Of a DNA stretch of 64,000 bases, positions 1 through 64,000 are shown piece by piece. A program made the translations under genes and the position numbers. Source of the stretch: Agrobacterium tumefaciens str. B6. Lineage in GTDB: Bacteria; Pseudomonadota; Alphaproteobacteria; Rhizobiales; Rhizobiaceae. Position 1 is the stretch's first letter; the number at the start of each line of letters is the position of its first letter. The DNA lies in contig NZ_LMVK01000010.1 of the NCBI RefSeq assembly GCF_001541315.1, positions 1 to 64,000 of the forward strand. Direction: 5' to 3'. The notes under the pieces were generated by a model, which saw only the letters and a list, made by a program, of their open reading frames with translations, did not search any database and was not told the DNA's origin.

Positions 1-3
1 ATC

Positions 4-28
4 AAAAGGCCGCCAAAAGCGGCCTTTA
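4..28. terminator. Hairpin terminator upstream of the tRNA
   Basis: AAAGGCCGC and GCGGCCTTT form a near-perfect stem around a short AAAA loop. It probably ends the transcript of a gene lying before the window. The U-tract is weak, so direction is uncertain. Confidence 0.6.
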
Positions 29-46
29 TGCTATAATAAATCATTC

Positions 47-126
<80 letters not shown>

Positions 127-141
127 CTAGTCACACAATAT

Positions 142-176
142 AAAAAGGGCTCCGTGACAACGCGGAGCCCTTTTTT
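142..176 (+). terminator. Rho-independent terminator of the initiator tRNA
   Basis: AAAAAGGGCTCCG and CGGAGCCCTTTTTT form a long stem around a TGACAACG-type loop and end in a run of six T. It sits 19 bases after the tRNA CCA. Confidence 0.92.
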
Positions 177-284
177 GCGTTTCTGGACCGCGGAAATTAC
201 GATATTCCGCCAGACCGCAATGACCTTGCCCCGTTGAAATAATCCATTTTGAAGTAAGCTCTGGCCCATTGAGAGGACCAGGGA

Positions 285-551
285 ATGAAGCGCAATCGTT
301 TTACAGACGAACAGATCATCGGCATTCTGAAGGAGCACGAGGCTGGCACGCCGGTCTCGGAGCTTTGCCGCAAGCACGGCGTCAGCGATGCCAGCATCTA
401 TAAGTGGAAAGCCAAGTTCGGCGGCATGGACGTATCCGAAGCCAAGCGATTGAAGACGCTGGAAGACGAGAACACGAAGCTGAAACGGCTCCTGGCAGAT
501 GCGATGCTGGACAATGCGGCTTTGAAAGACCTTTTGGGAAAGAAGTGGTGA
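285..551 (+). CDS. IS3-family transposase OrfA
   Basis: The 88-residue OrfA has an N-terminal helix-turn-helix (about residues 8-45, [11 protein letters not shown] then [15 protein letters not shown]) followed by a leucine-zipper-like helix ([22 protein letters not shown] region, residues about 52-75). In IS3 elements OrfA binds the inverted ends and contributes the N-terminus of the OrfAB transposase. Near its 3' end the codons TTG GGA AAG give the slippery heptamer GGGAAAG (536-542), in the right phase for a -1 frameshift into orfB. Its TGA stop (549-551) also overlaps a GTG that could restart orfB. Intact. Confidence 0.93.
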
Positions 552-1474
552 CGCCCGCAGCAAGGCGAAAAGCTGTCGCGCGTCTGATGGATCACCACCA
601 GATGAGCGAACGGCGGGCGTGTAAAGCCATCGGCTTTTGCCGGATGACGATCCGTTACGAAACCAGACGCAGCGATGACTATGATCTTCGCGAGCGGATG
701 AAGGCGCTGGCGCATGAACGTCGCCGCTTTGGATATCGATGCCTTCATGTGCTGCTCAGGCGTGAGGGTCACCTTGTGAACCACAAGCGGCTCTTCCGGC
801 TCTATCGGGAAGAGAAACTGACGGTGCGCAAGCGCGACGGTCGGAAACGAGCGATAGGCACACGAGCACCGATGCTGATCCCGCTTGCCGCCAACGATCG
901 CTGGTCATTGGACTTCGTGTCGGATCAGCTCACCGATGGTCGCAGGTTCCGGGTGCTTACGGTGGTCGACGATTGCACCAGGGAGTGCTTGGCTCTCGTC
1001 GCCGATACGTCGCTTTCCGGTCTGCGGGTTGCCCGTGAGCTGGACCGGATCATCGAGGGACGAGGCAAGCCGAAGATGATCGTCAGCGACAATGGTAGCG
1101 AGTTCACCAGCAACGCGATCTTGCAATGGACGGATCGGACCAAGGTGGAATGGCACTACATCGCACCGGGCAAGCCGATCCAGAACGCCTTCATCGAAAG
1201 CTTCAATGGGCGGCTGCGGGACGAGTTCCTGAATGAGACTCTCTTCTCGTCGCTGGCTCATGCTCGATCAGCGCTTTCAAACTGGCGCTACGATTACAAC
1301 GATCACCGCCCACACTCTGGCCTCGGCTGGCTGACCCCCGCCGAGTTCGCTCAGACAATCAACCCGCGACGTGATGCGGTGCTGCGCAGCCGAAATGGCT
1401 CCGCACCGCACCCCGCCGCTACCGCCCCGAATACAGCAACCCAAAACCGCTGGAGCGAACTCAAAACTGGATAA
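548..1474 (+). CDS. IS3-family transposase OrfB (DDE catalytic subunit)
   Basis: OrfB lies in the -1 frame relative to orfA and would be made mainly as the OrfAB fusion by slippage at 536-542; the GTG at 548, overlapping the orfA stop as GTGA, is given as a formal start. It has an HTH_21-like region ([17 protein letters not shown]), then an integrase core. The catalytic triad is visible: D in WSLDFVSD, D in IVSDNGSEF, and E in [11 protein letters not shown], with exactly 35 residues between the second D and the E, as in IS3 transposases. The C-terminal [19 protein letters not shown] motif is also standard. No interruption is seen, so the element may be active. Confidence 0.93.
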
Positions 1475-1674
1475 AACTTGGGGGCAAGGTCACGTCAAAT
1501 CGCAATGGTCGCCAAATCTCCAACCTCTCAATGCCTGAGATTATACAAAGGCTGGATTTGCAGGATCGCAGGATAGACCGCTCTCGACGAAAGACCGAGA
1601 CCCGGAAGAACAGCGCGGACGTGATCGTCCTGTGCCTTGCCAAGAGGGGTAGTCCGGCGCTGTCGGGCGCTAAT

Positions 1675-3285
1675 CTACCGTGCGACTCCCGCCGAGAACG
1701 CGGATTTGATGAGTGTTTCGGTATATTCCGCCGTCGGCCTGTTGAATATGTCGTCCGTTTCTCCCTCCTCCACAATCTTCCCGTTTCTCATGACGATGAC
1801 GTAATCCGAAATGGCTTTGACGACAGAAAGGTCGTGGCTGATGAAGATGTAAGAAAGGCCGTGCGTTTTTTGCAAATCGCGCAGCAGGTCGATAACCTGG
1901 CCCTGAACGGATCGGTCCAGCGCCGATGTAGGTTCGTCGAGAATGACGACATCAGGCTTAAGGATGATCGCGCGGGCAATTGCGATACGCTGACGTTGTC
2001 CGCCTGAAAACTCGTGAGGGTAACGGTTGCGGGCGGCGGGATCGAGACCGACTTCTTTCAGCGCTTCGATTGCGCGTTTGTCACGCTCCGCCCGGCTGAG
2101 TTGCTGCTCATGCACGAACAGACCTTCGGTGATTATTTCTCCGACCGTCTGTCTGGGCGAGAGAGAGCCATAGGGATCCTGGAACACCAGCTGCAGATGC
2201 CGTCGCAAAGGCCGCATGGCCTTTCGGTCGAGGCCGCTGATTTCCGTCGCGCCGAAGAAAATGCGGCCATTTGCATGGGCAAGACGCAAAAGCGCGCGAC
2301 CGAGCGTGGACTTGCCCGATCCCGATTCACCGACGATGCCGATGGTCTGTCCCTGGTGAAGGCTGAGATTGACGTCATCGACGGCCCGAAACCTGCTGGG
2401 CTTCGACAGGAAGCCGCCGGGGATTTTATAATCGACTGTCACGTTCTGGCCGGAAAGAACGATCGGCGCCTCTTTACCGACTGCAGGCTTGTGCCCGCTG
2501 GGTTCTGCGTCAAGAAGCATCCTGGTGTATTCCGCCTGCGGACGATCGAAGATATCCTCCGTCGTGCCGGTCTCGACAATCTCGCCGCGGCGCATGACGG
2601 CGACGCGATCGGCAAAGTGGCGGACAACGCCGAGATCATGCGTGATCAGGACGATGGCCATGCCGAAGCGTTGCTGCAACGACTTCAGAAGGTCGAGAAT
2701 CTGCGCCTGGATCGTTACATCGAGCGCAGTCGTCGGCTCATCTGCAATCAGAATGTCCGGTTCATTCGCGAGAGCCATGGCAATCATGACGCGCTGGCGC
2801 TGGCCGCCGGAGAGTTCGTGTGGGTAGCTGTCTATGCGCCGCTCCGGATCAGGAATTCCCACGAGCTTCAGGAGTTCGAGAACGCGTGCACGCGCTTGTC
2901 TTTTGCTGCCACCTTTGTGGTGGATGATCGGTTCGGCGATTTGCGCGCCTATCCTGTAGAGGGGATCGAGCGAGGTCATCGGCTCCTGGAAAATCATGGT
3001 GATTTTCGCGCCGCGGATGTCGTTCAGTTTGCTGACCGGCAGACCGATCAGCTCGCGCCCGCGATATTTTGCCGAGCCCTCAATAACGCCGTTGGATGCA
3101 AGCAGCCCCATGATGCCCATCATGGTCTGGCTTTTGCCGGAACCGGATTCGCCGACAACGGCGAGCGTTTCCCCCGGTTTGACGTCAAGATCGATGCCTT
3201 TAACGGCATTCACCGTGCCATCAGGCGTGGTGAAATCGACCTTGAGATTGCGGACGGTGAGGATGGTTTCAGATGTCTTGGTCAT
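1675..3285 (-). CDS. Oligopeptide ABC transporter, fused double ATPase (OppDF/YejF type)
   Basis: A 536-residue protein with two complete ABC domains, replacing separate OppD and OppF. First domain: Walker A GESGSGKS near residue 45, signature LSGGQRQRV, Walker [13 protein letters not shown]. Second domain (from about residue 270): [29 protein letters not shown], so both sites look competent. The start is set at the ATG in MTKTSETIL; it lies one base after the stop of the upstream permease (TGA 3289-3287), which implies translational coupling. It powers uptake through the OppB/OppC channel at the cytoplasmic face. It is the last gene of the operon. Substrate is inferred as oligopeptides from the binding protein; a YejABEF-like role is the alternative. 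Confidence 0.9.
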
Positions 3286-3286
3286 A

Positions 3287-4417
3287 TCAACGATCCTTGG
3301 GATCGAGCGCATCACGCAACCCATCGCCCACGAAATTGAGCGAAAACAGGGTCAGCACGAAGAAGATCGCCGGAAATATCAGGAGCCATGGTGCCGATTG
3401 GATATTGTTGGCACCTTCGGAAATCAGCGCGCCCCAGCTCGTCAACGGCGCCTGCACGCCAAGACCGAGGAAGGAGAGGAAGCTTTCCAGAAGAATGACC
3501 TTGGGCACGACAACGGTGACGAAGACGACGACGGGCCCGATGGTATTGGGAATGATGTGGCGGCGGATGATCTGCCAGTCGCTCAAACCCAGGGCTTGGG
3601 CAGCACTCACGAATTCCCGCCGTTTCAAGGCAAGCGTCTGGCCACGCACGATACGTGCCATATCCAGCCATTCCACGGCACCGATGACCAGGAAGATCAG
3701 GATAAAGCTGCGGCCGAAAAAGACCACCAGAACGACCACCAGAAAGACGAAGGGCAGCGAATAGAGGATTTCGACGAAACGCATCATCACATTGTCGACA
3801 CGCCCCCCGATATACCCCGCAGTCGCGCCGTAAACGACGCCGATCCCAAGCGAAACGAGACTGGCGAGAACGCCGACGGTGATCGAGATCTGCCCACCCA
3901 GCATCACGCGAGCCAGCATGTCGCGACCGTTCGAATCCGTACCGAAGAAGAAGTATTCGCGGTTTACCTCGCCTTCCAGCTTCAGCGTCCGGCCTTCATC
4001 TTCGGTGGCGACGACCTTCGTATTTTCGAATTCGTTGGCGCGGTCGAAATAACGTGTCGCGCGCGGGTCGATCGGGCTACTGGAGGTGATGGTTGCCGTG
4101 AAGGTCTGCCCCTCCACGGAAAATTCCTTCAGTTCCACGCGCGCGCGGCCTGCGACGCCCTCCATCACGCCCTGAAGGTTGTTCACATCCGGGCGTGGCT
4201 CAAGGCTTGGCGCCACGGAGACATAGGACGAAAACACCTGATCATAGGTGTGCGTAAGGAAATTCGGACCGATAAATGAGAAAAGCGTAATCAGCACGAG
4301 CATGATGGAGCCAGCCATGGCCGCCTTGTTTCGTTTGAAACGCAGGGCTGCCAGCTGGAACAGGCTTCGGCTTTTCACCGATGGTTGAGGGGCAATATTG
4401 CCGGAGATATCAGTCAT
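3287..4417 (-). CDS. oppC: Oligopeptide ABC transporter permease OppC
   Basis: A 376-residue inner-membrane permease. It begins with a cytoplasmic OppC_N-type region (SLFQLAALRFKRNKAAMAG) and a first membrane span, then a periplasmic insert of about 130 residues, then the five-span binding-protein-dependent transport domain. The EAA loop that contacts the ATPase is visible as EFVSAAQALGLSDWQIIRRHIIPN. The ATG at 4417 overlaps the oppB stop by 8 bases and the gene ends one base before the ATPase start, so the genes are coupled. Length and insert match OppC rather than DppC. Confidence 0.88.
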   Translation of the reverse strand: MTDISGNIAPQPSVKSRSLFQLAALRFKRNKAAMAGSIMLVLITLFSFIGPNFLTHTYDQVFSSYVSVAPSLEPRPDVNNLQGVMEGVAGRARVELKEFSVEGQTFTATITSSSPIDPRATRYFDRANEFENTKVVATEDEGRTLKLEGEVNREYFFFGTDSNGRDMLARVMLGGQISITVGVLASLVSLGIGVVYGATAGYIGGRVDNVMMRFVEILYSLPFVFLVVVLVVFFGRSFILIFLVIGAVEWLDMARIVRGQTLALKRREFVSAAQALGLSDWQIIRRHIIPNTIGPVVVFVTVVVPKVILLESFLSFLGLGVQAPLTSWGALISEGANNIQSAPWLLIFPAIFFVLTLFSLNFVGDGLRDALDPKDR

Positions 4418-5333
4418 GTCTGACCCTCGGATCGAGCAGGCCGTAGAGAATATCGACCACGAGATTGAACACGATGACAAAAATGGCGACGAGAACGACG
4501 GTTCCCATCACCAGCGTATAGTCACGATTGATGGCGCCAAGAACGAAATAGCGGCCGACGCCGGGGATCGTGAAGATCGTCTCGACGACCGCCGAACCGG
4601 TGAGCAGGGCTGCGGCACAGGGCGCGAGATAGGAAACGACCGGCAGCATCGCCGCGCGCATGGCGTGGAACACCACCACGCTGCGCGCTGGAAGACCATA
4701 AGCCTTGGCGGTGCGGATATGGTCCATCCGCAGAGCCTCGATCATGGCACCGCGCGTCAGGCGCGCGATAACCGCAAGCTGCGGCAAAGCGAGCGCGATC
4801 ATTGGAAGAATGAGATATCGCAGCGATCCGTCGCCCCAGCTGCCTGCCGGCAGAAGCCCGAGCATGACAGCGAAGATCAGCGTCAGAACCGGTGCGACAA
4901 CGAAGTTCGGCACGGTGACGCCGACTGTCGAAATCGACATGATCGAGAAATCGAAGGCGCTGTTCTGCTTGAGCGCGGCGAAGGTGCCGGCAAGAACGCC
5001 GCCCACCAGCGCCAATAGAAGAGCATAGCTGCCGAGTTCCAGCGAATAGGGCAGGCCCTTGCCGATCAACTGGGCGACGGTGTTGTCCTTGTAGATGTAG
5101 CTCGGACCGAAATCGCCGGTGACGGCATTGCCGAGATAGATGAGATACTGGCGCCACAATGGTTCATCCAGATGATAGGTTCTCATCAGGTTTTCCATCG
5201 TCTGCGGCGGCAGGGGGCGTTCAAGATTGAACGGACCGCCCGGTGCGAAACGCATCAGGAAAAACGAAATCGTGACGACGATAAACAACGTCGGCACGGC
5301 GCTCGCCAAACGGCGCAGAATAAACGAGATCAT
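4410..5333 (-). CDS. oppB: Oligopeptide ABC transporter permease OppB
   Basis: A 307-residue permease that aligns by eye along its length with E. coli OppB: an N-terminal RRLASAVPTLFIVVTISFFLMR span, the LERPLPPQTMENL loop, a GDFGPSY motif, and the EAA loop IRTAKAYGLPARSVVVFHAM. About six membrane spans are expected. It forms the membrane channel with OppC. It lies 54 bases downstream of the binding-protein gene; a strong hairpin (5353-5380) in that gap may lower permease expression relative to the binding protein. Confidence 0.9.
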   Translation of the reverse strand: MISFILRRLASAVPTLFIVVTISFFLMRFAPGGPFNLERPLPPQTMENLMRTYHLDEPLWRQYLIYLGNAVTGDFGPSYIYKDNTVAQLIGKGLPYSLELGSYALLLALVGGVLAGTFAALKQNSAFDFSIMSISTVGVTVPNFVVAPVLTLIFAVMLGLLPAGSWGDGSLRYLILPMIALALPQLAVIARLTRGAMIEALRMDHIRTAKAYGLPARSVVVFHAMRAAMLPVVSYLAPCAAALLTGSAVVETIFTIPGVGRYFVLGAINRDYTLVMGTVVLVAIFVIVFNLVVDILYGLLDPRVRHD

Positions 5334-5352
5334 GGTTTTTCGGGCTCCGGCA

Positions 5353-5380
5353 TGGCACGGTGGTTTCGGCCACCGTGCCA
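5353..5380 (-). other. Intercistronic hairpin between oppA and oppB
   Basis: A perfect 11-bp stem, TGGCACGGTGG / CCACCGTGCCA, around a 6-base TTTCGG loop. No U-tract follows on the minus strand, so it looks like an mRNA 3'-end stabiliser or partial attenuator that keeps the binding-protein message abundant relative to the permeases. This is a common arrangement after solute-binding-protein genes. Confidence 0.6.
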
Positions 5381-5387
5381 GTGCTGC

Positions 5388-6983
5388 TTATTCGGAAACG
5401 CTCAGAAAGCGGCTGAGGTGTTCGTTGGCAGCATTATCTTCCCAACCCTTGACGCGGTTGGAAACCAGCCAGAGATCGGCCTGCGTCAGAAGCGGAGCAA
5501 CCGGCTGTTCCTTCATGAGGATCGTTTCTGCCTCATGCAGCAGCTTGGAGCGCGCTGCCGGATCCTTTTCGTCATAGGATTTCTTCATCAACGCATCATA
5601 TTCGGCGTTGTTGAACTTGGCGTAATTGAAGGTCTTGTTGGAGGATATGGAAAGCGCGAGGAAGTTTTCCGCATCCGCATAGTCGGCAACCCAGCCAGCA
5701 CGCGCGACATTGAATTTGCCGCCTTCCTGCAGGTAGCCATAGTGCGAGGCGACGTCGAGGTTCACCAGCGACACCTTTGCGCCAAAGGTGTTCTTCCACA
5801 TATCTGCAATAGCGGTGGCAACACGCTCATGGTTCGGGTTGGTGTTGTAGCGGATTTCGACGGAAAGAGGTTTGCCGCCCTCACCGTAGCCGGCTTCCTT
5901 CATGAGTTTTAGGGCTTCGTCTTCGCGATCAAGCTGGGACAGCGTCGCAAAGTCGGCCTTGGCTGGCTCGCCGTAGGAAGCCATACCAGGGGGAACCATC
6001 GAGTAGGCCGGAACCTGAGAGCCGCTGTAGATTTCCTTGGCGAGGAAATCGCGGTCCACCGCCATCGACAGGGCTCGGCGGACCCGGACGTCGTTATAGG
6101 GCGCTTCGCGGGTATCGAAGGTGTAGTAATAGGTCGCAAGCGTCGGCGAAACGTGAACCTGTTCACCATAGGCCTTGCGCAGACGGTCGATCTGATCTGC
6201 GGAAAAATTGTAGGCGAGGTCCATTTCCTTCGCTTCGAAACGGCGAACGGATGCGGCCTGGTCATCCACCGGGTAGAAGATGACCTTATCGATCTTGGTG
6301 TTTGCTGCGTCCCAGAAACTGGTGTTCTTGACGACCGTCAGGCTGTCATTCGGGACATGCGCTTCGAGCTTGTATGCACCGTTCGAGACCATGACACCAG
6401 GCTTTACGAAGTTCGTGCCGTTCTTTTCGTAGCTCGCCTTTGAGATGGGCAGAGCCGCCTGATGGGCAAGCAGTTCAACGAAGAAGGGTGTCGGGCGCTC
6501 GAGTGTGATCTCAAGGGTCTTGTCATCCACCGCCTTCACGCCGAGCTGCTCAACCGGCGTTTCGCCCTTGTTGATCTTTTCGGCGTTCTTGATCGGGTAG
6601 AGAATATTCGCGTATTTTGCGGCGGTCTTCGGGTCCTCGACGCGCTGGTAGGAGAAAACGAAATCTCCAGCCGTTACCGGAGTACCATCTGACCACTTCG
6701 CATCCGCGCGCAGCTTGAACGTGTAGACTGTGCCATCCTCAGACAGCGTCCAGCTTTCCGCCGTACCGGGAATGATCTTGCCGGCAGCATCGTAAATGGT
6801 GAGACCTTCATAAAGGTCTTTCAGGATAAAGGCTTCGATGTTGATCGAGGTTTGTGCCTGATCGAGCGTCTGTGGTTCCCCAGCATTACCACGGTGCAGA
6901 ACTGTTTCTGCAAGTGCGGAACTGGCACCGATCAGAAGCGATCCTACCAGCAGAGTGACGCGCGCTGTTGTTGTTATCGACAT
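5388..6983 (-). CDS. oppA: Periplasmic oligopeptide-binding protein OppA
   Basis: A 531-residue family 5 solute-binding protein. The start at the ATG of MSITTTARV is chosen because a GGGGAAAG ribosome site lies just upstream and a clear Sec signal peptide follows (cleavage near ALA-ETVLHRG, about residue 25). Family signatures are AESWTLSEDGTVYTFKLR, AKWSDGTPVTAGDFVFSYQR and the central region YNDVRVRRALSMAVDR. It captures peptides in the periplasm and delivers them to OppBC. First gene of the operon; its promoter should lie in 6984-7248, which holds a tandem 14-bp repeat. Confidence 0.9.
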   Translation of the reverse strand: MSITTTARVTLLVGSLLIGASSALAETVLHRGNAGEPQTLDQAQTSINIEAFILKDLYEGLTIYDAAGKIIPGTAESWTLSEDGTVYTFKLRADAKWSDGTPVTAGDFVFSYQRVEDPKTAAKYANILYPIKNAEKINKGETPVEQLGVKAVDDKTLEITLERPTPFFVELLAHQAALPISKASYEKNGTNFVKPGVMVSNGAYKLEAHVPNDSLTVVKNTSFWDAANTKIDKVIFYPVDDQAASVRRFEAKEMDLAYNFSADQIDRLRKAYGEQVHVSPTLATYYYTFDTREAPYNDVRVRRALSMAVDRDFLAKEIYSGSQVPAYSMVPPGMASYGEPAKADFATLSQLDREDEALKLMKEAGYGEGGKPLSVEIRYNTNPNHERVATAIADMWKNTFGAKVSLVNLDVASHYGYLQEGGKFNVARAGWVADYADAENFLALSISSNKTFNYAKFNNAEYDALMKKSYDEKDPAARSKLLHEAETILMKEQPVAPLLTQADLWLVSNRVKGWEDNAANEHLSRFLSVSE

Positions 6984-7040
6984 TGTTTTCTTTCCCCGTG
7001 AATATTTTAAGTCCACAAACAAGGCCAAATTGCTTCAAAG

Positions 7041-7068
7041 CGCAACCACAATAACGCAACCACAATAA
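7041..7068. repeat. Tandem 14-bp direct repeat upstream of oppA
   Basis: CGCAACCACAATAA occurs twice without a gap (7041-7054, 7055-7068), 58 bases before the oppA start. It lies where the oppA promoter or an operator would be. A TGGGT/ACCCA inverted pair lies further upstream. No known regulator site is recognised. The rest of the 6984-7248 gap shows no gene. Confidence 0.6.
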
Positions 7069-7248
7069 ATTGTGAGTTCTGGCGAAACCTCGCGTTTCAC
7101 TTGGGTTGACGTACCCAGCCTCCCGAGCTTGACCCGAGAGTTTCTTGTAGAAAACTTTGGTGGGAACTCATCCGGCGGCAGGCTGTCGCGAAGCGAAGAT
7201 GCCGGCCTTCGGGGGCCGAACGGTTCGCGCCGCGACCTTGCCGATGCA

Positions 7249-8130
7249 TTATCCCTTTATCCCGCTCGCAGCGATACTGGAGATGAACAGCCTCTGCAGG
7301 CAGAGATAAAAGATCAGCACCGGCAGCGTGATGATGGTGAGATAAGCCATCACCTCACCCCAGGGTGTGTTGAGCTGGAAGAAATATTGCAGCCCCACCA
7401 TCACCGGCCTGTAGGCCTCGGACTGGGTGACGAGAAGCGGCCATAGATATTGCTGGCTGTACATGACGAGAAACTTCAGGATCGCAGCCGTTGCGATGAC
7501 CGGGCCGCTGAGCGGCATCACCACCTGCGCGTAAATCCGCAGCCAGCCGGCCCCGTCGATGCGCGCCGCCTCCAGCAACTCCTTCGGCAAATCCTTGAAA
7601 TATTGTACGAAGAGGAAAATCGTCAGCCCGTCTGCGATCCATGGAATGATCTGCACATGCCAGGAATTGAGCCATCCCCAGGTGAACCCATTGCTGCCGA
7701 TCCATGGCAGATTGTTGACTTCCAGCAGCAGCGGCACGGCAATGGTTTCAAAGGGAATGATGAGGGTGGCGAGGATGACCGAGAAGAGCACATCCTTTCC
7801 ACGCCAGTTCAAAAAGGTGAAGGCGAAGGCGGCAAGCGAGCCAAGCAGCAGGGCGAGAAAGACGGTAACGCCCGTTACCAGCACCGAGTTGAATATGAAG
7901 GTCGCAATCGGCGCTCGGGCAAAAGCCGCAGTGTAGTTTTCGAGCGAAAGGTCTCCCACCGGCAGGAAGGCTCGTATCGACGTGGCATCACTGAGCAGCT
8001 GGTCGTTCGGTTTCAGTGACGAGAAGCCCATGAACAGCAGGGGCAAAATGAAGATCGCCGCGAAAGCCAGCATGAGTACATAGTTGCCGATGAGAAAAGC
8101 GAGGCTTTTGCGTTGTCCGGCCTGCATCAT
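7249..8130 (-). CDS. Sugar ABC transporter permease (MalG/UgpE type)
   Basis: A 293-residue inner-membrane permease of the carbohydrate-uptake-1 class. Six spans are expected: one at the N-terminus (NYVLMLAFAAIFILPLLFMGF) and the rest in the core. The EAA loop is ELLEAARIDGAGWLRIYAQVVMPLSGP, typical of MalG-like proteins. The ATG at 8130 overlaps the stop of the partner permease as ATGA and has a GGGAGAAG ribosome site, so I prefer it over the longer upstream reading. No ATPase gene follows: the next gene downstream is oppA. Substrate is unknown. Confidence 0.87.
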   Translation of the reverse strand: MMQAGQRKSLAFLIGNYVLMLAFAAIFILPLLFMGFSSLKPNDQLLSDATSIRAFLPVGDLSLENYTAAFARAPIATFIFNSVLVTGVTVFLALLLGSLAAFAFTFLNWRGKDVLFSVILATLIIPFETIAVPLLLEVNNLPWIGSNGFTWGWLNSWHVQIIPWIADGLTIFLFVQYFKDLPKELLEAARIDGAGWLRIYAQVVMPLSGPVIATAAILKFLVMYSQQYLWPLLVTQSEAYRPVMVGLQYFFQLNTPWGEVMAYLTIITLPVLIFYLCLQRLFISSIAASGIKG

Positions 8131-9215
8131 TGCTTCTCCCTTGTCAGGTATCGCTGGGTGAGCGATATGCACAGGACAAGCAGGAACAGGACGACCGAGA
8201 TTGCCGAACCTGCCGCGATGTCCTGCTGTCGGTATCCCCGCTCAACCGCCTGATAGACGATGCTCTGCGTCGAATCGCGGGGTCCGCCCTTGGTCATCAC
8301 ATCGATCTGCGCAAAAAGGGCAAAAGCCTGCATGGTAATGACGATGATAATCAGCACGGCCGTGTTGCGCAGCAGCGGCCAGGTTATCATGCTGAACTTC
8401 TGCCAGCGGCTCGCTCCTTCGATATCAGCCGCCTCGTAAAGATCCGGAGAGATTGTTTGCAGGCCGGAAAGCCATATGACCATGTGGAAACCGACGCCCT
8501 GCCAGACTGACATCACCAGAATGGCCCACAGGGCGGTATCGGTTCTGCCCAGCCAGTCGACTGGCTGGAACAGCCCGAAGCTCATGTAACTCAAAAGGCT
8601 GTTCAGAAGACCGTTATCCGCCGCATAGATAAACCGCCAGAGCAGGGCCACCACCACCACCGACAGCACCACAGGCATGAAGTAGATCGCACGGAAAATC
8701 GTGACGCCGGGAATCTTCTGGTTCACCAACAGGGCAAGAAACAACGCAAGTGCTGCCTGAACCGGCGCAACGACCGCCACGAAGGAAAGCGTATTGACGA
8801 GTGCTGTCAAAAACACAACGTCGCGCGCCAGAATGACGATCTGGTTCTCGCCCCAGGTGAAGCTCTTATATTCCCGCATCCCTTCCAGATGGGGATAGTC
8901 GGGATTGTTGCGGGTGAAATTGCGAATTCGCGGATAGGAGATGGCGCCATCCGCACCCTGCTTGAGGCTCCCATCCGCCTCCCTTTCCGGCTCGAGCGTG
9001 AGCACGCCGATACCCAGCAGCCGGGTGTAGTTTTCAACGCCGACAAACTCGGTGGGATTGGGAGATGTCAGCCGCTGGTTGGTGAAGGAAAAACCGAGCC
9101 CCAGCAGAAAGGGCGTGATCAGGAACAGCCCGATCAGCACCATGGCCGGTCCAGCCATGAACCAGCCCGTGAAACCGTCCCGGGTCAGTTTCCCCTTTGA
9201 GGAAAAGAGCGCCAT
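8127..9215 (-). CDS. Sugar ABC transporter permease (MalF/UgpA type)
   Basis: A 362-residue inner-membrane permease, partner of the MalG-type protein. It is longer than a typical UgpA (about 295 residues) because of a periplasmic insert of about 80 residues after the first span (from VGVENYTRLLGIG to the NQIVILARDVVFLTALVNT span). The EAA loop reads ISPDLYEAADIEGASRWQKF. It starts 13 bases after the binding-protein stop and ends with a 4-base overlap on the second permease. Confidence 0.87.
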   Translation of the reverse strand: MALFSSKGKLTRDGFTGWFMAGPAMVLIGLFLITPFLLGLGFSFTNQRLTSPNPTEFVGVENYTRLLGIGVLTLEPEREADGSLKQGADGAISYPRIRNFTRNNPDYPHLEGMREYKSFTWGENQIVILARDVVFLTALVNTLSFVAVVAPVQAALALFLALLVNQKIPGVTIFRAIYFMPVVLSVVVVALLWRFIYAADNGLLNSLLSYMSFGLFQPVDWLGRTDTALWAILVMSVWQGVGFHMVIWLSGLQTISPDLYEAADIEGASRWQKFSMITWPLLRNTAVLIIIVITMQAFALFAQIDVMTKGGPRDSTQSIVYQAVERGYRQQDIAAGSAISVVLFLLVLCISLTQRYLTREKQ

Positions 9216-9228
9216 CGATCACATGCCC

Positions 9229-10497
9229 CTATTTGGGTTGGTAACCGGAATTACGCTCTATGTTGTTGTTTATCTCGTCGGTTGCATTGTCCAGCGTATC
9301 GGCCACATCCGCGCCATTGGCAATGTCGGACACGGCCTTGGAAAAGACCGGCGAGATGAAGGCGTAAGCTGGCGTCACCGGACGCAATGTTCCCTGACGC
9401 TTGGAGAGCTCGAAGAAAACCTCGAGCTGGCCGCCCTGCTTGTAATTTTCCGTCATCTGGGCCGCTGAAGACGTGGCCGGGATCAGGCCGATCGCATCGG
9501 AGAACTGCGCGAGATATTTGTCCTGTATGGCGAATTCGATGAAGGCGGATGCGCCTTCCGGATGTTTGCTGGTGGCCGACACGCCAAACTGCCAGGATCC
9601 CGCACCGATCTTCGGACCGTTCCCGAAATCAGGGGCCGGCAGGAACAGCAGATCGTTCCCATATTTCTCCAGAGCCTTCACCGCCACCCAGTTGCCCATC
9701 CATTGCAGGGCGTGGCGACCTTCCAGAAATCCGGTTTCATGGTCGGCAGGCGACTGCGAAGTTCCGGGCGCGAGCTTCTTCTGGAACAGGGATTGCCACC
9801 ACTCCCCGAACTTGATGGCACTGTCTCCGTTAAGGACGTTCTCGGCGGTTTGATAATTTTCCTTGTCGATCAAACTGCCGCCGAAGCTTTCCAGAAACGG
9901 GCTGAAGGCATAGCTGTACCATTCGGTTTTATCGGCCATGCCGAGGTCGATCGCATAGTCGAACTTGCCGCTGGCCGCGAGCTTTTCGAGCGCTGCATTA
10001 AATTCTTCGCCGCTCCATGGCTGGTCCAGCGTTGGAATGCGAATGCCATTTTCATCGAGAACAGATTTGCGGGCAAAGACCGCGACGGCTGCGTCCCACA
10101 GGCCGACTGAATAGAGCTTGTCTCCCCACTTCCCGACGGCGCCCGGCAGGAAATTGGCAAGCTTTGCCTCATCGATCTGCAGTGGCTGCAGATAACCGGA
10201 CCACGCCCAGTTTGGCATGTTCGGGCCGTCGACATCCAGAATGTCAGGCAGCTTGTTGGAGAGCGCAGCGGCGGTGACGGACTCATTATATGCGCTCTGG
10301 GGAAATTCCTGAAGCGAGACCCGCCAGTCTGACTGAGACGAATTGAAGTCTTCGATAATGCCCGCCAGGATCTTGCGTTCTTCAACATTGCCCGCACCAT
10401 GATACCACATCGTCAGGTCGGTTTGTGCCAATGCGGCAGTGGAAAAAAGCATCGACAGGGCAGTGGCTGCTCCGGCAAAAATGGCTTTGGTGGTCAT
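9229..10497 (-). CDS. Extracellular sugar-binding protein (family 1)
   Basis: A 422-residue solute-binding protein with a Sec signal peptide (MTTKAIFAGAATALSMLFSTAALA, then QTDLTMWYHG). Features of family 1 carbohydrate-binding proteins are LTMWYHGAGNVEERKI, the P-D-I-L-D-V-D segment near residue 85, and WMGNWVAVKALEKYG. It precedes two permease genes in one operon. The operon has no ATPase, so a shared MsmK/UgpC-type ATPase elsewhere in the genome is inferred. The sugar is not predictable by eye. Confidence 0.87.
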   Translation of the reverse strand: MTTKAIFAGAATALSMLFSTAALAQTDLTMWYHGAGNVEERKILAGIIEDFNSSQSDWRVSLQEFPQSAYNESVTAAALSNKLPDILDVDGPNMPNWAWSGYLQPLQIDEAKLANFLPGAVGKWGDKLYSVGLWDAAVAVFARKSVLDENGIRIPTLDQPWSGEEFNAALEKLAASGKFDYAIDLGMADKTEWYSYAFSPFLESFGGSLIDKENYQTAENVLNGDSAIKFGEWWQSLFQKKLAPGTSQSPADHETGFLEGRHALQWMGNWVAVKALEKYGNDLLFLPAPDFGNGPKIGAGSWQFGVSATSKHPEGASAFIEFAIQDKYLAQFSDAIGLIPATSSAAQMTENYKQGGQLEVFFELSKRQGTLRPVTPAYAFISPVFSKAVSDIANGADVADTLDNATDEINNNIERNSGYQPK

Positions 10498-10917
10498 AGA
10501 TGGTCCTCCTCCTGAAGAAGGGTAACTTCACCATCTACAGATTGTTCCGCAGAAAATTCGCATTCGGACAACAGTGTCCTATTGCGAAAGCCTCGTTACG
10601 GCGGCTGCAAGTTCCGCTCCATCTCCGCCGTTGCGGCAATCTTTTGCAGCATACGCTTGGGGACGTTCGATCCGTTGACCGGCCCCGAGCGTATGCTGTC
10701 TGCCTTTGAAGCAGTGATTCCTGGCGGCCTCGGCCCGATCCGGGGAACGCCGGCCGGCGTCGTCGTTCTCGGTATCTCCCAGGCGGCTGGCAATAGGTGG
10801 CTCCAATGGCTTGTTTCGCTGCAAACCGAGTCGTAATCGGCTGCGAAAGGTTCCAGGAACCTTACGACTAAACCCGGTTAGCGATCACACAACGCCGTTG
10901 ATAGAGCCAGATAAGAC
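10498..10917. other. 420-bp intergenic stretch with a long inverted repeat
   Basis: This gap lies upstream of the sugar-binding protein and downstream of the HlyD-family gene. It contains 16-base arms at 10647-10662 and 10683-10698 (CAGCATACGCTTGGGG and CCCCGAGCGTATGCTG, one mismatch) separated by 20 bases. Short reading frames on both strands (for example 10582-10836 plus) have no ribosome site and no recognisable domain. The gap should also carry the promoter of the sugar operon near 10500-10560. Confidence 0.5.
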
Positions 10918-11796
10918 CTAGTCCCTTTTTTGTTCAATCGAAACCGTTGCAGTCCGGCCCGCTATCAGTTGCACGCCATCAGGGATCTCGTCGATCGATA
11001 TCCGCACCGGAATCCTCTGGGCCAGACGAACCCATGAGAATGTTGGTGCCACACTTGCGAGAGCACCTGCGGAATCGCTGCGCTCCCGATCCTCGATGCC
11101 GGCCGCGATGCTTGCGACGTGCCCGATCACAGGTTCAGGCTCACCCATGATGTCGATCCTCACCCGATTGTTGACGTGGAGCCGGGGAAGCTTTGTCTCT
11201 TCGAAATATCCTGCGACATAGATGGATTCTCTTTCTACCAGCACCCCGATGGCATTACCCGAAGAGACATAGTTTCCGCGGCGCAGAGAGAAGTTCGTGA
11301 CGACCCCAGTTGCGGGCGCTTTCACGGTTGTCCGCTCCAGGTTGAGCGCGGCGAGATCCCGGGTGGCAAGCGCAGATTGATATGAAGCGTCTGCCTGATG
11401 CATCTGGCTTTCCGCCTGCTGCTGCTGCTTCAGGCTGGCAGCCTCTTTCGAGGCGAGCAACTGATATCGTTCGAAATCGGCTCTTGCCAGTTCCGCGGAA
11501 GCCCTGGCGCTCCGCACCTGAGCTTCCGCGTCACGCAGTGCAAGCTCGAAACGAAGTGTTTCGATACGAAATAGCGTTGCGCCTTTCTCCACCCACTCGT
11601 TGTCCGACACCAGAACTTCCGTGACGGGGCCGGAGACATCGGGAGCCAACCTGACAATGTCGGCACGGACATGAGCGTCGCGGGTCCATGGCGCTTCCAT
11701 GTAAAACGACCATAGGTGCATGCTCAGCACCGCAGCACAAGCGACCATAGACAGGGTCAAAAGAACCTGACCCGAAATATGTGTGACATTCTTCAT
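10918..11796 (-). CDS. HlyD-family periplasmic adaptor (AaeA-like)
   Basis: A 292-residue membrane-fusion protein. Order: a single N-terminal membrane anchor (ISGQVLLTLSMVACAAVLSMHL), first half of the biotinyl-lipoyl domain (VRLAPDVSGPVTEVLVSDNEWVEKGATLF), an alpha-hairpin coiled coil (about residues 75-145), second lipoyl half (TTVKAPATGVVTNFSLRRGNYV), then a beta-barrel region. Start chosen at MKNVTHIS because this ATG overlaps the stop of the DUF1656 gene as ATGA. With the FUSC protein and DUF1656 it matches the AaeA-AaeX-AaeB layout, an efflux pump for aromatic acids in E. coli; the substrate here is unproven. Confidence 0.87.
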   Translation of the reverse strand: MKNVTHISGQVLLTLSMVACAAVLSMHLWSFYMEAPWTRDAHVRADIVRLAPDVSGPVTEVLVSDNEWVEKGATLFRIETLRFELALRDAEAQVRSARASAELARADFERYQLLASKEAASLKQQQQAESQMHQADASYQSALATRDLAALNLERTTVKAPATGVVTNFSLRRGNYVSSGNAIGVLVERESIYVAGYFEETKLPRLHVNNRVRIDIMGEPEPVIGHVASIAAGIEDRERSDSAGALASVAPTFSWVRLAQRIPVRISIDEIPDGVQLIAGRTATVSIEQKRD

Positions 11797-12002
11797 CTTT
11801 GAAACCAGCTCATAGCAATTGAAAACACGCCGAGAAGGGTGACGTAGAGTGCGACGTTGAACAGCGAACGATGCCATACCAGCCGATAGAACCCGATCTT
11901 GGAGAGAGCCGATGCAAGAGCGCGGAGGACGCCGTAGGTGAACAGGGCGAGCGCCGCGAACGATGGCAGGAAGGCGCCATAGAGATCGAATTGTCCGGTC
12001 AT
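11793..12002 (-). CDS. DUF1656 small membrane protein (AaeX-like)
   Basis: A 69-residue protein with two predicted membrane spans (FLPSFAALALFTYGVLRAL and SLFNVALYVTLLGVFSIAM). The N-terminal FDLYGAFLP motif and size fit DUF1656, the small partner found between FUSC and HlyD genes in AaeXAB-type efflux operons. It overlaps both neighbours by four bases, so all three proteins are likely made together. Its molecular role is not known. Confidence 0.85.
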   Translation of the reverse strand: MTGQFDLYGAFLPSFAALALFTYGVLRALASALSKIGFYRLVWHRSLFNVALYVTLLGVFSIAMSWFQR

Positions 12003-14029
12003 GCCGCCATCTCGCTTGCAGGTGGCGTCGAGAAGCCCGGCGGATCAGCGTCCGGCGCAAGGCAAACACGAAGGGCGACGACCTGCACCAGAAGCTCCCG
12101 TTCCGCAGCCGCCGTGAGAGTGCCCGGAGCGGAAAGAACAAGCTCGTCCAAAACCGCAAGGGCATTTTCCAATGACTCACGGCGTCTGGTGGACTTCAGG
12201 TCGTATAGCCCTTCCACTGCCTTGAAGACGGCTTCCATTTTACAACGAACTGGCTCGGACGCTTCATCCGCAAGCCGCTGCATCTCCGCCACATGAAGGC
12301 CTGTGCGCAAATCCCGAATAAGATCGGCATTCGCGGCATCGGAAGTCGATGGGAGTTTTGCCGCTCGCGAAGCAAACAGACCGGCGATATCGATGACGTG
12401 ATGATGCGTGACATGAGCGTCTGCATGTCTGCCGGCGGCGATTTTCGCAACGTGCCTCTGCGTAACGGAAAAAAGCCTTCTAGCGTTCGTCTCCGCCCTT
12501 ACGGACCGGAAGATACCGCAGACTATAATCGTCCAGACCATGGCAAGTACGGTGGCAATCCCCGTGTTCGAGAATGTGATGAAGTCACTGCTCTGGTGTG
12601 ACTGGAGTGTGAGGAGAAGGGGAAAATTTATGCACAATCCCATGCCGACGAGTGCCAGCGACGGCACCGCGAGACTTATTCCCGCCGGGATCAGGAATAG
12701 CCCAAGTGCCGCGACGAGCGGCACGAAACCGTCGATCGCCGGAAGGATCGCGAAACCGTAGACGAATGCTGCGATGACAGAGCCAATCGTTACGCGGACA
12801 AACTTGCGCATCGCCGGAACCGGATCATCCATTGTGGCAAGGAGGCAGCAAGTGACCCCTGATATCTGCGCAAACGTCATTCCATCTGGCCAGCCGCTTG
12901 CGATCCAGAAGAAGATCGATGTCGCCAGGCAGATCGCCACTGAAAGCGCCGACAGCGAAGCCATTCCGATGTCGCGATGCTGGGCTGGCATTGTCTCGGG
13001 CGCCGTGAAGCGGCGGGTCGCTCTCGCCGTATTCTCTTCTTCCAGAGATTCTCGAAGAGTGCGGCACTCGTCGGATATCCGAAGAATATTCACGAGATTC
13101 CGCGAAGCGTTGGCGAGGAGAAGATTTTCCCAGGAATGAAGCGTATCGGACGGAGCAAGCGCATCGATCTCGACTTTCAGGCGTTCTGGGGTATTCGTCG
13201 AACGAGAAGCCACCCGTGCAATCACAACCAGAGCCCATTGCGCGCCGGAGGTATTCAGCCTGGTCAATGAGCGCCGCAAATCTTCGAGTTCAGCCAGTAA
13301 TGGAAGCAAGGACACCATTCGGTGCTGCAGCGATCGGGTCAACGAAACAGCACGTCGATATCTGGAGCCGTCATATTGAAGATGCGTCGTAAACGAGCGC
13401 ATTTCCACAGCATCCGCCGCGAGACCTTGTCGCTCCATCCTGCTCTGGATTTCGCTTACCTCTCCGACTGCCGTCGTGGCGAGGAGCGTTCGCGTCTTTG
13501 CCATCCATGCGTCGATCCGACCGACGAGAACGTTGCCCACATGGGCAGGAAAGACGACATGGCTGACGATCGAGGCGCACGTGATGGCAAGACCGATCTC
13601 CTCAATGCGCGATACGACCGTATCAAACGTGTTTGCGGGAGCCGTGACCAGCGGCAAACCCGCAAGAAGCACCGTATATCCGGCCAGTAGCGGAACATAG
13701 CTTCGGGGCGTGCGGTCGAGAAGACTGATGAAGGTGCATACCGAGACCCAGGCAATGATCGCGGCAGAAAGCAGTATAGGCTCGTTTGCGAGGGTGGGAA
13801 CCATGAGGATCGTCGCGCCGCCGCCGATGAGAGTTCCGAGCAGTCGATAGACTGACTTGGAGGAGATCGCGCCCGAAAGCGGATGAGCGACGATGTAGAC
13901 CGTAGCTACCGCCCAAAACGGTCGAGGCAGATCGAAGCTGATGGCGATGAAATAAACCAGCATTGCCGCTGCGAACGTCTTCAAGGAAAAAATGACGTTG
14001 GCGGTGGTGACGACCGGGCGGGTGCTCAC
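11999..14029 (-). CDS. FUSC-family inner-membrane efflux protein (AaeB-like)
   Basis: A 676-residue fusaric-acid-resistance/AaeB-type transporter. It has two hydrophobic blocks of about six spans, one at the N-terminus (TFAAAMLVYFIAISFDLPRP, then AVATVYIVAHPLSGAISSKSVYRLLGTLIGG) and one in the middle (from about residue 360), each followed by a cytoplasmic helical region. The first motif is the family's most conserved segment. The start is a GTG (14029) overlapping the previous stop as GTGA. It should export a planar or aromatic acid together with the HlyD adaptor. The divergent AraC gene is the likely regulator. Confidence 0.88.
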   Translation of the reverse strand: MSTRPVVTTANVIFSLKTFAAAMLVYFIAISFDLPRPFWAVATVYIVAHPLSGAISSKSVYRLLGTLIGGGATILMVPTLANEPILLSAAIIAWVSVCTFISLLDRTPRSYVPLLAGYTVLLAGLPLVTAPANTFDTVVSRIEEIGLAITCASIVSHVVFPAHVGNVLVGRIDAWMAKTRTLLATTAVGEVSEIQSRMERQGLAADAVEMRSFTTHLQYDGSRYRRAVSLTRSLQHRMVSLLPLLAELEDLRRSLTRLNTSGAQWALVVIARVASRSTNTPERLKVEIDALAPSDTLHSWENLLLANASRNLVNILRISDECRTLRESLEEENTARATRRFTAPETMPAQHRDIGMASLSALSVAICLATSIFFWIASGWPDGMTFAQISGVTCCLLATMDDPVPAMRKFVRVTIGSVIAAFVYGFAILPAIDGFVPLVAALGLFLIPAGISLAVPSLALVGMGLCINFPLLLTLQSHQSSDFITFSNTGIATVLAMVWTIIVCGIFRSVRAETNARRLFSVTQRHVAKIAAGRHADAHVTHHHVIDIAGLFASRAAKLPSTSDAANADLIRDLRTGLHVAEMQRLADEASEPVRCKMEAVFKAVEGLYDLKSTRRRESLENALAVLDELVLSAPGTLTAAAERELLVQVVALRVCLAPDADPPGFSTPPASEMAA

Positions 14030-14397
14030 GCCTCATCTCCCGGCCGGGAGCTTCCGGTGGGGAGGTCTCGCTGGTTGTCGGCATCGGTGAGAGCGTAGAT
14101 TGCCGGTGAAACATAGCAGAAGGGCGGTGCCGCCAGGCAGGCATTCATATAGGCTTCAGCCGGGTCGGCACACGAAACAGTCGAGGTGGCTTTGGGCCGG
14201 CGGGCAAGGAACGTGTGGATTTTCAAGAGGAAGGTGCGTGTAAGCTTCCTCAAAAAGGTTATGCGCGTGGACCCGACCCGCTTGCGCGGTGCGGGCAGGA
14301 TGCAAAGTCTGCGAGAGCACCTGTGAGGCAATCGAATTTCAGTCCGTACTATATCGGACCACCAGTGAGGGTCGTTCTTTTGAATTGCCATCGTCAT
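14026..14397 (-). CDS. Hypothetical protein preceding the FUSC gene
   Basis: A 123-residue open frame whose TGA overlaps the GTG start of the FUSC gene, in the position of a leader cistron between the divergent AraC gene and the efflux operon. It is basic in its first half (RRLCILPAPRKRVGSTRITFLRKL region broken by hydrophobic residues) and has no domain I recognise. An ATG at 14391 is an alternative start. The coupling supports translation, but composition is unremarkable and it could be a spurious frame in the leader. Confidence 0.4.
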   Translation of the reverse strand: MTMAIQKNDPHWWSDIVRTEIRLPHRCSRRLCILPAPRKRVGSTRITFLRKLTRTFLLKIHTFLARRPKATSTVSCADPAEAYMNACLAAPPFCYVSPAIYALTDADNQRDLPTGSSRPGDEA

Positions 14398-14462
14398 TCT
14401 CCGAAATCTTTTCGGATGATCCTATCGACAAGGCAGTCGGAGGAATTTAGATATCCTCTCAA

Positions 14463-15269
14463 ATGATCACTAAATCCAACCAGCCTCCGATGTCTCTTTC
14501 CGCAGCTCTCTTCGACCATGAGCTCGAAGAGTCCACGGCGCGAGCGCATGCCTTCAGGATCGACGTATCGCAAAACGAGCGCGAAGCTCCCGAGCACCAA
14601 CATCGCAAGGGCCAACTCGTCATGGCTTTGCGAGGCGGGATCACCTGTCGCGTTCCAAGCGGGATGTGGATGGTGCCGCCTCATTGTGGTGTCTGGGTTC
14701 GAGGGGGGATGCCGCATAGCAATGTCGCGACCGCCAATGCTCGTCTGTTCTTCCTGTTCATTGAGCCGGGCGCCGCCGACCTTCCGGACCGGTGCTGCAC
14801 GCTTTCCCTATCCCCGCTTGTCAGGGAACTTATCATCGAGATGGCTGACCAGTCCGAAGTCGCGATGGTGGATGCCGAACTCTTCACCACACTGCTTCTA
14901 TCGGCCTTGTCGCGTATGCCCATAGAGGATCTGCATCTGCCGATAACCGATGAACCTCGGCTTGCTCGGATCGCGTCGGCACTGGTCGGCGATCCTTCTG
15001 ACCGAAGCACGATAGCGCGATGGGCGACACGAGTGGCGTTAAGCGAAAATTCCCTCGCCCGTCTCGTTCAACGGGAGACCGGCCTGACTTTCGGGCGTTG
15101 GCGGCAGCAGTTACAGTTGATCATCGCGCTGCGAAGTCTTGCAGCGGGGGCAACAGTGCAGCAGGTTTCGGGCGACCTTGGGTATGAGTCCGTATCTGCC
15201 TTCATAACGATGTTCAAGAAAGCGCTCGGTACATCTCCGGCCAGGTATCTCAAGACCTTCGACCAATAA
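14463..15269 (+). CDS. AraC-family transcriptional regulator
   Basis: A 268-residue regulator. The N-terminal half is a cupin-like ligand domain (HQHRKGQLVMALRGGITCRVPSGMWMVPPHCGVWV, with the APEHQHRKGQ start). The C-terminal 90 residues hold two helix-turn-helix motifs: IARWATRVALSENSLARLVQRETG and VQQVSGDLGYESVSAFITMFKKALG, ending SPARYLKTF. It is divergent from the FUSC efflux operon, and the 65-base gap contains a GAGGA/TCCTC inverted pair (14440-14458). Control of the efflux operon in response to its substrate is the obvious inference. Confidence 0.9.
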   Translation: MITKSNQPPMSLSAALFDHELEESTARAHAFRIDVSQNEREAPEHQHRKGQLVMALRGGITCRVPSGMWMVPPHCGVWVRGGMPHSNVATANARLFFLFIEPGAADLPDRCCTLSLSPLVRELIIEMADQSEVAMVDAELFTTLLLSALSRMPIEDLHLPITDEPRLARIASALVGDPSDRSTIARWATRVALSENSLARLVQRETGLTFGRWRQQLQLIIALRSLAAGATVQQVSGDLGYESVSAFITMFKKALGTSPARYLKTFDQ

Positions 15270-15397
15270 TCATAAAGGGAATGCTGTCACTAAAGCGCAG
15301 GTGGGGCTTGAACAAGTTTTGATGGAGAGTCGCCTGTCAGCTCTATTCGGCCTATTCTGACTGAGCCCTCAATCTGCCTGTTCAAGAGCCTTCGGAC

Positions 15398-16021
15398 TCA
15401 ATCCTGACGGCCCTGTTTCCCCGGCCAGGCCGTCAGCGCGACGTCGACCAGAGCCTTCAATCTTGCCGTACATGCGCCATCACATGCCTGCGCAGACATG
15501 CCCTGAATGATGGCGCCATAAAAGCGCGCGAGGGTATCCGTGTCCGTTTGCTCGGGCAGTTCGCCTTCGCTGACGGCGCGGTCGAACCGCGTCTTGAGAA
15601 TCTGCATTGCCGCCTCGCGCCACGCTGCCGCTGTGCGGGCGACAGAGGCGTTTTCTTCCGAATGCTGGAGAACGGCGGTAGACACGATGCATCCGCGCGG
15701 CTTGTCCGGCTGGGTGTCTCCTTCGGCAATGTCGTAGAGATAAGTGGCGAGCGCCTCGTAGGCCGGTATTTTCGCCTGCAGCATTTCGGAACGGCGTTGG
15801 CTTTGCTGCGCGATGCTATGATCGAGCGCCAGCCGGAATAATTCTTCCTTTGAACCGAAGGTCGCGTAGAGGGACGGCGGGGTGATGCCCATCGCATGGG
15901 TAAGGTCCGCTATCGAGGTTCCCTCATAGCCGCGTTCCCAGAACAGCCGGGCTGCGACATCGAGCCCTGCATTCCGATCGAGCAGACGCGGTCTGCCGCG
16001 TTTTCGCGTTGTTTCAGTCAT
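15398..16021 (-). CDS. TetR-family transcriptional regulator
   Basis: A 207-residue repressor-type protein. The N-terminal TetR helix-turn-helix is clear: RNAGLDVAARLFWERGYEGTSIADLTHAMGITPPSLYATFGSKEELF. The C-terminal part (HSEENASVARTAAAWREAA, FYGAIIQGMSAQACDGA) resembles the YcdC/AcrR-type subgroup that often regulates a neighbouring reductase. A GTG 15 bases upstream is an alternative start. It is divergent from the SDR gene; a 14-bp direct repeat lies at 16021-16034 and 16068-16081, the first copy touching the TetR start, which suggests autoregulation. Confidence 0.9.
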   Translation of the reverse strand: MTETTRKRGRPRLLDRNAGLDVAARLFWERGYEGTSIADLTHAMGITPPSLYATFGSKEELFRLALDHSIAQQSQRRSEMLQAKIPAYEALATYLYDIAEGDTQPDKPRGCIVSTAVLQHSEENASVARTAAAWREAAMQILKTRFDRAVSEGELPEQTDTDTLARFYGAIIQGMSAQACDGACTARLKALVDVALTAWPGKQGRQD

Positions 16022-16081
16022 TATTATATCGATCACTATAAAAACATTGACAGACTATGATTGGCTTTTATTATATCGATC
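16021..16081. promoter_or_regulatory. Direct-repeat operator between TetR and SDR genes
   Basis: TTATTATATCGATC occurs at 16021-16034 and again at 16068-16081, 47 bases apart start to start. Each copy contains the palindrome ATCGAT. Both lie in the 87-bp gap between the divergent genes and would cover both promoters. This is inferred to be the binding site of the TetR-family regulator. Confidence 0.6.
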
Positions 16082-16108
16082 GCTAGTTAAATCGCAACGG
16101 AGTGATCC

Positions 16109-16882
16109 ATGTCCCGAAAACTATCAAACAAAGTCGCCCTCATAACGGGCAGTTCACGCGGTATTGGCCGCGCCGCCGCCCTGGCGTTTGCGAAAGAAGG
16201 TGCAGGTCTTATCGGCGTCCATTACGGCGCAAATCTCGATGCCGCACAGGCAACGATCCGCGAGATCGAGGCCCTCGGTTCGAAGGCTGTCGCGCTCAAT
16301 GCCGATCTGCGGGCAGGGAAAGCAGCGACCGACAGCTTGTGGGAGCAGTTTAAGGAAGCCGCGATCGCTTTCACCGGCGCGCCATCGCTTGATATTCTCG
16401 TCAACAATGCGGGCATTGCCCCGGCGACACCGTTGAAAGAAACAACGGAGGCCGCGTTCGACGAGTTGATGACGATCAACTTCAAGGCGCCATTCTTCCT
16501 TATTCAGGCTGTCGCTGATCATCTCCGCGACAATGGCCGGATCATCAATGTTTCGACCGGTTTCACGCGCATTGCGGCGCCGACGCATCCGGCCTATGCG
16601 GCATCCAAGGGTGCGCTTGAGACATTGACACTGGCACTCGCCCCGGAATTCGGCCGGCGCGGAATTACGGTCAATTCGGTTCTGCCGGGTGTTACTGAAA
16701 CCGACATGAACGCCGAATGGCTGGCAGCGCCGGAGGCCCGTGCCGGTGCCGAGGCCCTGTCCGTCTTTTCACGTATCGGTCGCGCCGACGATATTGCTGA
16801 CGTCATCACATTCCTTGCCTCGGATGATGCCCGCTGGACGACTGGACAGATGATCGATGCGACAGGCGGTGCGCGGATTTGA
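16109..16882 (+). CDS. Short-chain dehydrogenase/reductase
   Basis: A 257-residue classical SDR. The NAD(P)-binding TGSSRGIGRAAALAFA motif is at residues 13-28, NNAG at about 98, and the catalytic YAASK (Y and K) at about 165, with the serine in NVSTGFT upstream. The C-terminus ATGGARI is typical. A CGGAG ribosome site precedes the ATG. The arginine-free GVHYGAN segment after the second strand gives no firm cofactor call. Divergent TetR regulator suggests induction by a small molecule such as an aldehyde or quinone; the substrate is unknown. Confidence 0.9.
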   Translation: MSRKLSNKVALITGSSRGIGRAAALAFAKEGAGLIGVHYGANLDAAQATIREIEALGSKAVALNADLRAGKAATDSLWEQFKEAAIAFTGAPSLDILVNNAGIAPATPLKETTEAAFDELMTINFKAPFFLIQAVADHLRDNGRIINVSTGFTRIAAPTHPAYAASKGALETLTLALAPEFGRRGITVNSVLPGVTETDMNAEWLAAPEARAGAEALSVFSRIGRADDIADVITFLASDDARWTTGQMIDATGGARI

Positions 16883-17038
16883 TCCCGCGAGCGTAGACTT
16901 GGATGACGGGTGTCGGGCGGTTTCGCTCGACGCCCGGATGAGGTGGTGGGGCGGCTGTAGTCCTCCTCCTAGGGCAGGTTTCGTATATCCGGGGCCGCGC
17001 CGCTGACTTTGTCGGCCTGCCTCATCTGGTTGCCGGCG

Positions 17039-17440
17039 TTATCCGTGCTTGCGCGCCCACCGCAGGTTCTGGGTTTGCCCGCCATAACCATAGGCGTCGC
17101 CATCAACAGCGTGAACCAGGACATAGCTCGCCTCGTGCACGGGGCCTACCAGCGCGTTCATCCCGTCATAGACCCGCCGGACCCATTCGGTCGTTTCATC
17201 CTTTATGTTGGTGTGCTCGGTAATCGAAACCTCGACATAGAAGCTTCCGATCTTCTGGTCGGCGACACTCGATCCGGCAATGATCCAGTCCTCGGGATCG
17301 GCACTCTCGACGAGAACCGCGGTGACGGCCGGGTCCTTGTGCAGGATTTCCGCCGTGAGGCGAGAGAGCAGCGCCGCGACTTCCAGCTTTGGGTCGCTTC
17401 CGTTTTGGGGTTTGGTGTAACGCGCTTTGATCATGGGCAT
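17039..17440 (-). CDS. Tautomerase-family (4-OT-like) protein
   Basis: A 133-residue protein starting MPMIKARY; removal of Met would expose the catalytic Pro1 of the tautomerase superfamily. The start is placed at this ATG (17440) rather than 36 bases upstream for that reason; a GGAGACAAG site precedes it. The length exceeds 4-oxalocrotonate tautomerase (62 residues) and fits the longer single-chain members. YVEVSITEHTNIKDETTEWVRRVYDGM is the second beta-alpha unit. It is divergent from a LysR gene, which probably controls it. Substrate unknown. Confidence 0.78.
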   Translation of the reverse strand: MPMIKARYTKPQNGSDPKLEVAALLSRLTAEILHKDPAVTAVLVESADPEDWIIAGSSVADQKIGSFYVEVSITEHTNIKDETTEWVRRVYDGMNALVGPVHEASYVLVHAVDGDAYGYGGQTQNLRWARKHG

Positions 17441-17529
17441 GGTCTTGTCTCCTTGTTGCCGAGACACCTTGCGCAAATTTCTTCATAATGAGAAGATGAG
17501 GATAGATATTCCATACATAGTGATTTCAT

Positions 17530-18372
17530 ATGATTGATCTTGAGAGCGTTCGCCTGTTCATTTTTTCCGTCGAGCTCGGCAGCCTGACAAAGGCGGCCGA
17601 GGCGGCGGGAACCGTGCAACCGGTCGTCAGCCAAAAATTGAAGTTGCTGGAGCAGCGTGTCGGCAGGCGGCTGATCGACCGTTCGCCGCGTCATCTGCGG
17701 CTCACGGAGGATGGTGAGGGGTTTCTGCCGAAGGCGCGCGAGTTGCTCGCCAAACACGAGGAAGCACTGACCTTCAATCATGAATCACCGCTGCACTTCA
17801 GCCTGGCTGCGAGTGACCATGCGATCGGGGGCCGCCTTTCGACGGCCATAAGAGCGGTGCGTGCGGCACTTCCTGCCAATGCGGTGATTGAAGTGAATGT
17901 AGGCTTTTCCCGGCACGTGAAGGAAAATTTCGCGTCCGGACAGGCGGACGCCGTCATTTTCAGGCGCAACGGCGGTGGCTCTGACGGCGAAATCCTGCGT
18001 ACTGACAAGCTGGGATGGCGGGCCGCTCCAGACTGGCGGCCACGCGCGAACAGCGCCATCCCGCTGGTGTCGCTGGGAACCGGGTGTGGAGTCCGGGAAA
18101 TTGCGGTGTCGGAGCTTAGAAGAGCCGGCGTGGATTGGCGCGATGCGTTCACCGCCGGAAGCTGCTCGGCGCTCCATGAAGGAATTCTTGCGGGAGCGGG
18201 TGTCGCGCCGCTCGGCGATATTAGCGCCCGTGGCCTGCCCGACAGGGGTGCGGAACTCGGGCTGCCTTCGTTGCCGCCTTCCGATATCGTTCTTCTTTCC
18301 CGTGCAAGAACGCCGGCACACGCATCGGCGATCAGGGCGCTGGCCGCAGCCGTATCGGGCACCGGCGATTAG
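17530..18372 (+). CDS. LysR-family transcriptional regulator
   Basis: A 280-residue LTTR. The winged-helix region is residues 1-60 (VRLFIFSVELGSLTKAAEAAGTVQPVVSQKLKLLEQRVGRRLIDRSPR), followed by a periplasmic-binding-like effector domain. The effector segment DRGAELGLPSLPPSDIVLLSR resembles the DhcR/ArgP-like group seen also at 54.4-55.3 kb in this window. It diverges from the tautomerase gene across 89 bases. Confidence 0.9.
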   Translation: MIDLESVRLFIFSVELGSLTKAAEAAGTVQPVVSQKLKLLEQRVGRRLIDRSPRHLRLTEDGEGFLPKARELLAKHEEALTFNHESPLHFSLAASDHAIGGRLSTAIRAVRAALPANAVIEVNVGFSRHVKENFASGQADAVIFRRNGGGSDGEILRTDKLGWRAAPDWRPRANSAIPLVSLGTGCGVREIAVSELRRAGVDWRDAFTAGSCSALHEGILAGAGVAPLGDISARGLPDRGAELGLPSLPPSDIVLLSRARTPAHASAIRALAAAVSGTGD

Positions 18373-18519
18373 GTGAAGGGGCGGGCGTGCTTTAGTTTCC
18401 GGCTGCTGTTCGCAGCCCACGGTCAAGTGCGAAGCGCCTTCCTGATATCAAAACCATTCGGGAGGCACGCTTTACGCTATCAATGGGGATCATCCCTTTG
18501 TGGATAACGTATAGTGACG

Positions 18520-18924
18520 TCAGCTCGCATTGCTCAAATCCATGTAAGCGGGTTCAAACTCGTGGCCATCGGGATCGGCGAAGGTGCGGAGATACATGAA
18601 ACCCAGATCCTGCGGCTCTCGAACATCCGCCTGTCCGCCCGCTTTTGCCGCGGCGTCAACCATGGCATCCACCTCTTCGCGGCTGTCGCGCGAAAGAGCA
18701 ATCAGCATGCCGTTTGTTTTGTGAGCATCGGCGATCGGTTTGGCGGTGAAGGTCTTGTAATAGTCATGCCGCAGTAGCTGGAATGTAATCGTGTCCGACC
18801 ACACCATCGAACTTGCGTCTTCGTTGGAGAACTCCTCGTTCTTCACACAGCCGATTGCCCCGTAGAAGGCGGTTGAAACAGCCAGGTCTTTGACCGGCAG
18901 GTTCAGGAAAATCATTCTGGCCAT
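18520..18924 (-). CDS. VOC-family (glyoxalase/bleomycin-resistance-like) protein
   Basis: A 134-residue single-subunit VOC protein: IFLNLPVKDLAVSTAFYGAIG at the N-terminus and LRTFADPDGHEFEPAYMD at the C-terminus, with the metal-site glutamate/histidine region DPDGHEFE. This subgroup (YKTFTAKPIADAHKTNGMLIALS) is often annotated as a glyoxalase or extradiol-dioxygenase-like lactoylglutathione lyase, but members vary in activity. The start is at MARMIF with a GAGAAAG site upstream. It follows the cupin gene by 27 bases and likely shares its MarR-controlled promoter. Confidence 0.85.
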   Translation of the reverse strand: MARMIFLNLPVKDLAVSTAFYGAIGCVKNEEFSNEDASSMVWSDTITFQLLRHDYYKTFTAKPIADAHKTNGMLIALSRDSREEVDAMVDAAAKAGGQADVREPQDLGFMYLRTFADPDGHEFEPAYMDLSNAS

Positions 18925-18951
18925 TGTCTTTCTCCTCATGTTGGAACGGAA

Positions 18952-19287
18952 TTACAGGAAGGTCTGCTGGAAGGTCTCACTCGGATGGATGCAGATGATC
19001 TCCAGCCGGTCCGTACCGATATTTTCGAAGCGATGGGGGATATTGGCAGGCCCGACGACGATGTCTCCCGACGAGCCCCGCGCCCTCTGATCGCCGATTG
19101 TGAACTCGGCCTCGCCTTTGCGCACCACCCAGGTTTCGGCATAGGGGTGAACATGCAGATCAGGGCCGCGACCCGGATCGGCATTGACGAGAAAGATGGA
19201 TACGGCGCTTCCGTATTCGTATCCTTCATAACGCACTGTCCGGCTCTCGCCGGGCTTCGGCTCGTGATGACGGCGTATGGAAAACAT
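18952..19287 (-). CDS. Cupin-domain protein
   Basis: A 111-residue single cupin. Cupin motif 1 is LHVHPYAETWVVRKGEAEF (two histidines and a glutamate as metal ligands) and motif 2 is GPANIPHRFENIG (histidine ligand). The start at MFSIRRHHE is set by a GGAGGAG-type site just upstream. It is the first gene of a two-gene operon with the VOC protein and starts 25 bases from the first of three operator palindromes, so it is very likely the main target of the divergent MarR protein. Function could be a small dioxygenase or isomerase. Confidence 0.85.
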   Translation of the reverse strand: MFSIRRHHEPKPGESRTVRYEGYEYGSAVSIFLVNADPGRGPDLHVHPYAETWVVRKGEAEFTIGDQRARGSSGDIVVGPANIPHRFENIGTDRLEIICIHPSETFQQTFL

Positions 19288-19311
19288 CTGGTCTCCTCCC
19301 TGAGACAAAAC

Positions 19312-19378
19312 TATCTTCGCGAGAAGATATATGTGCGATTTATCTTCCTGTCAAGATATCTATCTTCTCGCAAAGATA
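19312..19378. promoter_or_regulatory. Three MarR-type operator palindromes
   Basis: Three 18-bp palindromes of the form TATCTT-N6-AAGATA occur at 19312-19329, 19341-19358 and 19361-19378. The first has full 7-base arms (TATCTTC / GAAGATA). They fill the gap between the cupin-VOC operon and the divergent MarR gene and would overlap both promoters. Spacing is 29 and 20 bases start to start, about three and two helical turns. Confidence 0.8.
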
Positions 19379-19435
19379 TATTCACGGAGCAGGCAAAGCC
19401 GTATATGGTTTTCAGAGTGGTAATGGGGTGATGAG

Positions 19436-19981
19436 ATGAAGCAGGCGATGCCGGACACGACGGCGGATCGGACGATTGAAACTGACAGGGAAGATCATGT
19501 GGATCGTCTCCGTGGCCAGTGGGCGCGGGAACTGCCTGATATCGATACCGAGCCGATGGCTATCTTCGGGCGCGCCAAACGGCTCAGCAACCTTCTGGCA
19601 CCGTCAATAGAAGAGACATTCGCCGGCTTTGGTCTCGATCGCGGCGAGTTCGATGTTATTGCCACATTGCGCCGGTCGGGACCGCCCTACCAGCTGACGC
19701 CGACGGAGATGTACACGACGCTGATGCTCTCTTCAGGCGGCCTGACGCACAGGCTCGACCGGTTGGAAAAGGCCGGCCTCATCGAGCGCAGAAAATCGAA
19801 GCTTGATGGGCGCAGCGTCGTTGTGTGCCTTATGCCGGCCGGCATCGAGCTGGCGGAAAAGGCGTTTCGCCGGGACATGAGAAGCGAACTGAATTTCCTG
19901 CAGGGCCTCACTCCGGACGAGCGCGAGAACCTCGCGGCGCTGCTGAAAAAACTGGTGCTGGATATCGAGGCCCGGGTGTAG
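19436..19981 (+). CDS. MarR-family transcriptional regulator
   Basis: A 181-residue winged-helix regulator. The core is residues about 45-170: LSNLLAPSIEETFAGFGLDRGEFDVIATLRRSG, then the recognition helix in LTPTEMYTTLMLSSGGLTHRLDRLEKAGLIERRKS and the wing DGRSVVVCLMPAGI. The first 40 residues are an acidic extension. It probably represses itself and the cupin-VOC operon through the three palindromes at 19312-19378. Confidence 0.92.
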   Translation: MKQAMPDTTADRTIETDREDHVDRLRGQWARELPDIDTEPMAIFGRAKRLSNLLAPSIEETFAGFGLDRGEFDVIATLRRSGPPYQLTPTEMYTTLMLSSGGLTHRLDRLEKAGLIERRKSKLDGRSVVVCLMPAGIELAEKAFRRDMRSELNFLQGLTPDERENLAALLKKLVLDIEARV

Positions 19982-20070
19982 CTTCTGGTGCAAATCAGAG
20001 GCTGTTACCGCGCACCTACGGTTTGCGCCGCCACCAGCCGGGATGTCGTAGAAGGTATTTTCTAAAGAGA

Positions 20071-20967
20071 TCATTGTGTTTTCCAGGTCTCGAGCAGCAT
20101 CCTCACAAATTTTTCGGCGGCTGGGGAAAGAGCACTGCTTCGCCTTTGCACGATGCCGATCGTACGGGAGACCACCGGGTTGACGATCGGCCGGGTGATG
20201 AGGAATGGATGATCGTCCTGCGGCGTTGCCAGCCGCGGCAGGACTGAAATCCCAAGACCGGCTTCGACGAGACCGAGCGATGTGTTGAGATGCGTGACCT
20301 CATAAAACCAGTTCAATTTCAGATTGTGCCGTGCAAGCGCGCTGTCCAGAAGCGTCCTGTTGCCGCTTGAACGATCCACGACGACCAGCGGATAGGCCTC
20401 CAGCTGGTCCCACTCGATCGTTTCGAACGCTGCCAGAGGGTGGTCTTTTCGCATTGCCAGCACGAAGGGGTCATCGATGAGTGGCTCGAATGAAAGCTCG
20501 GGATCGGAATTGCCCATCAGGTTGATGCCGAATTCCACCTCGCCTCTGGCGACCGCCTGCAGACCCTCATTGGCTGTCAGATCCCTGATCCGCAGCCTTA
20601 TGTGGGGATATTGCTGGCTGAAGGTCTTGATAACGGTCGGAAGAAAGTAAAAAGCGGCAGTGGGGACGCAGGCCATCGTAATAAGCCCGCGCCTTTGCGC
20701 GCCGTCCTTCATGGCAAAAAGCGATCCGTCAAATTCCTCGAGCATACGCCGGACGAGCGGCATGACTTCCTGCCCCATGGCGGTAGGCGCGACGTGGCGC
20801 GTCGTTCTTTCCAGAAGTGGCGCCCCGATGGCCTGCTCCAGTTTCTGGATGCGGCGGGTGAGCGCCGGTTGCGAGATGTGCAGCGCCTCGGCGGCCCTGT
20901 GGAAACTGGCGAGTTCAACCACCGCTTGAAATGCCCGCAGATCCAGAATTTCACAATTGATGCTCAT
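20071..20967 (-). CDS. LysR-family transcriptional regulator of the galD-like operon
   Basis: A 298-residue LTTR with N-terminal LRAFQAVVELASFHRAAEALHISQPALTRRIQKLEQAIGAPLLERTTR and a complete effector domain. It is divergent from the PrpF/GalD-like gene, 105 bases apart, and is the likely activator of the tautomerase-ABC transporter operon. ATTGCATTT (20989-20997) and its complement AAATGCAAT (21051-21059) mark a candidate pair of recognition half-sites in the gap. Confidence 0.9.
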   Translation of the reverse strand: MSINCEILDLRAFQAVVELASFHRAAEALHISQPALTRRIQKLEQAIGAPLLERTTRHVAPTAMGQEVMPLVRRMLEEFDGSLFAMKDGAQRRGLITMACVPTAAFYFLPTVIKTFSQQYPHIRLRIRDLTANEGLQAVARGEVEFGINLMGNSDPELSFEPLIDDPFVLAMRKDHPLAAFETIEWDQLEAYPLVVVDRSSGNRTLLDSALARHNLKLNWFYEVTHLNTSLGLVEAGLGISVLPRLATPQDDHPFLITRPIVNPVVSRTIGIVQRRSSALSPAAEKFVRMLLETWKTQ

Positions 20968-20988
20968 AACGCAATAAAACTCCAAAAC

Positions 20989-21059
20989 ATTGCATTTAAC
21001 AGATTAGACTCTTTTGCTCATATTGCAACAACACGGCGTATTGATCCGCCAAATGCAAT
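20989..21059. promoter_or_regulatory. Inverted half-sites between LysR and galD-like genes
   Basis: ATTGCATTT at 20989-20997 and AAATGCAAT at 21051-21059 are perfect complements separated by 53 bases, with a third related ATTGCAA near 21032. They lie in the divergent promoter region and suit the multi-site binding of a LysR tetramer. Inferred. Confidence 0.5.
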
Positions 21060-21072
21060 ATTGAGGCAACCC

Positions 21073-22155
21073 ATGAACGATCTGCTGAAGATACCCTGTG
21101 TGCTGATGCGCGGTGGAACGTCGCGTGGACCGTTCTTTCTTGCATCCGATCTTCCGCGTGATCGAGCAGACCGGGACGCGGCCCTTCTTTCCATCATGGG
21201 GTCGGGCCATCCGTTGCAGATCGACGGCATTGGCGGGGGCAATCCGGTCACGTCCAAAGTTGCGATTATCGGACCTTCCACGGTCAGGGGCGCCGACATA
21301 GATTATCTGTTCGCACAGGTTCGGACCGACAGGCAGTATGTCGACTATTCGCCAAACTGCGGAAACATGCTGGCCGCCGTCGGCCCCTTCGCCATCGAAG
21401 CGGGGCTTGTCGAAGCGCAGGGCAACGATACTCTTGTGAGAATTCATAACGTGAATACCGGCAAGCTGATCGAGGCGAAGGTCCCGACACGCGGCCGCGA
21501 GGTTATTTATCTCGGCGACGCCTCGATCGACGGTGTTCCGGGCCTGGCGGCGCCCATCGCATTGACATTCATGGATGCAGCAGGTGCGAAAACCGGCAAG
21601 CTGCTGCCCACCGGAAAGCCGGTTGACGTGATCGATGGGGTCAACGTGACGGCCATAGACTGCGCCATTCCGATGGTTCTCATCCGCGCAGCAGATCTCG
21701 GCATGACGGGTTACGAGGATCCGCAAACCCTGAGCGCCAACAAAGACCTTATTGAACGGATGACGCGCATCCGCATTGAGGCTGGAAAGTTGATGGGAAT
21801 GGGTGATGTAAAAGACATGGTCATTCCGAAACCGGTGCTCGTTGCGCCCGCCCGTAAAGGTGGCACTCTCTCGGTACGGTATTTCATGCCTAACGAGTGT
21901 CATCCCGCACTGGCGACGACCGGTGCTGTTGGCATCGCAACGGCGGCTGTCACCAAAGGCTCCGTCGCATATGATGTGGCCGGAGGCCTTTCGGTGCCCA
22001 CCCAGATCCGCATCGAACATCCCGCCGGCTGCCTCGACGTGCAGTTGGAAATGCGAAACGGCGCAATAACGGCCGGACTTGTAAGGACGGCGCGCAGGCT
22101 TTTCGAAGGCTTTGCCTTCGCCAAACCAACCGCTGCGATTGAAGACGCAGCCTAG
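21073..22155 (+). CDS. PrpF-family protein, 4-oxalomesaconate tautomerase-like
   Basis: A 360-residue PrpF/DapF-fold isomerase. Signatures are PCVLMRGGTSRGPFF at residues 6-20, DGIGGGNPVTSKVAII, DYSPNCGNMLAAVGPFAIE and NECHPALATTGAVGIATA; the Cys in SPNCGN and the Lys in TSKVA fit the family's catalytic residues. Members isomerise double bonds of small tri/tetracarboxylates: 4-oxalomesaconate tautomerase (GalD, gallate catabolism) and methylaconitate isomerase (PrpF). The sequence reads closer to GalD to me, but no gallate dioxygenase is nearby. It heads an apparent operon with an ABC importer. Confidence 0.8.
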   Translation: MNDLLKIPCVLMRGGTSRGPFFLASDLPRDRADRDAALLSIMGSGHPLQIDGIGGGNPVTSKVAIIGPSTVRGADIDYLFAQVRTDRQYVDYSPNCGNMLAAVGPFAIEAGLVEAQGNDTLVRIHNVNTGKLIEAKVPTRGREVIYLGDASIDGVPGLAAPIALTFMDAAGAKTGKLLPTGKPVDVIDGVNVTAIDCAIPMVLIRAADLGMTGYEDPQTLSANKDLIERMTRIRIEAGKLMGMGDVKDMVIPKPVLVAPARKGGTLSVRYFMPNECHPALATTGAVGIATAAVTKGSVAYDVAGGLSVPTQIRIEHPAGCLDVQLEMRNGAITAGLVRTARRLFEGFAFAKPTAAIEDAA

Positions 22156-22203
22156 ACGCGGCCATAGTGGCGCAAAATATAGTCAAACCGGGAGGAGACC
22201 CTT

Positions 22204-23205
22204 ATGCGTAAATATCTGCTTGCAACCGCCGCGCTCTGTGCGCTGGCGGCATCCGCCAATGCCGAATCCGTCAGAATGAGCGTTGGCTCGTACAACCTCA
22301 ACAACCTGCCTTTCCCCGTGGCCGCCAGTCTAGGCTTCTACAAGGAGGAAGGCCTTGATGTAACGACCGAGAACTTTGCCCAGGGTGGCTCGAAGGTGCT
22401 TCAGGCACTGGTTGCCGGTTCCACCGACGTTGCCGTGGGTTTCTACGATCATACGATCCAGATGCAGTCGCAGAACAAGCACGTGGTCGGCTTCGTGCAG
22501 CTCGCCCGTAACTCGGGTCTGGTTCTCGCCGGCAAGAGCGACACCGATTTCGATCCGGCCAAGCCCGAGACGATCAAGGGCAAGAAGGTCGGCATCACGT
22601 CGCCCGGCTCCTCTTCGGACTTCTTCATTCGCTACTACATGAAGCAGCATAATCTCAGCGACAACGACATTTCCATCATCGGTGTCGGTTCGGGCGCTGC
22701 GGCCGTTGCAGCCCTGCAGCAGGGCAAGATCGATCTGCTCGTCAATTACGACCCTGCCGCGACCATCGTCGTGGAGCGCGGGCTCGGCAAGATCCTCATC
22801 GATGCCCGTAGTGATCAGGGCGCCAAGGATGTCTACGGCGGCATCTATCCGACATCAGTTCTTTACGCGACGCAGGATTATATCAACGCCAATCCCGAAG
22901 TGATCCAGAAGGTCACCAATGCAACGGTTCGGGCTCTGCACTGGATGAAGCAGCATTCTGCGGAAGAAATCGTCGCAAAGCTTCCCGATGATTTCGTGTC
23001 CGGCGACAAGCAGACTTACATCAAGGCAGTTGAAGCGGCCAAGGCGATCTTCTCCGAAGATGGCAAGTTTGAGCCTGCCGATCTCGAAACGCCGCTGGCC
23101 GTCCTGAAAAGTTTCAACGATGCGGTCGCAAAGGCGACGATCGATCTCAACACCACCTACACCAACAAGTTCGTCGAGGCCGCGGCCTCGAAGGCCGCAA
23201 ACTGA
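22204..23205 (+). CDS. NitT/TauT-type ABC transporter substrate-binding protein
   Basis: A 333-residue periplasmic binding protein with a Sec signal peptide (MRKYLLATAALCALAASANA). The mature part follows the SsuA/ThiY/TauA pattern: NLPFPVAASLGFYKEEGLDVT, GSTDVAVGFYDHTIQMQ and KGKKVGITSPGSSSDFFIRYY. A GGGAGGAG ribosome site precedes the ATG. It lies 48 bases after the galD-like gene, so its ligand is probably the compound, or a precursor of the compound, that the tautomerase handles. Confidence 0.88.
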   Translation: MRKYLLATAALCALAASANAESVRMSVGSYNLNNLPFPVAASLGFYKEEGLDVTTENFAQGGSKVLQALVAGSTDVAVGFYDHTIQMQSQNKHVVGFVQLARNSGLVLAGKSDTDFDPAKPETIKGKKVGITSPGSSSDFFIRYYMKQHNLSDNDISIIGVGSGAAAVAALQQGKIDLLVNYDPAATIVVERGLGKILIDARSDQGAKDVYGGIYPTSVLYATQDYINANPEVIQKVTNATVRALHWMKQHSAEEIVAKLPDDFVSGDKQTYIKAVEAAKAIFSEDGKFEPADLETPLAVLKSFNDAVAKATIDLNTTYTNKFVEAAASKAAN

Positions 23206-23214
23206 GAGGCCGCC

Positions 23215-24036
23215 ATGTCTTCGCCAGCCAGAAAGCTAGAACCCGTGACGGAACTCAAACCCCAGCCGATGGTGGCAATCGACGACGTGACCATGGCGTT
23301 CGGTTCGTTTGTTGCCGTGCAAAACGTAAATCTCAAGGTCGGCGATGGCGAGTTTCTCTCCATCGTTGGGCCGACGGGATGCGGAAAGTCCACCATTCTC
23401 AACGCCATCGCGGGCCTGTTGAAGCCAGCGCAGGGCAAGGTTTCCATCGACGGTTCGCTCGTCAAGGGCGTACAGAACAACATCGGATATCTGTTCCAGC
23501 AGGACGCGCTTCTTCCCTGGAAGACCGCGTTTCAGAATGTCGAGCTTGGCTTGATGTTCCGCGGCGTTCCCGAAAATGAGCGGCGCGCCAAGGTTCAGGC
23601 CTGGCTTGAAAAGGTTGGCCTGAAGGGTTTCGGAGACCGTTTTCCGCACCAGCTCTCCGGTGGACAGCGCAAACGCGTGCAGATGGCGCAGGCGCTCATT
23701 ACCGAGCCGAAGGTCATCCTGATGGATGAACCCTTCTCCGCATTGGATATTCATACCCGCCACCTCATGCAGAATGAATTGCTGCGCCTGTGGCAGGAGG
23801 ATCGCCGTGCGGTGGTGATGATCACCCATGATCTGGAAGAGGCGATTGCGCTCGGAGACCGGGTTGTCGTTCTCGCTGCAGGCCCGAAAAGCAGAGTCAT
23901 CGAGAGTTTCCCTGTCGATCTTGAACGGCCCCGCAACGTTGCGGAAATCAAACTCGATCCAAAATTCATGACGCTCTATCGCGATATATGGGCGTCCCTG
24001 CGTGGCGAAGTGGAGAAAAGCTATGCAAGCCGTTAA
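23215..24036 (+). CDS. NitT/TauT-type ABC transporter ATPase
   Basis: A 273-residue ABC ATPase: Walker A GPTGCGKST at about residue 60, Q-loop LFQQDALLPW, signature LSGGQRKRVQMAQAL, Walker B VILMDEPFSALD and the switch histidine in ITHDLEEA. The LLPW after the Q-loop is typical of the SsuB/TauB group. The permease start lies 14 bases before this gene's stop. Confidence 0.93.
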   Translation: MSSPARKLEPVTELKPQPMVAIDDVTMAFGSFVAVQNVNLKVGDGEFLSIVGPTGCGKSTILNAIAGLLKPAQGKVSIDGSLVKGVQNNIGYLFQQDALLPWKTAFQNVELGLMFRGVPENERRAKVQAWLEKVGLKGFGDRFPHQLSGGQRKRVQMAQALITEPKVILMDEPFSALDIHTRHLMQNELLRLWQEDRRAVVMITHDLEEAIALGDRVVVLAAGPKSRVIESFPVDLERPRNVAEIKLDPKFMTLYRDIWASLRGEVEKSYASR

Positions 24037-24799
24037 TGTTCGTATCATCCAGATCGTTCTTCTGGTCGTGCTTTTGGGCGGGTGGCAGCTCGGTGTCACC
24101 TCGGGCGCCATCGACCGCTTCTTCTTTCCCGCGCCCTATGACATCGTCAAACAGGTGATTGACTGGGTTGCCGATGCCGGTTTTTACAAGCATGTCGGCA
24201 TCACGCTGAGCGAAACGGTGCTTGGCTATATCATCGGAACAGGTCTCGGCGTCGGCGCCGGCGTCTGGCTGGGCCTCAGCCCCTTCGTCGCCCGCGTGCT
24301 TGATCCGTTCATCAAGGCCGTGAACGCCATTCCGCGTGTCGTTCTGGCCCCGATCTTCGTGCTCTGGCTCGGTCTTGGCCTGTGGTCGAAGGTTGCGCTT
24401 GCGGTTACGCTCGTCTTCTTCGTCACGTTCTTCAACGCGATGCAGGGCGTGCGCGAGGTGAACCCGGTCGTGCTTTCCAATACCCGCATTCTTGGTGCGA
24501 AGCGCTCGGATCTGCTGCGTCATGTCTATTTCCCGGCGGCGGCGAGCTGGATCTTATCGTCGCTGCGCACTTCCGTCGGATTTGCGGTGGTCGGCGCAAT
24601 CATCGGCGAATATCTGGGAGCTTCCGCTGGCCTCGGTTACCTGATCGCCCGCTCGGAAGGAAACTTCGATGCGGTCGGCGTTTTTGCGGGCATCATCATC
24701 CTCGCGGTCTTTGTTCTTGTTATTGACCTCATTCTGGATTTTGCGGAGAAGAGGTTGATTACCTGGCGACCGAATGCAGGCGAGGAGCGGCCTGCGTAA
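24023..24799 (+). CDS. NitT/TauT-type ABC transporter permease
   Basis: A 258-residue SsuC/TauC-like permease with about six spans. The EAA loop is NTRILGAKRSDLLRHVYFPAAASWILSSLR. Start chosen at MQAVNVRII, inside the end of the ATPase gene. It completes a standard three-part importer (binding protein, ATPase, permease), and a terminator follows at 24826-24850. Confidence 0.9.
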   Translation: MQAVNVRIIQIVLLVVLLGGWQLGVTSGAIDRFFFPAPYDIVKQVIDWVADAGFYKHVGITLSETVLGYIIGTGLGVGAGVWLGLSPFVARVLDPFIKAVNAIPRVVLAPIFVLWLGLGLWSKVALAVTLVFFVTFFNAMQGVREVNPVVLSNTRILGAKRSDLLRHVYFPAAASWILSSLRTSVGFAVVGAIIGEYLGASAGLGYLIARSEGNFDAVGVFAGIIILAVFVLVIDLILDFAEKRLITWRPNAGEERPA

Positions 24800-24825
24800 G
24801 CGGACTGAAACAGGAATATTCCGTC

Positions 24826-24850
24826 GGGGCGGTCGTTGATCGCCCCTTTT
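24826..24850 (+). terminator. Terminator of the galD-like/ABC operon
   Basis: GGGGCG and CGCCCC form a stem around a 9-base loop, followed by TTTT. It lies 27 bases past the permease stop. Confidence 0.75.
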
Positions 24851-25359
24851 AAATGCCTGAGCCTTGCACGCAAAATAGGGCGTTCAAATCCTTCCATCCG
24901 CTAGACCAATTGCGATGCTGGACATCTATTGCGCCGATTTCGACACCGCCTTCATGCCGCCGGACTCGGGCTGCCTCGAACTCGCCGGCTCCATCGATCT
25001 TGATGCGCACCGTTTGCTTGCGGCCCTGTTCGACAAGGGCCGGCAGGCTTGCGCGGACCTCAGCTACTTCGACGACGCGCTGCTTGAACCCGCGCAGGTC
25101 GCGATATTGCTGAACATCCTCCTGATAAACGAATATGTTCTGAAAGGTAACGCGTGAAGGCAGATGGCGAGCTCTCTTCTGGCTTGCCTTTGGCGAGATG
25201 CTCCTATTGGCCGGAGGCTTTACGCTGCTTTTGCTTGTGCTGCTGGTGCCTTCGCGGCTTCTAAGCTTCCCGATCGCAGGTGCATGTGTGCTGGCCAGCC
25301 TGCCTCTCTCGACGTATAACTCCACCGATTCCGTCGTATGAACGAAGCTAGGGATACCC
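24851..25359. other. Intergenic stretch with weak or decayed reading frames
   Basis: About 510 bases without a confident gene. Besides the 80-codon frame listed separately, the plus strand at about 25144-25341 encodes a hydrophobic stretch (LLLAGGFTLLLLVLLVPSRLL, then FPIAGACVLASLPLSTYNS) ending in TGA at 25339-25341, with no good start. It looks like the tail of a membrane protein whose front is gone, or a spurious frame. Confidence 0.35.
24915..25157 (+). CDS. Hypothetical small protein
   Basis: An 80-codon frame, acidic and leucine-rich (IDLDAHRLLAALFDKGRQACADLSYFDDALLEPAQVAIL). No ribosome site is visible before the ATG and no family is recognised. It may be a remnant of the same lost gene as the hydrophobic frame just downstream, in a different phase. 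Confidence 0.25.
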   Translation: MLDIYCADFDTAFMPPDSGCLELAGSIDLDAHRLLAALFDKGRQACADLSYFDDALLEPAQVAILLNILLINEYVLKGNA

Positions 25360-25935
25360 ATGTTCGAGAGGTGTGTTTGGCATAATGAGCCGCAGCAATG
25401 GTCGCTCGATAACCAGGTCCTCCACGTCACCACTGATAAAGGCTCCGATTTCTGGCGTGAGACCTATTATGGCTTTACGCGCGATAGCGGGCACTTCTTC
25501 GGAATGGAATGGCAGGGGGATTTCACCGCTTCATTGCGGATCCATGGACGTTATGAGGAACTGTACGATCAGGCAGGGATCATGGTCCGGATTGATGAGT
25601 CACACTGGATCAAGGCGGGTATCGAATTGTCGGACGGTGTTGCCTGCATCGGCAATGTGCTGACTCTGGGTCGCTCGGACTGGTCCACAACTGCCTACGC
25701 AGGCGACGCGTCTGATCTGTATCTGCGCGTCACCGTTGCGGATGGCGTGCTGCGCGTTCAAACATCCGCTGATGGAATCCGCTGGCCTCTTCTAAAACTT
25801 TGCCCGTTTCCAAAATCGCAATTTTATCAGGTCGGGCCCATGTGCTGCACACCGGAGCGCGAGGGCCTGGAGGTCAGGTTTTCCGAGTTCCGTGTTGGAC
25901 CTCCGCTCGGCAAAGCCCTTCATGACCTGACGTGA
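25360..25935 (+). CDS. DUF1349 domain protein (concanavalin-like fold)
   Basis: A 191-residue protein with no signal peptide. The motif run DKGSDFWRETYYGFTRDSGHFF, YDQAGIMVRIDESHWIKAGIELSDG and LYLRVTVADGVLRVQTSADGIRWPLLKLCPFP is characteristic of DUF1349, a family of beta-sandwich proteins related to yeast Ree1 (enolase regulator). The biochemical role is unknown. It stands alone, upstream of the chemoreceptor, with no obvious operon partner. Confidence 0.85.
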   Translation: MFERCVWHNEPQQWSLDNQVLHVTTDKGSDFWRETYYGFTRDSGHFFGMEWQGDFTASLRIHGRYEELYDQAGIMVRIDESHWIKAGIELSDGVACIGNVLTLGRSDWSTTAYAGDASDLYLRVTVADGVLRVQTSADGIRWPLLKLCPFPKSQFYQVGPMCCTPEREGLEVRFSEFRVGPPLGKALHDLT

Positions 25936-26327
25936 GAAATATCCGAAAAATCATCCGTTGCGGGGCAGAGCCACCGCGATGTCGGTCAGCCTTGCGGCGT
26001 CGGTTTCCGGCATAGCCGCAGAGGCCGCCGCTACACGTGAAAATGATGCCTGAACGGGTTTGCGGTGCAGCGGATTGTCAGCAATTGCATAGTCCGGGTA
26101 ACACTTCATTTAGTGATTTTGTGAAATCTAAAATACGCAGGTTCCAAGGTTTCATCGGCGGAGCCGGTAGAACAAGTGAAGCCTCCTCGACCTGCCTGGC
26201 GGCGGTTCGAAAATGGCGCTCGCTTGTCGCCCTATGAGGAGGGGCAACAGCTACCCGCGATGTTTCATCATATATTCCCCGGCCTCCCGCGAGGGCGGCT
26301 GGAGGAGTGCTTGCCTTGAGGCCATTC
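25936..26327. other. 392-bp gap upstream of the chemoreceptor gene
   Basis: No gene is supported here. The AT-rich stretch at about 26100-26135 could hold the promoter of the chemoreceptor gene. A GGAGGAG sequence at 26301-26307 is a ribosome site too far (21 bases) from the chosen ATG but suits a TTG at 26316. Confidence 0.4.
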
Positions 26328-28271
26328 ATGTCTTTCCTGAAGAATACCAAGATAAAAACGAAGGTCGTTTTTGTCATCTCGCTGATGAGCCTGATGTCGC
26401 TTTCCGGAATAAGCTACGTCAGCCTGCAATATCAAAAAACCGACAACGTCTATAGCGACTTCATCGGCCATGAGGCCCTTGCTGCGGTTCTGAACGCCAG
26501 AACCAGCGGAAACCTCAATGCGCTCGGCATGCAGATGCTTCGCGCCAGCCTCAACGACCCGGCCAGTGGTGATTTCGAAGCTGCCGTCAAAACCTTCAGA
26601 GCCGACCATAAGCAACTCGAGGAACGCCAGAACAAGATCATGGAGCTGGTGCCGGCGCGCACGGAAGCCGCCCGCGATATCCTCAAGGGTGTTGTCGAAG
26701 TCGAAGAGATCGGCAATCAGGTCATCGCCCTCATGCAGGCAGGGCAACGCGCCGAAGCGCAGCAGATGGCGCTTAACGTGCTTCGAAAAATTGCCGAAGT
26801 CTCGCCAAAGATCAGCGCCGGCAATGAGCAGCTCATCCAGGTCATGAATGAGGGGAGAGAGCGTCTTACAGCCAGCACCAATACGACGATCTGGACGGGC
26901 CTGATTACGCTCGCGCTCGTTTCTCTGGCTGTGATCGCACTTGGCCTGCTTGTTTCTTCCCGAGGCATCACCACCCCGATTGCGCGGCTTCGTGCGCGCA
27001 TGGAATCGCTGGCGGCCGGTGATACGGCGAGCGAAATCGCCGGAATGGATCGCAGGGATGAAGTTGGCCAGATGGCCGCGGCCGTGCAGGCATTTCGCGA
27101 AGGTGCAATCGAGCGCCTCCGGCTTGAGAATGAAACGGAAGCCAACCGGTCGACTTCGGAAAAGGACCGGATCGAGCGCGAGAAACAGAAGGCCAGGGAA
27201 GCTGCCGACGTACAGTTTGCCGTCGATAATCTTGCCACGGCCCTTTCGAAGATCGCCGAGGGCGACGTTACCTACCGGATCGTTCAGCCATTCGTCTCCG
27301 GCCTTGACGGTATCCGTGGTGATTTCAATCGGGCTGCGGAGCAGTTGCAGTCGACCTTGAGCCAGGTGGCGCAGAACGCACGCGGCATCGATGCCGGCGC
27401 CAACGAGATCAGGTCTGCGGCAGACGATCTGGCGAGACGCACGGAGCAGCAGGCCGCCGCCGTCGAAGAGACTGCGGCTGCGCTGGAAGAGATCACCACG
27501 ACGGTGAAAGACGCCACGAAACGGGCGCAGGAAGCGGGTCACCTCGTCGGCCGCGCAAAAGTCGGCGCTGAAAAGTCCGGAGAGGTGGTGCAGCAGGCCG
27601 TTGCGGCAATGGAGCAGATCGCGACATCCGCCAATGAGATTTCCAACATTATCGGCGTGATCGACGAGATCGCGTTCCAGACCAACCTTCTGGCGCTGAA
27701 TGCGGGCGTTGAAGCAGCCCGTGCGGGAGAGGCGGGCAAGGGTTTTGCCGTTGTCGCGCAGGAGGTTCGCGAACTGGCGCAGCGCTCCGCCGGTGCCGCC
27801 AAGGAGATCAAGAACCTGATCACGACATCGAACGGTCAGGTTCAGCAGGGTGTACAGCTGGTTGGCGAAACCGGCAGGGCGCTGGAACTGATCGTGACGG
27901 AGGTGAAGGAAATCAACCGGCACGTTGCGGCCATCGCGGAATCGGCGCAGGAGCAATCCTCAGGTCTTCAGCAGATCAATACGGCCGTGAACCAGATGGA
28001 TCAGGACACCCAGAAGAACGCCGCCATGGTGGAAGAAAGCACTGCCGCCAGCCACGGCCTTGCGCGCGAGGCGTCTTCGCTGAACGGGCTAATCGCCCAG
28101 TTCAAACTGTCGGAGGGTTCGTTCAGCGAGTTCGCTGCGCCAGTGCGTTCGGCTTCGCCCGCCGACAGACCCGCTCGTTCTCCCGCCCGCGCCTTGGGCG
28201 GCAGGATCAAGGCTGCGTTTTCCGGCAATGCGGCATTGAATACCGCGGCGGATAATTGGGAGGAGTTTTGA
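26328..28271 (+). CDS. Methyl-accepting chemotaxis protein with CheR-tether C-terminus
   Basis: A 647-residue transmembrane chemoreceptor. Layout: N-terminal span (VVFVISLMSLMSLSGISYVSL), a periplasmic helical sensor domain of about 150 residues, a second span (TGLITLALVSLAVIALGLLV) near residue 195, a HAMP domain, a second HAMP-like helical segment (DNLATALSKIAEGDVTYRI), then the signalling coiled coil with the conserved hairpin IDEIAFQTNLLALNAGVEAARAGEAG split over about residues 450-475. It ends NWEEF, the pentapeptide that tethers CheR in full-length receptors. The ATG at 26328 is preceded by GAGG; a TTG at 26316 or GTG at 26307 are alternatives. Ligand unknown. Confidence 0.93.
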   Translation: MSFLKNTKIKTKVVFVISLMSLMSLSGISYVSLQYQKTDNVYSDFIGHEALAAVLNARTSGNLNALGMQMLRASLNDPASGDFEAAVKTFRADHKQLEERQNKIMELVPARTEAARDILKGVVEVEEIGNQVIALMQAGQRAEAQQMALNVLRKIAEVSPKISAGNEQLIQVMNEGRERLTASTNTTIWTGLITLALVSLAVIALGLLVSSRGITTPIARLRARMESLAAGDTASEIAGMDRRDEVGQMAAAVQAFREGAIERLRLENETEANRSTSEKDRIEREKQKAREAADVQFAVDNLATALSKIAEGDVTYRIVQPFVSGLDGIRGDFNRAAEQLQSTLSQVAQNARGIDAGANEIRSAADDLARRTEQQAAAVEETAAALEEITTTVKDATKRAQEAGHLVGRAKVGAEKSGEVVQQAVAAMEQIATSANEISNIIGVIDEIAFQTNLLALNAGVEAARAGEAGKGFAVVAQEVRELAQRSAGAAKEIKNLITTSNGQVQQGVQLVGETGRALELIVTEVKEINRHVAAIAESAQEQSSGLQQINTAVNQMDQDTQKNAAMVEESTAASHGLAREASSLNGLIAQFKLSEGSFSEFAAPVRSASPADRPARSPARALGGRIKAAFSGNAALNTAADNWEEF

Positions 28272-28334
28272 TCCCTGTCCCGCTCTTATGCCGGCCTCAG
28301 CTGAGGGACTGAAAGCATCGCTTTGAACATTGAC

Positions 28335-28372
28335 GCCGGGGATCGGAGGTTTGTTGGACCCTGATCCCCGGT
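28335..28372. terminator. Terminator between convergent MCP and repeat-protein genes
   Basis: CCGGGGATC (28336-28344) pairs with GATCCCCGG (28363-28371) around an 18-base loop. The plus-strand side is followed by a T-rich CTGCTTTT. It lies between two convergent genes. Confidence 0.55.
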
Positions 28373-28482
28373 GTTCTGCTTTTGAACGATATGAGCCCGG
28401 AACTGCCGCCCATCTATGCCCTTGCATGGTGGTCAAGCCGGCTGGGGCTTCACCGATTTTCCGGTCTGCTCACGAGCGAAAG

Positions 28483-31400
28483 TCAGACGTCCAGGTAGGA
28501 CAAAATGGTTGCAGCGACGTCAGACGCCTCCTGCGTCTCACTCGAAGCGTTCGCTGATGTGTCGGTCCCGGCTGTATTGTCCGGGGTCGCAGCCTTCTGC
28601 TCGGTGGTTGAGATGAAGGAGGCGATATCCTGCACGGAGCTGTTTGTGGGCTTTGCGCTATTTAATGCCGTAACCTGCGCGGACGTCATGGCGGCGATCT
28701 GACCCGGCGTGAAGGCGGCCGCCTGGGAGGTCGTCAAGGCAGCGAGCGTGCCGGTGCTCAGTCCCGAGATCGCGCTCGAACTCAAGCTGATGATTTGCTC
28801 GGTGGAAAATGTTGTGAGGTCGTCGCCGCCAAGCGCGGCTGCCTGCATCGCGTTGAGGGCGCTGACCTGCGACAGTGAAAGCGCTCCGATTTGTGCAGAT
28901 CCCATTGCCGCCACCTGGCCGTAGCTCAGCGAAGCCACCTGGCTTGTGGTCAAGGCGGCGATCTCCTGAGGCGACAGGGACGCTACAACGGCGGTGGACA
29001 ACCCCCTGATCGCCGTCGAATTGATGGCAGCAAGCTCGCCGGTCGAGAATGTTGCCAGATCTTCAGTCGTCAACCCCGCAAGTCCGGCCGAACTTAATGC
29101 GGCGATCTGGCTTGTAGAGAGTGCTTCGATCTGATCCCTGCCAAGGGCGTTGATCTGATCGCCAGTCAATCCGGCGACGCCAGCCGTACTGAGGGCTGCC
29201 ACCTCAGCGGTGGAAAGAGCGGCGATAAAGCCCGTGGACAGTCCCTTTATCGCGCTTGAACCAATCGCGGCGAGTTCTTCCGTTGAGAAGGTTTCCAGCA
29301 TCTCCGCAGACAGGCCCTTGAGCGCATCCGAATTCAACGATGCGATCTGACGGGTGGATAATGCCTGAACCTGTTCAATGCTCAACGCGCCGGTCTGTGC
29401 GCTGCCAAGGCCTGCGATCGCCTTGGCGTCCAGAGCAGCTATCTGGTTTACGGAAAGGGAGGCGATGTCGGCCGTATCCAAAGCCGCAACCTGTTTGGAG
29501 GGGAGGGCGGCGATCTGGGCATTGGTCAGCGCGTTCACCTGACCGGTGCCGAGGGCGGCGATCTGGTCCGTGGTCAGACCCGGCACTGCCGCCGCACCCA
29601 GGGCGGCGATCTGAGCTGTCGTCAGCGAAGCGATCGTTGCTGCCGACAGGCCCGAGACCGCACTCGAGCTGATGGCAGCCAGCTCAGCGGCGGTGAATGT
29701 ATCGAGATCATCGGCGCCAAGGGCCGCAATCTGTTTCGAACCGAGAGCACCGATCTGAGCGCTGGTGAAGGCCTCGACCTGAGCGGTGTTGAGGGCCGTG
29801 ATCTGATCAGCGGTCAGGCCTGCCGCGCCCGCCGTGCTGAGGGCGGCGATCTGGGCTGCTGAAAGCGAGGCGATGCCGGCTACGCTGAGAGCGGCAACCT
29901 GCTTGGAGGTGAGGGCGCCCACCTGGGCGCTGGTGAGGGCCTCGACCTGGGTGATGCTGAGCGCCGCGATCTGGTCGGTGGTCAGGCCGGGTAGCGCCGC
30001 CGTGCCCAGGGCTGCGATCTGAGCTGTCGTCAGCGAAGCGATTGCAGCCGTCGACAGGCCCGAGATTGCACTCGAGCTGATGGCAGCCAGTTCGGCGGCG
30101 GTGAATGTATCAAGATCATCGGCGCTAAGCGCCGCAATCTGTTTTGCGCTGAGAGCACCGATCTGGGCACTGGTGAGGGCCTCGACCTGAGCGGTGTTGA
30201 GGGCCGCGATCTGGTCAGTGGTCAGGCCGGCTATACCCGCGGTGCTGAGCGCGGCTATCTGGGTTGCCGAAAGCGAGGCGATGCTGGCCACGCTGAGAGC
30301 CGCAACCTGTTTGGAGGTGAGGGCACCCACCTGGGTACTCATCAGGGCGTCCACCTGATCACTGGTCAGGACGGCGACCTGTCCGGTGTTCAGTCCACCA
30401 ATGCCGGCCGTGCTCAACGCTGCGATCTGAGCCGTGGTCATCGACGCCACGGTTTCCGCTGACAGACCTGGGACGGCATTCGAACTGATCGCAGCGATGT
30501 CCTTGGTCGAGAACGTTGCTATGTCATCCGTACTCAAGACTGCAATCTGTTTCGAGCTGAGAGCACCGACCTGGATATCGGTCAGGGCCTCGACCTGCGT
30601 GGTGTCGAGGGCCGCGATCTGATCAGTGGTCAGGCCCGTTATACCGCCGGTGCTGAGGGCGGCGATCTGGGCCGCCGAAAGCGAGGCAATGTCAGCCACG
30701 CTGAGAGCCGCAACCTGTTTGGAGGTGAGCGCAGCAATCTGGGTATTGGTCAGAACGTCCACCTGATCGCCAGTCAAGGCGGCGACCTGTCCGGTGCTCA
30801 GCGCGCCGATGCCGGCCGTACTCAGCGCGGCGATCTGCGCTGTTGTCAGCGACGCTATGGTTTGCGTTGACAGGCCCGGGACCGCATTCGAACTGAGCGC
30901 GGCAATGTCTCTGGTCGAGAACGTTGCGATATCGTCTGCGCCCAGGGCCGCTACCTGCGTCGAGCTGAGTGCGCCGACCTGGGCGCTGGTCAAGGCCTCG
31001 ACCTGAGCGGTACTCAAGGCGGCGACCTGCCCGGTGCTCAGTGCGCCAATGCCCGCCGTGCTCAGCGCTGCAATCTGGGCTGTCGTCAGCGACGCCATGG
31101 TTTCCGTTGATAAACCCGCGACCGCATTCGGACTGATCGCGGCGATGTCCTTGGTCGAGAATGTCGCAATGTCGTCCGCGCTCAGGGCCGCTATCTGTTT
31201 GGAGCTGAGAGCGCTGACCTGGGCGGTGGTCAAGGCCTCGACCTGGGCGATGCTGAGGGCGGCGATCTGCACGGTGCTCAACGCAGCGATGCTTTGCATA
31301 TTCAGGGCGGCAATCTGGGCTGTCGTCAGGGAGGCGATGGTCTCCGCCGACAATCCTGAGATCGCACTTGAACTGATCGCGGCGATGTCCTTGGTCGTGA

Positions 31401-33674
31401 ATTTCGCCAGATCGTCCGTTCCCAGCTGCGCAATCTGTGTGGAGCCGAGATTGACGATCTGCGCACTCGTCAGGGCTTCAGCCTGGCTGGTGCTGAGGGT
31501 CGCCAGTTGCTGCGAGCTAAGTCCCGCAATGCCCGCAGCGCTCAGGGAGGCAATCTGGGCGGTTGAAAGAGCGGCTATGTCGTCTGTACCAAGGGTGGCG
31601 ACCTGTGCCGCGCTCAGCCGCCCCATCTGCTTGGTCGACAGTCTGGAAACCTGATCGGTGCTGAGGGCGGCGATCTGGCTGCTCGAAAGTCCGACGATGC
31701 CAGAGGTGCTCATTGCCGCGAGCTGGGCGACGGAAAGCGATGCTATATTGTCCGTGCTCAATGCCGCAATCTGTCCCGAGCTGAGAGCTCCGATCTGGAC
31801 GGTGGTCAAGGCCGAGAACTGATCGATGCTGAGCGCTGCAATCTGATCCGTGGTCAGACCCTTGACGCCCGCAGCACTCAACATGGCTGTTTGGTTGGTG
31901 GACAAGGCGGTCACATCGTTGCCGAGAGCGGCGACCTGTGCTGCGCTCAATGCCTTGATCTGCGCGGCGGATAGAAGGCTGGCCTGATTGCCGCTCAGGG
32001 CTTCGATCTGGTCGGAGGTCAGGCCGGTAATAGCACTGGTGCTCAGGGCACCGATCTGAGCCGTGGTGAGGGCTGCGATAACATCCGTGTTCAGGCCCGG
32101 CATGGCTCTGTTGGTGATCGCTGCGATATCGGCGGTCGAGAATGTCGCCAGATCTTCAATGCTCAGGGCCGCAATTTGCGTTGAACTCAGTGACTTCACC
32201 TGTGTCGGCGACAGGGCCTCGACCTGACCAGTGCTCAATGCTTCGACCTGATCGGCCGTCAGGCCGGCGATGGCGCTGGTGGTCAGGGCCGCGATCTGGG
32301 CGGTGGTCAGCGCCGCGATTGCGTCCGTGCTGAGGCCGGCCATGGCCTTGCTCGTGATCGCCGCAATATCGGCGGTCGAGAATGTCGCTATGTCCTCCGC
32401 GCTCAGAGCCGCAAGTTGTACCGAGTTCAGCAACTTCACCTGTGCCGAGGACAGGGCTTCGACCTGCTGGGTACTAAAGGCTTCGATCTGATCGGCGATC
32501 AGGTTTGCGATCACCCCTGTGTTGAGGGCGGCAATCTGAGCGGTTGACAGGGCCTCGATCTGAGCAGCGCTCAGGGCCTGGAATTGCGCGACGCCAAGCG
32601 CGTTCATCTGGGCCGTCGTCAATGCGGCGACCTGATCTCTGGTAAGCGCGCCGATCGTCTCCGTGCCCAGACGTGGCATGGCTTTGGCGGTAATCTCCGC
32701 GATATCGGCGGTTGGGAACGCGCTATATCCTCCCCCCCCCGGGCCACGAATTGTGCCGCACTCAACGATCTCACCTGTGCCGGTGACAGGGCTTCGACCT
32801 GGCTCGTGCTTAAGGCGGCGATGTGCGTTGTTTTGAGCGCGGCAATCTGAGCCGTCGTCAATGCGGCGATCTGGGCGGTGCTCAGGCTTTCGATATGGTC
32901 GATTGTCAGACCCGCAATCGCACTTGCATTGAGGGCGGCGATCCGATCAGGGGTAAACTCTGCGATTGCTTCGGTGCTGAGGCCCGGCATGGCTTTGACG
33001 GTAATCGCCGCGATGTCGGCGGTGGAGAATGTCGCTATGTCATCTGTGCCGAGGGCCGCGAGTTGCATCGAGCTCAACACCCTGACCTGTGCCGGCGTAA
33101 GGGCTTCGGCCTGATCCGGGCTCAGGACCGCGATCTGGTCGGTTGTCAGGCTTGCAACGGCGCTTGTGCTCAGGGCCGCGATTTGATCCGGGGTCAGTCC
33201 TGCAATCACTTCCGTGCTCAGGCCCGGCACGGCTCTGTTCGTGATCGCGGCCATATCAGCGGTTGAGAATGTTGCGATATCTTCCGCGCTCAGGGCGGCA
33301 ATTTGCGTCGCACTGAGGGCGCGCACCTGAGATGAGGTCAAAGCCTCCGCCTGATCGGTCGTCAGGGCCTGAAGCTGGGTGGTGGTGAGCGCAGAAACCT
33401 GGCTCGAATTCAGACTTTTAATGGCGTATTGATCGAGAATATTGAGTTGATCCAGCGTCAGGCCAACGATGGCGACCTGCGAAATTGCGCTCAACTGTTG
33501 CGAGTTGAGGACTTTGACATCCTCTACATCCAATGCCGCGATCTGAGCCGACGAGAGCGCTTTGATCTGCGTTGTGGAAAGCGACGCCACGTCGTCGGTT
33601 GTCCAGGCTGCGACCGCCTCTGTCGAAAGATATCTGATCTGATTGACATTCAGGGAAGAAATGATCGACGTCAT
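28483..33674 (-). pseudogene. Giant octapeptide-repeat protein A, frameshifted
   Basis: About 1730 codons built almost wholly from an eight-residue repeat, consensus (S/T)(S/T)xQ(I/V)xAL, for example STAQIAAL, TTDQIAAL, SSKQIAAL, about 215 copies. Every eighth to sixteenth unit varies to SxDDIATF-STADIAAI-SSxAIxGL. It starts MTSIISSLNVNQIRYLSTEAV and ends with a non-repeat, Ser/Thr/acidic tail (SDVAATILSYLDV). No Sec signal or membrane span. The reading frame breaks once, within 32619-32760: the repeat register runs to EDIA in the first frame and resumes at FPTADIAEI in the second, placing a one-base loss near 32716-32723, next to nine G's (coding strand) at 32732-32740. As read, translation stops at 32619 after about 350 residues. 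It may be a true pseudogene, a phase-variable gene or a sequence error. Same N-terminus as protein B. Confidence 0.8.
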
Positions 33675-33944
33675 GTCTGAAAAATCCTAAAGTCCAAGCT
33701 TAACAGGTAGATTTTCCGCCCAAGCCCCCCAAAGGGGCATCGGTTATTCGGGTCCACCATTTTTCAGATGTTGATTACGCAATCGGGCTTGCCTGAACCT
33801 GAAGTTGCTACGTCTCAGCCGATCTCCCTTTGCGATACTTGTCTTTAACGCCGCCGGCGAGGGACGTTATGCCGTCGCGGCAAAACGTCGGCGAGCTCCG
33901 GTAAAGCCGGCGCGTGTTATGGAGAAGAACGCGACAGATCCGTT
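33675..33944. other. Gap between glf and repeat gene A
   Basis: 270 bases holding the probable promoter of repeat gene A. GCCCC/GGGGC (33724-33738) forms a small hairpin. An AGGA ribosome site lies before the MTSII start. No gene seen. Confidence 0.4.
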
Positions 33945-35108
<1,164 letters not shown>

Positions 35109-35204
35109 TCAGTCCTGTTCATACGTCGCCCGGCGGGCGGTCAAGATTTGCATCGAAGAGCTGCCGTGCAGCGCGTGCCCCGGCCGGTCGAGAATAGTCC
35201 GCGC

Positions 35205-37250
35205 TCAGTTGTCCGGTTTCTGCCAGAGGCGACGGTCATAGGGGATTGGCGCATAGTCGTGCCACTGGGTGAGCTTCTTGAGGTAGCGGTTGCGGTAGCT
35301 CTGCTCGTCTTCAAACTCTATGTTCTCGAAAACGGCTTCCGCGCCCAGTTCGTAATAGAGATCGAGATTGCTGAGATCCGGCACCGGTGTCTCGCCGCGC
35401 TCACATTCGCCCTGCATTTGCCAGAACAGCTCTTCCAGACGTTGCGCCAGAGCGGGAATATCGCGCAATACGCTGGTGTCGCGCTGCCGGGCGATCGATT
35501 CTCTAACCTCCAGAAGGCTCTTCCGGTCGCGTTCGAAACCGATGGCGCGGGCGACATAATCTTCCGGCGAAGAACAAATCATTTCCGGAACACCCGCTGC
35601 CGTGACGATGCTGCCGCAGAAGCGCGCCGCAAATGTCTTGCCGGGCATGGTGAGGACGGGCAGGCCGGATGTTATCGCATCCGCGGCTGTGGAGTGAGCG
35701 CCATAGGGGAACGTATCCAGAAACAGATCGGCGACGCCGATACGGGCAATATGTTGCGGGTTCGGGACCTTCGGCGCAAATACGAGCCGTTCCGGTGCGA
35801 TGCCACTTTTTTCTGCGATGCCTTGCAGGCGTTGATTGACATCTTCATCGCCCGCCAGCAGCCACAACAGGCTGCCCGGCGTTTCAGACAGGATCGTCAT
35901 CCATCGCGCAAAGCAGCTTTCGGTAATCTTCTGCATTCCGTTGAAGCTGGCATAAACGAATGCATCCTCCGGCAGTCCGACCTCGGCCCGGCTTGGCCGG
36001 GCGGCGATTAGGCGCTTGCGGTCAAGCGGCTGGTCACAGGCGATGCGCAGGACCTTTTCGGAGTAATAGATGTCGTTCTCCGGCGGGATCATGTAGCCGT
36101 CGGAGATCAGATAATGATGGAAGGGGCTTCCCATCGATCCGGGATAGCCGCAGAAACTGACGATAACAGGCGCGGGACGATAGGCGAAAATCTTCGTGCG
36201 AGCGTCCTTGGTGTAGCCATTCACGTCGATCAGGATATCAATGTCGTCGGAAATGATCTGCGATGCCGCCGCGGCATCGTCGAGGCCATGGATATCCCGC
36301 CAGCAATGAACCGCTGCCTTGATCCGCTCCTGCGTGCTGTCAGTGTTGCGGACGTTACCGCAATAATAGGCGAAGACCTCAAGGCTGTTCTTGTCATGCA
36401 ACTCCAGAACCTCGCAAAGAGCGAAGCCGACGGCATGGTCGCGAAGATCCGACGAGAGGTAGCCGACGCGCAGCCGCTCACCGGTCCCGGACTTCTGCTT
36501 CGGTGATCTGCGTGGAAAACGGCTGAGGTCCGGGCGCGTGCCGACCACCGTTTTGCTATAGCGATATGCCTTGGCCAGCTGGAACATCGGATCGTCGGCG
36601 TAACAGCTCAGCGTCAGCGACGACATGGCGTCGAGCATCTTGCGGGCAGGGACGTGGTTCGAGGGCGCAAGCACCGGCCATTTGCACTGCCGCTGCCGCA
36701 ATGATACCCAGTGCTGGCCTGCTTCCGGCAATTCCGGCCGCAGCTCGAACGCCTGCAGCAAGGCGGTCTCAGCGTCATCAAGCTTTCCGGCGCCTTCGAG
36801 GACCCGGCCGATGTTCTGCAGGGCCATATGCCGATGGCCCACCGCTTCGGCGTCGAGATGTTTCGTTGTCTCGGCATAATGCGACCACTGTTCCACAGCC
36901 TGGCCGATCAATCCGCTATCTTCAAGGACACGGCCGAGATTGATGTGGCCGGGAGCGAATTGCGGATTGGCCTTCAAACAGGCGCGGAATGCCTGTACGG
37001 CGCCCGCGCGGTCGCCGAGCTGGCTGAGCGCGACGGCATAGTTGAAATAGGCAAGATGAATGACGGGATTGTTGTCGTTGAATGCGACCCAGGTCTTGTA
37101 GAGTTCCACAGCAGCGGCTCGTTGGCCGGCGGCATTGAGCGCCTCGGTCACGCTCAGCAGATCCATGAGACTTAACCGTTGGTTCCGCGCAAGATCAAGT
37201 GCGCTGGGAGCGGTGTCGTCATTTGAAGGAGAGACGTGGTTGGCGGTCAT
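35205..37250 (-). CDS. TPR-GT41 protein glycosyltransferase (SPINDLY/OGT type)
   Basis: A 681-residue protein with TPR-like helical repeats at about residues 30-185 (NPVIHLAYFNYAVALSQLGDRAGAVQAFRACLKANP) and a GT41 catalytic region from about residue 255: LRVGYLSSDLRDHAVGF, then DILIDVNGYTKDARTKIFAYRPAPVIVSFCGYPGSMGSP broken into conserved blocks, and DLFLDTFPYGAHSTAADAITSGLPVLTMPGKTFAARFCGS. These match O-GlcNAc transferase/SPINDLY enzymes, which modify Ser/Thr of cytoplasmic proteins; Caulobacter FlmG, a related TPR-GT41 protein, glycosylates flagellin. The ATG at 37250 has an AGGA site. Flanked by two Ser/Thr-rich repeat proteins, its likely substrates (inference). Confidence 0.92.
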   Translation of the reverse strand: MTANHVSPSNDDTAPSALDLARNQRLSLMDLLSVTEALNAAGQRAAAVELYKTWVAFNDNNPVIHLAYFNYAVALSQLGDRAGAVQAFRACLKANPQFAPGHINLGRVLEDSGLIGQAVEQWSHYAETTKHLDAEAVGHRHMALQNIGRVLEGAGKLDDAETALLQAFELRPELPEAGQHWVSLRQRQCKWPVLAPSNHVPARKMLDAMSSLTLSCYADDPMFQLAKAYRYSKTVVGTRPDLSRFPRRSPKQKSGTGERLRVGYLSSDLRDHAVGFALCEVLELHDKNSLEVFAYYCGNVRNTDSTQERIKAAVHCWRDIHGLDDAAAASQIISDDIDILIDVNGYTKDARTKIFAYRPAPVIVSFCGYPGSMGSPFHHYLISDGYMIPPENDIYYSEKVLRIACDQPLDRKRLIAARPSRAEVGLPEDAFVYASFNGMQKITESCFARWMTILSETPGSLLWLLAGDEDVNQRLQGIAEKSGIAPERLVFAPKVPNPQHIARIGVADLFLDTFPYGAHSTAADAITSGLPVLTMPGKTFAARFCGSIVTAAGVPEMICSSPEDYVARAIGFERDRKSLLEVRESIARQRDTSVLRDIPALAQRLEELFWQMQGECERGETPVPDLSNLDLYYELGAEAVFENIEFEDEQSYRNRYLKKLTQWHDYAPIPYDRRLWQKPDN

Positions 37251-37469
37251 GACATCCTGCGGCAAGGCGACAAAGGGTCGAAGATAAAACGGCCTGTTGA
37301 TGGGCCGTACTTAGCTATCGCAGGTAACTTGCCTGTGGCTGGATGTGTTTGAAGCGGGGTTGCGTGTCCAGATCAGCCAGCGGCCCGGCGGGGCGAAGGT
37401 TTCTCCCAGTCAGGCGCCGGCTTCTGAGGCGTTGATGCTGTCGTGCCGCAATAAGGATCACTCACATGT

Positions 37470-38435
37470 CTAGCGACGGGAATGTTTCATCCTGTAGCTC
37501 GCCAGAGCGATTGACGGGTTTATCCTATAGACACTGTCGAAGTCTTCGTCTGTGAAGTATTGGTATGAATGTGCGACATATTCCCGGAAAAGACCGTGCA
37601 GGTCCTCCCGCATCTGCTTGGCCGCCCATTCCAGCAGACCTGCCTTGAAGACGATGAAGATCGGGTAATATTTTGCCCTGAAGATCGGATTTTCTAGGAA
37701 AAGCTTTTCGGTGTCTTTCAGCGCCGCGAACATTTCAAGTCGGCGCTCGTCGAAAGTGCTCGTATGCTGCTCCCGTCCCGGGATGAGGCGATGTGTTGTC
37801 AGGCTGCTGTTAATGGCCAGAAAGCGCCCGGCATTCATATAGGCCGCCCAATGCGGCAGGATATCTTCGTTGATCCGCGCCGTGGAGAAGCGCCATTTCG
37901 TCTGGTGAATGAAAGATGTCCGCAGTATCTTGTTCCACGGGTAGTTGATCGTCACCAGGAATTGCGCGGTCGAGTCGAGATCGATCATGGCGCTGTCGCG
38001 ACTACCGAGGACGCTATCCCAGATATTCTTGTCGATAGGCGCCATTTCGCCAGGAGCGCCACCGGCCGTTCTCAGCACGCTATATCTGAATGCCGCGACA
38101 TCGATATTCGTCTCGTCCATCAGGGGCAGAACGGTATCGACGGCTCCCTCATGCAGGAGGTCGTCAGCATCGTGAAACAGGCAATATTCGCTGTCGATTG
38201 TCGCCAGCGCCCTGTTGCGGGCGACGCCCGGGCCGGTGTTCGTCTCGCTGCGCATCAGCCTTATATTGGCGTGCCGCGCCATGTATTGCGCAACGATGTC
38301 GCAGGTATTGTCGGTGGAGGCATCGTCGACAACGACGATATCCATTTCGGTTTCATTACGCAGAACACTGTCGAGTGTCTCGGCGATAAGACTGGCCATG
38401 TTGAAGGCCGGAATGATGATGGATATTTTTGCCAT
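37470..38435 (-). CDS. Family 2 glycosyltransferase
   Basis: A 321-residue GT-A fold transferase: ISIIIPAFNMASLIAETLDSVL at the start, DIVVVDDASTDNT, GPGVARNRALATIDSEYCLFHDADDLL (DxD-type metal motif DADD). The C-terminal half (YPWNKILRTSFIH, INEDILPHWAAYM) resembles transferases acting on surface polysaccharides and glycoproteins. No membrane span, so it acts in the cytoplasm on a nucleotide-sugar donor. Start at MAKISIIIP. It follows repeat gene B after a hairpin terminator and precedes the GT41 gene. Confidence 0.9.
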   Translation of the reverse strand: MAKISIIIPAFNMASLIAETLDSVLRNETEMDIVVVDDASTDNTCDIVAQYMARHANIRLMRSETNTGPGVARNRALATIDSEYCLFHDADDLLHEGAVDTVLPLMDETNIDVAAFRYSVLRTAGGAPGEMAPIDKNIWDSVLGSRDSAMIDLDSTAQFLVTINYPWNKILRTSFIHQTKWRFSTARINEDILPHWAAYMNAGRFLAINSSLTTHRLIPGREQHTSTFDERRLEMFAALKDTEKLFLENPIFRAKYYPIFIVFKAGLLEWAAKQMREDLHGLFREYVAHSYQYFTDEDFDSVYRINPSIALASYRMKHSRR

Positions 38436-38481
38436 GACAGAGACTGAATGTCCTTCTGGGGCATTCTGCAATTAAAATGTT

Positions 38482-38506
38482 ACGACGCGGCCCTGAGCCG
38501 CGTCGT
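38482..38506 (-). terminator. Hairpin terminator after repeat gene B
   Basis: A perfect 10-bp stem ACGACGCGGC / GCCGCGTCGT with a 5-base loop, followed on the minus strand by AACATTTTAATT. It lies just after the stop of repeat gene B and could reduce read-through into the glycosyltransferase genes. Confidence 0.72.
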
Positions 38507-38528
38507 AGGTTTTCTGGTCGTTTAAGTC

Positions 38529-41471
38529 TTATACTGCCTTGTAGGCTTTGATGACCGCCTCGACCTGTGCATCGTTCATGACCTTGAGCTGCTGGGGCGA
38601 GAGAGCGCCGGCCTGGGCGCTGTTCAGACCACCAATGGCAGCTGTGGAGAGACCGGCGACGGCATTTGCGCTGATCGCTTTGATCTCATCGGTCGAGAAG
38701 AGTGCCAGTTCGCTGCTGTTCAGGGTCGCGATCTGTGCGGAGCTGAGGCCGGAAACCTGATCGGAGTTGAGGGCCTTGATCTGGTCGGTCGACAGGGCCG
38801 CGAACTGTGCCGAAGAGAGCGCTGAGGCCTGTGCTTTGCTCAGGGCGGCGACGTTATCGGTGCTCAGCTTGCTGGCATCGAGGCCTGCGAGTGCCTTGGT
38901 GCTGATGGCCTTGACCTCGTCGGTCGAGAAGGTGGCAAGGCTATCAGAGGACAGGGCGCCAAGCTGTGCCGAAGACAGGCCAGCGATCTGCGTCTTTGTC
39001 AGTGCCGCGGCGTTTGCGGTGCCGAGGCCCGCGAGCGCCGCCGCGGAAAGACCGGCGATGGCATTTGCGCTGATCGCTTTGATCTCATCGGTCGAGAAGA
39101 GTGCCAGTTCGCTGCTGCTCAGGGTCGCAACCTGGGCGGAGCTGAGACCGGCGACCTGATCGGAGCCGAGGGCCGTGATCTGATCGGTCGAGAGAGCTGC
39201 GAACTGTGCCGTGGAAAGTGCTGCGGCCTGTGTTCTGCTCAGGGCGGCGATGTTACCGGTGCTCAGCTTGCTGACGTCGAGGCCTGCCAGTGCCTTGGTG
39301 CTGATGGCCTTGACCTCATCGGCGGAGAAGGTGGCAAGGCTGTCGGAAGACAGGGCGTTGAGCTGTGTCGAAGACAGGCCGGCGATCTGCGTCTTGGTCA
39401 ATGCCGCAGCGTTTTCGGTGCCGAGACCGGTCAGGGTAAGACCGGCGATGGCATTGGCGCTGAGAGCCTTGATCTCGTCGGTCGAGAACAGCGCCAGTTC
39501 GCTGCTGCTCAGGGTGGCGACCTGTGCGGAGCTGAGGCCGGCAACCTGATCGGAGTTAAGGGCCTTGATCTGATCGGTCGAGAGAGCTGCAAACTGCGCC
39601 GAGGACAGTGCCGCTGCCTGCGTTCTGCTCAGGGCGGCGATGTTACCGGTGCTCAGCTTGGTGACGTCGATGCCTGCGAGAGCCTTGGTGCTGATGGCCT
39701 TGACTTCATCGGCGGAGAAGGTGGCAAGGCTGTCGGAAGACAGGGCGTTGAGCTGTGTCGAAGACAGGCCGGCGATCTGCGTCTTTGTCAGAGCGGCGGC
39801 GTTTTCGGTGCCGAGACCAGCCAGGGTAAGACCGGCGATGGCATTGGCGCTGATGGCCTTGATCTCGTCGGTCGAGAAGAGTGCCAGTTCGCTGCTGTTC
39901 AGGGTCGCAACCTGGGCGGAGCTGAGACCGGCAACCTGATCGGAGTTGAGGGCCTTGATCTGATCGGTCGAGAGAGCTGCGAACTGTGTCGAGGACAGTG
40001 CCGAAATCTGCGTTCTGCTCAGGGCCGCAATGTTGCCGGTGCTCAGCTTGCTGGCATCAAGACCGGCGAGGGCTCTGGTGCTGATGGCCTTGACCTCGTC
40101 GGCAGAGAAGGTGGCAAGGTTGTCGGAGGACAGGGCGTTGAGCTGTGCCGAAGACAGGCCAGCGATCTGCGTCTTTGTCAGTGCGGCGGCGTTTTCTGTA
40201 CCGAGGCCAGCAAGTGCAGCGGCGGAAAGACCGGCGATGGCATTGGCGCTGATAGCCTTGATCTCGTCAGAGGAGAACAATGCCAGCTCGCTGCTGTTCA
40301 GGGTCGCAACCTGTGCGGAGCTGAGACCGGCGACCTGATCGGAGGTGAGTGCCTTGATCTGATCGGTCGACAGGGCTGCGAACTGCGCCGAGGAAAGCGC
40401 CGCTGCCTGCGTTCTGCTCAGGGCGGCGATGTTACCGGTGCTCAGCTTGGTGACGTCGATGCCTGCGAGAGCCTTGGTGCTGATGGCCTTGACTTCATCG
40501 GCGGAGAAGGTGGCAAGGCTGTCGGAAGACAGGGCGTTGAGCTGTGTCGAAGACAGGCCGGCGATCTGCGTCTTTGTCAGAGCGGCGGCGTTTTCGGTGC
40601 CGAGACCAGCCAGGGTAAGACCGGCGATGGCATTGGCGCTGATGGCCTTGATTTCGTCGGTCGAGAACAGAGCCAGTTCGCTGCTGTTCAGGGTGGCGAC
40701 CTGTGCGGAGCTGAGACCGGCAACCTGATCGGAGTTGAGGGCCTTGATCTGATCGGTCGAGAGAGCTGCGAACTGTGCCGAGGACAGTGCCGAAATCTGC
40801 GTTCTGCTCAGGGCGGCGATGTTGCCAGTGCTCAGCTTGGTGACGTCGAGGCCGGCGAGGAGCTTGGTGCTGATGGCCTTGACTTCATCGGCGGAGAAGG
40901 TGGCAAGGCTGTCGGAGGACAGGGCGTTCAGCTGCGTCGAAGACAGGGCGGCGATCTGAGACTTTGTCAGAGCGGCGGCGTTTTCGGTGCTGAGGGCAGC
41001 AAGTGCAGCCGCAGAAAGGCCGGCAATTGCATTGGCGCTAATGGCCTTGATTTCGTCGGTCGAGAACAGAGCCAGTTCGCTGCTGTTCAGGGTTGCAACC
41101 TGTGCGGAGTTGAGACCGGCGACCTGAGCCGAGTTAAGAGCCTTGATCTGGTCGGTTGAGAGGGCGTCGATCTGGCTGGTGTAAAGTGCCGTAACCTGAG
41201 ACGCCGACAGGCCGCTGATCTGAGCGGAGCTCAGTTTTGCGATCTGGGTCAGGGTCAGTCCCTTAAAGGCGCTTACGGAAATGGCCCGGAGGTCTTCAGA
41301 GCTGAAGAGCGCAAGGTTATCTGTGCTCAAAGAAGCGATCTGAGACGACGAGAGGGCCTTGATCTTGGTGCTGTCAAGGGCATTCACGTCTTCAGAGGTT
41401 AGGCTGGCAATGGTGGACGTGGAAAGCTTGGAAATCTGCACAGCAGACAGTGAGGAAAGAATCGAAGTCAT
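38529..41471 (-). CDS. Giant octapeptide-repeat protein B
   Basis: An intact 980-residue protein, about 120 octads of (S/T)(S/T)xQ(I/V)xxL such as SSAQFAAL, STDQIKAL, NSDQVAGL, SSAQVATL. It opens MTSILSSLSAVQISKLSTSTIASL, like protein A, with an AAAGGA site upstream of the ATG at 41471. Higher-order units of 130 or 133 residues recur six times; the shorter ones carry GLTLAGLG instead of GLSAAALAGLG, a three-residue loss that breaks the eight-residue phase. Each octad starts with S/T followed three residues later by Q/D/E, a helix N-cap pattern, suggesting a solenoid of short helical turns. No Sec signal and no membrane span. Likely a secreted or surface protein glycosylated by the adjacent GT41 enzyme (inference). 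Confidence 0.88.
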   Translation of the reverse strand: MTSILSSLSAVQISKLSTSTIASLTSEDVNALDSTKIKALSSSQIASLSTDNLALFSSEDLRAISVSAFKGLTLTQIAKLSSAQISGLSASQVTALYTSQIDALSTDQIKALNSAQVAGLNSAQVATLNSSELALFSTDEIKAISANAIAGLSAAALAALSTENAAALTKSQIAALSSTQLNALSSDSLATFSADEVKAISTKLLAGLDVTKLSTGNIAALSRTQISALSSAQFAALSTDQIKALNSDQVAGLSSAQVATLNSSELALFSTDEIKAISANAIAGLTLAGLGTENAAALTKTQIAGLSSTQLNALSSDSLATFSADEVKAISTKALAGIDVTKLSTGNIAALSRTQAAALSSAQFAALSTDQIKALTSDQVAGLSSAQVATLNSSELALFSSDEIKAISANAIAGLSAAALAGLGTENAAALTKTQIAGLSSAQLNALSSDNLATFSADEVKAISTRALAGLDASKLSTGNIAALSRTQISALSSTQFAALSTDQIKALNSDQVAGLSSAQVATLNSSELALFSTDEIKAISANAIAGLTLAGLGTENAAALTKTQIAGLSSTQLNALSSDSLATFSADEVKAISTKALAGIDVTKLSTGNIAALSRTQAAALSSAQFAALSTDQIKALNSDQVAGLSSAQVATLSSSELALFSTDEIKALSANAIAGLTLTGLGTENAAALTKTQIAGLSSTQLNALSSDSLATFSADEVKAISTKALAGLDVSKLSTGNIAALSRTQAAALSTAQFAALSTDQITALGSDQVAGLSSAQVATLSSSELALFSTDEIKAISANAIAGLSAAALAGLGTANAAALTKTQIAGLSSAQLGALSSDSLATFSTDEVKAISTKALAGLDASKLSTDNVAALSKAQASALSSAQFAALSTDQIKALNSDQVSGLSSAQIATLNSSELALFSTDEIKAISANAVAGLSTAAIGGLNSAQAGALSPQQLKVMNDAQVEAVIKAYKAV
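38851..41100. repeat. Long tandem DNA repeats within repeat gene B
   Basis: A marker segment (ATGTTACCGGTGCTCAGCTT or one-to-three-base variants) recurs at about 38851, 39250, 39640, 40030, 40429 and 40819. Spacings are 399, 390, 390, 399 and 390 bases, always multiples of three. Neighbouring units are nearly identical at DNA level, so recombination could change copy number without breaking the frame. The unit is coding, not CRISPR. Confidence 0.85.
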
Positions 41472-42180
41472 GAACGTGTCCTTTACCGAATGGCGACTGG
41501 TCACGCCTATCTGCCGCCAGACACTGCCCATGATGACAGCGGTCCGACATCCGCAAATAAAGCGAAATTGTGGAGAACATGGCTCATGTGAACCTGCGCT
41601 GGAAAGGCATCATGCAATTCGAGCCGGAGAAGGGGGCCCGGATTTTCCACGCTAGCTTGTGCGAATGCCGCTTAATAATTTCCGCCGCTTAACATCTTCG
41701 CGACGTGCGTGTCATATCAGGCGAACATTTAAAGCCTAGTTAATATTTGGAGGGGGCGCGTTTATTCTTGATGTTTGCGTATCTTAGAGCTTTATAGAGT
41801 ATAAAATTGCGAATCCAATTACCCAGTCGGTCGGTTTTCACTGCGGGAAACCAGATATGTCCGCGCTCGTATAAGTAGCGCCCGTTTGAGCAGGCGGGAG
41901 CGCAAGGGTTTAATGTTTATTGTCGGTCAAAACGGAACAACAATTCTTGTCGCAAGCTGATTCGCTGATGTAACGGGCGTCAGCCGCAGTCAATAATTTG
42001 CTTTGTCTCCTTTATATCGGGTGCCGTGAAGTTTGTTTTTAGGGAGAGGAAGCTGTGATTTCCCGTTTCGTGGATATGGCAATGCTTTAGGCGGGCAGAC
42101 GCGGGCCGCGATGATCCGCCACGAATGCCGGCCGGTTTGGGTTCAGGGCGGTTGTTCCGATAGGAGGTCAACCCTCCGTA
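41472..42180. other. 709-bp leader region of repeat gene B
   Basis: No supported gene. It contains an AT-rich core (about 41730-41850) and two copies of GCCGCTTAA at 41667-41675 and 41684-41692, 17 bases apart. This is the longest gene-free stretch in the window and lies directly upstream of repeat gene B, which fits complex control of a surface protein. A short TTG-started frame on the minus strand (41980-42171) is not supported. Confidence 0.5.
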
Positions 42181-43074
42181 TCAGGCATGATGGCGCAGGG
42201 CGTCGATGATCACCTTCATCGCCGGAGACATCTGACGCCTGCTCGGATAATAGAGGTGATAGCCGGTGAAGGGCTCGCTCCAATTGTCCAGAACCGCCTG
42301 CAATCTCCCTTCAGCGATGTGCGCCTCGACGAGGTCTTCCGGAACGTATGCGATCCCGTAGCCTTTCATCGCGGCGTCGATCTGGGAGATCGAGGAATTG
42401 AAGCTTAGTTGTCCGTCAACCCTGACCCGCAGCTCCCGCCCGTCCTTTTCAAATTCCCAGGCGTAAAATCCACCCCAGGTTGCCTGACGTGTATTGATGC
42501 AGACATGGCCGACCAGATCCTGGGGTATGACAGGGATGCCGTGTCTGACGAAATAGTCCGGCGAAGCCACGGCTCTCAGACGCCAGTCGGGGCCGATCCG
42601 AACGGCGATCATGTCCCTGTCGACGCTCTCGCCCAGTCGCACGCCGGCGTCGAAGCGTTCCTCGACAATATTGCGCATGCCATTGTCGCTATAGAGCTCG
42701 ACACGAATGTCGGGGTAGTTGGACAGAACGCGGCCCAGTTTCGGCCAGACGGTTGTTTGCAGGGCGTGATCGGACAGGGTGAGGCGCAAGGTGCCTGAGG
42801 GCTTTTCGCGAAAGGCGACTAGATCCGCCAGATCCGCCTCGATCCCCTGAAATCGCGGAGCGATAGATAAAAGCAGGCGTTCGCCGGCTTCCGTCGTGGC
42901 CACGCTGCGTGTTGTCCGCGTCAGCAGGCGCACGCCCAGCCGGGCTTCAAGCTGCTTGATTGTATAGCTCAATGTCGATTGCGATGTTCCGAGCGTCGCC
43001 GCAGCCTTCGTAAAGCTCCGCTCTTTGGCAACCTCCATGAACCAGAGGAGATCCTTCATATCCTCTCGCTGCAT
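42181..43074 (-). CDS. LysR-family transcriptional regulator
   Basis: A 297-residue LTTR: LLWFMEVAKERSFTKAAATLGTSQSTLSYTIKQLEARLGVRLLTRTTRSV in the DNA-binding region and an effector domain ending MSPAMKVIIDALRHH. The start at MQREDMKDLL is backed by AGAGG seven bases upstream. It is divergent from the NepI-like exporter, 125 bases apart, and likely controls it and the two genes coupled to it. Confidence 0.9.
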   Translation of the reverse strand: MQREDMKDLLWFMEVAKERSFTKAAATLGTSQSTLSYTIKQLEARLGVRLLTRTTRSVATTEAGERLLLSIAPRFQGIEADLADLVAFREKPSGTLRLTLSDHALQTTVWPKLGRVLSNYPDIRVELYSDNGMRNIVEERFDAGVRLGESVDRDMIAVRIGPDWRLRAVASPDYFVRHGIPVIPQDLVGHVCINTRQATWGGFYAWEFEKDGRELRVRVDGQLSFNSSISQIDAAMKGYGIAYVPEDLVEAHIAEGRLQAVLDNWSEPFTGYHLYYPSRRQMSPAMKVIIDALRHHA

Positions 43075-43199
43075 CAAAAACCTCTGATTAATATTGAATT
43101 TCGATAAGTCCATGCGAATTAGCACGGATTGTCCGCAAAGTCGCCCGGCAATATCTTCCCGTCATCGAAAGAAACCGGGATTTTAGTGGGATCTGGCGA

Positions 43200-44387
43200 A
43201 TGACTCTCACCTATGACGAAAAGATGGGCAGCAGACATGCGGCATGGAGCGCCGTGTTTTGCATGACGCTCTGCGCCTTCGTGTTGATCGCTTCGGAATT
43301 CATGCCCGTCAGTCTTCTGACGCCGATCGCCGCCGATCTCGGCGTTTCAGAAGGTAATACGGGGCAGGCGATCTCCATCTCCGGCATCTTTGCGGTTATC
43401 ACCAGCCTGTTGATTACCGGCCTGACCCGGCGGCTGGACCGGCGCGTTGTCGTACTCGGCCTCACGGCGCTCTTGATGGTGTCCGGCATCGTGGTCACCC
43501 TTGCACCGTCTTTCCCGCTCTTGATGCTTGGCCGGGCATTGCTCGGAATCTCGATCGGCGGCTTCTGGTCGATGTCCACCGCGATCGTGATGCGTCTCGT
43601 CTCCCATGATCAGGTGCCGAAAGCACTTGCACTGCTGAATGCCGGCAACGCGGTTGCGGCAACGGTTTCCGCCCCACTTGGCAGCCTGCTGGGCGCCTAT
43701 ATCGGCTGGGGCGGCGCCTTCTTTCTGGTCGTGCCTATCGGCCTGCTTGCGCTCCTGTGGCAATGGATCGTCCTGCCGGAACTTCCGCCGCGCCGCGCCC
43801 GTGTATCCGCGAATGTCTTCAGGCTGCTTGGACGTCCAGCCGTCACGGCGGGCATGATCGCGATCCTGCTGTTGTTCATGGGTCAGTTCGCACTTTTTAC
43901 TTATCTGCGGCCCTTTCTCGAGCAGGTCACGCGGGTCGAAATCACGATGCTGTCGCTGCTGCTGCTGATCATGGGATTGGCGGGGGCGGTCGGAACCTGG
44001 GTCGTCGGCCGGCTGCTGCAACACCGTCTCTTCAGCATTCTTGCGATCATTCCCCTGTTGATGGCCGGTATCGCGCTCTTCATGGTCGCCTTTGGCGACG
44101 CGAAACTTCCTGTCGCAGCCGCACTTGTCGGCTGGGGTTTCGTTGGAACCGCCGCACCGGTTGGCTGGGGCACCTGGCTGAGCCGCATTCTGCCTGATGA
44201 TGCCGAGACCGGCGGCGGGCTGCAGGTTGCCGTCATTCAACTGGCGATCACGGCGGGGGCCTCGGTCGGCGGCATTTTATTCGACAGTTTCGGTTGGTGG
44301 TCGGCCTTCACACTGAGCGCATTGTTGCTCTGCGGTTCCTCGCTTGCCTCTTTTGTCGCCTGGCGGCTGGCGCGGAGGCGATCGTGA
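43200..44387 (+). CDS. MFS exporter, NepI/AraJ-like
   Basis: A 395-residue, 12-span major facilitator. It resembles E. coli NepI (purine ribonucleoside efflux) along its length: EFMPVSLLTPIAADLGVSEGNTGQ, RRLDRRVVVLGLTALL, GRALLGISIGGFWSMSTAIVMRLV, RLLGRPAVTAGMIAI, GQFALFTYLRPFL and PVGWGTWLSRILPDDAETGGGLQVAVIQLA. The substrate is uncertain. Its stop overlaps the GTG start of the cyclophilin-like gene. Confidence 0.88.
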   Translation: MTLTYDEKMGSRHAAWSAVFCMTLCAFVLIASEFMPVSLLTPIAADLGVSEGNTGQAISISGIFAVITSLLITGLTRRLDRRVVVLGLTALLMVSGIVVTLAPSFPLLMLGRALLGISIGGFWSMSTAIVMRLVSHDQVPKALALLNAGNAVAATVSAPLGSLLGAYIGWGGAFFLVVPIGLLALLWQWIVLPELPPRRARVSANVFRLLGRPAVTAGMIAILLLFMGQFALFTYLRPFLEQVTRVEITMLSLLLLIMGLAGAVGTWVVGRLLQHRLFSILAIIPLLMAGIALFMVAFGDAKLPVAAALVGWGFVGTAAPVGWGTWLSRILPDDAETGGGLQVAVIQLAITAGASVGGILFDSFGWWSAFTLSALLLCGSSLASFVAWRLARRRS

Positions 44388-44848
44388 ATGGTCGCCCGGC
44401 GGTTTTCGCCCGACGCATCCTGCTGGCGATGGCCGCCGCCTTCATCCTGCCCGGGCGAGCTTTCAGCAAAAGCGGGCCTAACAATCAGGAGAGGACCGAT
44501 TTGAAGATCAAGCTGGTTTTCGCAGAAAACACGATGATTGCGACGCTCTACAACAATCCGTCAGCCCGCGATTTCGCGTCCATGCTGCCGCTCGACGTCA
44601 GGATCGCTGACTTCGGCTCCAACGAGAAGATCGCCTATCTCCCTCGAAAGCTGACGGTCGAAGGCCACGGTCCGTTCGAAAACGAGCGACCTTACGACCT
44701 TTGTTATTACATGCCCTGGGGCAATCTCGCGATGTTCTATGCCGACTACAGGCATCCCGGCCTCATCCGGCTGGGACGCTTCGATAAAGGCTATGAAGCG
44801 CTTCATATCCCCGGGGAATTTCCGCTGCGCATCGAACGCGTCCAATGA
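44384..44848 (+). CDS. Exported cyclophilin-like domain protein
   Basis: A 154-residue protein. The GTG start overlaps the exporter stop as GTGA. A signal peptide is present (RPAVFARRILLAMAAAFILPGRAFS). The mature domain (IKLVFAENTMIATLYNNPSARDFASMLPLDVRIADFGSNEKIAYLPRKL, YDLCYYMPWGNLAMFYADYRHPGLIRLGRF) matches the cyclophilin-like fold family of small exported proteins, often next to alpha/beta hydrolases. Function is not established. Confidence 0.8.
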   Translation: MNGRPAVFARRILLAMAAAFILPGRAFSKSGPNNQERTDLKIKLVFAENTMIATLYNNPSARDFASMLPLDVRIADFGSNEKIAYLPRKLTVEGHGPFENERPYDLCYYMPWGNLAMFYADYRHPGLIRLGRFDKGYEALHIPGEFPLRIERVQ

Positions 44849-44874
44849 ACCGAACCACAACAGGAGTTCCCAGC

Positions 44875-45954
44875 ATGAGCAAGCCAGTCGAAACTGATGA
44901 AACCTGCAATACCGGCAGGCGCAACCTGATGAAGGCAACGGGCATCGCCGTCGCCGCAATGGGCATGGTGCCGATGGCGAGCGCGACGCAGGCTTTCGCC
45001 CAAACCTCTTCATGGGACAAGGTCTTCCCGAAGAGCGACAATGTCGATCACCAGAAGGTCTCGTTCAAGAACCGCTACGGCATTACCCTGGCAGGTGACC
45101 TCTACCTGCCAAAGAACCGCGAAAGTGCGCCTTTGGCCGCCCTTGTCATCAGCGGCCCCTTCGGTGCGGTAAAAGAACAGTCATCCGGTCTTTATGCGCA
45201 GACCATGGCGGAGCGCGGATTTGCCGCGCTGGCGTTCGATCCCTCCTATACCGGAGAAAGCGGCGGCGAGCCCCGGAACGTCGCCTCGCCGGATATCAAT
45301 ACCGAGGACTTCAGCGCCGCGGTGGATTACATCGGGCTGCAATCCTATGTGGATCGCGAGCGTATCGGTGTCATCGGTATCTGCGGCTGGGGCGGCATGG
45401 CGCTGAACGCTGTCGCGGCGGACAAGCGCGTGAAGGCGGTCGTGGCCAGCACCATGTATGACATGACGCGGGCCATGTCCAAAGGCTACAACGACAGCGT
45501 TACCCTCGAACAGCGCACACAGGCGCTGGAGCAGATGAGCCGGCAGCGCTGGCAGGATGCGGAAAAGGGAAGCCCCGCCTATCAGCCGCCTTATAACGAT
45601 CTCAAGGGTGGCGAAGCGCAGTTCCTGATCGACTATCACGACTACTACCGGACGCCGCGCGGCTATCATGCGCGTGCTGTCAATTCGGGTAATTCCTGGA
45701 CGCAGACGACACCCCTGTCGTTCATGAACATGCCGATCCTGACCTATATCGCCGAAATATCGCCGCGCCCGGTGATGTTCATCCATGGCGAGAAAGCGCA
45801 TTCCCGATATTTCAGCGAGACAGCTTTCGCTGCCGCTGCCGAACCGAAGGAACTCGTGATCATTCCGGACGCCAACCATACGGACCTGTATGACCGCGCC
45901 GACAAAATCCCGTTCGACCGGATCGCCGCCTTCTTCAGCCAGCATCTGGCCTAG
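44875..45954 (+). CDS. Tat-exported alpha/beta hydrolase (dienelactone hydrolase-like)
   Basis: A 359-residue hydrolase with a twin-arginine signal (GRRNLMKATGIAVAAMGM, cleaved near AFA-QT). The nucleophile elbow reads GICGWGG, with Cys in the nucleophile position as in dienelactone hydrolase and YcjY-like proteins; DPSYTGESGGEPRN, the acid in HGEKAHSRYFSE and the histidine in PDANHTDLYD complete the site. Start at MSKPVETDE with AGGAG eight bases upstream; an ATG at 44845 overlapping the previous stop is possible. Last gene of the operon with the exporter. Substrate unknown. Confidence 0.87.
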   Translation: MSKPVETDETCNTGRRNLMKATGIAVAAMGMVPMASATQAFAQTSSWDKVFPKSDNVDHQKVSFKNRYGITLAGDLYLPKNRESAPLAALVISGPFGAVKEQSSGLYAQTMAERGFAALAFDPSYTGESGGEPRNVASPDINTEDFSAAVDYIGLQSYVDRERIGVIGICGWGGMALNAVAADKRVKAVVASTMYDMTRAMSKGYNDSVTLEQRTQALEQMSRQRWQDAEKGSPAYQPPYNDLKGGEAQFLIDYHDYYRTPRGYHARAVNSGNSWTQTTPLSFMNMPILTYIAEISPRPVMFIHGEKAHSRYFSETAFAAAAEPKELVIIPDANHTDLYDRADKIPFDRIAAFFSQHLA

Positions 45955-46031
45955 AGGCCCGACCATCAGAACGTTGCGGCAGCCCCGGCTATTGCCATTT
46001 CTTGCTGCCGCCACGCTAAGCCACGCATCAG

Positions 46032-46055
46032 GCCGACGCGCTCGTGCGCGTCGGC
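46032..46055. terminator. Hairpin between convergent hydrolase and LysR genes
   Basis: A perfect 10-bp stem GCCGACGCGC / GCGCGTCGGC with a TCGT loop. No U-tract on either side. It sits between two convergent stops and may serve both. Confidence 0.5.
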
Positions 46056-46074
46056 GGGGTCAAGGTCGCCGGCT

Positions 46075-46974
46075 CTAGTCCAGCATCACCATATGCGCCG
46101 GCAATTGTTCCTCGAAGAATTTCGAGAAGGTCGCGATACGGGGCGGCAGCGTCTGATAGGGCGGATAATAGAGCGTCAGCCAGAGTTCGGGCGGCGCCCA
46201 GCCGGGCAGGACATGAACGAGCCGGCCGCTATGGATATGCTCGGCGATATTAAATCCCGGCAGCATGGCCACGCCCGCGCCATCTGCCGCCATATCGGCC
46301 AGAACCTCGCCGCTATTGGCGCTGAATGCGCGGCCGGCCGAGATGGCGATGCTCGATCCGCCGTCTGACAGGACCCAGTTCTCCCGCCGGCTTTCACCGC
46401 TATAGGCAAGGCAATCGTCAGGGGTCAGTTCGCTTGGATGTTCCATCTGCGTGAAGCGGCTGCCCGGTGCCGCCACCAATATTCGCGGCACGGCCCTGAT
46501 CTTGCGCCAGATGGTGAATTTGTCTGACGGGGCGGACGAGATGCGGATCGCCAGATCGTAGTCGTCATCCACGATATTGATCAGGCCGTCCGACAGGGAA
46601 ATCTCGAAGCACATTTTTGGATAGAGTTCCCGGAAACCCGACAGGATCGGCGGCAGCACCGTCTTGCCAAGCCATGTCGGCGCGCTGATCCTCAGGCGCC
46701 CCTCATCGGCCTTATGGGCGTTGCGGACATCGCGCCGGGCGTTCTCAAGCGCCTCGACCGCCGGCTGGATCTGTGCGGCGAAGATGGCGCCGTCCGTCGT
46801 CAAGGAAACCTGTCGGGTGGTGCGGACAAACAATTGCACACCGAGATCGTCTTCAAGCGCGGCAATCGCACGGGTGACGGCAGCCGCCGTCATGCCCAGT
46901 TCACGGGCGACCTGCGCGAAGTTGCGCTTTTCGGCCGCCATCAGAAAGGTTTTCAGAGCTTTATGGTCGTTCAT
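46075..46974 (-). CDS. LysR-family transcriptional regulator of the VOC/amidohydrolase cluster
   Basis: A 299-residue LTTR of the CrgA/DmlR-like group: LKTFLMAAEKRNFAQVARELGMTAAAVTRAIAALEDDLGVQLFVRTTRQVSLT, then an effector domain. It is divergent from the ring-cleaving dioxygenase gene; the 119-base gap contains a box (46986-46999) that recurs upstream of the DoxX operon at 51293-51306, so it may control both operons. Confidence 0.9.
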   Translation of the reverse strand: MNDHKALKTFLMAAEKRNFAQVARELGMTAAAVTRAIAALEDDLGVQLFVRTTRQVSLTTDGAIFAAQIQPAVEALENARRDVRNAHKADEGRLRISAPTWLGKTVLPPILSGFRELYPKMCFEISLSDGLINIVDDDYDLAIRISSAPSDKFTIWRKIRAVPRILVAAPGSRFTQMEHPSELTPDDCLAYSGESRRENWVLSDGGSSIAISAGRAFSANSGEVLADMAADGAGVAMLPGFNIAEHIHSGRLVHVLPGWAPPELWLTLYYPPYQTLPPRIATFSKFFEEQLPAHMVMLD

Positions 46975-46985
46975 CTCTATTATTT

Positions 46986-47022
46986 CAAAAATCGCAATTC
47001 ATTCGAGAGAAATATTGCAATT
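46986..47022. promoter_or_regulatory. Candidate LysR box upstream of the dioxygenase gene
   Basis: CAAAAATCGCAATT (46986-46999) is followed by TATTGCAATT (47013-47022). The first element matches 13 of 14 bases of one at 51293-51306, and the second is similar to TATTGATGCAATT at 51317-51329. Confidence 0.6.
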
Positions 47023-47093
47023 CCGCGATGCAATCAAGCGGGTTACATCTCTGTCCATCGAAACGGACACACCAACAACGAAAGGCGCCGCCG

Positions 47094-48026
47094 ATGATCA
47101 AGGATATCAAGGGCCTGCACCACGTCACCTCGATGGCGTCGGATGCGCGGCAGAACAACAGTTTCTTCACCGATACGCTCGGCCTGCGCCGGGTCAAGAA
47201 AACCGTCAACTTTGACGAACCCAGCGTCTATCACCTTTATTACGGCGACGAAAATGGCACGCCCGGCACGGTCATGACCTATTTTCCCTTCGCCAACATG
47301 ATGGCCGGCCGTCCCGGCGTCGGTGAGGTGGGCGAGACGCAGTTTTCCATCCCCAAGGGTTCGCTGGGCTTCTGGAAAGAGCGTCTGCTTGCCAAAGGTG
47401 CCGCCGGCCTTCAGGCCGACACGGTCTTCGGTGCTGAGCGCCTGCGCTTCACCGGTCCCGATGGCGATGGCCTTGCGCTGATCGAAACGGACAATGACGC
47501 CCGTGCCCCCTGGCTGGCCGAGGGCATTTCCGAAGACAGCGCCATACGTGGTTTCACCGGCGCGCGCTTCAATCTGAACGACACGGCCGCGACTGAGGAA
47601 CTCCTTCGTTTCATGGGCTATGAACGGGCTGATGCTGAAGGCAATGTGACGCGCTTCATCATTCCCGGCGGCAACGGGGCCGACACGATCGATCTTGCGG
47701 CCCTGCCGAAGACGCCCTTTGCCCGTCCGGGGGCAGGTTCGGTCCACCATATCGCTTTCGCAGTCGAAAACCGTCAAAAGCAGCTGGAAGTGCGCAAGGC
47801 GCTGATGGATACGGGCTATCAGGTCACCCCCGTCATCGACCGCGATTATTTCTGGGCGATCTATTTCCGCACCCCGGGCGGCATCCTGTTCGAGATCGCC
47901 ACCAATGAGCCCGGTTTCGACCGCGACGAGGATACCGCGCATCTGGGCGAAGCGCTCAAGCTGCCGAGCCGCTATGAGCCTTTCCGCAACCAGATTGAGG
48001 CGAACCTCGCTCCCCTTGCGGCATAG
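47094..48026 (+). CDS. Ring-cleaving dioxygenase, VOC family (MhqO/LinE-like)
   Basis: A 310-residue protein with two VOC repeats. Ligands of the iron site are visible: H in GLHHVTSMASDA, H in GSVHHIAFAVENR and E in PGGILFEIATNEPGF. RQNNSFFTDTLGLRRVKKTVNFDEPSVYHLYYGDENGTPGTVMTYFPF is highly typical of hydroquinone-type dioxygenases of the MhqO/PcpA group that respond to quinones. The start follows a CGCCGCCG stretch at MIKDIKGLHH. First gene of a cluster with a YcaC-like hydrolase, XapX and amidohydrolase; a quinone/electrophile detoxification role is inferred. Confidence 0.88.
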   Translation: MIKDIKGLHHVTSMASDARQNNSFFTDTLGLRRVKKTVNFDEPSVYHLYYGDENGTPGTVMTYFPFANMMAGRPGVGEVGETQFSIPKGSLGFWKERLLAKGAAGLQADTVFGAERLRFTGPDGDGLALIETDNDARAPWLAEGISEDSAIRGFTGARFNLNDTAATEELLRFMGYERADAEGNVTRFIIPGGNGADTIDLAALPKTPFARPGAGSVHHIAFAVENRQKQLEVRKALMDTGYQVTPVIDRDYFWAIYFRTPGGILFEIATNEPGFDRDEDTAHLGEALKLPSRYEPFRNQIEANLAPLAA

Positions 48027-48079
48027 AGCGGGTCTCTGATCCGCATCCACTGACCAAACAGATATTACGCTTTTCAAGA

Positions 48080-48102
48080 CGGCTGCCCCTGCCGGGCAGC
48101 CG
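48080..48102. other. Hairpin upstream of the isochorismatase-like gene
   Basis: CGGCTGCCC (48080-48088) pairs perfectly with GGGCAGCCG (48094-48102) around a 5-base loop in the 143-bp gap between the dioxygenase and isochorismatase-like genes. No U-tract. It may be an mRNA processing or stabilising hairpin. Confidence 0.5.
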
Positions 48103-48169
48103 GCCGGCGAAGCCTTCCTAGTTTCCACCGCCGTAGATCGGCAATCACCACCTGAACGGAGAACTGAAA

Positions 48170-48862
48170 ATGTCCAAGCTCGAAGTCCTTACCCCCGCCA
48201 ACAGCCAGCTCATCTTCATCGACCAGCAGCCGCAGATGGCTTTCGGTGTGCAGTCGATCGATCGCCAGACCCTGAAGAACAATGTCGTCGGCCTCGCCAA
48301 GGCGGCAAAGATCTTCAACATCCCGACGACCATCACCACGGTCGAAACGGAAAGCTTCTCCGGTAACACCTTTCCGGAACTGCTCGCGGTCTTCCCGGAA
48401 AACGACATTCTCGAGCGTACCTCGATGAATTCCTGGGACGACCAGAATGTTCGCGATGCGCTGGCCAAGAACGCCGCCGGTGGCCGCAAGAAGATCGTCG
48501 TCTCCGGCCTATGGACGGAAGTCTGCAACACCACCTTCGCACTCTCGGCTCTCCATGATGTCGCGGACTATGAGATCTACATGGTGGCGGACGCCTCCGG
48601 TGGTACTTCTCTCGACGCGCATAAATATGCGATGGACCGCATGGTGCAGGCCGGTATCATTCCCGTCACCTGGCAGCAGGTGCTGCTCGAATGGCAGCGC
48701 GACTGGGCACGCAAGGAAACCTATGACGCCGTCACCGCGCTGGTGAAGGAACATTCCGGCGCTTACGGCATGGGCATCGATTATGCCGTCACCCATGTCC
48801 ATGGCGGTGAAGAACGTGTGAAGCACGGCAAGCGCATCGGCCCCAACCCGGCCAAGAAATAA
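48170..48862 (+). CDS. Isochorismatase-family hydrolase, YcaC-like
   Basis: A 230-residue cysteine hydrolase. The catalytic aspartate lies in LIFIDQQPQMAFGV and the nucleophilic cysteine in SGLWTEVCNTTFALSAL; VADASGGTSLDAHKYAMDRMVQAGIIPVTWQQVLLEWQRDW matches YcaC and related octameric enzymes of unknown substrate. It has about 25 extra residues at the C-terminus (GIDYAVTHVHGGEERVKHGK). A CGGAGAA ribosome site precedes the start. Same strand as the dioxygenase. Confidence 0.88.
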   Translation: MSKLEVLTPANSQLIFIDQQPQMAFGVQSIDRQTLKNNVVGLAKAAKIFNIPTTITTVETESFSGNTFPELLAVFPENDILERTSMNSWDDQNVRDALAKNAAGGRKKIVVSGLWTEVCNTTFALSALHDVADYEIYMVADASGGTSLDAHKYAMDRMVQAGIIPVTWQQVLLEWQRDWARKETYDAVTALVKEHSGAYGMGIDYAVTHVHGGEERVKHGKRIGPNPAKK

Positions 48863-48935
48863 GCTTTCAACCCACGCCGCACCGGCAGGATCGCCATCCA
48901 GTCCGGTGCGGCTTTCACCCATCGAGGAGGTTTCG

Positions 48936-49226
48936 ATGAAAGTCTATCTTCTGTCCCTTGGCGCCGGTCTGCTGGTCGGCATCGTTTACAGCCTGCTTAA
49001 TGTGCGTTCTCCCGCACCGCCCGTCATTGCTCTCGTCGGCCTGCTCGGCATATTGGTTGGAGAGCAGATCATCCCCCTCGCGAAGACGATCGTCGGCAAG
49101 GAGCCGGCCGTGGTTTCGTGGATCAACCAGATCAAGCCGCATATGTTCGGCCATATGCCGAAGGGTGGCGCTGAAACAACTGGCCTTGCCGAGGTCAAAC
49201 AGCCTATCAACCGGGAGAGAAGCTGA
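48936..49226 (+). CDS. XapX-domain membrane protein
   Basis: A 96-residue protein with two membrane spans (LLSLGAGLLVGIVYSLLNV and PPVIALVGLLGILVGEQIIPL), the XapX/DUF1427 signature, then a soluble tail of about 40 residues. GAGGAGG precedes the ATG at 48936. Its stop overlaps the start of the amidohydrolase gene (TGATG), a gene order often seen for XapX proteins. Function unknown. Confidence 0.85.
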   Translation: MKVYLLSLGAGLLVGIVYSLLNVRSPAPPVIALVGLLGILVGEQIIPLAKTIVGKEPAVVSWINQIKPHMFGHMPKGGAETTGLAEVKQPINRERS

Positions 49227-51208
49227 TGCCGACACGACGCACCTTTCTTGGCGCGGCTTCGAGCCTTGCCTTTCCGAATCTGTTTTCACCGGCTAAGGCC
49301 GCTGATCTCATCAAGACCGGAGGTTCTTCCATGCACCCAGATACGATCCTTCACAACGGCCGCGTCACGACGCTCGACCGCGGCAATCCGAATGCAACTG
49401 CAGTGGCCATCAAGGATGGCCTGTTTCTGGAAGTGGGAAGCGATGCCGAGGTTATGGCCCTTGCCGGGCCGGATACGAAGATCATCGACCTGAAGGGCAA
49501 GCGGGTTCTGCCCGGCCTGATCGACAACCACACCCACGTCGTGCGCGGCGGCCTGAACTTCAACATGGAACTGCGCTGGGATGGCGTGCGCTCGCTTGCC
49601 GATGCCATGGACATGCTGAAGCGTCAGGTGGCTATTACCCCGGCCCCGCAATGGGTGCGGGTCGTGGGCGGTTTCACCGAGCATCAATTCGTTGAAAAGC
49701 GCCTGCCGACCATCGAGGAAATCAATGCGGTGGCGCCGGATACGCCGGTCTTCCTGTTGCATCTTTATGACCGGGCGCTGCTGAACGGCGCAGCGCTTCG
49801 CGCCGTCGGTTACACCAAGGATACGCCGAACCCGCCCGGCGGCGAGATCACCCGCGATGCGAACGGCAATCCGACCGGCCTGCTGCTCGCCAAGCCGAAT
49901 GCCGGCATCCTCTATTCGACGCTCGCCAAGGGGCCGAAGCTGCCTCTCGATTATCAGGTCAATTCCCCCCGCCACTTCATGCGCGAGCTGAACAGGCTGG
50001 GTGTGACCGGCGTGATCGACGCCGGCGGCGGCTTCCAGAATTACCCCGATGATTACGAAGTGATCCAGAGGCTGTCGGATGAGAACCAGATGACGGTTCG
50101 GCTGGCCTACAATCTCTTCACCCAGAAGCCGAAGCAGGAGAAGGAGGACTTCCTCAACTGGACGTCATCGGTCAAATACAAGCAGGGTAACGACTACTTC
50201 CGGCACAATGGTGCAGGCGAAATGCTGGTCTTTTCCGCTGCCGATTTCGAGGATTTCCGCCAGCCACGGCCGGACATGCCGCCGGAAATGGAAGGCGAGC
50301 TTGAAGACGTTGTCCGGATTCTGGCGGAAAACCGCTGGCCCTGGCGTCTGCACGCCACCTATGACGAGACCATTTCGCGGGCGCTGGATGTCTTCGAAAA
50401 GGTCAACCGGGATATCCCGCTCGAAGGGTTGAACTGGTTTTTCGATCATGCCGAAACCATCTCCGACCGCTCGATCGACCGCATCGCCGCGCTTGGCGGC
50501 GGCATCGCAACCCAGCACCGCATGGCCTATCAGGGCGAATATTTCGTCGAACGGTATGGCCAGGGCGTGGCGGAGGCCACACCGCCGATTGCGCGGATGC
50601 TGGAAAAGGGCGTGAACGTTTCGGCCGGTACGGATGCAACACGCGTCGCCTCCTATAATCCGTGGGTGTCGCTGTTCTGGATGGTGACGGGCAAGACGGT
50701 GGGCGGCATGCAGCTTTATCCGCGCGCCAACTGCCTCGACCGCGAGACGGCGCTGCGCATGTGGACCGAAAAAGTCACCTGGTTCTCCAACGAGGAAGGC
50801 AAGAAGGGCCGCATCGAAAAAGGCCAGTTCGCCGATCTCGTGGTGCCGGACAAGGATTATTTCTCCTGCGCGGAGGATGAAATCTCCTTCCTTACCTCCG
50901 AACTGACCATGGTCGGCGGCAAGATCGTCTATGGCTCCGGCGACTTCAGGACGCTGGATGAAAGCAATATTCCGCCGGCGATGCCCGACTGGTCGCCTGT
51001 GCGAACCTTCGGCGGTTATGCCGCCTGGGGTGAGCCGCAGGGTGCCGGAAAGAACTCGCTCAGACGGGCGGCGATCTCGTCCTGCGGCTGTGCCAGTGAT
51101 TGCGGTGTGCATGGTCACGACCATGCCGGCGCCTGGACGTCGAAACTGCCGATTGCCGATCTGAAGGGCTTTTTCGGCGCTCTCGGCTGCTCCTGCTGGG
51201 CGGTCTGA
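49226..51208 (+). CDS. Tat-exported amidohydrolase (YtcJ-like) with Cys/His-rich tail
   Basis: A 660-residue amidohydrolase family 3 protein. It opens with a twin-arginine signal (TRRTFLGAASSLAFPNLF, cleavage near AKA-AD). Metal-site motifs are DNHTHV (H102, H104), WRLHATYDET, FFDHAETI and SAGTDATRVASYNPW. The C-terminal end, about residues 610-660, is unusual: it contains SSCGCASDCGVHGHDHAG and ends LGCSCWAV, seven Cys-rich positions with three histidines, a possible extra metal site not part of the core fold. It is coupled to XapX. The reaction is not predictable beyond hydrolysis of a C-N bond. Confidence 0.87.
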   Translation: MPTRRTFLGAASSLAFPNLFSPAKAADLIKTGGSSMHPDTILHNGRVTTLDRGNPNATAVAIKDGLFLEVGSDAEVMALAGPDTKIIDLKGKRVLPGLIDNHTHVVRGGLNFNMELRWDGVRSLADAMDMLKRQVAITPAPQWVRVVGGFTEHQFVEKRLPTIEEINAVAPDTPVFLLHLYDRALLNGAALRAVGYTKDTPNPPGGEITRDANGNPTGLLLAKPNAGILYSTLAKGPKLPLDYQVNSPRHFMRELNRLGVTGVIDAGGGFQNYPDDYEVIQRLSDENQMTVRLAYNLFTQKPKQEKEDFLNWTSSVKYKQGNDYFRHNGAGEMLVFSAADFEDFRQPRPDMPPEMEGELEDVVRILAENRWPWRLHATYDETISRALDVFEKVNRDIPLEGLNWFFDHAETISDRSIDRIAALGGGIATQHRMAYQGEYFVERYGQGVAEATPPIARMLEKGVNVSAGTDATRVASYNPWVSLFWMVTGKTVGGMQLYPRANCLDRETALRMWTEKVTWFSNEEGKKGRIEKGQFADLVVPDKDYFSCAEDEISFLTSELTMVGGKIVYGSGDFRTLDESNIPPAMPDWSPVRTFGGYAAWGEPQGAGKNSLRRAAISSCGCASDCGVHGHDHAGAWTSKLPIADLKGFFGALGCSCWAV

Positions 51209-51292
51209 GGCTGATTGGCAAGACAAATCCAACGGGCAGTGGATTGCCGCTGCCCGTTGTCTGCGAAAGATCCGGCGATAAAAAGAATATTA

Positions 51293-51329
51293 CAAAATTC
51301 GCAATTATATAGAAACTATTGATGCAATT
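51293..51329. promoter_or_regulatory. Candidate LysR box upstream of the DoxX operon
   Basis: CAAAATTCGCAATT (51293-51306) followed by TATTGATGCAATT (51317-51329), nearly the same two-part motif as at 46986-47022. It lies 88-124 bases before the doxX start. Confidence 0.6.
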
Positions 51330-51416
51330 GTTGGCGGTAATCCTTTGCGCCAATATCGCTCCATCACATGAACGCAGCGCCGCTCGAACCGACCGGCCAG
51401 ATCGCAGGAGCAAAAA

Positions 51417-51857
51417 ATGACCGAGCCATCTTCAACCCTTCGCCTTCGCGGCTTCCTCGCAAATGTCGTCCCCCCCCCCGCCACAAAGCCCCTTGCGCTT
51501 CTGGCGCTTTGCTCGGCCTATATTCAGGGGCCGCTGACCAAGATCTTCGACTTCCCCGGCGCGATTGCCGAGATGAACCATTTTGGCCTTCAGCCGGCGG
51601 CCGCATTCGCCGTCGTCGTCATCCTGTTCGAACTCACCGCCTCCGCATTGGTGGTGTCGGGCTTCCTGCGTTGGGCCGGTGCTCTGGCACTTGCGGGCTT
51701 CACGCTTCTGGCCACCTTCATCGCTCTCCGCTTTTGGGAAATGGCGCCCGGCATGGACCGCATGATGGCCACCAACGCCTTCTTCGAGCATCTTGGCCTT
51801 GCCGGCGCCTTCATCATCGTCGCCGCAATCGATCTCACGAAAGGAACGGGCAAATGA
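51417..51857 (+). CDS. DoxX-family membrane protein
   Basis: A 146-residue protein with four membrane spans; FDFPGAIAEMNHFGLQPAAAFAVVVILFELTASALVVSGF and LGLAGAFIIVAAIDL fit DoxX. In known members the family is tied to quinone/thiol oxidoreduction. The start is preceded by AGGAGC. Ten consecutive C's (51470-51479) encode the PPP near residue 19; slippage there would truncate the protein. The stop overlaps the MFS start as ATGA. Confidence 0.87.
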   Translation: MTEPSSTLRLRGFLANVVPPPATKPLALLALCSAYIQGPLTKIFDFPGAIAEMNHFGLQPAAAFAVVVILFELTASALVVSGFLRWAGALALAGFTLLATFIALRFWEMAPGMDRMMATNAFFEHLGLAGAFIIVAAIDLTKGTGK

Positions 51858-53452
51858 GTGCCGCAAAATCCACCGCGAGCAGCTTTGCTCCTCTTGCGCA
51901 ACCAGTTTTCGCCGTCCTCTGGGCCGCGACGGTGCTCGGCAATACCGGCAGTTTCATGCGCGATGTCGCCAGTTCATGGCTGATGACCGATCTTTCGGCC
52001 TCGCCGGCGGCCGTCGCCATGGTTCAGGCGGCAGGGACGCTGCCGATCTTTCTTCTGGCAATTCCGGCCGGCGTGCTGACCGATATTCTCGACCGCCGCA
52101 AATTCCTGATCGCCGTGCAGCTGTTGCTGGCCTCCGTCAGCGTCACCCTCATGGTTCTGGCCCAAACCGGCCTGTTGTCCGTCAGCGCGCTGATCGGTCT
52201 CACCTTCCTCGGCGGCATCGGCGCCGCGCTGATGGGCCCGACCTGGCAGGCCATCGTGCCGGAATTGGTGAAACGCGAGGATATCAAGAGCGCCGTGGCG
52301 CTGAACTCGCTCGGCATCAACATCGCCCGTTCCATCGGCCCGGCCGCCGGCGGCATCCTGCTCGCGGCCTTCGGGGCGGCCTTTACCTATGGCGCTGATG
52401 TCGCCAGCTATTTCGTGGTTATCGCCGCCCTTCTGTGGTGGCCACGGGCAAAGAACGCCAATGATGCACTGGCGGAAGGTTTCTTCGGCGCATTCCGGGC
52501 GGGCCTTCGTTATACCCGCGCCAGCAAGCCGCTGCATGTCGTCCTGCTGCGGGCAGCGATCTTCTTTGCATTCGCCAGTGCTGTCTGGGCACTGCTGCCT
52601 CTGGTCGCCCGGCAACTGCTCGGTGGAGATGCGAGCTTCTACGGTATCCTGCTCGGTGCCGTCGGTGCCGGCGCCATCTGCGGCGCGCTGGTCATGCCGA
52701 AGCTGCGCGAACGTTTCGATGCCGATGCCCTGTTGCTGGGTGCGGCTCTCACGACTGCGCTCGTCATGGCTGGACTGTCCTTCGCACCGCCAAAGTGGCT
52801 TGCCATCATCATCCTGCTGTTCCTCGGTGGCGCATGGATCACGGCGCTGACGACGCTGAATGGCGCAGCCCAGGCAGTTCTGCCGAACTGGGTGCGTGGC
52901 CGTGGCCTTGCCGTTTATCTCACCGTCTTCAATGGCGCGATGACGGCCGGCAGCCTTGGCTGGGGTGCTGTTGGTGAAGCCACAGGCGTGCCGGGTGCGT
53001 TGCTGATCGGCGCTGCGGGATTGCTGGTTGCGGGCCTCGTCATGCACCGTCTGAAACTGCCTGCGGGCGATGCGGATATGGTGCCGTCCAACCATTGGCC
53101 CGAACCGCTCGTTGCCGAGCCGGTGGCTCATGATCGTGGCCCGGTTCTGATCCTGATCGAATATAATGTCGAAAAGCATCACCGTTCCGATTTCCTGCAT
53201 GCGCTGGATGAACTCTCCCAGGAACGTCGCCGCGATGGCGCCTATGGCTGGGGCGTGACGGAAGACTCCGCCGATCCGCAGAAGATTGTCGAATGGTTCA
53301 TGGTGGAATCCTGGGCTGAACATCTGCGCCAGCACAAGCGGGTTTCCCATGCCGACGCGGATTTGCAGGGCAAGGTGCTAGCTTACCATTCCGGACTGGA
53401 AAAGCCTGTCGTGCGGCACTTCCTAACAATCAACCGTCCGGGGAAGGCATAA
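51854..53452 (+). CDS. MFS_3-family exporter with C-terminal ferredoxin-like domain
   Basis: A 532-residue major facilitator of the EntS-like MFS_3 type: SSWLMTDLSASPAAVAMVQAAGTLPIFLLAIPAGVLTDILDRRKFLI, then ARSIGPAAGGILLAAFG. After about 12 spans (residue about 400) comes a soluble domain (GPVLILIEYNVEKHHRSDFLHALDELSQERRRDGAYGWGVTEDSADP, VESWAEHLRQHKRVSHAD) resembling antibiotic-biosynthesis-monooxygenase folds; this extension is normal for the MFS_3 family. Start overlaps the DoxX stop. Presumably exports a toxic organic compound. Confidence 0.87.
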   Translation: MSAAKSTASSFAPLAQPVFAVLWAATVLGNTGSFMRDVASSWLMTDLSASPAAVAMVQAAGTLPIFLLAIPAGVLTDILDRRKFLIAVQLLLASVSVTLMVLAQTGLLSVSALIGLTFLGGIGAALMGPTWQAIVPELVKREDIKSAVALNSLGINIARSIGPAAGGILLAAFGAAFTYGADVASYFVVIAALLWWPRAKNANDALAEGFFGAFRAGLRYTRASKPLHVVLLRAAIFFAFASAVWALLPLVARQLLGGDASFYGILLGAVGAGAICGALVMPKLRERFDADALLLGAALTTALVMAGLSFAPPKWLAIIILLFLGGAWITALTTLNGAAQAVLPNWVRGRGLAVYLTVFNGAMTAGSLGWGAVGEATGVPGALLIGAAGLLVAGLVMHRLKLPAGDADMVPSNHWPEPLVAEPVAHDRGPVLILIEYNVEKHHRSDFLHALDELSQERRRDGAYGWGVTEDSADPQKIVEWFMVESWAEHLRQHKRVSHADADLQGKVLAYHSGLEKPVVRHFLTINRPGKA

Positions 53453-53455
53453 GAC

Positions 53456-53482
53456 AAAAAGGGGCCGAAAGGCCCCTTTTTT
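53456..53482. terminator. Bidirectional terminator between MFS and proC-like genes
   Basis: AAAAAGGGGCC gaaa GGCCCCTTTTTT: an 11-bp stem with a tetraloop and A/T runs on both sides, between two convergent genes. Confidence 0.93.
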
Positions 53483-53506
53483 GTTGTTGCCGTTGCACCT
53501 GTCCGG

Positions 53507-54289
53507 CTATTGCGTAATCCGCTCCAGCACGCGGCTCAATGCGTCTTTCAGCGCCCCTGAGCCGCCCTTGCCGTCGAAGTCCAGCAGCACCTGCTCGTTG
53601 AGGCCGCCTTTTGTCGCGAACTCACGGCTGATCTCGTTGAAATCCGCCTTGCTTCCAGCAAGCACCGCCACCTCGGAGAGGCCGGCGAAGAGGGGGGCAA
53701 GATAAGCGCGCGCCTTTTCTTCCGGCAGACCATTCTCGGCCAGCCATTCGGTCGTGGTCTGCATGATGCCGAAATAGGTGGCCATCAGAGCGCTGGCCGC
53801 GGCCAGAAGGTCGTATTCCGCCTTGGTCTCGCATTCCACCGCATTGCCGAGCACGTTGAAGATTGCGGCAGTATCTGTATCGGCGGGATAGATGGCGGTG
53901 ACGCCCTTGCGCCGGGCGACGAAGGGTAGCGGGATTGCCTGGGTGAGACGCACATCCGCGCCGATCCAGTCCAGGAGCGACTCGCGGCTGGTTGCCGCCA
54001 CGACGCTGATGACCTTCTGCCCGTCGCGGAACCGGAGAGGCCGGATGACCTCTTCGGCGATCTGCGGACGGATCGCGAGCATGACGGTATCGCAGCCATC
54101 GACGATCGCCTGATTGTCGCCGGAGATGATCACCTGCGGAAAATCGACTGCAAGCCTGGCCGAGATATCCGCGCTGCGCTGGGACACCATGACATGCGGC
54201 AAGGCGGTAGGCCTGGCGAGCAGGCCGCGCACCATCGCATCCGTGATGGCACCCGTTCCGATAAAGCCGATTTTCTGGGGAAGGGACAT
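53507..54289 (-). CDS. Pyrroline-5-carboxylate reductase homologue
   Basis: A 260-residue ProC-family oxidoreductase. The Rossmann motif GFIGTGAITDAMVRGLL starts at residue 7; DTVMLAIRPQIAEEV, ATSRESLLDWIGADVRLTQAIPLPFVARRKGVTAIYP and the C-terminal dimerisation helices (EEKARAYLAPLFAGLSEVA, TKGGLNEQVL) follow. It is slightly shorter than typical ProC and the usual RxMPN reads QAIPLPF, so it may be a divergent paralogue rather than the proline-biosynthesis enzyme. Start at MSLPQKIGF. Same strand as the LysR gene upstream. Confidence 0.78.
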   Translation of the reverse strand: MSLPQKIGFIGTGAITDAMVRGLLARPTALPHVMVSQRSADISARLAVDFPQVIISGDNQAIVDGCDTVMLAIRPQIAEEVIRPLRFRDGQKVISVVAATSRESLLDWIGADVRLTQAIPLPFVARRKGVTAIYPADTDTAAIFNVLGNAVECETKAEYDLLAAASALMATYFGIMQTTTEWLAENGLPEEKARAYLAPLFAGLSEVAVLAGSKADFNEISREFATKGGLNEQVLLDFDGKGGSGALKDALSRVLERITQ

Positions 54290-54410
54290 GAGGGGACTCC
54301 ACTGCAGCGATTGGACCGAGAGAGACATCGGCCGGGTCATTTTCGCCCGATGCTAGATTTTCCGCCGGTAGTTGTCGACAAGCGGACGGTGTCAATCTGT
54401 GTGATCATGG

Positions 54411-55265
54411 TCACGATCCCGGCCGATGCTCGCGAAAGGCGGCGGCGAGCGTGCGTAACGCCTCCCGGGATCTGCTGTCCGTCAGGGTCGAGAACATGAT
54501 GATTTCGGTAGAAGGCAGGGGCGGCAGGCCAAAACGCTGGCTGACCTCCACCGTGCCGGGTGGTGCAAGACGGGAGGAGAAGGCGGAAACCGCAAGCCCG
54601 GCCGAGACGGCTGCGGTCACCATCGACGATGTGCCGCCAAGAAACACCTCCGTCCACGCAATCGCAGCCGCATCCAGGGCGCGGGTGGCTATGTCACGCA
54701 CACCACAGGCGGGTGAGAGCGCCGCCAGCCGCAGCGGTTCACCCTGACGGTGTTCGAATTGCGGGGTTGCATACCAGCCGAAATGTTCCGGTCCGAGCAC
54801 CTCGCCGTCGCGCCTGTCGTCTTCGCGCCGGATGATCGCCGCATCGATCTCCCCACGGTCGAAGGCGTCAAGCAGGGATCTGGAATGATCCATGCGTACT
54901 TCAATCGTAAGCCCGGGGTCGTGGTCGTTGAGACGTGCAAGCAGGGTCGGAACCTCCGGTCCCGCCACGTGGGCGGCAATGCCAAGGCCGAAGCGGCGGC
55001 GCGGCGAGGAAAGACCCGCCAGCGCCCGATCATGCGCGGCGAGAAACTCGCGGGCGGGCGCCAGAAATACCGCACCTTGTGCGGATAGCCGCACGGAGCG
55101 CGGTGTGCGTTCGAGCAGCCGCTGGCCGAGCCTGTCCTCCAGCCGTTTGAGCTTGACGCTGATGGCGCCCTGGGTGGTGCCGAGCGCTTCGGCAGCGCGG
55201 GTGAAGCTCTGCATATCGGCGATGGTGACGAAGGCCTCGACGGCCTCCACATCCAGCGTGCTCAT
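54411..55265 (-). CDS. LysR-family transcriptional regulator
   Basis: A 284-residue LTTR: AVEAFVTIADMQSFTRAAEALGTTQGAISVKLKRLEDRLGQRLLERTPRSVRLS, then an effector domain (GEIDAAIIRREDDRRDGEVLGPEHFGWY, FGLPPLPSTEIIMFS). The start at MSTLDVEAV is preferred to the much longer open frame. It is divergent from the DHA2-type exporter by 130 bases and probably controls it. Confidence 0.9.
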   Translation of the reverse strand: MSTLDVEAVEAFVTIADMQSFTRAAEALGTTQGAISVKLKRLEDRLGQRLLERTPRSVRLSAQGAVFLAPAREFLAAHDRALAGLSSPRRRFGLGIAAHVAGPEVPTLLARLNDHDPGLTIEVRMDHSRSLLDAFDRGEIDAAIIRREDDRRDGEVLGPEHFGWYATPQFEHRQGEPLRLAALSPACGVRDIATRALDAAAIAWTEVFLGGTSSMVTAAVSAGLAVSAFSSRLAPPGTVEVSQRFGLPPLPSTEIIMFSTLTDSRSREALRTLAAAFREHRPGS

Positions 55266-55395
55266 ATCGATTATTCCGATTTGTTGTCTCTGAAATAGCC
55301 AATCATCCAATTCAGTTATGGTCAAGCTTTGTCTAGCGTGCCTCCTCCACAGATCGGTTCTCGCAGTGGTGAACCGACCCTTGAAAGGCTGAAGA

Positions 55396-56913
55396 ATGAC
55401 CCTTGCCGTTACCGCCCCAGCGGGCAGCAGAAGCGCCATGGCGCTCGCTGCCGTCTGTCTCTCCGCCCTGATGTTCGGACTGGAAATTTCCAGCGTTCCG
55501 GCGATCCTGCCAACACTGGAACAGGTGCTGCACGCGGATTTCCGGCAGCTTCAGTGGATCATGAATGCTTATACCATCGGCGTGACGATGGTGCTGATGG
55601 GGACGGGGGCGCTGGCCGATCGCTTCGGCCGTAAACGTGTCTTCATCGCCAGCATCTTCGCTTTCTCACTGTCCTCTCTCGCCTGCGGAATGACGGAAAA
55701 CGTCTCGGTGCTGATCGGCGCGCGTTTCCTGCAGGGACTGAGCGGCGGCGCGATGCTGGTGTGCCAGATCGCCATCCTGTCGCATCAGTTCCGCACGGCC
55801 CGTGAACGCGGCATGGCGTTCGGCTGGTGGGGCATCGTCTCGGGCGTGGGGCTGGGTTTCGGCCCGATCATCGGTGGCGCCATCGTTGCGCTGTGGAGCT
55901 GGGAATGGGTGTTCCTCGTTCACGTCGCGCTTGGCGTGGGAACATGGCTACTCGCCGCCGGTGGTGTGGGAGAATCGCGAGATCCGGAAGCGGCGCGTCT
56001 CGATATTGCCGGCATGGTCACGCTCTCGGTTGCCGTTTTTTGCCTTGCCTTTTTCATCACGCAGGGACCCGAACTCGGTTTCGTGGGCTCGGCGGCGCTT
56101 CTGATCCTTGGCGTCTCGGTTGCGAGCTTCATCGCCTTCGTGTTCGCTGAAAAGCTCAACACGCGACCGATGTTCGACTTCTCCGTCTTCCGCATCCGGC
56201 CATTTTCGGGGGCGATCATCGGTTCGGCGGCGATGAACATCAGCTTCTGGCCGTTCATGATCTATCTGCCGATCTGGTTTCAGGCGGGCCTCGGTTATGA
56301 CAGCGTCACCGCCGGCCTCGGTTTGCTTGCCTATACGCTGCCGGCGCTGGTGGTGCCGCCTTTGGCGGAGCGCCTGTCGTTGCGCTACCAGCCGCGCCTC
56401 GTCATTCCGGCCGGGCTGTTCACCATCGGCCTCGGTTTCATGCTTATGAAGCTTGGAAGCGGCATCGAAAATGCGAGCTGGCTCACCATGCTGCCCGGCT
56501 GCATCCTTGCCGGTATCGGGCTCGGGCTGACCAATACGCCTGTTACCAACACCACCACGGGGGCGGTTTCCCCCGCCCGTTCCGGCATGGCTTCGGGTAT
56601 CGACATGAGCGCGCGCATGATCTCGCTCGCCATCAACATCCCGATCATGGGCTTTATTCTGGTCGAGGGCGTCCGGGCTTCGCTTCTGGCAAACCTGCCA
56701 TCAGGTGCTGACATCAATGCGTTGCAGTCGCTTGCGGAAAAGATCGCGGCGGGCACCGCCGGCGCGGCGCAGGGTGTTTCGGAAGAGCTCGTCCATCAGG
56801 CGCTTGCGGACGGTTTTGGTCTGGTCATGCTTTATGCTGGCATCAGCGTCTGGTTCCTTGCCGCCATCAGTTTCATGATCTTCGGTCCGGCGCGAAAACC
56901 TGCCCATGGTTAG
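55396..56913 (+). CDS. MFS drug exporter, DHA2 (14-span, EmrB/SmvA-like)
   Basis: A 505-residue transporter with about 14 spans. FGLEISSVPAILPTLEQVLHADFRQLQWIMNAYTIGVTMVLMGTGALADRFGRKRVFI contains the family's motif A and the antiporter segment GIVSGVGLGFGPIIGGAIV matches motif C of drug/proton antiporters. C-terminal spans end GISVWFLAAISFMIFGPARK. It is divergent from a LysR regulator and followed by a hairpin at 56920-56938. Exported compound unknown. Confidence 0.9.
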   Translation: MTLAVTAPAGSRSAMALAAVCLSALMFGLEISSVPAILPTLEQVLHADFRQLQWIMNAYTIGVTMVLMGTGALADRFGRKRVFIASIFAFSLSSLACGMTENVSVLIGARFLQGLSGGAMLVCQIAILSHQFRTARERGMAFGWWGIVSGVGLGFGPIIGGAIVALWSWEWVFLVHVALGVGTWLLAAGGVGESRDPEAARLDIAGMVTLSVAVFCLAFFITQGPELGFVGSAALLILGVSVASFIAFVFAEKLNTRPMFDFSVFRIRPFSGAIIGSAAMNISFWPFMIYLPIWFQAGLGYDSVTAGLGLLAYTLPALVVPPLAERLSLRYQPRLVIPAGLFTIGLGFMLMKLGSGIENASWLTMLPGCILAGIGLGLTNTPVTNTTTGAVSPARSGMASGIDMSARMISLAINIPIMGFILVEGVRASLLANLPSGADINALQSLAEKIAAGTAGAAQGVSEELVHQALADGFGLVMLYAGISVWFLAAISFMIFGPARKPAHG

Positions 56914-56919
56914 CGCGAA

Positions 56920-56938
56920 GTCCCAGGCAACCTGGGAC
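56920..56938. terminator. Short hairpin between convergent MFS and DUF535 genes
   Basis: GTCCCAGG / CCTGGGAC with a CAA loop, located between two convergent stops. No U-tract, so only a possible terminator. Confidence 0.45.
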
Positions 56939-56943
56939 GAGCC

Positions 56944-57897
56944 TCAGGCGCTTTCGTTTACTCCGGCCTCGGCGAGACGTTTGCCGAGGCTGAAAAAAGA
57001 GGACTTCATTTGGCTGCGTTTGTCTCCACCCTCAAGGCTGGAGAAGGGCACCTTGAAACCGAATATTTCATCCGGCTCGCCAGAGCGTTCCCGCCAGAAT
57101 GCATCGATGTCCGAAACCATCATTTTTTGCCTTCGGGCGCGCCGGTAACGGATGGGGTGTCTGGAGTGGGCGACAGCGAAATAGTCATGTGCACCCTCGG
57201 CGGCGAGACCTTGCAGAACCATCAATGCAGCCTCCTTGGGACGAAGCCCTGAGAGATCGCGCGTCATCGACACCATTTGCTCTTTCGCGGCGCGTGGGCC
57301 CTGCATGCCGCCAACGACAATCGTGTGGTTCTGTGTCTCGCGCCCTTCAACGAAAGTGAATGTTGCTGTCCAGAGAATGGTGTTGTCATGGCTGCGAATG
57401 AGTCTGACGGAAAAAGCACCCTCGTGCCGGCCGCCGCAACAATCCGCGAGGGCCAGTATGCATCGATATTCATCGTTCCGGCCGCGAACCGTGCCCATAT
57501 CAATGGTTTTTCCCGCCCACAGCCCGGCCATCACGCTCCTGGAAAAATGCCGGTCCGCAATTGCGAAATTATCCATGAGAAGAGCCAGCCGTCTCGTCTG
57601 GGAAACTTTATTGATGAGGAGTTTCGACAGGGGTTTCTGGAGAAGGTCGTCATGCGGGAGCGGTAATTTTCGCTCTGTTGAAAAATCCGCCAGAAACCGC
57701 CACCACCGAAAGGTGACCAATGGATTGATCGCAAAACGCAGCCAGAAAAGGACCGCCCGCTTCCAGTAGGCGCGTCGGGTAAAGGTCATAATTCTCCAGA
57801 GCAACAAAAAACGGGGTGTTTCCGAAACTGTCTCGGCCACATCATCCGTGACCGGGAGTTTCTCTGCCAGAACGGCAGCATCTTGAATGCGCGACAT
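56944..57897 (-). CDS. DUF535 (VirK/YbjX-type) protein
   Basis: A 317-residue cytoplasmic protein. The segments WKRAVLFWLRFAINPLVTFRWWRFLAD, LALLMDNFAIADRHFS, ILALADCCGGRHEGAFSVRLIRSHDNTILWTATFTFVEG and IVVGGMQGPRAAKEQMVSMTRDLSGLRPKEAALMVLQGLA are the conserved blocks of DUF535, whose enterobacterial members VirK and YbjX affect envelope properties and polymyxin resistance. The mechanism is unknown. It stands near the two-component system and the PAP2 protein, consistent with an envelope-related group. Confidence 0.87.
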   Translation of the reverse strand: MSRIQDAAVLAEKLPVTDDVAETVSETPRFLLLWRIMTFTRRAYWKRAVLFWLRFAINPLVTFRWWRFLADFSTERKLPLPHDDLLQKPLSKLLINKVSQTRRLALLMDNFAIADRHFSRSVMAGLWAGKTIDMGTVRGRNDEYRCILALADCCGGRHEGAFSVRLIRSHDNTILWTATFTFVEGRETQNHTIVVGGMQGPRAAKEQMVSMTRDLSGLRPKEAALMVLQGLAAEGAHDYFAVAHSRHPIRYRRARRQKMMVSDIDAFWRERSGEPDEIFGFKVPFSSLEGGDKRSQMKSSFFSLGKRLAEAGVNESA

Positions 57898-58048
57898 AAA
57901 TGGGCTTCCGGCAGAACATGGTGTTCAGCCGGGGCATGCGCCGGAATTGTCAAGATTCTGTCGAGAAACAGCCTGTCCCATGTGAAGACCGGTTCGTCGC
58001 CTCAGCGCAAAAACAAGCAACCGCAAAGAGACGGTTGGCCGGGATATT

Positions 58049-59206
58049 TTAGGAGGCTTCCCCGAAGACAATCGTCACGATAGTTCCGCCATCCGGCCGC
58101 GCCTTTATCTGGAGATCGCTGTCATGCGCCCGTGCGATTGCGCGGGCAATCGACAGGCCGAGACCTGTGCCACCGGTTTTGCGCGCGCGCGACGGTTCCG
58201 TCCGCCAGAAGAGTTCGATGCCGTGCGCCTCGACGCCAGCGGGAAAGCCCGGCCCTTTATCCTCGATCGCGACAAAGGCGCGCCCGTCCTGAACCCCGGT
58301 CGAACAACGCAGAAACCCGCCGCTCGCCGCGTAGCGGCGCACATTATCCATCAGAATCAGCAGAAGCTGCCGAAGGCGTTGTCGATCGCCGCAAACGGGT
58401 GCGGGCTCCAGCGACATATTGAGATCAATGCCGACCTCATCCATCAGTGGCCGGGCCGCTTCAGCCACCGCCGCGCATTCGGCGGCAAGATCAAGCGGTT
58501 CGGTGTCTTTGACGAGACTGTTGGTTTCCGCCAGCGAAAGTGTGCGCAAATCGTCAACAAGACGCGCCAGTCCCTCAACATGGACGATGAGGTGGCGAAT
58601 GGCTTGCTTGTCGAGGGGAAAGACATCATCCGCGATGCCGTGCAAACGGCCCCGCAGGATCGTGAGTGGGGTGCGCAGCTCGTGGGCCACCGCCATCGTG
58701 TTGAACTTCAGCCGGCGCTCCATCATCTGAAGTTCCCGCGTCAGAGTCTCGAAACTGTCAACCAGAAATGCGACTTCGGCGATGGGGCTCGCCTTGATCT
58801 TTGCGCCGCCGCTGAAGTTGCCGGTCGCCATGCGCCGCGCGGCATCAGCAAGTTCGCCGAGAGGTGCGGCAATGCGCCGAGATATGAAATAACCAAGCAA
58901 GCTGCACAGGAAGACACCGAGCAATCCGAAGACGAACACCGATTTGATAAGCTCGTTATCTGCCTGATCCTCCAGGCCCGGCAAAACCTCGACAAGGGCT
59001 TGAAGTTGGCGTTGATCCGGCATCATGCCCAGGTCGATATCCGAGAAGGCCTTGGCGGCATCGGGCGACAGCTGGGCGATGATGCGCTCCTCAATGTTGT
59101 CCGCATACCAGGAAACGCCGAAATAGACCAAAGCAACGGCAAAGATGAGCATCGTGGTGATGGTGATCGCCGTCATCGTGCGCAGGCGGAGTCGCCAGGG
59201 CTTCAT
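58049..59206 (-). CDS. Sensor histidine kinase (BaeS-like)
   Basis: A 385-residue membrane kinase. Spans at about residues 10-31 and 88-109 bracket a short periplasmic sensor of about 55 residues. A HAMP domain (RRIAAPLGELADAARRMATGNF) follows, then the H-box AVAHELRTPLTIL with H175, an N-box DNVRRYAA, G1 DKGPGFP and G2 GGTGLGLSIARAIARAH. Its start overlaps the response-regulator stop by four bases. Signal unknown; the small sensor domain suggests an envelope or metal/drug cue. Confidence 0.92.
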   Translation of the reverse strand: MKPWRLRLRTMTAITITTMLIFAVALVYFGVSWYADNIEERIIAQLSPDAAKAFSDIDLGMMPDQRQLQALVEVLPGLEDQADNELIKSVFVFGLLGVFLCSLLGYFISRRIAAPLGELADAARRMATGNFSGGAKIKASPIAEVAFLVDSFETLTRELQMMERRLKFNTMAVAHELRTPLTILRGRLHGIADDVFPLDKQAIRHLIVHVEGLARLVDDLRTLSLAETNSLVKDTEPLDLAAECAAVAEAARPLMDEVGIDLNMSLEPAPVCGDRQRLRQLLLILMDNVRRYAASGGFLRCSTGVQDGRAFVAIEDKGPGFPAGVEAHGIELFWRTEPSRARKTGGTGLGLSIARAIARAHDSDLQIKARPDGGTIVTIVFGEAS

Positions 59207-59901
59207 GGTTTCTGCTCCCCGGCCAGCCGATAACCGACGCTGCGCACCGAGACCAGATAACCGCAGGCGCCATGATCCGTCAGTTTCTTGCGCAGATTGG
59301 CGATATGTGTGTCGATGGTGCGCGCCAGCGCATCGCTTTCCGGCAGGCAGGCGTCGAGAATATCGGCGCGCTGAAAGGCGTGGGTGGGACGGCGCGTCAT
59401 ATGGGCGAGGATCCGGAACTCGCTCAGCGTCAGGGGCAGAACGGCCCGCTCTCCACCATGGCAGACGGCCGCGACATAAGCTTCGGTGTCCACTTCTATG
59501 GCCCCGAAGCGCAAAACCCCGCCGGAGCCTGGCTGTCGCGTGCGTTTCAGCACGGCATTCACCCGGGCGATCAACTCATGCGGATTGAAAGGTTTGACGA
59601 TGTAATCGTCAGCGCCGAGGCGAAGGCCGGTCAGCTTGTCCATATCCTCCGCAAGAGAGGTGACCATGATGACGGGCGTTTCCCGTTCCCGCCGGATGCG
59701 GTTCAACACCTCGATGCCATCGAATTTCGGCAGGCGGATGTCGAGGAGAACCAGATCCGGCCTCAACATGGAGAAATGGGTCAGCGCCGTTTCTCCATCG
59801 CCGGCTCTGACGGTTCTGTATCCTTCGCGAATGAGATAGGCGTCCAGAATCTGAATGATATCAGGGTCGTCTTCGACGATCAGAATAAGCCCTTTGTCCA
59901 T
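59203..59901 (-). CDS. OmpR-family response regulator (BaeR-like)
   Basis: A 232-residue regulator. The receiver domain has the acidic pair D11-D12 in VEDDPDI, the phosphoacceptor D54 in LVLLDIRLP, and the lysine in DDYIVKPFNPHELIARV. The C-terminal winged helix (LTLSEFRILAHMTRRPTHAFQRADILDACLP, ARTIDTHIANLRKKL, VRSVGYRL) binds DNA. First gene of a two-gene operon with the kinase; divergent from the PAP2 gene across 174 bases. Confidence 0.93.
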   Translation of the reverse strand: MDKGLILIVEDDPDIIQILDAYLIREGYRTVRAGDGETALTHFSMLRPDLVLLDIRLPKFDGIEVLNRIRRERETPVIMVTSLAEDMDKLTGLRLGADDYIVKPFNPHELIARVNAVLKRTRQPGSGGVLRFGAIEVDTEAYVAAVCHGGERAVLPLTLSEFRILAHMTRRPTHAFQRADILDACLPESDALARTIDTHIANLRKKLTDHGACGYLVSVRSVGYRLAGEQKP

Positions 59902-60075
59902 GCTGAACCCGCAAATTTATTCATATATAGGCTGTGGTGGTGGCGGGACGCTAAGCGGATGCGAAACGTCGGGCAAGAGCCTCTATCCTCTAATAAAGCC
60001 AATGCGCACCGCTTTCCTTGCAGTCTTGTGTCTTTCTCCGCAATGCCTTGACATTTCTGCGGAAGAGAACTGGTC

Positions 60076-60912
60076 ATGCACCAGTCTCTCGCCAGTAAAA
60101 CCCACCAAAAGAAGCGGAATTGGACCCGGCGGTCGAAATTTCGCGCAAACGCCGTCTTTGTCGTCCGTCAGGCATTTGTGAGTGCTTCCGGCAGCCCCTC
60201 TCTGCAGGCTCTGCTGGTCGCCTTTGCGATGATGATCGTCTTTACGATCAGGCCGGATATCGATCTTGAAGTGAGCCGGCAATTCTGGGCGGACGGTTTC
60301 ACCCTCGGTGAGGACGAGTTCCTGATTGCCGTCCGCGATCTGAACCGCATGCTTCCGGCGGTCTTGTTATCAGGACTTGCGGGCATGCTTTTCGCCATGC
60401 CATTTTTGCGCGGCCTTCCACGGCTTTTCCCGCCACATAAGCTGCTGTTTATTATGGTCTTCTTTGCTCTTGGACCAGGCGCCACGGTGCATGCCCTGAA
60501 AAACCTGTTCGGCAGGGCAAGGCCGCGGCATCTCGCAGAGTTCGGGGGAGAGTTGTTTTTTACGTCGGTTCTTTCCCTCAATGGCAGCTGCGCCCGAAAC
60601 TGCTCTTTTCCTTCCGGTGAAAGTGCTTCCGCAGTCGCCCTCCTGGCCTTCATCATCCTCCTGCCAGAGAAATTTCGCCTGATAGGCACCGCAATACTGG
60701 CGCCGTTTATCGTGATTGTCTCCCTGAACAGGGTGGCGATGGGGGCTCTCTCCCTCTCCGATGTCCTGATTGCATGGCCCTTGATGCTCGTGGTGTTCCC
60801 TCCGCCCCAACGGCCGTTCATGAACAATCGGCAGGCGATAGCCGCGGCCTTCCCGCCCGGGGCCGGCGGGTCCCGGCCCGCCGTAGGACCAAGGCCATTT
60901 GCCGAACACTAG
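60076..60912 (+). CDS. PAP2-superfamily membrane protein with altered catalytic motif
   Basis: A 278-residue, roughly five-span protein of the type-2 phosphatidic acid phosphatase superfamily (LpxE-like group). Motif 1 is intact: K142 NLFGRA R149 P150 (KX6RP). Motif 2 reads PSGE (179-182) instead of PSGH, a variant I recall from some alphaproteobacterial members. Motif 3 reads R219-x5-L225-x3-D229, so the histidine that acts as nucleophile is leucine. If the base calls hold, it is probably not an ordinary phosphatase. The C-terminal 45 residues are Pro/Gly/Arg-rich. Divergent from the two-component genes. Confidence 0.85.
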   Translation: MHQSLASKTHQKKRNWTRRSKFRANAVFVVRQAFVSASGSPSLQALLVAFAMMIVFTIRPDIDLEVSRQFWADGFTLGEDEFLIAVRDLNRMLPAVLLSGLAGMLFAMPFLRGLPRLFPPHKLLFIMVFFALGPGATVHALKNLFGRARPRHLAEFGGELFFTSVLSLNGSCARNCSFPSGESASAVALLAFIILLPEKFRLIGTAILAPFIVIVSLNRVAMGALSLSDVLIAWPLMLVVFPPPQRPFMNNRQAIAAAFPPGAGGSRPAVGPRPFAEH

Positions 60913-60940
60913 AGTTCGCAGGACGTCCTGACACCAATAC

Positions 60941-60972
60941 AGAAAGGGCAGCGGAAAACCGCTGCCCTTTCT
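60941..60972. terminator. Terminator between convergent PAP2 and copper genes
   Basis: AGAAAGGGCAGCGG and CCGCTGCCCTTTCT form a perfect 14-bp stem with an AAAA loop, followed on the plus strand by GTTTCTTTT. It serves the PAP2 gene and probably also the copper operon ending at 61000. Confidence 0.88.
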
Positions 60973-60999
60973 GTTTCTTTTGGACCGGCTGCTGAGGCC

Positions 61000-61284
61000 T
61001 TATTTCACCTGTGCGACGACAAGCTTGCCTTCGGCGCGTTCTGCAATGAACTCGATATTGGCGCCTTCCTTGAGCCTGGCGAGGAGCGCATCGTCCTTGA
61101 CGCGGAACACCATCGTCATGGCCGGCATGTCGAGGTTCTTCAGTTCTTCATGGATGATGGTGACCTTTTTGGCCGCAGCATCAACCTTCTTGACCGTTCC
61201 CTTGGTGAATTCCTCTGCGAATGCACTGAGGGGAGCGGTGAGCAGGAGTGCTGCTGCGACGGTGATTTTAACGATGGTCTTCAT
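61000..61284 (-). CDS. CusF-like periplasmic copper-binding protein
   Basis: A 94-residue protein with a Sec signal peptide (MKTIVKITVAAALLLTAPLSAFA). The mature CusF-type barrel shows KNLDMPAMTMVFRVKD; the two methionines in MPAMTM, with an upstream histidine in IIHEEL, fit the family's copper/silver site. The second of two close ATGs (61284) is chosen from AGGA spacing. Last gene of the copper operon, a likely periplasmic chaperone. Confidence 0.88.
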   Translation of the reverse strand: MKTIVKITVAAALLLTAPLSAFAEEFTKGTVKKVDAAAKKVTIIHEELKNLDMPAMTMVFRVKDDALLARLKEGANIEFIAERAEGKLVVAQVK

Positions 61285-61307
61285 GGTCATATTCCTTTGT
61301 TGCTGGA

Positions 61308-61784
61308 TTATTTTGCAGAAACTTTGAGATCGCCGCGCATGCCGGCCTCGTAATGTCCGGGTTTCAGGCAGGCGAATTCGAACATGCCGTCATTGGTGAA
61401 TTTCCAGACGATTTCGCCGCTCTCGCCCGGCGCGAGGCTGATCGCGTTCGGATTGTCGTGTTCCATCTCCGGCGCCTTCTCCATGGCGGCCTTGTGCTCC
61501 AGATTGGCCTTCTGTTCATCGAGAATGAATTCATGGTCCAGTTCGCCGACATTCTTCACGACAAAGCGAACCGTCTTACCCTTCTTGAATTCGAACTTGG
61601 CGGGCGTGAACAGCATCTTGCCGTCGGGCGTTTCCTTCATCGTCACCTGAATGGTCTGGGTCACCTTGGCCTTGTCGCCGGGTTCGCCGATCGCCATCGC
61701 TGCATGGCCGCCGCCGTGGGTGCCCGATGCCAGGGCTGGCGTGGCGAGAGCGGTGAGAAGCAGTGCAAGTTTCAATTTGGTCAT
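61308..61784 (-). CDS. Exported cupredoxin-domain copper protein
   Basis: A 158-residue protein with a signal peptide ending near ALA-SGTHGGGHA, then a His/Gly-rich segment and a plastocyanin-like domain. Type-1 copper ligands are visible: His in ELDHEF, and Cys, His and Met in FACLKPGHYEAGM. An insert rich in E and M (KAAMEKAPEMEHDN) precedes them. Similar proteins accompany CopA-type oxidases in proteobacterial copper-resistance operons. It lies 44 bases after the oxidase stop. Confidence 0.88.
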   Translation of the reverse strand: MTKLKLALLLTALATPALASGTHGGGHAAMAIGEPGDKAKVTQTIQVTMKETPDGKMLFTPAKFEFKKGKTVRFVVKNVGELDHEFILDEQKANLEHKAAMEKAPEMEHDNPNAISLAPGESGEIVWKFTNDGMFEFACLKPGHYEAGMRGDLKVSAK

Positions 61785-61827
61785 TCTGTATGTTCCTTGA
61801 TTTTGATGGGGTCGTTGGTCTGCGCAA

Positions 61828-63177
61828 TCAGCCGTGTTTCATCGGTTGCGGCGTGATCTGCGTTTTGGGGTCGGTGTTTTTTTGTGTATCCGGCAACTCG
61901 CCGGTCCATTCCCAGGCCTGGGTTCCGGGCGGGTTTTCGTACCAGCCGGGATCGGCGTAATCGCCCGCGGAGATGCCTTCACGAACCTTCACCACGGAGA
62001 ACATGCCGCCCATCTCGATGGGGCCGTGCGGACCCCATCCCGTCATCATCGGAACGGTGTTCTCAGGGATCTCCATTTCCATCGCGCCCATATCGGCCAT
62101 GCCGGCGGTGCCCATCGGCATATATTCCGGCCGGACCTTGCGGATCTTTTCGGTGACGGTCTTCTTGTCGACGCCGATGAAGGTCGGGACGTCATGGCCC
62201 ATCGCGTTCATCGTGTGGTGCGACTTGTGGCAATGGATTGCCCAGTCACCGACATATTTGGCGTCGAATTCATAGGCGCGCATCGCACCCACGGGGATGT
62301 CGATGCTGACCTCCGGCCATCGCGCCTCGGGCCGCACCCAGCCGCCATCCGTGCAGGTCACTTCGAAATCGTAACCGTGCATGTGGATCGGGTGGTTGGT
62401 CATGGTCAGGTTGCCGACGCGCACGCGCACCCGGTCGTCCTTGGAAACCACCAGTGGATCGATGCCCGGAAACACCCGGCTGTTCCATGACCACAGATTG
62501 AAGTCGGTCATGGTCATGATCTTCGGCACATAGGAGCCGGGATCGATGTCGAAGGCATTGATGAGGAACACGAAGTCGCGATCCACGGGCATGAATGCCG
62601 GGTCCTTCGGGTGGATCACGAAAAAGCCCATCATGCCCATCGCCATCTGCACCATCTCGTCCGAATGCGGGTGGTACATGAAGGTGCCCGACTTCACGAG
62701 ATCGAACTCGTAGACGAAGGTCTTGCCGACAGGGATATGCGGCTGCGACAGGCCGCCGACGCCGTCCATGCCCGACGGCAGGATCATGCCGTGCCAGTGG
62801 ATCGTTGTATGTTCCGGCAGCTTGTTGGTGACGAAAATACGCACCCGGTCGCCTTCGACGGCTTCGATGGTCGGGCCCGGCGACTGGCCGTTATAGCCCC
62901 ACAGCCGGGCGGTCATGCCCTCCGCCATTTCGCGCTCCACCGGCTCGGCGGCAAGGGGGAATTCCTTGACGCCCTTGTTCATCCGGAAGGGCAGGGTCCA
63001 GCCGTTGAGGGTAACGACCGGGTTGTAATCGGGGCCGGTGGTGGGCTTGACCGGAGCCTGGGTCGCGGCCGTTTCCATCACGGCTGCTTCCGGCAGGCTG
63101 CTATTCGATGTTTTCGCCCAGGCCGCCGTGGAGACCATAGCGGCGCCGACACCCAGAAAGTTTCTTCTATTCAACAT
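61828..63177 (-). CDS. Multicopper oxidase, CopA/CueO-like
   Basis: A 449-residue oxidase with a twin-arginine signal (NRRNFLGVGAAMV). Trinuclear and type-1 copper ligands occur in order: TIHWHGM, FMYHPHSDE, HPIHMHG and HCHKSHHTMNAM. Methionine-rich stretches near the C-terminus (YMPMGTAGMADMGAMEME) suit Cu(I) oxidation. Start at MLNRRNFLG, since the upstream MRKEIT reading would place residues before the Tat motif. It likely oxidises Cu(I) in the periplasm; part of the copper operon with the TolC-like, cupredoxin and CusF-like genes. Confidence 0.92.
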   Translation of the reverse strand: MLNRRNFLGVGAAMVSTAAWAKTSNSSLPEAAVMETAATQAPVKPTTGPDYNPVVTLNGWTLPFRMNKGVKEFPLAAEPVEREMAEGMTARLWGYNGQSPGPTIEAVEGDRVRIFVTNKLPEHTTIHWHGMILPSGMDGVGGLSQPHIPVGKTFVYEFDLVKSGTFMYHPHSDEMVQMAMGMMGFFVIHPKDPAFMPVDRDFVFLINAFDIDPGSYVPKIMTMTDFNLWSWNSRVFPGIDPLVVSKDDRVRVRVGNLTMTNHPIHMHGYDFEVTCTDGGWVRPEARWPEVSIDIPVGAMRAYEFDAKYVGDWAIHCHKSHHTMNAMGHDVPTFIGVDKKTVTEKIRKVRPEYMPMGTAGMADMGAMEMEIPENTVPMMTGWGPHGPIEMGGMFSVVKVREGISAGDYADPGWYENPPGTQAWEWTGELPDTQKNTDPKTQITPQPMKHG

Positions 63178-63191
63178 GGTGATTTCCTTTC

Positions 63192-64000
63192 TCAATGTCC
63201 GCCACCGCCGCCAGCGGCGGCAACCTCGGTCTCCGCACCTGCCGCAGCACCTGTACCTCCGCCGTAGATGGCGGGAGCGAGGCCGGCCTCCGCGAGCCAG
63301 AAGTCGCGTTTGGCATTGATGGCCAGCAGGCTTGAATTGACCTTTTCCCGGCTGTCGGCGAGCAGTTCGAAGGTGTTGGTGATCATGCCGTTATAGGTCA
63401 GCAGCGACTGCTCCTCGATCTTGGTGCGCAGCGGCACCACGCTGTTGCGATAGTGCCGGGCGATGTCGTAATTCGAGCGATAGGCCTGATAGGCCGAGCG
63501 GGCTTCCGAGCGGACATTGACCGCCTTTTCCGCCAGCAGGTTTGCCGCGCGCATATAGGCAAGTTCGGATTCCCGCATGCGCGCCTGACCGGAATCGAAG
63601 ATCGGAATGACGAATTCCAGCTCGGCATTGCCGGTCGTCTGTTTGTGTTTTTCGCCGTCTTCCAGCTCGCGTTCGGTCTCGAAGCCCGAGCGGATTTCGA
63701 GATCGGTCACGTATCGGGTGGCCTCGGTGAGCTTGAACGATCGTGCGGTGGCCTCCAGATCGAGCCTGGCCATTTGTAGGTCCACACGGCGCTGCAGCGC
63801 CTCGGCCTCGATCATGTCCCGTTTGTTAAGCGCCTTCGGAAGCGGGGGCAGGCGGTTGGGAATGGTGTATTCGATATCCGCTCCCCACAGTCCCATCAGC
63901 CGCGTCAGTTCCTCCTTGGCAAGACGGGCCTCAAGTCGCGCCTTGGCGATCTGACCGGTCAGTTCGGCATAAAAGACCTGCTCGCGGGCCTGACCTTCCT
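63192..64000 (-). CDS. TolC-family outer-membrane efflux protein (partial)
   Basis: The C-terminal 269 residues of an outer-membrane efflux factor; the 5' end lies beyond the window. The repeat-type helices (KARLEARLAKEELTRLMGLWG, then QARMRESELAYMRAANLLAEKAVNVRSEARSAYQAYRSNYDIARHYR) and the LTYNGMITNTFELLADSREKVNSSL segment are typical of the family. It ends with an Ala/Gly-rich tail and GGGGGH. It is 14 bases upstream of the oxidase gene, so likely the first or an early gene of the copper operon. No inner-membrane pump gene is in the window. Confidence 0.88.
   Translation of the reverse strand, partial: EGQAREQVFYAELTGQIAKARLEARLAKEELTRLMGLWGADIEYTIPNRLPPLPKALNKRDMIEAEALQRRVDLQMARLDLEATARSFKLTEATRYVTDLEIRSGFETERELEDGEKHKQTTGNAELEFVIPIFDSGQARMRESELAYMRAANLLAEKAVNVRSEARSAYQAYRSNYDIARHYRNSVVPLRTKIEEQSLLTYNGMITNTFELLADSREKVNSSLLAINAKRDFWLAEAGLAPAIYGGGTGAAAGAETEVAAAGGGGGH

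Follow-up and report, generated by a model that had tools for sequence, protein, structure and literature searches.

FlmG of Caulobacter performs soluble, cytoplasmic O-glycosylation and combines an N-terminal part that binds and picks the substrate with an OGT-like part; the sections of PMC7591256 dealing with the enzyme give flagellin as the substrate and pseudaminic acid as the donor. In Haemophilus, HMW1C glycosylates the giant adhesin HMW1 in the cytoplasm before export, adding simple hexoses, as described in part of PMC3983070. In staphylococci, the transferases SdgA and SdgB act on surface proteins that have a long Ser-rich repeat (PMC8561734, abstract). The gene cluster reported here, in which proteins built of eight-residue repeats (octads) accompany a GT41-family enzyme, can be likened to this known kind, in which a giant repeat protein has a transferase of its own.

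The cluster lies on the minus strand of the 64,000-nucleotide stretch of Agrobacterium tumefaciens str. B6 DNA that was analyzed (the window), its genes following one another from position 41471 down to 28483 with intergenic gaps of ~60 to 270 bases. ORFs and Pfam matches bear out the composition given by the first-pass annotation, i.e., octad protein A, a GT2 glycosyltransferase, a TPR-GT41 enzyme, Glf, and octad protein B, all on one strand:

38529..41471, minus strand: octad-repeat protein A, 980 codons, intact, PF20080 repeats along most of the sequence; putative substrate of glycosylation
37470..38471, minus strand: GT2 glycosyltransferase, accessory, PF00535 (Glycos_transf_2), E 1e-27; in near relatives only
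35205..37265, minus strand: TPR-GT41, core enzyme, Glyco_transf_41, E 1e-69
33945..35102, minus strand: glf, UDP-galactopyranose mutase, PF03275 (GLF), E 6.5e-80; TIGR00031
32619..33674, minus strand: octad protein B, N-terminal ORF, 351 codons; octads up to a frameshift near 32.7 kb
28483..32679, minus strand: octad protein B, C-terminal ORF, 1398 codons; ends in a non-octad linker, then ...ATILSYLDV

The size first reported for protein A is correct, but protein B is not one protein of ~1730 codons, its coding region (28483-33674) being split by the frameshift into the two ORFs of 351 and 1398 codons. The break is either a mutation or an assembly error; a run of nine G residues nearby (window 32619-32760) could be a mutable tract or likewise an assembly error. 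In one relative (L114), a single unbroken octad ORF of 1734 codons lies downstream of the GT41 gene. The GT41 ORF opens at a TTG in the ORF list, and its true start may lie further in. All 79 PF20080 matches in the genome fall inside window 28.6-41.5 kb; long plus-strand ORFs opposite the octad genes, such as window 31034-31654, probably just mirror the repeat and are not real genes. A chemotaxis-receptor-like gene (window 26307-28271) flanks the cluster; neither a type I exporter nor flagellar genes were seen near it, and flagellin probes had no match within the window. The closest GT41 relatives in a scan of named genomes were those of Rhizobium sp. RM (91% identity), R. rhizogenes ST15.13.057 (90%), and Agrobacterium genomosp. 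13 (87%).

The core enzyme belongs to the GT41 family, scoring 235 bits against Glyco_transf_41 (cut-off, 25) and combining TPRs with an OGT-like catalytic domain. Both halves of that domain align with human OGT and XcOGT, from which the octad-associated GT41s differ by having a dedicated repeat-protein partner. The comparison with FlmG drawn by the first-pass annotation holds for the logic, i.e., an N-terminal substrate-binding part, an OGT-like part, and, as proposed here, cytoplasmic O-glycosylation (PMC7591256, same sections); it does not extend to flagellin and pseudaminic acid, and the GT41s found beside flagellins in the family fall outside the octad group. With HMW1/HMW1C the octad system shares a very large protein, a GT41-family enzyme encoded nearby, and many sites; HMW1C, in contrast, makes N-linked products, has an AAD domain in place of TPRs, and serves a Sec and two-partner export route (PMC3983070, same part). 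The enzyme considered here is a TPR-GT41 whose putative acceptor signal is a Ser/Thr at octad position 2 (see below), and it reaches 21.8 bits against the NCBIfam equivalog for HMW1C-like NGT, well short of the cut-off of 1000. The 25 most frequent of 110 families from 100 neighboring ORFs included no two-partner secretion pore. The likeness to SdgA/SdgB is drawn at the level of description, their targets being serine-aspartate repeats of a Gram-positive organism.

The octads are members of Pfam family PF20080 (ALTTAQ_rpt), with E values of 8e-137 for A, 3e-256 for the C-terminal part of B, and 2e-62 for its N-terminal part, and bit scores of 445 for A and 827 and 207 for the parts of B, against a curated cut-off of 26.4. 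Protein A and the C-terminal part of B hold 109 and 167 octads in runs of at least four, far above the means of 0.5 and 1.2 (maxima, 5 and 9) obtained in 100 shuffles of each, so the runs are not due to chance. Other Pfam matches to the octads, CAAP1 and HTH_26 among them and some above the cut-off, were taken as composition artefacts. The consensus over A and B is S/T - T/S - A/D - Q - I/V/L - A - A/G - L. As first noted, both proteins begin alike, with MTSI(I/L)SSL; the start common to relatives (30 rows) is M(T/S)S-x-x-SSLSxxQIRxLS, and no signal peptide was seen by eye in octad sequences. Two C-termini recur for this octad type, one helix-like and ending in ...VIxAYxA, the other a linker with ...IISSYLxV or similar. 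A phage origin was rejected, as protein A had no match in phage records at E 1e-5, and so was a defense system, for which matches were weak only. A few octads also occur within a bacterial cadherin-like-domain protein near a large RTX-repeat protein (L095:9059-12487) in G339, a genome that gave no GT41 match.

Structure prediction, one of the checks that the first-pass annotation had proposed, gave a helical AlphaFold model for A residues 1-160 (16-row alignment; pLDDT, 90.3; pTM, 0.80). In 19 of the 20 octads the predicted helix spans positions 2-5, and in 17 it takes in position 6, leaving positions 1, 7, and 8 mostly outside. Position 1 is accordingly predicted to be the helix cap and position 2 the first residue of each short solenoid helix. 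By sequence, the octads match PDB chain 9zem (HeliScrew4; E 3e-17), in which position 1 is Ser/Thr and position 2 is Pro in most octads. Foldseek against the PDB placed mesothelin chains on top (best E 5e-4; TM, 0.15-0.45), which we regard as a lead, and 9zem was absent among the 50 matches listed. The first-pass annotation could name no described system of this make-up. The repeat proves to have a Pfam name and a related PDB chain, but searches of open-licence PMC papers yielded no description of an octad-GT41 system, and the Pfam match carried no function. The component families are already known; new, as far as those papers go, are the octad-GT41 partnership, the grouping of the GT41s, and the position 2 signal.

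The GT41-octad link is strong, and the co-occurrence in related genomes that had been put forward as a check is found. In a family sample of 199 genomes, 98 had a GT41 match and 17, own included, a close orthologue (at least 61% identity). Octads were present in all 17 genomes with this GT41 and in 13 of the 182 without it (Fisher P = 7e-17, kinship uncorrected), the latter making up 13 of the 30 octad genomes. Within 20-kb neighborhoods, an octad ORF lay near 15 of 16 close orthologues (the exception, G187, has its octad gene on a separate contig) versus none of 21 distant GT41s, controls that were hand-picked from the best matches, several from one genome and a few clipped by contig ends. 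The named-genome scan, made with a GT41 alignment and keeping the best 80 of 254 relatives, placed an octad ORF no more than 1.5 kb from the GT41 gene in 76 of these 80 loci: upstream on the same strand in 40, upstream on the opposite strand in 16, downstream opposite in 6, downstream on the same strand in 5, and on both sides in 9. The remaining four (L123, L124, L135, and L180) had octads elsewhere in the genome. Among plasmids, 18 loci were fetched from 57 records with octads; a GT41 was present in the stretch in 8 and in none of the other 10. Loci, genomes, and proteins in these counts are not independent.

Probes against the best 80 of 254 loci matched Glf in 58, PF12248 in 24, flagellar genes in 9, GT2 in 4, and T1SS in none. 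The GT2 enzyme, first taken as a standing part of the system, loses that place, all four of its loci being among the nearest relatives. Across the 16 family neighborhoods, octad, GT41, and Glf genes recurred most widely, followed by the PF12248 gene. A PF12248 (Methyltransf_FA) gene of ~430 aa lies between GT41 and glf at L044:10896-12284, L039:10937-12268, and L079:15673-16959; the probe had no match in the window. Polysaccharide genes were not among the widely recurring ones, which argues against the octad protein being a scaffold or chaperone for a GT41 and a Glf working on surface polysaccharide. That reading would suit two plasmid octad loci set among polysaccharide genes (L102 and L082), but it also leaves position 2 unexplained, and we regard it as extremely unlikely.

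The octad-associated enzymes also group by sequence. In a tree of 74 GT41s, 39 octad-linked enzymes and 3 whose genomes carry octads at another place lie on one side of a branch with SH-aLRT support of 99.9 (87 in a first, smaller tree), and on the opposite side lie non-octad GT41s of the same genomes together with the flagellin-side GT41s of L059, L069, and L071; the trees are quick, with some long branches, and reading the octad group as a clade requires a root placed among the other GT41s. Three named orders are represented among the octad-associated GT41s that group together. The rows included 12 of the 80 kept named loci, plus plasmid and other-family octad rows chosen for holding octads; the Caulobacter FlmG sequence was not among them. 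The distant GT41s of two genomes counted as lacking the enzyme (G103 and G145), when added, fell outside the octad group, which stayed unchanged. One family genome carries five distant GT41 matches in a row over ~9 kb (G188:C8:24798-33958).

The tree bears directly on whether the enzyme is instead a FlmG-like O-glycosyltransferase of flagellin, with the octad genes as chance neighbors or motility genes. The module does have flagellin genes as neighbors in L044, L045, and Pseudorhizobium (L079) and che genes as neighbors in L046 and L047; a Rhodovastum plasmid carries flagellar genes along with an octad-GT41 pair, a chemotaxis-receptor-like gene adjoins the window cluster, and FlmG modifies flagellins in the cytoplasm (PMC7591256, same sections). 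Yet the GT41s that stand beside flagellins elsewhere in the family are outside the octad group, one genome (G120) carries both GT41 kinds, flagellar probes match at just the 9 of 80 loci mentioned, and the position 2 signal would be left unexplained. On the tree and the neighborhoods we therefore rejected a FlmG-like flagellin enzyme, a reading that we consider very unlikely.

The octads themselves supply a candidate acceptor signal. Among proteins with at least 60 octads (a threshold that dropped, e.g., L210 of G035, with position 2 at 0.11), the median Ser/Thr fraction at position 2 was 0.81 in 109 GT41-linked proteins versus 0.31 in 7 proteins of GT41-lacking genomes (P = 2e-5); positions 1 and 3 showed no difference (P = 0.71 and 0.96), and position 7 showed a slight one (P = 0.03). 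Lineage means at position 2 did not overlap, at 0.61-0.97 in 14 linked versus 0.23-0.59 in 7 lacking lineages (P = 0.0003), and the difference was also seen within the family (10 linked versus 6 lacking genera, P = 0.0014), positions 1 and 3 being nonsignificant by lineage; this test drew on the window, family-sample, and other-family loci, the 80 named loci entering only the 109-protein comparison. When the pattern had already been noticed, three further genomes, making up two of the seven lacking lineages, joined the test; they agreed with it (0.23, 0.26, and 0.26), with Ala and Pro the commonest residues at position 2; the octad genomes G070, G086, and G159 stand outside the test.

Single proteins do overlap at position 2: 14 of the 109 linked proteins are at or below 0.65 (lowest, 0.52, in L106), and among lacking proteins the maximum is 0.65 (L205). 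In the window, the two larger octad ORFs come to 0.65 and 0.66. Unlinked octad proteins in GT41-bearing family genomes have 0.56-0.89 (n = 9, some cut by contig ends), as expected if the GT41 acts on these too. In G373 and G469, the linked octad proteins have 0.94, and the unlinked ones, which belong to another N-terminal type, only 0.30 and 0.21. The ten plasmid octad loci without a GT41 in the fetched stretch have 0.45-0.80, the rest of the genome being outside the comparison. Position 3 is rich in Ser/Thr (0.87 and 0.77) in two lineages with a second GT41 branch and poor in Rhodovastum (0.06) and Cereibacter (0.13), which are without that branch; this contrast between four lineages is a lead.

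The tendency to lose Ser/Thr at position 2 where the GT41 is absent suggests, from sequence comparison, that the enzyme puts sugars there. The first-pass annotation envisaged hundreds of Ser/Thr acceptor sites; one octad Ser/Thr position alone tracks the GT41. Its view of the octad proteins as the likely GT41 substrate is upheld, as far as sequences can tell, by co-occurrence, the GT41 grouping, and the lower position 2 Ser/Thr without GT41. The octads might instead be unglycosylated structural rods with Ser/Thr as helix caps, GT41 and glf being linked for some other reason. As expected for a cap, Ser/Thr at position 1 is similar with or without the GT41 (lineage means, 0.66-0.90), and 9zem, a match to the octads, has mostly Pro at position 2. 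What such bare rods fail to account for is that, among the three N-terminal octad positions, position 2 alone shifts with the GT41 (to Ala and Pro), and that octads and GT41 co-occur; we hold this explanation to be improbable.

If the octads are glycosylated, galactofuranose (Galf) is the candidate sugar in Rhizobiaceae. The window's Glf scores 317.6 bits against NCBIfam TIGR00031 (cut-off, 303.75), which identifies it as a UDP-galactopyranose mutase equivalog. All 17 family-sample genomes with this GT41 have glf, in single copy and within ~2.1 kb of the GT41 gene, versus 32 of the 182 without it; Glf was scored in 15 of the 16 family neighborhoods, and the sixteenth, G003, has glf by genome search. 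Since Glf occurs in 3 of the 13 octad genomes without this GT41 versus 29 of the 169 with neither, it follows the GT41 and not the octads. The 22 of 80 named loci without Glf all have glf elsewhere in the genome (18 loci, then 4, one of these in an already-counted genome). The role first assigned to Galf is thus supported in part: glf accompanies the GT41 in the family sample and in the genomes of all 80 named loci, but none of three tested other-family genomes with an octad-group GT41 (G401, G373, and G469) has glf, and the donor there must therefore differ from UDP-Galf. In Rhizobiaceae, judging from these gene contents, the donor is probably UDP-Galf, used directly or after a first sugar.

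These two routes can be weighed separately. The GT41 could add another sugar, e.g., GlcNAc or Glc, with a second transferase putting Galf on top, GT2 here and an unlinked enzyme elsewhere. GT41 enzymes use different donors, the GT2 gene lies between A and GT41 in the window, and glf is away from the locus in the 22 of 80 cases, though present in those genomes. FlmG, with its own donor, is one such enzyme (PMC7591256, same sections). No second transferase recurs at the loci, however (GT2 in 4 of 80), and each of the 17 family-sample genomes has its only glf copy beside the GT41, so we find this route rather doubtful. Direct use would make the Rhizobiaceae octad GT41 a protein O-galactofuranosyltransferase that takes UDP-Galf and places one Galf at position 2 of most octads, giving a rod with regularly spaced sugars; other families would use other donors, and the second GT41 branch would write position 3. 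This fuller proposal we advance tentatively, as a possibility that falls short of even confidence. To our knowledge, a galactofuranose-using GT41 would represent a new donor for the family.

The octad-GT41 pairing recurs in other alphaproteobacteria. Few genomes of the class carry octads: of 385, a profile search found them in 6, own included, and a search with protein A in 8. In G401, the GT41 is flanked by two giant octad ORFs, as in the window; in both G373 and G469, consecutive genes encode two GT41s, HlyD, an ABC exporter, and an octad protein. The genome of Caulobacter vibrioides matches both PF20080 and PF13844. A Cereibacter plasmid (Rhodobacterales) carries T1SS, GT41, and octad genes, and the Rhodovastum plasmid (Rhodospirillales) octad, GT41, and flagellar genes. 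Other-family octad loci without an adjacent GT41 are L084, L090, L091, L093, and L095. Octad genes of the other N-terminal type, with no adjacent GT41, have a chemotaxis receptor nearby at L091 and a receptor with CheA/CheB/CheR near L093 and L094. An octad locus whose genes are arranged much as in Shinella zoogloeoides (L111) was found in a record named Roseateles, a betaproteobacterium (L109, NZ_CP084753.1, UNVERIFIED_ORG); the name may be wrong. An ABC exporter with HlyD is present at L082, L088, and L092, and a weaker ABC/HlyD pair at L041. The L088 exporter used as a probe had no match in the Rhizobiaceae loci (0 of the best 80 of 254), and T1SS was rejected as the general exporter, being strong in just three loci, all of other families.

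Taken as a whole, we think it likely that the cluster is a protein O-glycosylation module in which a cytoplasmic GT41 sugars octad position 2, with Galf involved in Rhizobiaceae, and the rod is exported. By analogy with FlmG and HMW1C, the GT41 would recognize the octad proteins in the cytoplasm, probably through its TPR domain, and would add a sugar to the position 2 Ser/Thr of many octads. As these acceptors are predicted to lie within the folded helix, modification would be required before or during folding. In Rhizobiaceae the sugar would be, or would come to include, galactofuranose supplied via glf. The sugared rod may then be exported, by a route that may depend on the lineage, to a presumed role at the surface.

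If this is true, a GT41 group spanning several alphaproteobacterial orders would be matched with a substrate, a prediction of where the acceptor lies, and a candidate for the donor, and part of the PF20080 repeat proteins would gain a proposed role. With one acceptor per eight residues, the octads would also offer a clean test bed for how TPR-GT41 enzymes choose their sites.
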